Below are positions 1 to 35,894 of a stretch of DNA of 35,894 nucleotides, piece after piece. Below the pieces are notes generated by a model that was given only the letters and a program-made list of their open reading frames with translations, did not search any database and was not told the DNA's origin. Origin of the DNA: an uncultured Alistipes sp. (GTDB lineage: Bacteria; Bacteroidota; Bacteroidia; Bacteroidales; Rikenellaceae); contig CAMWTS010000020.1 in the NCBI GenBank assembly GCA_947177225.1, positions 1 through 35,894 on the forward strand, given 5' to 3'. The position numbers and the translations under genes are program-made. Numbering within the stretch: position 1 is the stretch's first letter; each line of letters opens with the position of its first letter.

Positions 1-72
1 TGTACTAAACCGTACTGCCTATTCGCGCCGATGATTGAGGTGACGCTAATGACGCATTTTCACGAAAAATAA
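1..72. repeat. Interspersed hairpin repeat downstream of adk (copy cut by the window edge)
   Basis: This stretch shares the blocks CGTACTGCCTATTCG and TTTTCACGAAAAATAAC, at almost the same spacing, with the region around 4780-4852. In the second copy the first block is the 3' arm of a long hairpin. Here only that arm and a GTAC/GTAC inner pair lie inside the window. Both copies sit just past the stop codon of a minus-strand gene, which suggests a repeated 3'-end element, possibly a terminator. Confidence 0.6.
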
Positions 73-642
73 CTACAAGGAATCAATCACCCCGCATATA
101 CGCTCGAAAACCTCGTCCATAGTGCCGTGACCGTCGATACGTGTATACTTGTTCTGCGCAGAGTAATAATCGGCAACCACAGCGGTCTGAGCACGATAGA
201 TCTCTATGCGATTGCGTATGACCTCCTCAGAGGCATCGTCGGCACGTCCCGACTCCTTGCCTCGCAACAAGATGCGATCGACAAGCTCCTGTTCGGGAAC
301 GTCCATGTAGATCATTACATCGACCTTCAACCCCATGCCGTCGAGCATCTTGTCGAAAGCCTCGGCCTGAGCCGTAGTGCGCGGGAACCCGTCGAAGATC
401 GAACCTTCACCCTTGTGAGAGTGCATGTAGTCGCTAATCATCTCGACGACGATGGCATCGGGTGCCAGCTCGCCGCGCGAGATATACGACTCCATGCTGC
501 GTCCCAACGCCGTTGCGCGGGCAATCTCCGAGCGAATTACCTCGCCGGTGGATATGTGATGCAGATTGTAACGTTCGGCCAGGCGCTTCGCCTGAGTACC
601 CTTACCGCAGCCGGGGGCACCGAACAGAATGATGTTCAACAT
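73..642 (-). CDS. adk: Adenylate kinase
   Basis: Cytosolic nucleoside monophosphate kinase that interconverts ATP + AMP and 2 ADP. The 189-residue protein opens with a P-loop (residues 8-16, GAPGCGKGT) followed by the AMP-binding segment HISTGEVIR. It contains the FDGFPRT signature and the DRILLRG segment. The LID is short, so this is the short-lid bacterial form without the roughly 27-residue zinc-type insertion. The ATG at 640-642 lies directly before the P-loop strand, as expected for the family. It is divergent from thiL across a 135-bp gap and ends immediately next to the interspersed repeat at 1-72, which may terminate it. I saw no good promoter of its own. Identification is secure. Confidence 0.96.
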   Translation of the reverse strand: MLNIILFGAPGCGKGTQAKRLAERYNLHHISTGEVIRSEIARATALGRSMESYISRGELAPDAIVVEMISDYMHSHKGEGSIFDGFPRTTAQAEAFDKMLDGMGLKVDVMIYMDVPEQELVDRILLRGKESGRADDASEEVIRNRIEIYRAQTAVVADYYSAQNKYTRIDGHGTMDEVFERICGVIDSL

Positions 643-729
643 GCGTTATGTATTGATTGTAATAATCATAAACACACTGTCGGCAGAATATGCACGGCAG
701 AAAAATTTTCATGCAAAATTAACTTTTTT

Positions 730-760
730 TTTGAAACTCGACAACAAAAACCTAATTTTG
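730..760 (+). promoter_or_regulatory. Bacteroidetes-type promoter for thiL
   Basis: TTTG at 730-733, 19 bases, then TAATTTTG at 753-760. This matches the Bacteroidetes -33/-7 pattern TTTG-N19-21-TAnnTTTG exactly. The thiL ATG follows at 778, leaving a leader of only about a dozen bases. Confidence 0.75.
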
Positions 761-777
761 TAAAAAATTACGTAATT

Positions 778-1812
778 ATGGCAGACAAACAACCTACCCC
801 GATAGCATCGCTCGGCGAATTCGGTCTGATCGACAGACTCACCGCCCGTCTGGAACGACACAACGACTCCACTCTGACGGCCGTCGGCGACGATGCCGCC
901 GTAATCGACTGCGGCGGCGGGCGTGTAATGCTCGTCACCACCGACATGATGACCGAGGGCATAGATTTCGACCTCACATACTTCCCGCTCAAACATCTCG
1001 GCTACAAGGTCGTAACGCGCGGCGTGAGCGACATATTGGCCATGAACGCCCGTCCGCGCCAGATACTGCTGTCACTGGGCGTATCGGCCAAAATATCGGT
1101 CGAGGCACTGGAAGAGCTATACGAAGGCGTGCAGACAGCATGCAAGGAGCTGGGCATAGACATTGCCGGCGGCGATACCACGGCTTCGGTCACGGGGCTT
1201 ACGATCAACATCACCGCCATAGGCGAGGCCGCACGCGACGAGGTAGTCTACCGCAAAGGGGCATCGGAGCACGATCTGATCTGCATCACGGGCAATCTCG
1301 GTGCAGCATACATGGGTCTGCATCTGTTGGAGCGCGAGAAACGGGTGTTGGCCGATGTCGACAACCCCGAACCGCAGTTTGCAGGAAACGAGTATCTGTT
1401 GGAGAGCTATCTCAAACCGCGAGCACGTCAGGACATAATCGAGGCGTTGGCCGAAGAGGGCATACGTCCCACGGCCATGATCGACCTGTCGGACGGACTG
1501 GCGAGCGACCTGCGACAGTTGTGCACAGCCTCCGACTGCGGTGCACGCATCTATCTCGAACGCATACCCATAGCACAGCAGACCACTGCGCTTGCCGAAC
1601 AGATGCACATCGATCCCGTCGTAGCGGCACTCAACGGCGGCGAGGATCACCAGCTGCTGTTCACCGTACCGCTATCCATGCAGGAGAAGGTGATGCGCAT
1701 GGGACTCTTCGATGTCATAGGCCATATCACACCGTCACAAAGCGGAGTGTGCCTGGTCACCCCCGACGGCGAGCAGATAGCACTGCGCGCCCCGGCATTC
1801 GACCGCGAGTAG
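778..1812 (+). CDS. thiL: Thiamine-monophosphate kinase
   Basis: Catalyses the last step of thiamine diphosphate synthesis: ATP-dependent phosphorylation of thiamine monophosphate. The 344-residue product has the ThiL/PurM-like arrangement: an N-terminal segment ending in VGDDAAV (about residues 37-43), the TTDMMTEGIDFD metal/substrate strand, the RGVSDILAMNA helix, GGDTT, and the C-terminal IDLSDGLASDL motif. I chose the ATG at 778 because translation from further upstream would begin before the promoter at 730-760. No other thiamine genes are adjacent. A long bidirectional hairpin follows at once. Identification is strong. Confidence 0.95.
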   Translation: MADKQPTPIASLGEFGLIDRLTARLERHNDSTLTAVGDDAAVIDCGGGRVMLVTTDMMTEGIDFDLTYFPLKHLGYKVVTRGVSDILAMNARPRQILLSLGVSAKISVEALEELYEGVQTACKELGIDIAGGDTTASVTGLTINITAIGEAARDEVVYRKGASEHDLICITGNLGAAYMGLHLLEREKRVLADVDNPEPQFAGNEYLLESYLKPRARQDIIEALAEEGIRPTAMIDLSDGLASDLRQLCTASDCGARIYLERIPIAQQTTALAEQMHIDPVVAALNGGEDHQLLFTVPLSMQEKVMRMGLFDVIGHITPSQSGVCLVTPDGEQIALRAPAFDRE

Positions 1813-1823
1813 CGCAATAATTC

Positions 1824-1866
1824 AAACATGCGGCGGCAGAGTTATCGTCTGCCGCCGCATGTTTTT
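1824..1866. terminator. Bidirectional terminator between thiL and the beta-barrel gene
   Basis: Perfect 17-bp stem (1824-1840 pairs with 1848-1864) with a 7-base loop GTTATCG. The plus-strand 3' arm runs into a T stretch and the minus-strand copy also ends in T residues. It lies 11 bases past the thiL stop and 12 bases before the convergent gene's end, so it can serve both. Confidence 0.85.
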
Positions 1867-1878
1867 CAGCAGGCTCCA

Positions 1879-2493
1879 TCAAAAGAAGAATCCGGCAGAG
1901 AAGCTCCACAACAGATTGCGTTTGATCTTGACGCTTCGCACCGTCGAGCCTATACGATACAGATAGTATTGCGACGACTTGGCCGACGACTGCACGCGTG
2001 CCTCCAAGAAGATCTTGCGGAAGTGCACGCCCAAGCCTCCCACTATCGCCACATCGGGCAAATCGTAATCCACAGCCAACACCGAGGCGTGCGAGTTTCC
2101 CGTCCAGTCGCCCAGCGAGAACGAAGCGCCGCCGAACAGACGTATCGCCCCGAACTGCAATCCCAGCTCCACGGGCAGCATCAAACGCCGCAGCTGTATG
2201 TTGGTGCTGCGCACATAGCTGCCGCGATTGATGTCGTAGGAGTTGATCGCACACGAATACTCCAACTCGGCTTGCAGATTGAGATGGCGTGTCAGATTGG
2301 CACGCATCATAAATGCCGCCTGATAGCCGCATTTGGTACGCCCCTTCGATACAGTGGCATCATCGAGCGAGAATCCGGAAAACGCGACGTCCGACAGATT
2401 CAGACCGCCGCGCAGACCTACGTGCAGGAACTGCGCATTGGCCACGGTGAGGCTGCACGCCACACCCAAAACAAAAAGTAAAATTTTTCTCAT
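1879..2493 (-). CDS. Outer-membrane beta-barrel protein (PorT-like family)
   Basis: A 204-residue protein with a cleavable signal peptide (MRKILLF..., likely cut after VANA). Alternating hydrophobic strands follow and the chain ends in aromatic residues (LLWSFSAGFFF), the typical last strand of an outer-membrane barrel. The segment HVGLRGGLNLSDVAF near the N-terminus is typical of the small Bacteroidetes 'PorT-like' barrels (OMP_b-brl_2). The exact role is unknown; membership in that broad family does not imply a type IX secretion function. It begins 30 bases after the cardiolipin synthase stop, so the two are probably one transcript, ending at the hairpin at 1824-1866. Confidence 0.75.
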   Translation of the reverse strand: MRKILLFVLGVACSLTVANAQFLHVGLRGGLNLSDVAFSGFSLDDATVSKGRTKCGYQAAFMMRANLTRHLNLQAELEYSCAINSYDINRGSYVRSTNIQLRRLMLPVELGLQFGAIRLFGGASFSLGDWTGNSHASVLAVDYDLPDVAIVGGLGVHFRKIFLEARVQSSAKSSQYYLYRIGSTVRSVKIKRNLLWSFSAGFFF

Positions 2494-2523
2494 AACCTTA
2501 ACCTAAAAATTGTTGCAGGGGGA

Positions 2524-3858
2524 CTACAACAGAGGTGCCAGAAGACGAGCCAGATGCTCTCCGACACCGCACCGCCACCGCCCGGAGGCTATATCGTCCG
2601 CAGTGATGCGGCGGGCATTGCCGCACATGCGCTCGAAGCGTCCGACATATTCGCGTGCCATACGCTTATCGTCGATCACCGCCATCACCTCCCGATTATA
2701 CTCCATGCTGCGATAATCGAGATTGGCACTGCCGACCATAACATGACGCGAGTCGGCGACCATGAGCTTCGAGTGCAAAAAACCGCCCTCGTAGATCTCG
2801 ACTTCGATGCCCGCCACGACACACTCCGCCACATAGCTGTGAGCGATACGGCACACTATCCTCGAATCGCATTGCTGAGGCAGCAGCAGCCGCACCCTGA
2901 CACCCGAAAGGGCTGCCCGGCGCAACGAATCCATCAACCACGGCGGAGGCATGAAATATGGTGTTACGATATGCAGCGACACGCGCGCGCAGGCTATCAT
3001 GGCCGCCATGGCATCGGCTATCGTCGAGCGCGACACCCCCGGCTCCGACCATGCCACCTGCATCTTCGTGCTGCCTGAGACGATGTCAGGCCGCAAGCCC
3101 ATGCGTCCGATGGCCGGCAGATGCTCGCCGCTCACACGCAGCCAGTCGGCTGCGAACAGACGCTCCACGTCGGCGACTGCCGGTCCGATGAGGCGCACCT
3201 GTTCGTCGTACCAGTGCCCCATGGAGTCCCCGTCGAGATAGCGATTCGCAATATTAATGCCACCCACATGTGCCGTTCGCGAGTCGACGATGACCATCTT
3301 GCGATGATTGCGGCAATGCACCGCAGAGCTTGTCCACGACCTCCCCACGGGCGTATCGAAACGTATGTCCACACCGTCGCCTCGCAATGAATCGATCAAG
3401 CGGCGCGACAGTCGCCGCGATCCGTAAGCATCGCACAACACCTTGACACTCACTCCCGCACGCGAGCGTCTGCGCAGCAGAGAGAGGATCGTGAGACCTA
3501 TGCGGTCGGCTTCGAGTATGTAGAACTCCACGTGTATCGACACCCGCGCACGCTGCATATCGCCGATCATGGCGGCAAAAGCTGCTGAGCAACCGTTGAG
3601 CATGGCTATTCTGTTGCCCTCAGTCATGTGCGTGGCACAGCCGGCATTGACGATACTCTCCACCGGCGACGCGCCATGTCCCGCAGCCAGAGGCACACGC
3701 CCGACGCGCGTCAAGGCATATAGCGCCGAAACCAGCGGCGGTGCCAGAAGCGTTGCCATGATCCAAGCCCACTGCGCCTGCGGGGCGTTCACTCCCCGCA
3801 GTACGATATAGAGCTGAACCACAACCCATAACGCATATATCGACAAGAAAACATACAT
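2524..3858 (-). CDS. cls: Cardiolipin synthase, phospholipase D family
   Basis: Inner-membrane enzyme condensing two phosphatidylglycerol molecules to cardiolipin and glycerol. From the chosen start the protein is 444 residues: two N-terminal membrane helices (about 1-22 and 29-50), then two phospholipase-D domains. The catalytic HxK(x4)D motifs are visible at H185-R-K187...D192 and H362-S-K364...D369, each followed by a GGIN/GSAN-type segment. I prefer the ATG at 3858 because the protein then starts with the first membrane helix. An in-frame start at 3942 would add 28 non-hydrophobic residues. It is divergent from greA and probably co-transcribed with the downstream barrel gene. Confidence 0.9.
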   Translation of the reverse strand: MYVFLSIYALWVVVQLYIVLRGVNAPQAQWAWIMATLLAPPLVSALYALTRVGRVPLAAGHGASPVESIVNAGCATHMTEGNRIAMLNGCSAAFAAMIGDMQRARVSIHVEFYILEADRIGLTILSLLRRRSRAGVSVKVLCDAYGSRRLSRRLIDSLRGDGVDIRFDTPVGRSWTSSAVHCRNHRKMVIVDSRTAHVGGINIANRYLDGDSMGHWYDEQVRLIGPAVADVERLFAADWLRVSGEHLPAIGRMGLRPDIVSGSTKMQVAWSEPGVSRSTIADAMAAMIACARVSLHIVTPYFMPPPWLMDSLRRAALSGVRVRLLLPQQCDSRIVCRIAHSYVAECVVAGIEVEIYEGGFLHSKLMVADSRHVMVGSANLDYRSMEYNREVMAVIDDKRMAREYVGRFERMCGNARRITADDIASGRWRCGVGEHLARLLAPLL

Positions 3859-3947
3859 CTGAAAAAACACTCGCCGGCAGCTCGGTGCAGACGCTGCGCA
3901 AAAGTCGGCGATCGCCGGCAAATGCGGCACACTTTGTGCCAAAAAAA

Positions 3948-3979
3948 TTTGGAAGATCGAAAATTTGCTCTTATCTTTG
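3948..3979 (+). promoter_or_regulatory. Promoter of greA
   Basis: TTTG at 3948-3951, 20 bases, then TATCTTTG at 3972-3979: a full match to the Bacteroidetes vegetative promoter. The greA ATG at 4057 leaves a leader of roughly 70 bases. Confidence 0.8.
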
Positions 3980-4056
3980 TATATGTCATTAGGGGTTCTG
4001 ATCTGCCAAGGTCGGAATTCTTTATTATTTTGTCTGAATTAAAAGTAGAACATATT

Positions 4057-4533
4057 ATGGAAAAGGAGATTATTTATCTTACGGCCGAGGGCATGAAGAA
4101 GCTCAAAGACGAACTCGATCACATGCGTTCGGTGGAGCGTCCGGCAATCTCGGCGGCAATAGCCGAGGCTCGCGACAAGGGCGACCTGTCGGAGAACGCC
4201 GAGTATGACGCGGCACGCGAGGCACAAGGTCTGTTGGAGATGCGCATAGCGCAGATGGAGCACACGCTCTCGAAGGCACGCATCATCGACGAATCGAAGA
4301 TAGACACGAGCAAAGTGCAGATACTCAGCCGTGTGAAACTGTTGAATCACAACGTCAACCGCGAAGTGGAATATACGATCGTATCGGAGAACGAGGCCAA
4401 CCTGCGCGAAGGCAAACTTGCCATAGGAACCCCCATAGCCAAAGCTCTGCTGGGCAAAAAGGTGGGCGACACAGTGGAGGTTGCCGTTCCCGCCGGCACA
4501 CTCAAATTGGAGATCCTCAACATCTCGATCTGA
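4057..4533 (+). CDS. greA: Transcription elongation factor GreA
   Basis: Binds the RNA polymerase secondary channel and stimulates cleavage of backtracked transcripts. The 158-residue length is normal for GreA. Residues 1-75 form the antiparallel coiled coil and include the diagnostic GDLSENAEYDAA at its tip, which carries the two acidic catalytic residues. The C-terminal FKBP-like domain contains GTPIAKALLGKKVGDTVEV. The ATG at 4057 gives the canonical N-terminus (MEKEIIYLTAEGMKKL). It is monocistronic: its own consensus promoter lies upstream and a strong terminator downstream. Confidence 0.97.
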   Translation: MEKEIIYLTAEGMKKLKDELDHMRSVERPAISAAIAEARDKGDLSENAEYDAAREAQGLLEMRIAQMEHTLSKARIIDESKIDTSKVQILSRVKLLNHNVNREVEYTIVSENEANLREGKLAIGTPIAKALLGKKVGDTVEVAVPAGTLKLEILNISI

Positions 4534-4596
4534 TACATCTGATACGCATATGGCACCGGTTTCGGCTATATGCCGGCTCCATATATTATATATTAT

Positions 4597-4631
4597 AAAG
4601 GACTGCCCTGTGGACAGTCCTTTCTCTTTTT
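4597..4631 (+). terminator. Intrinsic terminator of greA
   Basis: A perfect 9-bp stem, AAAGGACTG/CAGTCCTTT, with a 9-base loop, followed by a T-rich stretch (CTCTTTTT). It lies 63 bases after the greA stop. Confidence 0.85.
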
Positions 4632-4657
4632 GCAGACGATTAATGGAAATCGCCGCG

Positions 4658-4688
4658 CACAGATTTCTCGCTTATGCTCGAAATGACA
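4658..4688. repeat. Dispersed short repeat, copy A
   Basis: This 31-base stretch (CACAGATT...CTCGAAATGACA) is nearly identical to 35755-35786, differing by one inserted base and one or two substitutions. Both copies are intergenic. The sequence type (TCTCGC...GCTCGAAATGACA) resembles small dispersed repeats seen between genes in many bacterial genomes. Function is unknown. Confidence 0.6.
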
Positions 4689-4764
4689 TAACAATGGAAA
4701 TAGCCAACCAAGAACCACCAACCCCATTTTTCGGCAAAAGGCGTTAGTAGCAAGCCGCAACGAA

Positions 4765-4811
4765 AATTGTCCGGATAGGCTGTACTCGGCGTACTGCCTA
4801 TTCGGACAATT
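4765..4811. terminator. Long hairpin ending the nucleoside-locus operon (repeat family member)
   Basis: The two 21-base arms (4765-4785 and 4791-4811) pair except for one T:T mismatch and one G:T wobble, around the loop TCGGC. On the minus strand the hairpin is followed by TTTTC, so it can terminate the seven-gene operon whose last stop is at 4871. The 3' arm and following bases recur at 1-72 beyond adk, marking this as a repeated 3'-end element. Confidence 0.65.
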
Positions 4812-4870
4812 GAGCGAGCGGACGCAGAATGCCGATTTTCACGAAAAATAACGCCTTTTCACGAAAAAAA

Positions 4871-6259
4871 TTATTTGGCAGGATTATACATAAAAATATT
4901 AGCCCGCCGCTTGTCGCCATCGGCCTTGCTGCGAGAGGCGAAACCGAGATAGAGATGGTCGCCATGAACCTTTATGCCCTCAGCCTCCATGTAGCCGGAT
5001 TCGGTAATGCCGAGTGCGGAGAGGGCGTCACGATCGGAAGCAGCCACAACCTCGGCACGCTGCTCGACGATGTTGCCGTCGAAGTCGAAGACGGTGAAAT
5101 AGGCCGCAGAGCCGTTGGAGGCAGTGCCCTCACCCTCGAAGTAGTAGATCTTGCCGCTGTCGACATCGAATCCCTGCCATGCGTAAGAGGATATGTCGGC
5201 GGTGTGATCCGCACCGGTCTTGGGTATGCCGAAACGTCCCAGAGGGGTGAGCTTGGTCAGGTCGCGCACGTAGACCTTCGGGGAGTTGGTCGCTGCCGGA
5301 TCGGTGCTCGTGCCGCCGCCATAGTTGCGCGAAGGCAGAGTAACATAGCTGCGCGGCAGAGCCAGAGCCTCGCTCAGACGGTACATGACGAACATGCGCA
5401 GCGTCGAGCCGGGATAGTTTATGGCCAGCACATCGTTTTCAACGTCGATGGCAGGGTGCAGCTCGCAGATGCCGCCCATGTAGAAGAGATCGCCGCACTG
5501 CTCGGGCAAAAGCGTCTTGCCCGGCTGATATTCGGTGCGTGCTACCACACTGTTAGACCAATACTCGTTCGACGAGTTGCGCGAAGCATAGGTGCCTGTC
5601 CAGACGTATGTCTTGCCGTCGGCAGCCTCCTCGACAGCCATATTGGTGCCGTGACCCGAATAGCGGAATATCATGTGGTCGTCGACCGAAGAGTTGGGAC
5701 GGGCACGCATGACATAGAGATCGTGTTTGTCGGTGCCGCCCAGCTGCATGTAGTATACAGTGCCGTCGGCCGCTATGTCGAAGCCCTGAATCACCGTATT
5801 GCGAATCAGATATACGAACTTCGAGTAGATGTTCTGTGCAGTGAACCCACCCACGCCGGTAGTGATCTCACCCATGGGAGTCACCTCGACGGCAGTCGAT
5901 GCCGTCAGTCCGCCGTACTCAGCCGTAATCAGAGCCTTGCCGCGCCCCACGGCCTCGACCATACCGGCCGCATCGATCTCGGCCACCGAGAGATTGGACG
6001 AGACGAAGTTAACCTGCGACGGCTCTATCGCCTGCCGCGAGCCGTCGCTCATCTCTGCCTCGACCGACAGACATCGCCCGGAGAATCGGCTTGCCGGAGT
6101 ATGTTCGGTGGTCGAGCGCAGCGATACGTCGCCCGTGTGGGTGAATGCTATGGCCTTCACCTCCGATTTATTGTCGGGCTGCGGATCGTCGGCACTGTCG
6201 CTGCCGCAAGCGATAAGCGCAGCCGTCAACATAGGTATAATCAACATCTTATGTTTCAT
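4871..6259 (-). CDS. Surface lipoprotein with Ig-like domain and putative propeller
   Basis: Last gene of the nucleoside/ribose operon. The 462-residue protein has a lipoprotein signal (lipobox LIAC, Cys18) and a bacterial Ig-like group 2 domain at about residues 35-126 (VEAVGRGKALITAEYGG). A region of about 330 residues follows, with recurring short strands of the type G-x-VYYMQ and KIYYFEG, suggesting a beta-propeller or similar repeat fold. I do not recognise a catalytic motif. In segments such as QGFDIAADGTVYYMQLGG it looks faintly like helveticin-type propellers, but that is weak. The start is ATG at 6259; a TTG at 6268 in frame adds only three residues. Position suggests an accessory surface binding protein. 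Confidence 0.6.
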   Translation of the reverse strand: MKHKMLIIPMLTAALIACGSDSADDPQPDNKSEVKAIAFTHTGDVSLRSTTEHTPASRFSGRCLSVEAEMSDGSRQAIEPSQVNFVSSNLSVAEIDAAGMVEAVGRGKALITAEYGGLTASTAVEVTPMGEITTGVGGFTAQNIYSKFVYLIRNTVIQGFDIAADGTVYYMQLGGTDKHDLYVMRARPNSSVDDHMIFRYSGHGTNMAVEEAADGKTYVWTGTYASRNSSNEYWSNSVVARTEYQPGKTLLPEQCGDLFYMGGICELHPAIDVENDVLAINYPGSTLRMFVMYRLSEALALPRSYVTLPSRNYGGGTSTDPAATNSPKVYVRDLTKLTPLGRFGIPKTGADHTADISSYAWQGFDVDSGKIYYFEGEGTASNGSAAYFTVFDFDGNIVEQRAEVVAASDRDALSALGITESGYMEAEGIKVHGDHLYLGFASRSKADGDKRRANIFMYNPAK

Positions 6260-6289
6260 AAAAATCAATTTATTACATTAAACAACGCG

Positions 6290-8224
6290 CTATCGCATCG
6301 CCACTGAGAAAGCCTTCGGACGCTCCATGGTCTGAGTGTATGTGCGGCCAAAAAGGTCGGTCACCTCGATCGTCACAGTAGTTGTGGGACTCGACGCATG
6401 GAACTTCCACATGTGGCAGTTGTAACCGGTCTGGAACGGTGCCGTCTTGCCGATATACGATATTTTGTGCATCGGATCCTTGCCGCGCACCTGCACACCG
6501 GTCAGCTCGCGCCCCTCTTCCGTTACGCGGATCGTAAAGCCCTGCTCCCAGTCCCATATGTTGACAAGTATGTCGTTCTCCTCGTAGCAGTCCTCCACAC
6601 CGTCGGCCGTGACCACCGATGTGAAATCGGGTGCGGCGGCGGCGATGATGCCGTTCTTGCGCACTTCATTCATGTCATAGGCACGGAAAGCGTAATCGTC
6701 GGGACGGCCTATGCCCTTGTATCGCCACGACACGTTGTCGCCGTCGAACGAGAATACCTCGTAGCCGCCGGGCGAACCGTCGAGACATACGTTGCAGTCG
6801 AATCCCACCGAGCTGTGATAGGTTCCCGTCCACCACCACGTACCGCTGGTGGCGGCCACATTCACCTCGTGTATGCCTGAAACGGGGTTGTCGATGCGCT
6901 GATTGACATGCGAATGACCCGAAATGACATAGACCTCGTCGAAGCCGCGAACACGGTTGATGACATCGTAGGCACCGGCCATGCCCGTGGTATAGCCTAT
7001 CGCACCGTCGACCTTGCGCCAGCGGTAGAGCGTGGCGTGCATCACCACGACAAGAGGCGCGCTGCGATCCTCGACCATCGAGAGATCGCGTTCGAGCCAT
7101 GCCAGCTGCTCGGCATCGACAGCCTCGCGATAGTTGAGTTTGCCTATCTTGCCCTGCTCGCCGCCGGTGTTCTGATAGATGATGTTGTCAAGAACCACGA
7201 AGTGGGCACGGCCGATATTGAACGAGTAGTAGGTGGGACCTATCACCTGACGGTAGATCTCCGAAGCCTGCCAGTCGTCGGTGCAGTAGGGATTGTTGTC
7301 GTGGTTGCCCATAGTGTGGAACACCGCCGTAGGATAGCCGTTACGACTCAACTCCTTGCGATAGTCGGCTATTGAGTAGTTGCGCTGATACCAGTATTCG
7401 TCCCAGCTCATGTCGCCCATGAACACCGAGTAAACCGGACAGCCGGCTTTGGCCACGGTCTCCCTCACATCGGCGAAAAAGCCGTTCTCCCAGCGGAACT
7501 GCGCCAGATCCTGACTTTGACGGTTGGCCACATGGTGATCGGTCGCGGCAATGAGCATGAAACGCGACTGGTCGACGGGCACAAGCTCGAAATCGTGCTG
7601 CTCGACGGTAGCCACGCGAGGCGAAAGATTTCGATAGAACAGCGGAATCATGTCCGACGTACACTCGGCCTCATAGCCCGACGGGATCGAGATGAACACA
7701 TATCCGCATCGTTTTGCCGAGCGGAACGAGTAGTAGCCCTCGGCATCGGTGCGCACACACAGATCGCCGTCCGAGACCACAACGCCCGCTATGCCCCGGC
7801 CGTCGACGGAACGCACATAGCCCGTCAGATTGTCGGCATCAGGATCCTCGCCGTCGGTCACCTCGACCGCGACGTCGCAATGCAGCGACGAGCAGCGTGC
7901 CGAGATCTGCGCCGAGCCTTTGCCCACAGCCGTCAAGCGGCCGTCTGCAACCGTAACCACACGTTCGCTCGACGTATACCAGCGCACCTCTTTGTCGGCT
8001 ACGGGAATCGGGCGGCCATCGGCACCGCGCAACTCCACCGCAAGCTGCGTCTCCTCACCCAGGCACATCGTAATACCGGAATCGATGCCCGCGAATGTCA
8101 TCGACACGGCCTCGACCGGTGCAGGGTCATCGACGGCCGACGAACTGCTGCATGCTGCAACGCACGTCGACATAAGGGCGACTACGGCCGCCATGCCTGC
8201 AATTATCTCTCTTCTGTAACTCAT
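6290..8224 (-). CDS. Calcineurin-like metallophosphoesterase lipoprotein
   Basis: A 644-residue exported lipoprotein (lipobox VAAC, Cys25). Domains in order: an Ig-like group 2 domain (about 38-125); a carboxypeptidase-regulatory-like domain with GYVRSVDGRGIAGVVVSD (about 133-215), as in the Metallophos_N arrangement; a calcineurin-type catalytic domain (about 222-470); and a C-terminal beta domain matching the MetallophosC arrangement. Metal ligands are visible: D229-x-H231, G270-D271, G306-N-H-D309, H396 and G436-H-S-H439. It therefore probably hydrolyses phosphate esters outside the inner membrane. In a locus with a nucleoside hydrolase and ribokinase, nucleotides are a plausible substrate, but the sequence does not fix specificity. 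It lies 30 bases upstream of the next operon gene. Confidence 0.85.
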   Translation of the reverse strand: MSYRREIIAGMAAVVALMSTCVAACSSSSAVDDPAPVEAVSMTFAGIDSGITMCLGEETQLAVELRGADGRPIPVADKEVRWYTSSERVVTVADGRLTAVGKGSAQISARCSSLHCDVAVEVTDGEDPDADNLTGYVRSVDGRGIAGVVVSDGDLCVRTDAEGYYSFRSAKRCGYVFISIPSGYEAECTSDMIPLFYRNLSPRVATVEQHDFELVPVDQSRFMLIAATDHHVANRQSQDLAQFRWENGFFADVRETVAKAGCPVYSVFMGDMSWDEYWYQRNYSIADYRKELSRNGYPTAVFHTMGNHDNNPYCTDDWQASEIYRQVIGPTYYSFNIGRAHFVVLDNIIYQNTGGEQGKIGKLNYREAVDAEQLAWLERDLSMVEDRSAPLVVVMHATLYRWRKVDGAIGYTTGMAGAYDVINRVRGFDEVYVISGHSHVNQRIDNPVSGIHEVNVAATSGTWWWTGTYHSSVGFDCNVCLDGSPGGYEVFSFDGDNVSWRYKGIGRPDDYAFRAYDMNEVRKNGIIAAAAPDFTSVVTADGVEDCYEENDILVNIWDWEQGFTIRVTEEGRELTGVQVRGKDPMHKISYIGKTAPFQTGYNCHMWKFHASSPTTTVTIEVTDLFGRTYTQTMERPKAFSVAMR

Positions 8225-8247
8225 ATAACCATATAAGATATGCGCAA

Positions 8248-8272
8248 TCCGGCCGTCACGGGGACGACCGGA
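8248..8272 (-). other. Intercistronic hairpin
   Basis: Ten-base arms (8248-8257 and 8263-8272) with one G:T-type mismatch and a five-base loop, in the gap between the fimbrillin-like and phosphoesterase genes. There is no T tract, so it looks more like an mRNA-processing or stability element than a full terminator. Confidence 0.4.
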
Positions 8273-8290
8273 TAACGCTCTTGTTTACAA

Positions 8291-10963
8291 CTACAATACT
8301 ACACGTATGTTATCGATGAAGAAGCGACCGTAACCGCCGGGATATGCCGAAGCCGGAGCCGGACCTATCTTGATCTTGGTCTCAGCCGTACAGCCGTTGA
8401 TCTCCACCGTATTGGTCACGAAGTCGATGGTCGAACCGGCCGAAACGTTCTTCGTGGTCTGACCGTCGGCAAACGTACCGCCGTTCTCTACGACGATGGT
8501 CAGCTCGGTGCAAGACTTATCGTTGTAGCGGGCTGCATCGAAGCGCAGCTCGACGCTCTTGCCCTCGGCGCGCTCGCCCAGTGCGGGAGTGCGGATCCAC
8601 ACCTGCTTCGAGGCGGCCTCATCGCCATACCACGTCGTCGTGCCCGTACCCAACTGCATGTAGCCTCTTACGCCGTACATCAACAGACCGTGCCAGCCGT
8701 CCAGCTCGCACTCGAAGCGGAAGAACTTGCCGTCGTTAACGGCACCGTCGTTGGTGATGTCGGCACCGTCGTAGAAGCCCTCCGATCCGCGGAACGAAGC
8801 CTCCATGTTGTTGCCTATGCGGAACGTATTGCTGGTCATGTAACCGTCGCCGCCGGCAGTGAATGTAGCACCCTGCTCCTGACGATACTCCACCTCGCGG
8901 ATATTCATCAGAGGATCGTGCATGACGGCAAAGCCGCCGAGGTTCTCGTCTTTGGCTGCATTGGCCGAACCGCCCACCGAGAATACCGAGTGCCAGTTGA
9001 GCATGCGGTGTCCCAGCTTGATCGAACCGATGGCATCGGTGCCGGCGATGAAGTGATCGAAGTTGACATTGATAAGCTCGTTGCTGCCCGACTCGTAGAA
9101 CGACTTCTTGCCGCCGATCTCGCCTGCCGATTCCAGGGCAATCCAACGCTCGTTGAGATACTGGGGTATGCCGCGAACGATGATCTCGAATACCTGATGC
9201 TTCTCGTCGGCACGATAGATCTCGAAGTTGTCGCATGCCGAGAGGTTGCCGCCGGCAACGCACATGTGAGGTACGACAGCTCTCATCTCGGCCTCGGTCA
9301 TATGGCGGCCTGCGGCCGGACGGCACATCAGGTATGCCGTCGAGGGGGTCTGGCGATATATCTCCACAACCGACGGCGCACTGTTGGCCTCTATGGCATC
9401 GGGATCGCCCAGGATATCGAACGAGAGGTTGTCCATCAGAAGCGTCTGCTTGAAGCGGGGCGTAATGCGGAACGAGATGAACTGATCGTTGTAAGAGGTC
9501 AGATCGACACGCTGCGTAGTATAGCGGAATACCTGATTCTCGGTCTGGCAGTCGCCGCTGATGTCGATCCACGTATCGCCGAAGTCGGGCGTATACTCGG
9601 CCTTGATCCAGCGCGCGAACAGAGAGTTGTCCTCGCCGTTCTTCTCCACGAGCGAAGCATATGTGTTGTAGGCCACGTCGAAGCTCATCGTAACGGCCTC
9701 GGTAGCTGCACCCACATTGACGTTGTAGACATAAAGCGTCAGGTCGTCGTTGATGTGGGCTGCGGGGTGAGCCTCGTTGTAGTCGTAGATGGCAGAGTAA
9801 GATGCCAGCGAAGCATCGTTGGTGCCCAGACCGCCGTTGTTGGCGTTGCCGAAATAGAGGAAACCGTCGTTCTCGTTCTCATTCTCGAAGCGTGTGCCGT
9901 GCTGCATATCGATGCGCAGACCGCCCCAGTACGCAACCGATGAAGCACCTGCGCCCGAAGGGGTGAAACCGTCGAAGTAGTTGACCAGCTGACGCTGCTT
10001 GGTATTCTTGACGATCAGCGTAGCGTCTTTGGGCTCGCCGAAGGTCTCGGTGAATATGTTGATAGTCTGGTCGAGAGTCTCGAAAGCGAGTTTGAGATGC
10101 TTGTAAATGACGGTGCCGTTATCCACATCGGTCGACGAGAGATCCTCTTCCAGGGCGACAGTGCGAATACGCACCGTGCCGTCGTCCATGGTGAAGGTGA
10201 ACTTCAAACCCTCGCCGGCAACGATCGTGAACTCGCCCACGGGCAGCTTCACCACCGAGCGGCCTGTAAGCGTCATATAGTTGTTCTGACCCGTGCGGAA
10301 GTCGACCGTCATGCTCTTGCCCTCCGACTTTCCGCTCACCGTACCGGCAGCCGATACGCGAGCCTCGAAGCCGAAGCCGCCGGTCATATCCTGCTCCGAC
10401 ACGGGCTCGATCTCGATCTTCGACAGACGCAGTCCGCTGCCCGGAATCGAGAGTTCGAGCATGGGATTGCAAGGACTGAACGAGATGTCTACGCTCTCGG
10501 GATCGGTCATGCCGTCATACTCGGCTTCGCCACGTCCCACGAGCACGATCGACGTCGTATTCTCGCCGTCGACGATCGTTTGCGCTACGGGTATCGACAC
10601 AGTGAACTCGCCCGAAGCGGCATCGGCCACGTAGGGAGCCACAGCCCAGAATCGGAACTTGCCCGGAGTCTGTCCCCACACCGGAGCCACGGCACCCGTC
10701 AGAGCCGATACGGCTCCGTTGTCGGCAGCCGTGAAGGCCGAATATTGAAGCACGTCGCCGCCCAGACCTATCTGCTCGCCGGCTTTGAATTTCACGAGTC
10801 CCTCGTCTGCCGTAGCACGCGTGCCAAGATCGACGACAGCATACTCCGAGCTGGAAATAACACCGTTGAACACTGTCCTGCTCACCGGCTCGACGGCCGG
10901 ATCGTCGTTGGTACAGCTCACCGCAGCGGCAGCCATCAACGACACGAATAACATTTTTTTCAT
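8291..10963 (-). CDS. Large fimbrillin-like surface lipoprotein, probable ligand-binding partner of SusC/D
   Basis: An 890-residue lipoprotein (lipobox AVSC, Cys17) immediately downstream of susD, the usual place for a surface glycan-binding protein. Residues about 40-310 look like a fimbrillin/Mfa-like domain: GTRATADEGLVKFKAGEQIGL, FRFWAVAPYV, and the strand pattern before KHLKLAF. The remaining roughly 560 residues are beta-rich and contain two stretches resembling jelly-roll ligand-binding modules, each ending in a phrase like LLMDNLSFDI or FFIDNIRVVL, common at the end of carbohydrate-binding-like domains. No enzymatic motif was seen. Function as a binding lipoprotein is inferred from position and composition. 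It is separated from susD by 90 bases. Confidence 0.65.
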   Translation of the reverse strand: MKKMLFVSLMAAAAVSCTNDDPAVEPVSRTVFNGVISSSEYAVVDLGTRATADEGLVKFKAGEQIGLGGDVLQYSAFTAADNGAVSALTGAVAPVWGQTPGKFRFWAVAPYVADAASGEFTVSIPVAQTIVDGENTTSIVLVGRGEAEYDGMTDPESVDISFSPCNPMLELSIPGSGLRLSKIEIEPVSEQDMTGGFGFEARVSAAGTVSGKSEGKSMTVDFRTGQNNYMTLTGRSVVKLPVGEFTIVAGEGLKFTFTMDDGTVRIRTVALEEDLSSTDVDNGTVIYKHLKLAFETLDQTINIFTETFGEPKDATLIVKNTKQRQLVNYFDGFTPSGAGASSVAYWGGLRIDMQHGTRFENENENDGFLYFGNANNGGLGTNDASLASYSAIYDYNEAHPAAHINDDLTLYVYNVNVGAATEAVTMSFDVAYNTYASLVEKNGEDNSLFARWIKAEYTPDFGDTWIDISGDCQTENQVFRYTTQRVDLTSYNDQFISFRITPRFKQTLLMDNLSFDILGDPDAIEANSAPSVVEIYRQTPSTAYLMCRPAAGRHMTEAEMRAVVPHMCVAGGNLSACDNFEIYRADEKHQVFEIIVRGIPQYLNERWIALESAGEIGGKKSFYESGSNELINVNFDHFIAGTDAIGSIKLGHRMLNWHSVFSVGGSANAAKDENLGGFAVMHDPLMNIREVEYRQEQGATFTAGGDGYMTSNTFRIGNNMEASFRGSEGFYDGADITNDGAVNDGKFFRFECELDGWHGLLMYGVRGYMQLGTGTTTWYGDEAASKQVWIRTPALGERAEGKSVELRFDAARYNDKSCTELTIVVENGGTFADGQTTKNVSAGSTIDFVTNTVEINGCTAETKIKIGPAPASAYPGGYGRFFIDNIRVVL

Positions 10964-11053
10964 TTCAAGAAGTTTTTAATATTTTTTGGTTGTAATTCTG
11001 TTGTAGGTATTACGAAGCATTGCAATATCGCCCGTACCGCATCTCTGAGCCGG

Positions 11054-12862
11054 CTACTCCCAGCCGGGATTCTGCTTCAAGGCGCTGTTGACCTGTCGGG
11101 CATCGTAGGGGATCGGGTGCAGATACATCTTGTCGGTCCACACACGTCCCGTAGTCGAACCGTCCGATGCGCCGTAGGGGTTGTAGACCAGTATGTCCTG
11201 CTTGTTGATAATCAGCGACGGATTGTCGCGGAGCACCAGATAGGTCGTACCTCGCTCCGTGCCGGCCACCTTCTGCACGATACATATATAGCTGCCTTCG
11301 CGCAACTGCTGCGGCACGCCCAGCGGCGCATATATGCCCTGCCACTCGCGCTGGATCAGATGTCCCAGATGCCAGCGCATGAGATCTTCGTAACGCGTAT
11401 TCTCCATAAACATCTCGCAGCCTCTCTCGCGGCGGATCTCCAACAGCACGGCATCGCTCACCGTATCGTCGAAATACCACTTCATATAGGGATCGGCCGT
11501 CACGGGATACGACACGTCCTCGATACCGGCACGCGCACGCAGCACGGCAATGGTCTTGTTCCAATCCTCCTCTGTGAACTCTCCCAGCTCGGCCTTGGCC
11601 TCGGCATAAGCAAGCAGCACCTCGGCATAACGCATGATGGGCAGCGAATTGAAACTGCGCGCACTCGACTCGTAGTAGTCGTTGTCCATATTCCACTTGA
11701 TTACCTGATAGCCCGTACGCGTGATGGCGAAGTTGGGCGAGTAGAAGTCCAGAACATTATTCTGCGTCTTGCGATACTCCGGCGTAATGATGGTTTGCTG
11801 CAAGCGCAGGTCGCGGCCTGCCAGCTCATCGACGAACGAGTTGCGCGCATATCCCGTCTGGTCGGTGTAGCGTGTGCCGTCCAGTTTGAGATAGGTGTTG
11901 AGGAACTGTTTGGTCATCGACCAGCAGTTGCCGGTGGTCGACGAACAGAACTTCCACGTGACATCGTTCAGGATCGACTGTGCCGAGCTGTACTCGCGCG
12001 CCCATATCACCTCGCGGTAGTCGATGGCCTCCGAGTTGAACAGCGCACGATACTGCGTGGTGCGCGATGCGGCGTTGTCGACGATCTGATACTTGCCGCT
12101 GCCCATGAGATCCTCGGCAGCCTCGACGCAGGCACGCAGATAGTCGTCGCCAGTGCCGTACTCGGTGCTCCACGGCGCCAGAGTTTCGGGATTGACCGCA
12201 TGATACTTGCGATAAGTACCCTCCCACAGACACACGCGCGCCTTGAAGGCCAGAGCTATATAGCGGTTTATAACGCCGCAGTTGACATATGCCGAAGCCT
12301 CCGAGCAGTGCGTCGCAGCGAAGTCGAGATCCTCCAATATCTTCGACATGACGAACTCGCGCGAATCGCGCTCCTTGTACAGAGCCACCATATCCTCGGC
12401 ATCGATCGGCGTCTGATACCACGGCACGCCGCCGAACGACTTGACCTTGGCCCAATAGAACCATGCACGCCAGAAACGGCCTACGCCCTCGTAGTGATCG
12501 AGTGTCTGCTGCGGCACGCCCGACACCTCGTGCATGTGCTCCAAGAAATAGTTTATGTTGTAGAGCATCGTCCAGTCGGAGATGCTCCAACCGGTCTGGT
12601 TGGTCGAATTCCAGCTGTCGAGATAGTAGTTCGACAGGTTGGTGCGCGCCACATACTCGGCATTCTGATCGCCATAGGTCAGCGTCGAAGCCGCCGAGGT
12701 ATACTTCACCAAAAAACCGTTGGCATAGTTCAACAGACTCTTCTCGTCGGTAAAATACTTACCGGCATCGACCTTGTTTATCATGTCGCGATCGAGGAAA
12801 TCGTCGCACGAGACAGATCCGCAAGCCGCCATTAGAGTCAACGCATACAATATCTTTTTCAT
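11054..12862 (-). CDS. SusD-like nutrient-binding lipoprotein
   Basis: Cell-surface lid protein that captures ligand for its SusC channel. It has 602 residues, a lipoprotein signal peptide (probable acylated Cys19 in GSVSCDD; Cys14 is an alternative), and SusD features: FLDRDMINKVDAGKYFTDE at the N-terminus, the RFWRAWFYWAKVKSFGGVPWY helix, and the C-terminal RRERGCEMFMENTRYEDLMRW segment with YLHPIP near the end. It begins 14 bases after the susC stop, the standard tandem arrangement. Ligand cannot be read from sequence; the locus suggests nucleosides or ribose-containing compounds. Confidence 0.95.
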   Translation of the reverse strand: MKKILYALTLMAACGSVSCDDFLDRDMINKVDAGKYFTDEKSLLNYANGFLVKYTSAASTLTYGDQNAEYVARTNLSNYYLDSWNSTNQTGWSISDWTMLYNINYFLEHMHEVSGVPQQTLDHYEGVGRFWRAWFYWAKVKSFGGVPWYQTPIDAEDMVALYKERDSREFVMSKILEDLDFAATHCSEASAYVNCGVINRYIALAFKARVCLWEGTYRKYHAVNPETLAPWSTEYGTGDDYLRACVEAAEDLMGSGKYQIVDNAASRTTQYRALFNSEAIDYREVIWAREYSSAQSILNDVTWKFCSSTTGNCWSMTKQFLNTYLKLDGTRYTDQTGYARNSFVDELAGRDLRLQQTIITPEYRKTQNNVLDFYSPNFAITRTGYQVIKWNMDNDYYESSARSFNSLPIMRYAEVLLAYAEAKAELGEFTEEDWNKTIAVLRARAGIEDVSYPVTADPYMKWYFDDTVSDAVLLEIRRERGCEMFMENTRYEDLMRWHLGHLIQREWQGIYAPLGVPQQLREGSYICIVQKVAGTERGTTYLVLRDNPSLIINKQDILVYNPYGASDGSTTGRVWTDKMYLHPIPYDARQVNSALKQNPGWE

Positions 12863-12876
12863 AATCTGCCAGTTGT

Positions 12877-15800
12877 TTAGAATGTGAGATTTATACCGAA
12901 GGTCACCGATTTGAGCATCGGGTAGTTATAGCCGTCGGCATAGTCGCCCGCGGTCGTCGAGTTGGTGAAGTCGCTGTCGCCGGCACCAAACTCCGGATCG
13001 AAATTCCTGGTTATCTTTCTCAGAGGCGACCACGTGAAGAGGTTCTCGCCGGTGACATAGATACGCAGACCGCTCAGATGTATCTTCTGCATCATCTCCT
13101 TGGGGAAGGTATACGACAGAGTGATGTTTTTCAGACGGCAATAGGCGACGTTTTGCAGGAAGTGGTCGTTGGACTGTCCCATCGTGGTCTTGGCATCGCC
13201 ATCGCCCTTCGACCCCTTAGAGGTCAGGTAACCGGTCATGCGAGGCCAATAGGCATCGAGGTTCTGGTTCTCGTCGGTGTAGATATTGTCGCCCGTATGA
13301 GCCTGCAACATAAAGCTGTAAGGACGGTTGAACTTGCCCCAGAAGAATGCCGCCTCGTTCGAGGGATACCAGTCGCGCTTGCCCACGCCCTGGAAGAAGA
13401 CGCTAAGATCGAATCCCGCATAACCAACATTGAGATTCAGTCCGTAGCAGAAACGCGGCGAGGTGTTGCCGATGATCTCGCGATCGCCCGGATCGTCGAA
13501 GGTGTTGGCTCCGTTGTTGACCGCACCGTCGTCGTTGAGGTCGTAGAATTTCATGTCGCCCGGACGGGGTTTGTTGCCCTGGCGGTTGAATGTGAAGTAG
13601 CTGTTCATGTCAGCCCAGCCTGCAACATCTTCGGCCGACGAGTAGAGTCCGGCATAGCGATAACCCCATATCTCGCCTATCTCCATGCCCTCGTAGTAGT
13701 CGCTCAGCTTCTTGGTGGCGTTGTTGTAGCGCGTCACCCACGAACGGCTGTCCCACAGCATGGCCTTGACGCCGTAGTTGAGAGTGTGCTTGCCCACACG
13801 CACGGCATCGCGCCAAGCCAGGCTTACCTCCCAGCCGTAGGTCTTCAAATCGGCGTAGTTGCCCTTGGGCGAGTTGTTGCCGAACACGGCCGGAAGCGTC
13901 ATGCCCACGGTAAACATATCTTTGGTGTCGCGACGATAGACATCGCCCACGAAGTTGAGCCGGTTGCCCAGGAAATCCATGTCCAGACCCACGTCGTAGG
14001 TAACGACCTTCTCCCATGTCAAGCCGTCGGGAATGGGATTGGGAGCCTGCGTATAGGTGGGCGTCGATCCGTTAATCAGGAACGACGTACCCTTGGACAG
14101 GGACATCGACTGCATATAAGAGTAGGCCGAGACGCTGCCGTTGCCCAGCATACCAACCGAAGCACGCAGTTTCAGATTGTCGAGCCACTCCCTGGCATTC
14201 TCCATAAACGGCTCCTCCGATATGCGCCAGCCGAACGATCCCGACGGGAACATCGCCCAGCGCGAGTTCTTCGGGAACTTCGACGAACCGTCGTAACGGC
14301 CGCTCACCTCGAACAGATAACGATCCTTATAGCTGTAATTGACACGTGCGAACACACCCACGAAACCCCACTCGTAGGATCCGTCGTCGCCCAGCATATA
14401 GTAGTCGCCGTCCATCAGCGAGAAGTTGGGCTTGTCGGTCAGCAGGCCGCGGCGATAGGCATAAGTGGTGTAGTATTTACGATCTTCGATGTTCCAGCCG
14501 GCCATCACCTTCAACCGATGGTCGTCGCCCAGACGGGGCGACCACGTCAGATAGACGTTGCCCGAAAGATAGTTGTTGTTGAAGTATTTTTGTTCCAGAG
14601 AGTCGAATGCCGCACGCGACGACGGAAGCTCAGGTCCGTTCTTGAAGTCGTAGATGGCCTCCTTGCGGTCGCGTTCCGACTGGTTGAAATAGTAGGTGAA
14701 GTCGCCTTTGAGCTGCAACACGTCTTTGACCAGATCGAAGGTCATGGCGATGTTCTGCGTCATATCGAACTTCTTGTTGTGCTGATACGAACGGTCGGTC
14801 TGCAAACCGGCCACGCCTACGCAGACGGCCGCATCGGTCCAGCTGCCGTCGGGGTTGGTGATGAGCTGCATCGGGTAGCCCTGATGCTCCCACTGACGCT
14901 GGATAAGCATCTTGCCCGAATACGACATCGGCTGATGATATGTGCGGTTGACAAACGAGGTGTTGCTCTCCACATGCCACCAGTCGCGAATCCTGGCCGA
15001 GATCTTGGCACGGCCGTTCCACTGGTTATACCAGTCGTAGTCGGTGTTGTAGATGCCGTCCTGCGAGAAGTAACGACCCGATATGGCGAACTGTATGCGC
15101 TCGTTGCCGCCCGATATGTTGAGCGAGTGCTGATGCGCCGTAGTCGAGTTCTTATAGATTGCCTTGTCCCAATCGGTATTGCCGAAATACTCGTATCGTC
15201 CCGACTCGTTGACACGCCAGCGATCCAGCGAAGGATCGGCATCGCGCACCTTCAACTCCTCGTACCATGCGTTGTTGAACGCGAAGAGATTGTTGATCGA
15301 GGTGGGATCGTAGCCGTAGCTGCTGCGATACGACTCCAAGAACTGCTCGGTCCACTGCAAGCCGTTGTTCACCAGTTCGGGCTTGACCGTGCGCGAAAGT
15401 ATCGACACCGAACCGTCGTAACGCACCGTGAAGCGATCCGACTGCGCACGCTTGGTCGTCACCAGTATCACGCCGAATGCACCGCGCGCACCGTAGACGG
15501 CGGCCGACGAGGCATCTTTAAGCACCGAGATCGACTCTATATCATCGGGGTTGACCGTGGTGATGTCGCCCTCGACACCATCGACCAGCACCAGCGACGA
15601 ACCTCCCGAACCGATCGAGTTGGTGATACCGCGAATACGCAGCGTCGCGCCGTGCGACGGTTTGCCGTCGGTAAACTGCAACGTCAGACCCGGCACCTGT
15701 CCCTGCAACGAACGAACCACATTGGGATTGGGGCGGTCGAGCAGCTCCTTGCCCTTGATCTGCTCGACGGCACCGATAAGATCGCGCTTGCGCGTGGTAC

Positions 15801-16164
15801 CGTAGCCGATAACCACCACATCGTCGACACGCGTCGAGGCCGCCTCCTTCATCTCCACATCGATCGAAGTGCGGTTGCCCACCGTCATCTCGGCATTGTC
15901 GTAACCGATATAGGAGAATGCAAGCGTATCGCCGCTGCCGACGTCGGCTATGGCGTATTGACCGTAGGCATCAGTCAACACATAGTTGTTGGTGCCCTTG
16001 ACCACCACCGCAACGCCCGTAAGAGGATCGCCCGAAGCATCTTTCACTACGCCGCTAACGGTTCGGGGTGGGGAAACATGCCCCTGAGCCCGCACCTGCG
16101 ACACCGACAGCGTCGACAGGCATACCGTCAGCATGGAAATTCTGATTAGTAGTTGTTTAAGCAT
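12877..16164 (-). CDS. SusC-like TonB-dependent outer-membrane transporter
   Basis: Outer-membrane channel importing the substrate captured by SusD, energised by TonB. The 1095-residue protein has a signal peptide (cut near VRAQG) and a carboxypeptidase-regulatory-like domain (about 38-112: TVSGVVKDASGDPLTGVAVVVKG). A TonB-box-like VDDVVVIGYGT follows, then a plug domain with LQGQVPGLTL and the SusC signature SISVLKDASSAAVYGARGAFGV. The long barrel ends in VTFGINLTF. Length and order are typical of SusC. It lies 48 bases downstream of the transporter-hydrolase gene and is followed closely by susD, so it is part of the seven-gene transcript. Confidence 0.96.
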   Translation of the reverse strand: MLKQLLIRISMLTVCLSTLSVSQVRAQGHVSPPRTVSGVVKDASGDPLTGVAVVVKGTNNYVLTDAYGQYAIADVGSGDTLAFSYIGYDNAEMTVGNRTSIDVEMKEAASTRVDDVVVIGYGTTRKRDLIGAVEQIKGKELLDRPNPNVVRSLQGQVPGLTLQFTDGKPSHGATLRIRGITNSIGSGGSSLVLVDGVEGDITTVNPDDIESISVLKDASSAAVYGARGAFGVILVTTKRAQSDRFTVRYDGSVSILSRTVKPELVNNGLQWTEQFLESYRSSYGYDPTSINNLFAFNNAWYEELKVRDADPSLDRWRVNESGRYEYFGNTDWDKAIYKNSTTAHQHSLNISGGNERIQFAISGRYFSQDGIYNTDYDWYNQWNGRAKISARIRDWWHVESNTSFVNRTYHQPMSYSGKMLIQRQWEHQGYPMQLITNPDGSWTDAAVCVGVAGLQTDRSYQHNKKFDMTQNIAMTFDLVKDVLQLKGDFTYYFNQSERDRKEAIYDFKNGPELPSSRAAFDSLEQKYFNNNYLSGNVYLTWSPRLGDDHRLKVMAGWNIEDRKYYTTYAYRRGLLTDKPNFSLMDGDYYMLGDDGSYEWGFVGVFARVNYSYKDRYLFEVSGRYDGSSKFPKNSRWAMFPSGSFGWRISEEPFMENAREWLDNLKLRASVGMLGNGSVSAYSYMQSMSLSKGTSFLINGSTPTYTQAPNPIPDGLTWEKVVTYDVGLDMDFLGNRLNFVGDVYRRDTKDMFTVGMTLPAVFGNNSPKGNYADLKTYGWEVSLAWRDAVRVGKHTLNYGVKAMLWDSRSWVTRYNNATKKLSDYYEGMEIGEIWGYRYAGLYSSAEDVAGWADMNSYFTFNRQGNKPRPGDMKFYDLNDDGAVNNGANTFDDPGDREIIGNTSPRFCYGLNLNVGYAGFDLSVFFQGVGKRDWYPSNEAAFFWGKFNRPYSFMLQAHTGDNIYTDENQNLDAYWPRMTGYLTSKGSKGDGDAKTTMGQSNDHFLQNVAYCRLKNITLSYTFPKEMMQKIHLSGLRIYVTGENLFTWSPLRKITRNFDPEFGAGDSDFTNSTTAGDYADGYNYPMLKSVTFGINLTF

Positions 16165-16212
16165 AGATTTATAGTTTAAATTGGATTTTTCATCTTTCGC
16201 CGCATCTCACTC

Positions 16213-18198
16213 TCATTGCCGGCACGGATAAGGGCTCGTAAAACGCTCCACATAGTAGCGGCCAATGGCCTCGGCCTGACAATCGGTGGCCGTCAGAATG
16301 CGGTCGCGGCCATCTTCCCGTGCAGTGAAGTGCATGTAACCCTCCTCATCGATGCTCAAAAGTCCCGGCTCGGAGAGGGTGAACATCTCATCGCCCTCGA
16401 TCACATAGAGTGCCGACATCAAATCCCACGTGGCACGGTCGTAAGGCATAGTGCGGTAGTTGCGATAGCCCTCCACCACGGGGTGATGCTCTGCCCAATC
16501 GACACCCTCAGCCATGACGGCACCTGGGAACTGAACCTGACGACCCAGCTCGAAGGGTGCGCAAACGATAGGCGCAGGCCACTCTTCAAAGAGTTTTACG
16601 GCTGCCGGAATGTCGTTGACAACATTGAACTCGGCACGCGCAGGCGTCGCAGGAGTAGAGAAGCTGCCTGCCATGATCGACATATAGGCCACCTTTCTGC
16701 GTACCAGTTCGCGACCCGACAGATCGCTGAACTCATCGGCCTGGCTGTCGAGCAGATCGGCCAACGTCGTGGCGAATCCCAACGATACGACCACCACCTC
16801 TCCGTCGTCGGCCGACGACAGCAGACGGCGATACATCGCCACCGACTCCTCCACCTGACCCTCTCGCTTCGAGCGCGCGAACAGCGGCTCGCCGCTCCGG
16901 TCGAGCATGGCGGCAACGGCTTCGGTGTAGTCGGCCGCATGACTGTTTTCGACAAGGCGTGCACCCTGCGCAAGGGCGATGTCGCCATAGCCGTAGAACG
17001 TATTCAAAAGGTCGATATAGTCGGTTGCCGTGGGGCTGAGCTTATGGTTGCTTATGCCGAGTATATCGACCTTGCCATCACGTGCGGCACGATAGAGCAG
17101 ATCCAACGCCAGTGCATCGTCTATGTCGTTGCCCATATCGGTTTCGACGATCACTTTCACGGGCTTGGCACCGGCAACAGTCTCCGCATCGCTCTCTCCG
17201 GCCTTGACTATCAAAGCCAATCCCGCGATGAACAGAACGAACATCACACCCAGCAACGCACCCGTGCGACGATCGGCACCGCGAAACTCCTTCCATACGA
17301 ATACGCCCCAGACGGCCGCTATCATCGGCGCACCCTGTCCCAACGCATACGATATGGCAGCACCGGCCTTGCCGGCCGCTATATAACTGAACGCCGTACC
17401 CAGACACCACACGGCACCGCCCAGCATACCCACCATATGGGTTTTCAGCGAGCCGCGGAAATACTCGGCATAACCGACCGGCTCGCCCACGAACGGGCGA
17501 CGCATGACAAAGGTGTTGAAGAGGATATTCGACAGCAGTACACCCACCGAAAATACCAATATCGCCGAATATGGAGTCAGCATGCCTGCCGTCGGCTGCT
17601 CGAAGTGGTCGAGATCCATTGCCGCAGCAACGAACCGATAGAAGCACGACATCAGCACACCAGCCACCACTGCCAGCACGATGCCTTTGCCATTGGCCGA
17701 ACTTTTGTCGCCTCCGCGGTTCATGCGCCCCGAAGCCAGACCGTTGCATATGATGGCTATGACAATCAGTGCCACACCGGCGAACAGCACCGCCGGATCG
17801 CCCTTCGGTGCACCGAAGTAGTTGATGAACACACCCAGCACCAGTGCCAGGCCTACACCGAGCGGGAATGCCACGGCCAAACCGGCCAGGGCGGTAGAGG
17901 CCGACAGCAGAATGTTCGAGGCGTTGAATATGACACCGCCCAGAATCACACTGCCTATATTGCCCCAATCGGCCTGAGCCAAATCCTCCGCAAGCGGACG
18001 TCCCTCGTCGCCGGTACTGCCCATAGTCAGACCCAGAACAGCAGCGAAGAGCACCATGCCGACGACATAGTCCCAGTAGAAGAGCTCATAACGCCACGTT
18101 CTGCCGGCCAGCTTCTGGGTGTTGCCCCACGAGCCCCAGCACAACATCGTGATAAAGCAGAATATCACGGCAAGCATATAACTGTTAACGATAAACAT
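16213..18198 (-). CDS. Fusion of a GRP/RhaT-like sugar permease and a nucleoside hydrolase
   Basis: One 661-residue chain with two functions. Residues 1-333 form ten membrane helices of the glucose/ribose permease group (MLCWGSWGNTQKLAGRTWR and ALGQGAPMIAAVWGVFVWKE are typical). Residues about 347-661 are an inosine-uridine-type nucleoside hydrolase starting VIVETDMGNDIDDALAL, whose Asp354, Asp360 and Asp361 correspond to the calcium/ribose-binding Asp cluster. Arg/Lys-rich loops follow helices 1, 5, 7 and 9, while acidic loops follow helices 2 and 6. By the positive-inside rule both termini are periplasmic, which puts the hydrolase in the periplasm. It would cleave nucleosides there and feed ribose to its own permease. 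The ribokinase gene is 36 bases upstream. In the B. thetaiotaomicron rus locus these are, to my knowledge, separate genes. Confidence 0.9.
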   Translation of the reverse strand: MFIVNSYMLAVIFCFITMLCWGSWGNTQKLAGRTWRYELFYWDYVVGMVLFAAVLGLTMGSTGDEGRPLAEDLAQADWGNIGSVILGGVIFNASNILLSASTALAGLAVAFPLGVGLALVLGVFINYFGAPKGDPAVLFAGVALIVIAIICNGLASGRMNRGGDKSSANGKGIVLAVVAGVLMSCFYRFVAAAMDLDHFEQPTAGMLTPYSAILVFSVGVLLSNILFNTFVMRRPFVGEPVGYAEYFRGSLKTHMVGMLGGAVWCLGTAFSYIAAGKAGAAISYALGQGAPMIAAVWGVFVWKEFRGADRRTGALLGVMFVLFIAGLALIVKAGESDAETVAGAKPVKVIVETDMGNDIDDALALDLLYRAARDGKVDILGISNHKLSPTATDYIDLLNTFYGYGDIALAQGARLVENSHAADYTEAVAAMLDRSGEPLFARSKREGQVEESVAMYRRLLSSADDGEVVVVSLGFATTLADLLDSQADEFSDLSGRELVRRKVAYMSIMAGSFSTPATPARAEFNVVNDIPAAVKLFEEWPAPIVCAPFELGRQVQFPGAVMAEGVDWAEHHPVVEGYRNYRTMPYDRATWDLMSALYVIEGDEMFTLSEPGLLSIDEEGYMHFTAREDGRDRILTATDCQAEAIGRYYVERFTSPYPCRQ

Positions 18199-18234
18199 AA
18201 CTATTATTTTAGGTTAGTTAATAAGATTCTCTTT

Positions 18235-19206
18235 TCAGGCCTCGGCCACCGCTGCGCTCGGTATCGATACGGCAGCCCTGTCGCAGCTGCCCGCAGCTTC
18301 GGCCTGCGGCTCCAACTCCCGACGATACGGGATCGAAGGCTGCGCTCCGTGACGCGTGACCGATATTGCCGAGCAGCGATTGGCGAAACGCACCGCATCG
18401 CAAACAGATTTGCCCTCGCTCAACGCCACGCACAGACCGCCGCAGAACGTATCGCCGGCCGCCGTCGTGTCTATCGCCCGCACCTTCACCGCCTCGACCA
18501 TCGTGACCTCGCCTCTTTCGAATACCAGCGCGCCGGCCTTGCCCAAGGTGATTATCACCACCTCCACTCCGCGAGAAGCCAGCACCTCGGCCGCACGCAC
18601 GGCACTGTCACGATCGACGATCTCCACGCCGCTCAAAGCCGATGCCTCCGACTGGTTGGGCACGATGGCGTAGAGTTTGTCATAGAGCGTCGGCGGGATC
18701 TCGGCCGCAGGAGCGGGATTCAGGATCACCTTGGCTCCGCCGCGGCGGGCGATCTGAGCAGCACGCTCCACACACTCGATAGGCGACTCCAATTGCATCA
18801 GGACGATGTCGGCTCCGGCGATGGCCTCGGAAGCACGATCTATGTCATGGCACGTGATGGCATAGTTGGCACCCGAAGCCACAACTATTCTATTCTCACC
18901 TTCGGCGTTGACATTTATCAATGCCACGCCCGACGGTGTCTGAGTGTCGACAAAGATGTAATCGGTGCCGACACCCTCCGCAGCATAGAGCTTGCGCGAC
19001 TCACGGCCGAACATATCGTCACCGACCTTGGCCACGAACGTAACTTCACCCCCCAGACGCGCTATCGCCACAGCCTGATTGGCACCCTTGCCGCCCTGAC
19101 TCATCATAAACTCCCCGCCGAGCAGCGTCTGCCCCGCTTCCGGAAAGCGATCCGAGCATACGGTCATATCGGTATTGGAACTTCCTACTACGACAATTTT
19201 CTTCAT
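18235..19206 (-). CDS. rbsK: Ribokinase (PfkB family)
   Basis: Cytosolic kinase converting ribose to ribose 5-phosphate. The 323-residue product starts with the RbsK-type MKKIVVVGSSNTDMTV. It carries the substrate signature GGKGANQAVAIARLG and the PfkB C-terminal motif DTTAAGDTFCGGL with its catalytic Asp, followed by SVTRHGAQPSIP near the usual C-terminus. About 24 further residues, Ala/Ser-rich, extend past that point. The ATG at 19206 gives the family N-terminus; an in-frame start further upstream would translate through the promoter/operator region. First gene of the seven-gene operon, divergent from a LacI regulator. Confidence 0.93.
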   Translation of the reverse strand: MKKIVVVGSSNTDMTVCSDRFPEAGQTLLGGEFMMSQGGKGANQAVAIARLGGEVTFVAKVGDDMFGRESRKLYAAEGVGTDYIFVDTQTPSGVALINVNAEGENRIVVASGANYAITCHDIDRASEAIAGADIVLMQLESPIECVERAAQIARRGGAKVILNPAPAAEIPPTLYDKLYAIVPNQSEASALSGVEIVDRDSAVRAAEVLASRGVEVVIITLGKAGALVFERGEVTMVEAVKVRAIDTTAAGDTFCGGLCVALSEGKSVCDAVRFANRCSAISVTRHGAQPSIPYRRELEPQAEAAGSCDRAAVSIPSAAVAEA

Positions 19207-19268
19207 ATGTCTATTAAAAAATTTTAATAATTGAGTCGTAAAACGCCATCTTAAAAGAAAGATTATGG

Positions 19269-19288
19269 CTGCGCAAACATTTGTGCTA
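19269..19288. promoter_or_regulatory. LacI-family operator 1 (imperfect palindrome)
   Basis: CTGCGCAAACATTTGTGCTA is an imperfect palindrome around a central C/A step. It matches the LacI/PurR-type pattern TTGCGCAAAC-GTTTGCGCAA. It lies just downstream of the expected transcription start of the ribokinase operon, a position suited to repression. Confidence 0.65.
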
Positions 19289-19300
19289 ATCGAATAAAAA

Positions 19301-19320
19301 TTGCGCAAACATACCTACCG
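19301..19320. promoter_or_regulatory. LacI-family operator half-site overlapping the operon -7 element
   Basis: Positions 19301-19310 read TTGCGCAAAC, a perfect LacI-type half-site; the second half is degenerate. Its centre is 32 bp (about three helical turns) from operator 1, so cooperative binding on one DNA face is possible. It overlaps the TATGTTTG -7 element. Confidence 0.5.
19306..19313 (-). promoter_or_regulatory. -7 element of the ribokinase operon promoter
   Basis: Read on the minus strand this is TATGTTTG, matching TAnnTTTG. No TTTG is found at the expected -33 position. The promoter may therefore be weak or regulated. A second TATTTTTG occurs at 19369-19376 on the same strand, also without a -33 partner. 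Confidence 0.5.
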
Positions 19321-19411
19321 AACTAACTTAAACTGTGATTTTGCTGCACAAAAACTATAAAACACCTACAAAAATAAGAACCGAAACAAGTAATTATTTA
19401 CCGTATTCAAA

Positions 19412-19431
19412 TTGCACAAACGTTTGCGTAA
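19412..19431. promoter_or_regulatory. LacI-family operator 2 (best palindrome)
   Basis: TTGCACAAACGTTTGCGTAA is an 8-of-10 symmetric palindrome with the central CG typical of LacI/GalR operators. It lies between the two divergent promoters, about 140 bp from operator 1 and about 55 bp upstream of the regulator promoter, so it could take part in looping or autoregulation. Confidence 0.75.
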
Positions 19432-19483
19432 CCATCACAAATGTACGATTTTTTTAATAAACAGCAAATTTTTTCATATTTTT

Positions 19484-19515
19484 TTTATCTCGGCTCATAT
19501 TTTTTAATACTTTTG
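19484..19515 (+). promoter_or_regulatory. Probable promoter of the LacI-family gene
   Basis: TACTTTTG at 19508-19515 fits TAnnTTTG. The -33 position holds only a T-rich TTTA. If used, it gives a leader of about 275 bases before the ATG at 19798. Confidence 0.5.
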
Positions 19516-19797
19516 TAGCGACGCCGCAGCATGGAAAGGCTATTATATATAAGGTGCTTATCAACGGCAAGAGTCCGAAGAGAGGTATCCGACGACAATT
19601 CATCATTGCAATCGGCTACGGACGACATGCCGGCAAAGGGCAGTGCACGAACCCTGCATCGTCACCCGACCGGCCGGAGCCAAACGATGGAAACAGACGA
19701 CATATAATCGGGTGTGCAAGCCGCCGACACCGATGCGAACGATATTGTAAAACACCTGCGCCAAGCTGTAAACACAACTGAAAAACGAAATCGACAT

Positions 19798-20826
19798 ATG
19801 CAGAAAGCGACATTGATAGGAATAGCCCAACGGACTGGTTTCTCGGTATCTACCGTATCGCGAGCACTGAGCGGACAAGCCGAAAAGTATCGCATAAGCA
19901 AGAAGGCGATAGAGATCATCTCACGCGAGGCCGAACGGTGCAACTACACTCCGAGTCTGCTGGCGAAAGGTTTGCGCATGAACAAAACCTACACCTTGGG
20001 ACTAATCATTCCCGGCATCGACAACCCCTACTTCGCCAACATAGCCAGCGCTATGATCCACGAAGCAAAGACGCTCGGCTACCAGATGATAATCATCGAC
20101 ACGCTCGAAAACGCAGCCAACGAACGCGAAGGCATCTCGTCGCTCATGTCGCGCAAGGTAGACGGCATGGTCATCGTCACCTCGGACAACAACGCCTCCT
20201 ATCTGGAAAACATACACCGCGACGTGCCGATGGTGCTAATCGACCGCCATTTCGCCGACACATCGCTGCCATACGTCTGCTCCGACAACCGTCAGGGAGG
20301 CTACGATGCCACGCAGTATCTCATAGGCATGGGTCACCGCAACATTCTCTGCATTCAGGGCGTGCAGCGCTCCATGCCGTCGCGACAGCGAGTCGACGGC
20401 TACCACGATGCCATGCGTCGCGCCGGACTGGAACGGCTGACGCGCGTAGTGGGCAACGACTTCACCATTCAAAACGGTTATCTCGAAACCAAACTGGCAT
20501 TCAGCTCGCCCAATCCGCCGACGGCCATATTCGCACTGAGCAACACCATACTTCTCGGTACGCTCAAAGCCATACACGAACTGGGGCTGCGCATACCCGA
20601 CGACGTGTCGATCGTGGCATTCGACAATCAGATCTACATGGACTACCTCAACCCCGCCATAACGCGTATCAGCCAATCCACGGCCGAGATGTGCACGTTG
20701 GCCATGCGCATACTGATGCAGCAGATTTCGGGCGACGGATCGTCGGACGTGCAGATGCTGCTGCCGCCAAAGATCGTCGTATGCAACTCTGTCAGAATCA
20801 TGCACCCATCGACCGACGGCAGATAA
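19798..20826 (+). CDS. LacI-family transcriptional regulator of the nucleoside/ribose locus
   Basis: DNA-binding regulator of 342 residues. Residues about 4-25 form the LacI helix-turn-helix (LIGIAQRTGFSVSTVSRALSG). The hinge helix follows (PSLLAKGLRMNKTYTLGLIIP), then the periplasmic-binding-protein-like sensor domain with NPYFANIASAM, DGMVIV and VSIVAFDN. The ATG at 19798 gives the standard N-terminus. It is divergent from the ribokinase operon, and three LacI-type operator sequences lie between, so it most likely controls that operon and perhaps itself. Sugar or nucleoside effector is not readable from sequence. This differs from the B. thetaiotaomicron rus system, whose regulator RusR is not, as I recall, a LacI protein. 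Confidence 0.92.
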   Translation: MQKATLIGIAQRTGFSVSTVSRALSGQAEKYRISKKAIEIISREAERCNYTPSLLAKGLRMNKTYTLGLIIPGIDNPYFANIASAMIHEAKTLGYQMIIIDTLENAANEREGISSLMSRKVDGMVIVTSDNNASYLENIHRDVPMVLIDRHFADTSLPYVCSDNRQGGYDATQYLIGMGHRNILCIQGVQRSMPSRQRVDGYHDAMRRAGLERLTRVVGNDFTIQNGYLETKLAFSSPNPPTAIFALSNTILLGTLKAIHELGLRIPDDVSIVAFDNQIYMDYLNPAITRISQSTAEMCTLAMRILMQQISGDGSSDVQMLLPPKIVVCNSVRIMHPSTDGR

Positions 20827-20842
20827 GAGCCGACAATTGCAA

Positions 20843-20886
20843 AACGGCAGATGCCGCTGCTCGCATGAGCAGCGGCATCTGCCGTT
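20843..20886. terminator. Bidirectional terminator hairpin
   Basis: A perfect 20-bp stem (20843-20862 with 20867-20886) closed by the loop GCAT, between the convergent regulator and peptidase genes. On the minus strand the hairpin is followed by TTTTGC, so it fits best as terminator of the peptidase gene. The plus-strand side has only a weak T run. Confidence 0.8.
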
Positions 20887-20911
20887 AAGACCTTATGCCT
20901 CCCAGGCCGGT

Positions 20912-23041
20912 CTATTTGAGGTACTTGTCGAGCCAGCCGAAGAACTCGCGATTCCACACCAGTGAGTTCTGGGGCTTGAATACCTGATGCGCCTCGTTTT
21001 CGAACACCACCAGACGCGAATCCAAACCGCGCAGACGTGCCGCCGTAAAGGCTTCGAGCGACTGAGTGTAGGGTATGCGGTAGTCCTTTTCGCCCGTAAT
21101 AATCATTATGGGAGTATTCCAGCGGTCGACGAGCTTGTGCGGCGAGTTGGCATAAGAGCGTTGCGCCACGGCATTCTGCTTGTCCCAGTATGCGCCGCCG
21201 TAGTCGTTGTTGACGAAGAACAGCTCCTCTGTATGTCCATACATCGACTCGAAGTCGAATATGCCGCAATGGGCTATGAAGGCCTTGAAACGATTCTGAT
21301 GCACGCCCGCAAGATAGAACACCGAGTAACCGCCGTAAGATGCCCCGACACAGCCCCGACGGTCGCTGTCCACCCACGGCTCGCGACTAACCGTATCGAT
21401 GGCCGCAAGATAGTCGCGTATGTTCTGGCCGGAGTAGTCGCCCGAAATCTGGTCGACCCACTCCTGTCCGAACGACGGACAGCCGCGGCGGTTGGGCGCC
21501 ACGATGACATATCCGCGTGCGGCCATAAGCTGGAAGTTCCAGCGATAGCTCCAAAACTGCGATATGACGCTCTGCGGACCGCCCTCGCAGTACAACAGCG
21601 CGGGATACTTCTTCGCCGGATCGAAGTCTGGCGGCAGGATCACCCACGTCAGCATCTGCTTGCCGTCGGTTGTGGTGATCCAGCGCTTCTCGACGCGTCC
21701 CATGCGTATGTGTTCGTAGATCTCGCCGTTGATGTCGCTCAACTGCTTCAACTCGCCCGTCGAGAGATCGGCCGCATACAGCTCGGCAGCCTTCGACATG
21801 GTGTTCATCGTGGCGACGACTCTGTCACCGCCCGTCGTAAAGGCAGTAATGTCGTGATCCCCCGATGTGAGCAGCTCGACGTTGCCCTGCAAGTCGACGC
21901 GGCAGATCTGGTGAGTGCCCTGATAGGGAGCGATGAACAGAATGCGGTCGCTGCTCTCCCACGCCACCTCCGTGGCATTATAGTCGAAGTCTGCCGTCAG
22001 ATCGCGCATCTCTGCGGTGCGGCAGTCGTAGACGAACAGACGCTCTTTGTCGGCCTCGTTGCCCGGACGACGCTGCGAACGGAAAGCGATGTAGCGATCA
22101 TCGGGCGACCACACGGGGTACTTGTCGTAGCCGGGCAGGTCGTTCGCACGCGAGGCAACGCCTTCGGGCTTGCAGATGTTATGCGTGGTACCGTGCTCCA
22201 CGGAATAGATGAATATGTCGGAATCCGTCGAGGTGGCATACTCGGCTCCCGTCAGCGGTTTGCAGGTGTAGGCCAACATCTTCGAATCGTTGCTCCATGC
22301 TATCTCGGCCATATCGAAATAGGGAGCGAGCGGAGCGTCCCACGCAGCCTCATCGCCCATTATGTCGCGTCCCTGAGCCAGCATACCGTCGGCAGTCACT
22401 TCGGCCACATGCAGATGTAGATAGCTGCCGTCGTCCCAATAATCCCAGTGACGACACATCAGATCGTCGTAGACACGCGCCTTCGACTTAGGCATATCGG
22501 CATACCTGTCTGCCGAAAGCACGTCCTTCACATGCTTGCGCACCACATAGAATGCGTGCCGGCCATCGGGTGCGAATCCGAATCCCTCGACATCGTCGTC
22601 CAGCGACGACAAACGGCTCACCCGGCTGCCGTCGGCGCCCATGCGCCACACCTGATTCGAGCCGCTGCGATCCGACAGAAAAACCACATCGCCGTCAGAG
22701 AGCCACTGCGGAGAAGAGTTGTTCGACGAAGTATCGGTCAGCGCACGGCTCTCACCCGTCGACATATCCATAAGCCATATGACCGTCACACCGCGGTTCT
22801 CCTCCATGTTGTACGAGGTGACGGTGTAGAGCAGACGGCTGCCGTCGGACGAGAGAGCCGCTCCGCCCACGCGTCCCATCTTCCACATCACTTCGGGTGT
22901 AAGCACCCCTGCCTGCTTCTCGGCATCGGTCAAGCGATTGTCGACGGTCAGCGGCTGAGGCCGCTTCTGCTCCTGGCCGCCGCCCGAAGCGCACGCCGCA
23001 AATGCCATAGCTGCAATAGACATAATAAACAGTTTTTTCAT
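20912..23041 (-). CDS. S9-family (prolyl-oligopeptidase type) peptidase lipoprotein
   Basis: Exported serine peptidase, probably removing di- or oligopeptides, often after Pro or Ala. From the ATG at 23041 it has 709 residues and a lipoprotein signal (AFAAC, Cys17). An N-terminal WD40/DPP-IV-like propeller follows, with blades such as GSRLLYTVTSYN, SPQWLSDGDVVFLSDRSG and PVWSPDDRYIAF. The C-terminal alpha/beta-hydrolase domain holds the catalytic triad: Ser568 in GASYGGYS, Asp653 in GEKDYRIP and His685 in ENEAHQVF. A longer frame from 23128 lacks a signal-like start and was rejected. It is convergent with the LacI gene and not obviously linked to the nucleoside locus. Confidence 0.92.
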   Translation of the reverse strand: MKKLFIMSIAAMAFAACASGGGQEQKRPQPLTVDNRLTDAEKQAGVLTPEVMWKMGRVGGAALSSDGSRLLYTVTSYNMEENRGVTVIWLMDMSTGESRALTDTSSNNSSPQWLSDGDVVFLSDRSGSNQVWRMGADGSRVSRLSSLDDDVEGFGFAPDGRHAFYVVRKHVKDVLSADRYADMPKSKARVYDDLMCRHWDYWDDGSYLHLHVAEVTADGMLAQGRDIMGDEAAWDAPLAPYFDMAEIAWSNDSKMLAYTCKPLTGAEYATSTDSDIFIYSVEHGTTHNICKPEGVASRANDLPGYDKYPVWSPDDRYIAFRSQRRPGNEADKERLFVYDCRTAEMRDLTADFDYNATEVAWESSDRILFIAPYQGTHQICRVDLQGNVELLTSGDHDITAFTTGGDRVVATMNTMSKAAELYAADLSTGELKQLSDINGEIYEHIRMGRVEKRWITTTDGKQMLTWVILPPDFDPAKKYPALLYCEGGPQSVISQFWSYRWNFQLMAARGYVIVAPNRRGCPSFGQEWVDQISGDYSGQNIRDYLAAIDTVSREPWVDSDRRGCVGASYGGYSVFYLAGVHQNRFKAFIAHCGIFDFESMYGHTEELFFVNNDYGGAYWDKQNAVAQRSYANSPHKLVDRWNTPIMIITGEKDYRIPYTQSLEAFTAARLRGLDSRLVVFENEAHQVFKPQNSLVWNREFFGWLDKYLK

Positions 23042-23140
23042 ATTCGTTATTGTTTTGGTTTCTTCACTGCCCACGGCGCAATATCGCCACGATAGCTTCA
23101 TATCGGTATTTCGCCGCACGTTCGGCAACGCTCAAATAAA

Positions 23141-23318
23141 TTTGGCATTGCTCTCACTTATTCGTATCTTTGACTTCGTCTTAGATACTTCGCCTCGGAA
23201 AGACGCAAGCTGGCTTGCTTTTTCTCTCGGCTTATTCGTACATTGGCTTCGCCGAAGATACTCCCGCTCGGCAAAATGCAAACAAGTTTGCTTTTGCGCT
23301 CACTTATTCGTATCTTTA
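23141..23318 (+). repeat. Three tandem promoter-bearing repeat units
   Basis: The units begin at 23141, 23215 and 23287. Each carries a -33-like TTTG/TTGC, 20 bases including CTTATTCG, and a -7-like element: TATCTTTG (23165), TACATTGG (23239) and TATCTTTA (23311). Units 1 and 2 also share GATACT...CTCGG further on. At each junction lies an inverted repeat, GCAAGC-TG-GCTTGC or GCAAAC-AA-GTTTGC, in which both arms changed together. Confidence 0.75.
23287..23318 (+). promoter_or_regulatory. Proximal promoter of the NUDIX gene
   Basis: TTTG at 23287-23290, 20 bases, TATCTTTA at 23311-23318, with the ATG at 23351. The distal unit (23141-23172, TTTG-N20-TATCTTTG) is an even better consensus match; the middle one is degraded. 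Confidence 0.7.
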
Positions 23319-23350
23319 CAGCCACGCCCGCTAACGGGCAAACGACAACG

Positions 23351-23998
23351 ATGAAGAGTCATACGATATATTTCACCGATACCCGCGTGGTCATCACCGA
23401 CCGCCGTCCGTCCGCCCCCTGCACCGTGATCGAGTGCTGCGGCGACATGTCCGTATCGAGAGCGAATATAGTCAAAAAAGTCGAGACCGACAAATTTCTG
23501 GCCGTCATCACACCCGACCCCGATGCCACACTCGACAATCTGCTCTCGCAGTTCACTGTGGTGGAGGCCGCAGGAGGCGTGGTGCGCGACATGGAGGGAC
23601 GCACGCTGATGATCCGCTGCCGCAAGCGCTGGGATCTGCCCAAGGGACACATCGAAGAGGGCGAGAGTGCCGTCCAGGCTGCCGTGCGCGAAGTGGAGGA
23701 GGAGACCGGCATCGCCGCCGTGCCAGAAGAGAAGATTGGCTGTACGATGCACTGCTACGACACCTACGGCCGTTGGGAGGCCAAACGCACCCACTGGTGG
23801 AGAATGCGTCCCGTATCGGGTTGCGCACAACCGCAGCGCGAGGAGGGCATCACCGAAGCGGTGTGGTGCGATGCCGCCACCCTCGAAGAGAATCTTTCTC
23901 ACTCATACAGCACAATTATTGACCTCTTCTCGACGTTAGACCGACAGCAGGCCGAAGACACACCGCCGACAGCGCAGTGTCCCTGCCACACGAGATGA
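23351..23998 (+). CDS. NUDIX hydrolase
   Basis: Hydrolyses a nucleoside-diphosphate-linked compound; the exact substrate is unknown. The 215-residue protein has an N-terminal region of about 70 residues without a recognised motif, then a NUDIX fold. The complete NUDIX box starts at Gly99 (GHIEEGE) and runs through REVEEETGI to Ile121, with all Mg-binding glutamates present. The preceding KRWDLPKGH is typical. The ATG at 23351 lies downstream of the proximal promoter; earlier in-frame starts lie within the promoter repeats. The porX gene starts 30 bases after its stop, so the two may be co-transcribed. Confidence 0.88.
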   Translation: MKSHTIYFTDTRVVITDRRPSAPCTVIECCGDMSVSRANIVKKVETDKFLAVITPDPDATLDNLLSQFTVVEAAGGVVRDMEGRTLMIRCRKRWDLPKGHIEEGESAVQAAVREVEEETGIAAVPEEKIGCTMHCYDTYGRWEAKRTHWWRMRPVSGCAQPQREEGITEAVWCDAATLEENLSHSYSTIIDLFSTLDRQQAEDTPPTAQCPCHTR

Positions 23999-24028
23999 TT
24001 ACTGAACGCACATAACCGACATACGACT

Positions 24029-25582
24029 ATGATAAAGATACTTTGGGTCGACGACGAAATAGAACTTCTCAAACCGCACGTCATGTTTCTTGCGGCCAAG
24101 GGCTATGAAGTGGAGACATGCAACAACGGCTACGATGCCGTCGAGATGGTCACCTCAACGGCCTACGACCTCATCATACTCGACGAGATGATGCCCGGCA
24201 TGACCGGACTCGAAACCTTGCCGCTGATAAAGGAGATACGCCCCTCGACACCCGTGATAATGGTCACCAAGAGCGAGGAGGAGAACATCATGGACAAGGC
24301 CATCGGCTCGAAGATAGCGGATTACATCATCAAACCCGTCAATCCCAATCAGGTGCTTCTGTCGATCAAAAAGAATCTGCATTCGCAGCAGCTCGTCACC
24401 GAACAGACCACGGCCGACTATCGCGCCGAGTTCGGACGCATCGCCGCACAGCAGCAGATGGCGTCGACGTTTCAGGATTGGTGCAACCTCTATCGACGCA
24501 TAACCAGCTGGGAGATAGAGCTGTCGGAGTCAACCGACCAAAGCATCAAGGAGGTGCTCAGCTTCCAGAAGAACGAGGCCGACCAGGAGTTCTGCAAGTT
24601 CGTGCGCCGCAACTACTACGACTGGATCAACCGCCGCACCGACAACATACCCGTCATGTCGCACACGCTCATGCGCCAGCGCATACTGCCCGAGGTCGAC
24701 GCTTCGGGCAAAACCACACTGCTGCTGATCGACAACATGCGCTACGACCAATGGCGCACCATAAGTCCGCTGCTCAGGGGACTCTACGATGTGGCCGTCG
24801 ACGACTTCTACTGCGCCATACTGCCCACCGCGACACAATATGCACGCAACGCCATATTCGCAGGACTGATGCCGCTGTCGATCGACCGCATAATGCCCGA
24901 CAGATGGCTCAACGACAATGAGGACGGAGGCAAAAACCAGTACGAGGAGGAGTTTCTGCGCCGTCTGCTTTCGCAGGCGGGCAAGAGCTACAAGACATCG
25001 TTCGACAAGCTGGTGCGACCCGAAGCCGGCCGCCGGCTGGTCGAGAACATACGCCGCGTCTACGACGCCGACTTCTCGGTGATAATCTACAACTTCCTCG
25101 ACATCTTGTCGCACGCCCGCACCGAGACCGACGTCATACGCGAACTGACCGACGACGAGGCCGCATTCCGCTCGCTCACGCGTTCGTGGTTCGAGCACTC
25201 GGAGTTGTTCACGCTGCTCAAACTGCTCTCCGAAAACGGACATACGGTAATCATCACCTCCGACCACGGCACCATACGCGTCGACAATCCGGTGCGCGTC
25301 ACGGGCGACAGGGAGACATCGCCCAACCTGCGCTACAAGACCGGCCGCAACCTCGACTACAACTCGCGCGAAGTCTACGAAGTGCTGCGTCCGGAAGACA
25401 TACAGCTGCCATCGAGTTCGCTCACATCGAGCTACATATTCGCATACAACCGCGATTTTCTGGTATATAACAACGATGCCAACAAATACATACGCTACTA
25501 TCGCAACACCTTCCAGCACGGCGGCATCTCCATGGAGGAGATGATCGTGCCCTACGTAGTGCTCAAACCCAAACGCGGATAG
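24029..25582 (+). CDS. porX: PorX-type response regulator with PglZ domain
   Basis: A 517-residue two-component regulator. Residues 1-120 are a receiver with the acidic pair Asp8/Asp9, phospho-acceptor Asp52 (LDEMMPG), Thr80 and Lys102 (IIKPVNP). After a helical linker, about 200-517 form an alkaline-phosphatase-like PglZ domain, with LLLIDNMRYDQW, the catalytic-Thr segment PTATQYARNAIFAG, and VIITSDHGTI near the C-terminus as metal-binding regions. In Porphyromonas and Flavobacterium this architecture is PorX, which controls type IX secretion, and its PglZ domain has been reported to be a zinc-dependent phosphodiesterase acting on oligonucleotides. No other type IX genes are in the window. 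The NUDIX gene lies just upstream. Confidence 0.93.
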   Translation: MIKILWVDDEIELLKPHVMFLAAKGYEVETCNNGYDAVEMVTSTAYDLIILDEMMPGMTGLETLPLIKEIRPSTPVIMVTKSEEENIMDKAIGSKIADYIIKPVNPNQVLLSIKKNLHSQQLVTEQTTADYRAEFGRIAAQQQMASTFQDWCNLYRRITSWEIELSESTDQSIKEVLSFQKNEADQEFCKFVRRNYYDWINRRTDNIPVMSHTLMRQRILPEVDASGKTTLLLIDNMRYDQWRTISPLLRGLYDVAVDDFYCAILPTATQYARNAIFAGLMPLSIDRIMPDRWLNDNEDGGKNQYEEEFLRRLLSQAGKSYKTSFDKLVRPEAGRRLVENIRRVYDADFSVIIYNFLDILSHARTETDVIRELTDDEAAFRSLTRSWFEHSELFTLLKLLSENGHTVIITSDHGTIRVDNPVRVTGDRETSPNLRYKTGRNLDYNSREVYEVLRPEDIQLPSSSLTSSYIFAYNRDFLVYNNDANKYIRYYRNTFQHGGISMEEMIVPYVVLKPKRG

Positions 25583-25666
25583 CTATCACCCTCCGGCCGC
25601 CGTGCCGACAAGGGTAAAACCGCGGAAACAGTTGCGCCGCACGCGGATCGCACACGACGACACAGT

Positions 25667-25701
25667 CAGACGCCCAGACCATACTACGACCTGGGCGTCT
25701 G
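25667..25701. terminator. Hairpin between convergent porX and glycosyltransferase genes
   Basis: Perfect 11-bp stem CAGACGCCCAG/CTGGGCGTCTG with a 13-base loop, 84 bases after the porX stop and 33 bases before the end of the convergent gene. There is no T tract on either side, so termination is inferred from position only. Confidence 0.55.
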
Positions 25702-25734
25702 CAAATTACGGGGCGCATCTCCGACCTCGTCTTC

Positions 25735-26622
25735 TCACGAAAATATGGCCCGCGAGATATGATATCGCATTATGATGAGGTATCGCGACTGCGAGGGGCG
25801 ATGCACCAGACACAATAAAAGCGTGGCAATCCACTTGATGATTTCACTGACATAGAGACGGCCGAGCCGATGATGCAACTCTGCACGGCGACGCTGGCTC
25901 AGACCGGTATTGTAGCTCAATGCGACGAAATACTCGCGAGTGAGTTTTCGCGGCGGGATTATATGGTACATCACAGCGCGCGGAGTGTAGAAGCAGCGTT
26001 CGCCGGCTGAGGCCAGACGCTCGAAAAAATCGCTCTCCTCACCTCCGGCAAGCGTCGTGCCGCAACGGCCGAGCGAGACATCGAAACCGCCGTAACGGCA
26101 TATTGCCGAGCGTCGGACGGCCATATTGCCGCCACCAGGAATATGCCCCCTGGGAAACTCGCGCACGCGGTCGCCGAAATTCATCGGATTGGCTATCGGC
26201 CGCTCGGTGTAGCGCGATATCCAGCGCGGACGCCCCGTCTCATACTCGGCAACGATCACACCGCCGGCCGAAGCCGCTTCGGGGTGGGTGTCGAACAGCT
26301 CGATGTAGGCCGACACGAAATCGGGCACGATGCGCTCGTCGTCGTCGATAATGGCTATATACTCGCCTCCGGAGTGGGCTATGCCGCAGTTGCGCGCATA
26401 CGAAAGCCCCTGCCTGCGCTCCACGACACAGCGTATGTTCAGATCGGGGTGCGCCGCAGCGAAGTCGCGCACCGCCTGCGATGTGTCATCTGCGGAGTTG
26501 TTGTCCACGACCACGCACTCCCACTCATCGGCGGGTGCACTCTGCGCGGCGACCGAGCCGAGCGTTACGAGCAACTGCCAGCTGCGGTTGTATGTGGCTA
26601 TAATGAGCGATAGACGTATCAT
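25735..26622 (-). CDS. Family 2 (GT-A) glycosyltransferase
   Basis: Transfers a sugar from a nucleotide-sugar donor to an unknown acceptor, probably in surface glycan synthesis. The 295-residue protein starts with the GT2 strand LSLIIATYNR. It continues with VVVDNNSADDT (donor binding), GLSYARNCGI, and the metal-binding IIDDDERIVP motif. GGEESDFFERL supplies the likely catalytic region. A hydrophobic C-terminal helix (IIKWIATLLLCLV, about 265-280) may attach it to the inner membrane. No neighbouring glycan genes are present. The minus-strand -7 element TAACTTTG at 26627-26634 ends only four bases before the ATG, so the transcript may be leaderless. Confidence 0.88.
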   Translation of the reverse strand: MIRLSLIIATYNRSWQLLVTLGSVAAQSAPADEWECVVVDNNSADDTSQAVRDFAAAHPDLNIRCVVERRQGLSYARNCGIAHSGGEYIAIIDDDERIVPDFVSAYIELFDTHPEAASAGGVIVAEYETGRPRWISRYTERPIANPMNFGDRVREFPRGHIPGGGNMAVRRSAICRYGGFDVSLGRCGTTLAGGEESDFFERLASAGERCFYTPRAVMYHIIPPRKLTREYFVALSYNTGLSQRRRAELHHRLGRLYVSEIIKWIATLLLCLVHRPSQSRYLIIMRYHISRAIFS

Positions 26623-26626
26623 GATG

Positions 26627-26634
26627 CAAAGTTA
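26627..26634 (-). promoter_or_regulatory. -7 element directly before the glycosyltransferase ATG
   Basis: On the minus strand it reads TAACTTTG, followed by CATC and then the ATG at 26622. There is no good TTTG at -33. If active, transcription would start at or next to the start codon. Confidence 0.35.
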
Positions 26635-26697
26635 TGATTTTATTCCTATCGGCAATTAATTTCAACGCCGCATTTTCAGTTTTGCCTCGGCGGTGTC

Positions 26698-26728
26698 ATT
26701 GTGCATCTGCGCATTTTTTCTATCTTTG
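26698..26728 (+). promoter_or_regulatory. Promoter of the UGSC-like gene
   Basis: ATTG at 26698-26701, 19 bases, TATCTTTG at 26721-26728. It excludes the upstream in-frame start at 26693 and points to ATG 26747 or 26756. Confidence 0.7.
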
Positions 26729-26746
26729 CGCATATGGACAATCAAA

Positions 26747-28684
26747 ATGCCTGATATGTTGAGAATAATATCGATCACGGCGGCAGTCACCTGCCTGACC
26801 GTCAACCTCCATGCCCAAAGCCCCGCCGCAGCTCTCTGCGACGACAGCATCTGCATGACTCAGGCCAACGGACATACGTCCTGTCCGGGCGAGATATTTT
26901 CGGCGGTCTGCCCGCTGGGAGAATCGGTCGTCGAACCTGTCGCGCAGGCACCGCGTCTGTCGACGCTCGAAGGCAAGACCATAGCCATCGTGGGCGGCAG
27001 TTTCATGGCCTCGACGACACACCCCGAGATTAAACGCCTGATATTGGAGGAGTATCCCACGGCCACTGTATATGTGTTGAGCGAGATCGGTTCTGCCGGA
27101 GTGTTTCCCGCTCCGGGCATTCGCCGCAACACGGTGGAGACATTTCAGCGCAAATTGAAGGAGCTGGGCATCGATGCCGTGATAAGCGGCAACGGCGGCT
27201 GCGGTTTGTGTACCCCCAAGGAGACGGGTTCGAGCATCGCCGCCGAATACATAGGAATACCCTCGGTTACCATTGCCGCACCGGGATTTGCCGAACAGGT
27301 CGCCGTGACGGCGGCTCACAGCGGAGTGCTGACCGCACGCGTAGCGGTCTACCCCGGAGCATTCGCATCGCACACCGAAGCGGAACTGATAGAGAACACG
27401 CGCAATGTATTGTGGCCGCAGATCAAGCGCGCTCTGACCGAGCCTATCCCCGAAAACGAAAAGAGAGCGGCCGGTGCAATCGCGGCTGCCGATCCGCGAC
27501 AAACCGTCATCAGCGGCTCGATAGAGGATATAAACCGCTATTTCAACGAAATGAATTGGAGCGACGGACTGCCGATAATACCCCCGACGATGGAGCGCAT
27601 CGACGAATTTCTGATGTACGGAGGCATGCAATACGACACCCCCATAGCCACCCTGCCCATCGCCCATCGCCGCACGCTGGCCATTCATGTGGCGGCATGC
27701 GGAGTCATGTCGGGGTGCCGTCCCGAATACATGCCTATACTCACAGCCATCGCCAGGGCACTCGGCTCACCCGATTTCCGCCGCACACTGAGCAGCACGC
27801 ACGCATGGAATCCGTATTGCTGGCTCAACGGGCCGGTCGCCCGACAGTTGGGCATCGATTGCGGACAGGGCGAGATATCGGAGGCCGCCAACGCAACCAT
27901 AGGCCGGTTCATGAACCTCGCTCTGAAAAACCTTGCCGGCTACTATGTCAAACAGGATCGCATGGGCACTTTCGGCTATCTGATGCCATGGTGCCTGGTC
28001 GAGGACGAGCAGGCCTGCGCCCGCGTAGGCTGGTCGCCATATCACGTACAGAACGGCTATCGGATCAACGACAACACGGTCACCGTGGCCTCGGCTCTGA
28101 TGTGGGGCAACAACATGGCACCATCGACCGACCAGGCCGAGCGCATTGCACAGCTCGTGGCATGGGACATCACCGAGCGCTGCCAGTTCGCACTGGGCAG
28201 CGGCAGACAGTATACCTATCGGACGATATTGCTCACCGAACCCGTGGCACGCAATCTGAAAAAGGCCTACGACGACAAAACGGACTTCGAACGCAGGCTG
28301 ATCGAGATGGCGCGACGTCCGCTGCACGAACGTGCGTTCGCCAACTACTACGCCAACCCGGGCAGCCGCATCGACCCCGAGACATTTCCTTTGTCGCGTT
28401 ACGAGAAACGGCTGGCACGCACCGAAGATGCCGCACCGACACCATGCCCCGAATGGTATGCACTGCCCGAAGGCTGCCGCGAAGGCGAGATAATGACTCT
28501 GCCGGTCATGCAGCCAGACATGACGGCCATGCTCATTACGGGCGACGCGGCAAGAAACAAGATACAGGTCATGCCCGGCGGAGGCTACGGCATGGCAGAG
28601 ATCGTATTGCCCGGCAACTGGGACGATCTGATGCAGCAGGCCGGATATGCCCCGCTGTCGCAATTTTACATCGACCGGCAGTAA
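26747..28684 (+). CDS. Exported UGSC-like CxxC protein with a second large conserved domain
   Basis: About 645 residues. A signal peptide (cut near LHAQ, residue 24) is followed by a Cys-rich stretch (Cys31, 36, 46, 55). Residues about 76-232 resemble the UGSC-like family, whose selenocysteine-Gly-Ser-Cys motif appears here as Cys152-Gly-Leu-Cys155 within SGNGGCGLCTP. From about residue 258 a second domain begins (NWSDGLPIIPPT) with HVAACGVMSGCRPEYMP, GQGEISEAANATIGR and several further cysteines. I recognise its style from proteins associated with UGSC genes but cannot name a reaction. A redox or thiol chemistry role outside the cytoplasm is inference. The start is 26747, with 26756 equally possible. 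The HAD gene follows after 51 bases. Confidence 0.6.
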   Translation: MPDMLRIISITAAVTCLTVNLHAQSPAAALCDDSICMTQANGHTSCPGEIFSAVCPLGESVVEPVAQAPRLSTLEGKTIAIVGGSFMASTTHPEIKRLILEEYPTATVYVLSEIGSAGVFPAPGIRRNTVETFQRKLKELGIDAVISGNGGCGLCTPKETGSSIAAEYIGIPSVTIAAPGFAEQVAVTAAHSGVLTARVAVYPGAFASHTEAELIENTRNVLWPQIKRALTEPIPENEKRAAGAIAAADPRQTVISGSIEDINRYFNEMNWSDGLPIIPPTMERIDEFLMYGGMQYDTPIATLPIAHRRTLAIHVAACGVMSGCRPEYMPILTAIARALGSPDFRRTLSSTHAWNPYCWLNGPVARQLGIDCGQGEISEAANATIGRFMNLALKNLAGYYVKQDRMGTFGYLMPWCLVEDEQACARVGWSPYHVQNGYRINDNTVTVASALMWGNNMAPSTDQAERIAQLVAWDITERCQFALGSGRQYTYRTILLTEPVARNLKKAYDDKTDFERRLIEMARRPLHERAFANYYANPGSRIDPETFPLSRYEKRLARTEDAAPTPCPEWYALPEGCREGEIMTLPVMQPDMTAMLITGDAARNKIQVMPGGGYGMAEIVLPGNWDDLMQQAGYAPLSQFYIDRQ

Positions 28685-28735
28685 CCGCCCAGCGTCGACA
28701 ACCTTGATACCCTATTTTAAGAATATATTATCCAG

Positions 28736-29404
28736 ATGAATACCCGACTCGCAATATTCGATCTCGACGGCACTCTGCTCGACACGATCGACGATCTGGC
28801 CGCAGCGGTCGATCACACGCTCGCCGTACGAAGGTTGCCGCGCCACACCATCGAGGCCTACCGGCAGATGGTCGGCGGCGGCATACGCAACCTGATACGC
28901 AAAGCCCTTCCCGAGGATATGCGCACCGATCAATACATCGCCGCATGCCTGCCCGACTTCATCGACTATTACACGGCGAACATCGATCGTAATACACGCC
29001 CCTATCGCGGCATCGTGCAGCTGCTGTCAGAGCTGCCTCGGCACGGTGTGAAGATGGCTGTGGCATCGAACAAGTTCCAGGCGGGCACCGAACTCCTCGT
29101 CGGACGATTCTTTCCTCTCGTCCGATTCGCAGCCGTATGCGGCAACCGCGAAGGAGTGCCGCTCAAACCCGATGCCGCCGTAATCGAGTCGATCGTCTCA
29201 TGCGCAGGCGTCGACCGCGACCGCACGGTCATGATAGGCGATTCGGGGGTGGACATCGCAACGGCACGCAACGCTTCGATCCGCTCGATAGGCGTCACGT
29301 GGGGCTTCCGCTCGCGCGAGGAGCTTGCCGAGGCAGGTGCCGACAGAATAGTCTCGACGGCCGAGGAGCTCCTCGATGCCATCGTCTGTCAATCGAGACA
29401 GTAG
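28736..29404 (+). CDS. gph: HAD hydrolase, phosphoglycolate-phosphatase-like
   Basis: Cytosolic phosphatase of 222 residues. HAD motif I is FDLDGT (nucleophile Asp9, Asp11). An alpha-helical cap with GGGIRNLIRKAL follows. Motif II lies in KMAVASNK, motif III is the Lys of LKPDAAV, and motif IV is GDSGVDIATARNA. The overall shape is that of Gph, which removes phosphoglycolate from DNA repair or metabolism, but other small phosphates are possible. The last 16 bases overlap the 3' end of the convergent sigma-54 activator gene, so neither gene can have a separate terminator between them. Confidence 0.8.
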   Translation: MNTRLAIFDLDGTLLDTIDDLAAAVDHTLAVRRLPRHTIEAYRQMVGGGIRNLIRKALPEDMRTDQYIAACLPDFIDYYTANIDRNTRPYRGIVQLLSELPRHGVKMAVASNKFQAGTELLVGRFFPLVRFAAVCGNREGVPLKPDAAVIESIVSCAGVDRDRTVMIGDSGVDIATARNASIRSIGVTWGFRSREELAEAGADRIVSTAEELLDAIVCQSRQ

Positions 29405-30537
29405 GCCCGCACGTCGTCGGCCGTGATGCGGTCGTTGCAAAGTATGGTCAGACGCTCGACGGCATTGCGCAGCTGGCGTATGTTGCCCGTCCACGGCATC
29501 GACGAGAGTTCGGCCATGGCCTGCTCTTCGACCGTAATGGAGTCGCGACCGTGGCTCTTGCAGATGTTGTCGATGAAATAGTCGACCAAAAGCTCCACGT
29601 CGCCCTTGCGTTCGCGCAACGGCGGCACATGAATCACTATGACGCTCAACCGGTGGTAGAGATCTTCGCGGAAATTGCCGCGGCGAATCTCATCGCGTAT
29701 GTTCTTGTTGGTGGCAGCCACCACACGCACATCGACCGCAATATCCTTGTCGCCGCCCACACGCGTGATCTTGTTCTCCTGCAACGCACGCAGCACCTTT
29801 GCCTGCGCCGAGAGCGACATGTCGCCTATCTCGTCCATGAAGAGCGTGCCGCCGTCGGCCAGTTCGAACTTGCCCTTGCGCTGCCGCACGGCCGAGGTGA
29901 ACGACCCCTTCTCATGACCGAACAGCTCGCTCTCGATCAACTCGGCGGGAATGGCGGCACAGTTGACCTCGACGAACGGACCGTCGCAACGCGAGCTTTT
30001 CAGATGCATCGAACGCGCCACGAGCTCCTTGCCCGTACCGTTCTCGCCCATTATCAGCACTCTGGCATCGGAGGGTGCCACACGGTCGATCATGCGGCGC
30101 ACGTGCTCGATCGAATCCGAGCGTCCGATCATCTGCTCCGAACGGGCGGCCGAGCGACGCTGCCGCGTACGCCGCACCGCCACTCCCTGCGGCTCGCCCG
30201 ACGCATCATCGGCCGATGACGACAACGTTCGCAGCGTGCCCAGCAAGCGATTCATATCGATGGGCATCGGCAGATAGTCGACCGCTCCGCGTTTCAACGC
30301 TTCGACTGCCGACTGAATCGACGGGTGAGATGTTATGACGATGGTTGGTATATCCGACATTTCGGGCAGTTGATATTCGCTGTCGGCGATCATGACGTCG
30401 AAAGCCTTGCGGTGCCACAACTCCGACACCTGACTCTCGTTGTCGATGGCCTCGGTCGCGTAATTCTCAAAATCCAATCTCTCACGCAGAGAGTTGCGCA
30501 TGCTTTTAGAGTGTTCAAGAATTAAAATTTTCGTCAT
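29389..30537 (-). CDS. Sigma-54 activator (NtrC-like) lacking a DNA-binding domain
   Basis: A 382-residue protein. Receiver domain 1-105: Asp52 is kept, but the usual acidic pair is Glu8-His9 and the conserved Lys is Met91. The AAA+ sigma-54 interaction domain spans about 136-375, with Walker A GENGTGKE (164-171), Walker B TLFMDEIG and an arginine-finger segment FREDLYHRL. The sigma-54-contacting loop reads GSFTSA (211-216) instead of GAFTGA. The chain stops right after this domain (RITADDVRAYCLD), so the C-terminal Fis-type helix-turn-helix is absent. DNA-binding-less activators such as FlgR and CtcC are known. The 3' end overlaps gph by 16 bases. No partner kinase is nearby. Confidence 0.88.
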   Translation of the reverse strand: MTKILILEHSKSMRNSLRERLDFENYATEAIDNESQVSELWHRKAFDVMIADSEYQLPEMSDIPTIVITSHPSIQSAVEALKRGAVDYLPMPIDMNRLLGTLRTLSSSADDASGEPQGVAVRRTRQRRSAARSEQMIGRSDSIEHVRRMIDRVAPSDARVLIMGENGTGKELVARSMHLKSSRCDGPFVEVNCAAIPAELIESELFGHEKGSFTSAVRQRKGKFELADGGTLFMDEIGDMSLSAQAKVLRALQENKITRVGGDKDIAVDVRVVAATNKNIRDEIRRGNFREDLYHRLSVIVIHVPPLRERKGDVELLVDYFIDNICKSHGRDSITVEEQAMAELSSMPWTGNIRQLRNAVERLTILCNDRITADDVRAYCLD

Positions 30538-30735
30538 ATCTTGTATTTATGAATAATTTGCATTTACTTTGTAGTAATAAATCCGATCGTGGCACTTTCC
30601 TGTTTGGCTGAAAATAATGCGTGAAACTGCAAAATTTTATGCGACGAAGCAAGAGCGACGACACACATTGAGCCATTTTGAATCGATAAATGGCCTATTT
30701 GTAACATTTTCAAGCAAAAAAGCTATTAGACACAT
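30538..30735. other. Divergent intergenic region upstream of the DUF4290 gene
   Basis: A+T-rich gap of 198 bases. It includes a small hairpin, GCCATTT/AAATGGC (30672-30694), in the expected leader of the plus-strand gene. I did not find a convincing promoter in either direction. Confidence 0.4.
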
Positions 30736-31419
30736 ATGAAAAAAAACTATAACTATACGCGTCGCAAACTCTTTCTGCCTGAGTACGGACGACACATACA
30801 CGAGATGGTCGACTCGCTGCTTGCAATCGAGGACAGGGTGGAGCGCACACGTCAGGCCAAGGCCGTCATCGCCGTGATGGGCAATCTCAACCCGTTGCTG
30901 CGCGATACGGCCGATTTTACACATAAGCTCTGGGATCATCTGTTCATCATGTCGGATTTCAAACTCGACGTCGATTCGCCATACCCACAACCTTCACGCC
31001 AAGAGTTGACCGTAACGCCGAGAAAAATGAAATATTCGCAGTCGCGCATAACATTCAAGCACTACGGAAAATATACCCAGCAGTTCATACGCTCCATGGC
31101 CAAGGATTCGGGCACGCGCTCCATCGATGAAGAGATGCTCAACATAGCCCGCTACATGCGTACCAAGAGTTTCGAATACAACAACGAACACCCCAACAAC
31201 GAAGTCATAATCAAAGATATACGCCTGATGGCCGGCACCGGCATCTCGCTCGACGAGACCTCGATAGGCAATATCCGCAGCGAATATCGCTCGGTGATTC
31301 CCCAGCGCATGATGCGCAACAGCCAGCGCAACAACAAGAATCAGGCTCAGAAGAACCGCCAGAACCGGCAGCAAAAAAGCAACAACAAAAACGTCGCCCG
31401 ACACAATTCCTACAAATAG
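30736..31419 (+). CDS. DUF4290 family protein
   Basis: A 227-residue protein without signal peptide or membrane segments. It matches my recollection of the Bacteroidetes-restricted DUF4290 family (YTRRKLFLPEYGRHIHEMVD, MGNLNPLLRD, DFTHKLWDHLF). The last 40 residues are strongly basic and rich in Asn and Gln (NSQRNNKNQAQKN...), probably disordered, as in many nucleic-acid-associated proteins; that is inference only. No enzymatic motif. It is followed after 149 bases by a TlpA-like lipoprotein gene. Confidence 0.8.
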   Translation: MKKNYNYTRRKLFLPEYGRHIHEMVDSLLAIEDRVERTRQAKAVIAVMGNLNPLLRDTADFTHKLWDHLFIMSDFKLDVDSPYPQPSRQELTVTPRKMKYSQSRITFKHYGKYTQQFIRSMAKDSGTRSIDEEMLNIARYMRTKSFEYNNEHPNNEVIIKDIRLMAGTGISLDETSIGNIRSEYRSVIPQRMMRNSQRNNKNQAQKNRQNRQQKSNNKNVARHNSYK

Positions 31420-31568
31420 CAGGACGTTTTCACGAAGAAAATGTTAAATTTGTAGTGAATATGCAGCCTTTTCGTCAAGCCGGCGGGCAAAGCGGAGTTG
31501 GTTCGGCCTGGCCGCGGCAAGACAAAGATGGCGGAATTATTAACGATTTTGCAATATACTTATAAATA

Positions 31569-32720
31569 ATGAAGAAGTACTTATTTGCGTTCTGCATGGC
31601 GGCTGTCATGGCCGTGGCATGCAACTCTTCCGATCCCACGCCTTCGGCAACCGTATCCGGACGTCTGGTGGGCAACGACGTCGAAACGCTCTATCTTGTA
31701 AAAGCGTCGGACAAACTCGACAACGCCGAGATCATCGACTCGACGAAACTGTCGGACAACGGATATTTCGAATTCGAAATAAAAGACATCGACACTACCC
31801 CGCGATTCTACAAACTCGTCTATGCGGGCGGACGCCCCGTAACCCTTATAGTCGGCCGCGGCGACCGCATCACCGTCAACTCGGCTGGCGACATATTCCA
31901 CAACTATACCGTGGAGGGATCGGAGGAGTCGGAGCTGATCCGGGAATTCAATGCCGAATACTACGGAGGCTACGATCAGCTGCTGTCGCTCAACGAGATG
32001 GCAGCCAACTCATCACCCTCTCAGGCCAAATCGTTCAACAAGCAGATCTACCAGACCATCATCTCCACCATACAGTCGCAGGTGCGCTTCGTGGGTTCGC
32101 ACCAGGACAAGCTGGCATCGGTCTACGCCATGCGTCAAACCCTGCCCGAACCATACGAGGAGATGTTCTCCGGCATGGGCATAACCAACGCCCACCGCAA
32201 CGCCATCATCGAGGCCGTCGGCGAGAGCTATCCCGATTCGCCGTATCTCGAAGTGCTCAAAAGCGATATCGAGTATCAGCAGGCGCTCTCTGCCCTGGCC
32301 GACAAGATCACCTATCAGCCCTTCCCCGAAATCGAGCTGCCCGACATCTACGGACAGACGCACAAACTCTCGTCGTTGCAGGGCAAAGTCATACTGCTCT
32401 ACTTCTGGGCTGCGGAGATAGGCAACAGCAACGCGATAAACGCCGATCTGAAAAACATCTATACCAAGTACCACGACCGCGGACTGGAAATCTATCAGGT
32501 ATCGGCCGACACCAACAGCGCCCTGTGGATCGAGGCCGTGCGCAGTCAAAGCCTGCCGTGGATCTCGGTATGCAACTACGAAGGCCCCTACTCGGCAACA
32601 TTCCGCATCTATAACGTCTCGTCGCTGCCGACGCTCTATCTGATCGACCGCAACGGCGACGTTGTGAGCGGCAGCACGGAGTTCGCCGATCTCGACCGCC
32701 GTATAGCCGCACTACTGTAA
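31569..32720 (+). CDS. TlpA/AhpC-like lipoprotein without the redox cysteines
   Basis: A 383-residue lipoprotein (lipobox VAC, Cys18). Residues about 25-115 look like the DUF4369 domain commonly found before thioredoxin domains in Bacteroidetes. A helical middle follows, then a thioredoxin-like fold (about 252-383) with PEIELPDIYGQTHKLSSLQGKVILLYFWA and the cis-Pro segment SSLPTLYLIDRNG. At the place of the CxxC active site it has Glu283-Ile-Gly-Asn286, so it cannot perform dithiol exchange. It may be a binding or scaffold protein. The LpxH-like gene follows 19 bases later, starting a run with thyA and folA. Confidence 0.85.
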   Translation: MKKYLFAFCMAAVMAVACNSSDPTPSATVSGRLVGNDVETLYLVKASDKLDNAEIIDSTKLSDNGYFEFEIKDIDTTPRFYKLVYAGGRPVTLIVGRGDRITVNSAGDIFHNYTVEGSEESELIREFNAEYYGGYDQLLSLNEMAANSSPSQAKSFNKQIYQTIISTIQSQVRFVGSHQDKLASVYAMRQTLPEPYEEMFSGMGITNAHRNAIIEAVGESYPDSPYLEVLKSDIEYQQALSALADKITYQPFPEIELPDIYGQTHKLSSLQGKVILLYFWAAEIGNSNAINADLKNIYTKYHDRGLEIYQVSADTNSALWIEAVRSQSLPWISVCNYEGPYSATFRIYNVSSLPTLYLIDRNGDVVSGSTEFADLDRRIAALL

Positions 32721-32739
32721 GAGACATCACTCCAAGGCA

Positions 32740-33486
32740 ATGTATTACTTCGCATCGGATATCCACCTGGGAGCGGGCGACCGCCACACGGCACGACTCA
32801 CCGAAAATAGGTTCTGCTCGTGGCTCGACCATGTGAGTGCCGATGCCGAAGCCATATATCTGGTCGGCGACATATTCGATTTCTGGTTCGAGTATCGCAG
32901 AGTCGTACCCAAAGGCTTCACACGCACGCTGGGCAAACTGTCGGAGCTGTCGGATCGAGGCATCGGAATCCACCTCTTCACCGGCAACCACGACATGTGG
33001 TGCCGCGACTATCTGCAAGAGGAGTGCGGCATACATCTCCATTTGCACCCCGAAGAGATCACCCTGGCCGGACAACGGCTCTTCATCGCCCATGGCGACA
33101 ACCTGAATATCAAGGGGCAGCCCATGTTGCGGCTGATGAACGCCGGATTCCGCTCGACGACCGTGCGCGCACTCTTTTCATGGCTGGTGCACCCCGACCT
33201 CGCATTGAAGTTCGGCAAGTGGTGGAGCAGCAAATCGCGCAAATCGCACGGCAGCCAGCCCATCGATGTCTCGCACCTCGATTTCCTCATAGAGTATGCA
33301 CGCACGCGCAAAAGCGAACGTACAGAGATCGACGCCTTCATCTTCGGTCATATGCACCTGCCCCACGACTACGACCGCGACGGGCTGAGAGTGCTGTTCA
33401 TGAGCGACTGGTCGGGCGAGCAAGCCTCCTATATCGCGCTCGACGACAGCGGGCAACTATCAATCAAAACATTCGATCTACGATGA
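32740..33486 (+). CDS. UDP-2,3-diacylglucosamine hydrolase-like phosphoesterase (LpxH type)
   Basis: Calcineurin-like phosphoesterase of 248 residues, probably acting in lipid A synthesis by splitting UDP-2,3-diacylglucosamine. Metal-binding motifs are all present in order: [27 protein letters not shown] and GHMH. The FDFWFEY and GNHD phrases are characteristic of LpxH/LpxH2 enzymes. The stop overlaps the thyA start by four bases (ATGA), so translation is coupled. LpxH homologues in Bacteroidetes are divergent, so the exact substrate is slightly uncertain. Confidence 0.85.
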
Positions 33487-34382
33487 AACAATATCTCGAT
33501 CTGCTACGCACCATACAGCGCGACGGCGTGGTACGCGGCGACCGCACCGGCACCGGCACCAAAAGCATATTCGGCTATCAGATGCGTTTCGATCTGGGCG
33601 AGGGTTTTCCGCTGCTCACCACAAAACGCGTCTTCCTCAAAGGCATCATACACGAGCTGTTGTGGTTTCTCGCCGGCGACACCAATATAAAGTATCTTGT
33701 CGACAACGGCGTGCACATCTGGGACAGCGACGCCTACCGCTTCTACAACGAACTGTGCATACGCCACGGCGTACTGCCCGTCGACATGCAGACATTCGTC
33801 AAGGCTGCCGCCGACGGCATCGACTCTCCGATCGAGGACTATCGGTTCGGCGACCTCAACCATGTCTACGGCTACCAGTGGCGCAACTGGCCGGCGGCCG
33901 GCGGCAATCACATAGATCAGATACGCAACGTTCTGGAAACCATAAAGCACAACCCCTCGTCGCGCCGCATGATCGTCTCGGCCTGGAATGTCGCCGAAGT
34001 CGACGACATGGCTCTGCCGCCCTGCCACGTGATGTTTCAGTTCTACGTGGCCGACGGACGTCTCTCGTGCCAGCTCTACCAGCGCAGCGGCGATACGTTC
34101 CTCGGCGTGCCGTTCAACATCGCATCATACGCACTGCTGACGATGATGATGGCTCAGGAGTGCGGACTCCGACCGGGCGATTTTATTCATACGCTCGGCG
34201 ACACACACCTCTACCTCAACCATATGCAACAGGTCGACGAGCAACTCTCACGCACCCCGCGCCCCCTGCCGCGCATGCGTCTCAACCCCGACGTCAAATC
34301 GGTATTCGACTTCCGCTACGACGATTTCACCCTTGAAGACTACGATCCGTATCCGGCAATCAAGGCCGAGCTGTCATTCTAA
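33483..34382 (+). CDS. thyA: Thymidylate synthase
   Basis: Methylates dUMP to dTMP using methylenetetrahydrofolate. The 299-residue protein shows the [15 protein letters not shown] phosphate-binding loop and [20 protein letters not shown]. The nucleophile is Cys181 in [12 protein letters not shown], followed by the [20 protein letters not shown] and [12 protein letters not shown] signatures. The start is ATG at 33483, overlapping the upstream stop. A moderate insertion (around residues 95-125) matches the longer thymidylate synthases. The folA gene follows 12 bases later; its product regenerates the folate used by ThyA. Confidence 0.97.
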
Positions 34383-34394
34383 AACTCCGCAAAC

Positions 34395-34883
34395 ATGTTG
34401 AGCATCATAGTAGCCATATCGCGCAACGGTGTAATCGGCGACCGCAACTCACTGCTGTGGCACATATCCGAGGACATGCGCTTCTTTCGCCGCACCACCT
34501 CGTCCCATACCGTCATCATGGGTCGCAAGACATTCGAGTCGCTCGGGTGCCGACCGCTGCCCAAGCGCGACAACATAGTCATCACACGCAACGACCGGCT
34601 GCATTTCGAAGGTGCGCATATCGTGCACTCGCTCGACGAAGCCGTACGTGCCGCCACGGCCGACAGCGAAATATTTATCATCGGCGGCGCACAGATCTAC
34701 GCCGAAGCTCTACCCCTTGCCGACCGACTCTACATCACACGAATCGACCGCGATTACACGGGCGACACGCACTTCCCCGACTACCCTGCCGACGACTGGC
34801 AGCTCGTCAGCCGCGAGGAACACGCCAGCGGCGAAGAGTTCGAATACCCGTTCGCCTTCGAGATATACGAACGCCGCCAATAG
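34395..34883 (+). CDS. folA: Dihydrofolate reductase
   Basis: Reduces dihydrofolate to tetrahydrofolate with NADPH, closing the cycle driven by thymidylate synthase. The 162-residue length is typical. Trp22, Glu26 and Asp27 fall in the LLWHISEDM substrate-binding segment. The NADPH-binding MGRKTFESLG and the GGAQIYAEALPLADRLYITRI segment are clear. The immediate position after thyA is a common arrangement. The start at ATG 34395 gives the normal N-terminus MLSIIVAISRNGVIG. Confidence 0.96.
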   Translation: MLSIIVAISRNGVIGDRNSLLWHISEDMRFFRRTTSSHTVIMGRKTFESLGCRPLPKRDNIVITRNDRLHFEGAHIVHSLDEAVRAATADSEIFIIGGAQIYAEALPLADRLYITRIDRDYTGDTHFPDYPADDWQLVSREEHASGEEFEYPFAFEIYERRQ

Positions 34884-34922
34884 CCTCCTGAATATCTTCC
34901 AACGTCTCGCCCAAACCGCACG

Positions 34923-34952
34923 ACACGATGCGACAACTGTGTCGCGCCGTGT
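34923..34952. terminator. Hairpin after folA
   Basis: Nested pairing ACACG/CGTGT and GCGACA/TGTCGC (loop ACTG) lies 40 bases after the folA stop. No T tract follows, so it may be a stability element or a weak terminator. The rest of the 243-base gap up to 35126 holds only the promoter at 35076. Confidence 0.45.
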
Positions 34953-35075
34953 ACAGCCGCCCTCATTCCGTTTCATTCGCATCGTCTGTCGTCGGTTCAC
35001 CGGCCGTCCGAGGCTCCTTGCCGCCATAATCCGACGCTTGACCAGGAATCGCGAATCATAAATCGAAAATGGCTC

Positions 35076-35083
35076 TACCTTTG
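35076..35083 (+). promoter_or_regulatory. -7 element before the small secreted protein gene
   Basis: TACCTTTG, a perfect TAnnTTTG. No good TTTG at -33. The ATG follows at 35127, leaving a leader of about 40 bases. Confidence 0.55.
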
Positions 35084-35126
35084 CATAAACGACAGAGGTA
35101 AAACCATTTAATTTTATTATCGCATT

Positions 35127-35606
35127 ATGAAACGAGGATTATTTATCGCTCTGATAGCAAGCACAATGCTGTCGGGCATGGCAACGGCACAAAACAAATC
35201 GCAGCGAAACGACAAGACACAGACTCCCACCATCGAGCAGATCGCACGCCAAAAGACCGACAAGCAGACCAAAGAGCTGTCGCTCAACAACGATCAGGCC
35301 GAAAAACTCTATCAGGCCAATCTCCAAGACGCCAAAGCTCACAACAAGATGCGCGAGGACAAACGCAAATTCGAGGAGCAACAGCGTGCCGACATGCAGA
35401 AACATCGTGAGCAGCTTCGCACCTCTGCCGGCAAGATCCTGACTCCGGAACAGTATGCCAAGTGGGAGGCCTCGGAGAAGTCGCCCAAACGCGACGGCGA
35501 TTTCAAGCAGAGCCGACACAAAGGCTATCAGGGCAAACCAATGGGCTGCCAGGGGAAATGCGGCTCGAACAAGCAGGGCAAGCGTCAACCGCAAACCCAA
35601 CGATAA
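35127..35606 (+). CDS. Small secreted basic protein (DUF4890-like)
   Basis: A 159-residue protein with a clear signal peptide (cut near MATAQ). A helical, highly charged segment rich in Lys, Gln and Asp follows, containing KELSLNNDQAEKLYQANLQDAK and KILTPEQYAKWEA. That pattern resembles Bacteroidetes DUF4890 proteins and the periplasmic Spy/CpxP type of helical chaperone, although I cannot confirm homology. The C-terminus is basic with CQGKCGSNK. It has its own -7 element and a strong terminator, so it is monocistronic. Function is unknown. Confidence 0.65.
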   Translation: MKRGLFIALIASTMLSGMATAQNKSQRNDKTQTPTIEQIARQKTDKQTKELSLNNDQAEKLYQANLQDAKAHNKMREDKRKFEEQQRADMQKHREQLRTSAGKILTPEQYAKWEASEKSPKRDGDFKQSRHKGYQGKPMGCQGKCGSNKQGKRQPQTQR

Positions 35607-35663
35607 ACCAGACTACGACATGCACCACTCTCTTTGATCTGCCACCGTGCAGTATCGATCTTG

Positions 35664-35695
35664 AAAGCCTCCTTTGAAAAGGGGGCTTTTTTTTT
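35664..35695 (+). terminator. Intrinsic terminator
   Basis: Eleven-bp stem AAAGCCTCCTT/AAGGGGGCTTT with one G:T wobble, loop TGAA, then a run of Ts. It ends the small secreted protein gene about 60 bases earlier. Confidence 0.9.
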
Positions 35696-35754
35696 GGTTA
35701 CACACCTTTTTGCTATACTCCTTCCATGCGCCCACTCTCTGCGTTATTGCCACA

Positions 35755-35786
35755 CACAGATTGTCTCGCTTGCGCTCGAAATGACA
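35755..35786. repeat. Dispersed short repeat, copy B
   Basis: Nearly identical to 4658-4688 (CACAGATTG...CTCGAAATGACA). It lies directly before two further repeat units at 35793 and 35845, so the end of the window is a small repeat cluster. Confidence 0.6.
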
Positions 35787-35792
35787 ACCCGC

Positions 35793-35887
35793 TGTCACTC
35801 CGAGGGAGGGCATGCCCGACCGTAGGAGTCTCGCCATCTGTAATTGTCACTCCGAGGAGCCAAAGGCGACGTGGGAGTCTCGCTGTC
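35793..35887. repeat. Two units of a palindromic intergenic repeat
   Basis: Both units start TGTCACTCCGAG and end GGGAGTCTCGC or GGAGTCTCGC (35793-35833 and 35845-35884), with different middles. The outer parts are inverted-repeat-like (CACTCC/GGAGT). This matches the general form of widespread intergenic repeats of the TGTCATTCCGAG...GAATCTC type. The array may continue past the window edge. Confidence 0.6.
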
Positions 35888-35894
35888 ACAAGTG

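Follow-up and report, generated by a model that had tools for sequence, protein, structure and literature searches.

A permease joined to a nucleoside hydrolase in a predicted ribose-utilisation operon of an uncultured Alistipes species

A single open reading frame in the genome of an uncultured Alistipes sp. joins a permease to a nucleoside hydrolase, which raises the question of where the enzyme works, what the permease carries, and whether anything is gained by holding the two together. Enzymes fused to the carrier of their own product are, to our knowledge, rare. The frame lies in a 35,894-nucleotide stretch of DNA (contig CAMWTS010000020.1) that was analysed as a whole and is referred to here as the window. 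Ribose-utilisation (rus) systems of Bacteroides combine a ribokinase, a SusC/SusD pair, a nucleoside hydrolase, and a permease in one cluster; the gene list of the Bacteroides thetaiotaomicron rus locus, reportedly BT2803-2809 with RusT as the permease, is said to be found in Glowacki 2020. All of these components are present in the window, which with its fusion would represent a new and recurrent version of this system in which two of the parts are joined. No permease-hydrolase fusion is named in the titles and abstract openings that we searched, and passages of PMC8910321 make no mention of one; the figures of Glowacki 2020 may already show fused genes.

The fusion gene encodes 661 amino acids in one open frame (16213-18198, minus strand). 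The initial annotation had described it as a one-protein fusion, and this is confirmed by the joined frame, the Pfam domains, a structure model, and a fold match. The permease part comprises residues 1-333 (17200..18198, minus strand), as assigned from Pfam matches (PF07168, PF06800, and PF07857), AF2 helices, charge counts, and a topology score. It is followed by a short, polar linker with neither a signal peptide nor an additional helix (residues 334-346; 17161..17199, minus strand), and then by the nucleoside hydrolase part (residues 347-661; 16216..17160, minus strand), assigned from PF01156, the fold match, and residue conservation. Ten transmembrane helices are predicted for the permease in the AF2 model, the tenth extending to residue 342. 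Of the earlier description as a ten-helix GRP/RhaT-like permease, the ten helices thus stand, but the RhaT name is loose: the match to the RhaT/GlcU family TIGR00776 reached 39.5 bits against a curated cut-off of 319.6, and membership was rejected. The top Pfam match places the permease among the ureide permeases (Ureide_permease, PF07168; 84.8 bits, gathering cut-off 27). With the PF07168/TMEM144-RhaT-GRP side of the DMT superfamily it shares an above-cut-off score, ten helices, and predicted non-cytosolic termini; unlike its PF07168 relatives, it carries a C-terminal enzyme and likely transports ribose rather than ureides. A sequence search of solved structures with the permease alone gave no match at E values up to 10, and with the whole chain or the hydrolase it gave two hydrolases and one spurious Fab match.

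The hydrolase part scores 65.2 bits against IU_nuc_hydro (PF01156; gathering cut-off 34.2), which places it in that family, and a fold search matched it to solved nucleoside hydrolases. Every one of the 56 fused rows of alignment A1 keeps D354, D358, D360, D361, N525, and D592, and 55 of them keep E523; the Asp cluster and late Asp typical of the family are conserved by this measure. We take the metal- and ribose-binding roles of these residues from the IU-NH literature. Unlike other PF01156 hydrolases (RihA/B/C, plant NRH, and protozoal IU-NH), the enzyme is tethered to a transporter, and its motif has Glu (E352) in place of the first Asp and two residues (ND) inserted relative to 4kpn. Structure prediction of the full chain gave a pTM of 0.67, and the mutual placement of the two domains in the model is uncertain. 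The sole other nucleoside hydrolase match in the genome (L126:5703-7157, on contig C9) sits after a frame resembling a TonB receptor; by eye its leader is of the Sec type, and at its C-terminus is an FmdE domain (PF02663, 57.9 bits).

The fusion is predicted to belong to one operon with a ribokinase and SusC/SusD. The ribokinase (18235..19206, minus strand; TIGR02152, 370.3 bits, cut-off 299.65; coding start set at an internal ATG) lies directly upstream, 36 bases before the fusion, and on its other side is a divergent LacI-family regulator (19714..20826, plus strand; PF00532/PF13377), whose top NCBIfam match is RbsR at 203.4 bits, under that model's cut-off of 382. Past the fusion, and on its strand, are a SusC-type TonB-dependent outer-membrane transporter (12877..16164, minus strand; TIGR04056, 825.7 bits, cut-off 368.25), a SusD-family protein (11054..12862, minus strand; PF07980, 144.2 bits), an 890-amino-acid protein without any Pfam or NCBIfam match (8291..10963, minus strand), and, late in the predicted operon, a calcineurin-like phosphoesterase (6290..8224, minus strand; PF16370/PF16371/PF00149, including MetallophosN/C parts), the last three with lipoprotein-like leaders by eye. 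Relatives of the 890-amino-acid protein hold the same position beside SusD in loci L003, L004, and L011, and the order of lacI, kinase, fusion, SusC, SusD, and this protein is kept in L003 and L004, both of which end shortly beyond. Starting with TTG 21 bases past the phosphoesterase is a 465-amino-acid frame (4871-6268, minus strand) that matches the propeller domain Phage_RBD_prop (PF21311) over 71 residues at 35.9 bits (cut-off 23.7), and Big_2 below cut-off; the frame on the opposite strand (4829-6307) has no family match. Scans of the window found 9 promoter matches against 3.2 expected, and 1 terminator against 4.0 expected.

Relatives of the permease were followed in 84 loci, comprising the top 80 of 591 and four more. 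In 61 of them the gene immediately upstream of the permease is a ribokinase-like frame, and many permease-kinase loci are without a nearby hydrolase, a pairing that fits ribose itself as the cargo. Common as the kinase is beside the permease, the 120 rows listed include no chain that joins the two. Passages of PMC12596196 propose that RusT of B. thetaiotaomicron brings free ribose into the cytoplasm. Judged from the neighbouring ribokinase and from relatives, ribose is the likely cargo of the window's permease, a view that is partly supported.

These observations lead to a reading in which we have considerable confidence: a hydrolase tethered in the periplasm frees ribose, the attached permease likely imports it, and the ribokinase follows, as a variant of rus. 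SusC and SusD would bring nucleosides (or nucleotides) across the outer membrane, and the linked phosphoesterase could supply nucleosides by dephosphorylating the nucleotides. Hanging in the periplasm from the last helix of the permease, the hydrolase would then release ribose at the inner membrane, where the attached permease would import it and the ribokinase would trap it as ribose-5-phosphate. The prediction extends to ribose release no farther from the membrane than the linker reaches, which is a matter of proximity; substrate channelling in the strict sense, as in the initial annotation, would be a step beyond it. We infer the topology in the cell, the ribose cargo, and any gain from proximity. 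With rus of B. thetaiotaomicron, for which passages of PMC12596196 treat RusT, ribose, and nucleosides, the window has in common a kinase, SusC/SusD, a nucleoside hydrolase, and an inner-membrane ribose permease (here putative) in one regulated cluster. Unlike rus, it encodes permease and hydrolase as one protein and includes a LacI-type regulator, the extra 890-amino-acid protein, and the phosphoesterase. The predicted site of cleavage is like that of Pseudomonas aeruginosa Nuh, which the abstract of PMC5522865 describes as cleaving adenosine to ribose and adenine in the periplasm, and does not describe as joined to a permease.

The unfused counterparts of the enzyme bear on where it works. 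When a separate hydrolase was counted only if its frame lay on the same strand within 450 bases of the permease, 19 of the 84 loci had one, 3 were fused (L003, L004, and L036), and the other 62 had no hydrolase that close. By simple pattern rules (not SignalP), every one of the 19 separate hydrolases starts with a signal peptide, and 13 of them have a lipobox. The gene order of the window (lacI, kinase, permease, hydrolase, susC, susD) recurs in loci L011 and L122, where the hydrolase is a gene of its own; both hydrolases have a predicted lipoprotein-type leader and are 56.5% (L011) and 57.9% (L122) identical to the fused domain. Among 63 fused rows examined, no linker contained a signal or an eleventh helix, four high values being due to helix 10 itself, and the signal was replaced by a polar linker, roughly 9-42 residues long. 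Were the C-terminus of the permease cytosolic, an enzyme exported in 19 of 19 neighbours would end up in the cytosol once its signal was lost. Genomes G062, G202, and G011, listed as fusions by open frame, were rejected after their DNA showed separate genes with signals, and inspection of the DNA of G079 found no hydrolase next to the permease.

How often the joint has arisen was considered on trees of the permease. Permease chains from 106 of the 120 proteins listed (the other 14 are without permease ends) and from 80 of 80 loci were aligned, 186 in all, and yielded a non-redundant set of 141 permeases less than 90% identical, or 138 after setting aside the odd chains P0039, P0050, and P0081. 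In a FastTree of the 138, in which truncated fusions may be hidden among 30 rows with the label 'alone', the permease-hydrolase label changes 18 times, at least 11 of them forced by starred branches; a quick IQ-TREE of 68 rows, hand-picked from the 138 and containing none of those 30, gave 14 changes, at least 7 of them forced. Gains and losses are counted alike, and both trees are quick ones, in which the stars are weaker. The two permease trees together put the minimum at 7 to 11 switches of the fused label. Permease-hydrolase fusions occur in separate records (the window, L003, L004, and L036) and in clusters, the largest (P0006) with 100 member sequences. Of 268 genomes of the family to which the window belongs, 104 have some match, and in three of them (that of the window, G128, and G018) one stop-free match spans the whole fusion.

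It is nonetheless nearly an even question, leaning slightly to the negative, whether the fusion is simply a neutral tether, its periplasmic hydrolase serving the cell no better, kinetically or ecologically, than one made from a separate gene. This explanation is compatible with the topology that we favour. Some membrane attachment may predate the fusion, given that 13 of the 19 unfused neighbours are lipoprotein-like; a whole stop-free fusion is found in only three genomes of the family; and the loss of a stretch between adjacent genes is easy. Against neutrality, the label changes on both trees and the joining of different hydrolases suggest repeated selection, an argument that is weak because a shared neighbourhood eases repeated fusion and the trees are quick.

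The periplasmic placement on which both of these explanations depend was first examined through charge. Over the 141 non-redundant permeases, the mean number of Lys and Arg residues is 14.52 in loops 1, 3, 5, 7, and 9, versus 4.28 in the N-terminus and loops 2, 4, 6, and 8. The odd loops are the richer in 141 of 141 cases (smallest difference 2), with all 48 fused and all 93 unfused permeases in agreement, which is the positive-inside pattern of a protein with cytoplasmic odd loops and both termini outside. By a simple dynamic-programming (DP) topology score, the window's permease favours N-out (264.3) over N-in (224.3). Two EamA proteins from this genome served as controls and came out N-in by the same scoring; EamA was found in three frames, the third being truncated where its locus ends, and a UbiA-like frame (by eye) that was scored in its place came out N-in by a small margin and is excluded from the controls. 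Passages of PMC3111387 assign PF07168 to the DUF1632 cluster; by Phobius and Lys/Arg analysis, both ends of the symmetrical two-domain families in this cluster lie outside the cytosol, an orientation common to 4 of the 6 families there. We found no topology experiment on this permease family in the literature searched. Tate and Henderson reportedly studied the topology of RhaT in 1993. The closest solved transporter to the model is LicB, whose helix 1 aligns with helix 1 of the permease. Members of LicB's DMT group are mostly N-in, so that with the same helix order the fold alone does not give N-out. An N-out/C-out permease with a periplasmic hydrolase is well supported as a prediction, and the initial claim that both termini, and hence the hydrolase, are periplasmic is sustained in that sense by the charges, the opposite EamA controls, the signals of the neighbours, and the published cluster topology (PMC3111387, in part).

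An alternative that the initial annotation had itself raised, in which intact nucleosides (or, as added here, bases) enter through the permease and a cytosolic hydrolase cuts them on arrival, appears unlikely. Plant ureide permeases carry nitrogenous compounds, and ureide permease is the top Pfam family here; LicB shares the helix order; and chains of the P0081 type join the permease to a protein with no visible signal. These points stand against a positive-inside bias found without exception, signal peptides by rule on every unfused neighbour hydrolase, two EamA controls that score the opposite way, and a permease that pairs with ribokinase in hydrolase-free loci, and a cytosolic hydrolase was rejected on this evidence of charge, signal, and neighbourhood. 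We retain the periplasmic, tethered hydrolase as the preferred reading.

The same permease C-terminus also carries other enzymes. In P0027 and P0030 it is a second type of nucleoside hydrolase, with no BLAST match to the window's own, and in P0028 and P0041 (with a complete permease) and P0121, P0123, and P0125 (with an incomplete one) it is an ADP-ribosylglycohydrolase, pointing to ribose from ADP-ribose-type substrates. A hydrophobic signal core is present in 107 of 108 stand-alone ADP-ribosylglycohydrolase relatives (rows of 490-530 amino acids among the 120 listed); this normal export of the unfused enzyme was counted in favour of a periplasmic permease C-terminus. In loci L065, L066, L070, L072, and L077, an ADP-ribosylglycohydrolase gene with a lipoprotein-type leader lies between kinase and permease. 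P0145 and P0245 combine ADP-ribosylglycohydrolase and nucleoside hydrolase in one chain without a permease, and the start of P0145 is signal-like. Single-cluster fusions to an endonuclease/phosphatase domain (P0064), a fucosidase (P0093, with the permease match reaching residue 285), and Gate (P0039) were set aside.

One clade holds chains of the reverse order (P0026, P0029, P0031, and P0034), in which a lipoprotein-type signal and hydrolase come first and the permease second; further hydrolase-first chains, P0084, P0087, and P0088, are without permease residues 1-89. Their use as direct proof of N-out was dropped, since a number of chains in this clade are merged, frameshifted, or deleted. 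In P0244, of the same clade, the kinase reads into a hydrolase that has kept its signal, and P0081, P0083, P0097, P0099, P0246, and P0249 appear merged, frameshifted, or deleted. By eye, the permease of P0081, P0083, P0099, and P0246 continues into a protein without a signal, and the P0081 extension has no Pfam match. We take these four as read-through because the clade is so rich in merged and frameshifted chains; they are not explained away, and if real they would be evidence against C-out. That assembly errors or frameshifts account for most of the fused frames, as the hydrolase-first chains from one clade, P0244, and the six other odd chains might suggest, is very improbable given the recurrence of fusions across separate records and clusters as large as P0006, and a polar linker replacing the signal in all 63 rows examined.

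A bolder proposal, and one that we hold tentatively, at somewhat less than even confidence, is that the permease serves as a docking post, its periplasmic ends having repeatedly been given ribose-releasing enzymes (two types of nucleoside hydrolase and ADP-ribosylglycohydrolase) that would free ribose at the mouth of the permease and thereby withhold it from neighbours. Ribose scavenging is reported, in the title of Glowacki 2020, to confer colonisation fitness on gut Bacteroides. Since the joint recurs with different enzymes, it offers a direct test of whether tethering to a permease privatises a nutrient. If the predicted topology is true, the fusions would also be a natural reporter of orientation for the ureide-permease side of the DMT superfamily, where orientation is a prediction in the literature consulted.
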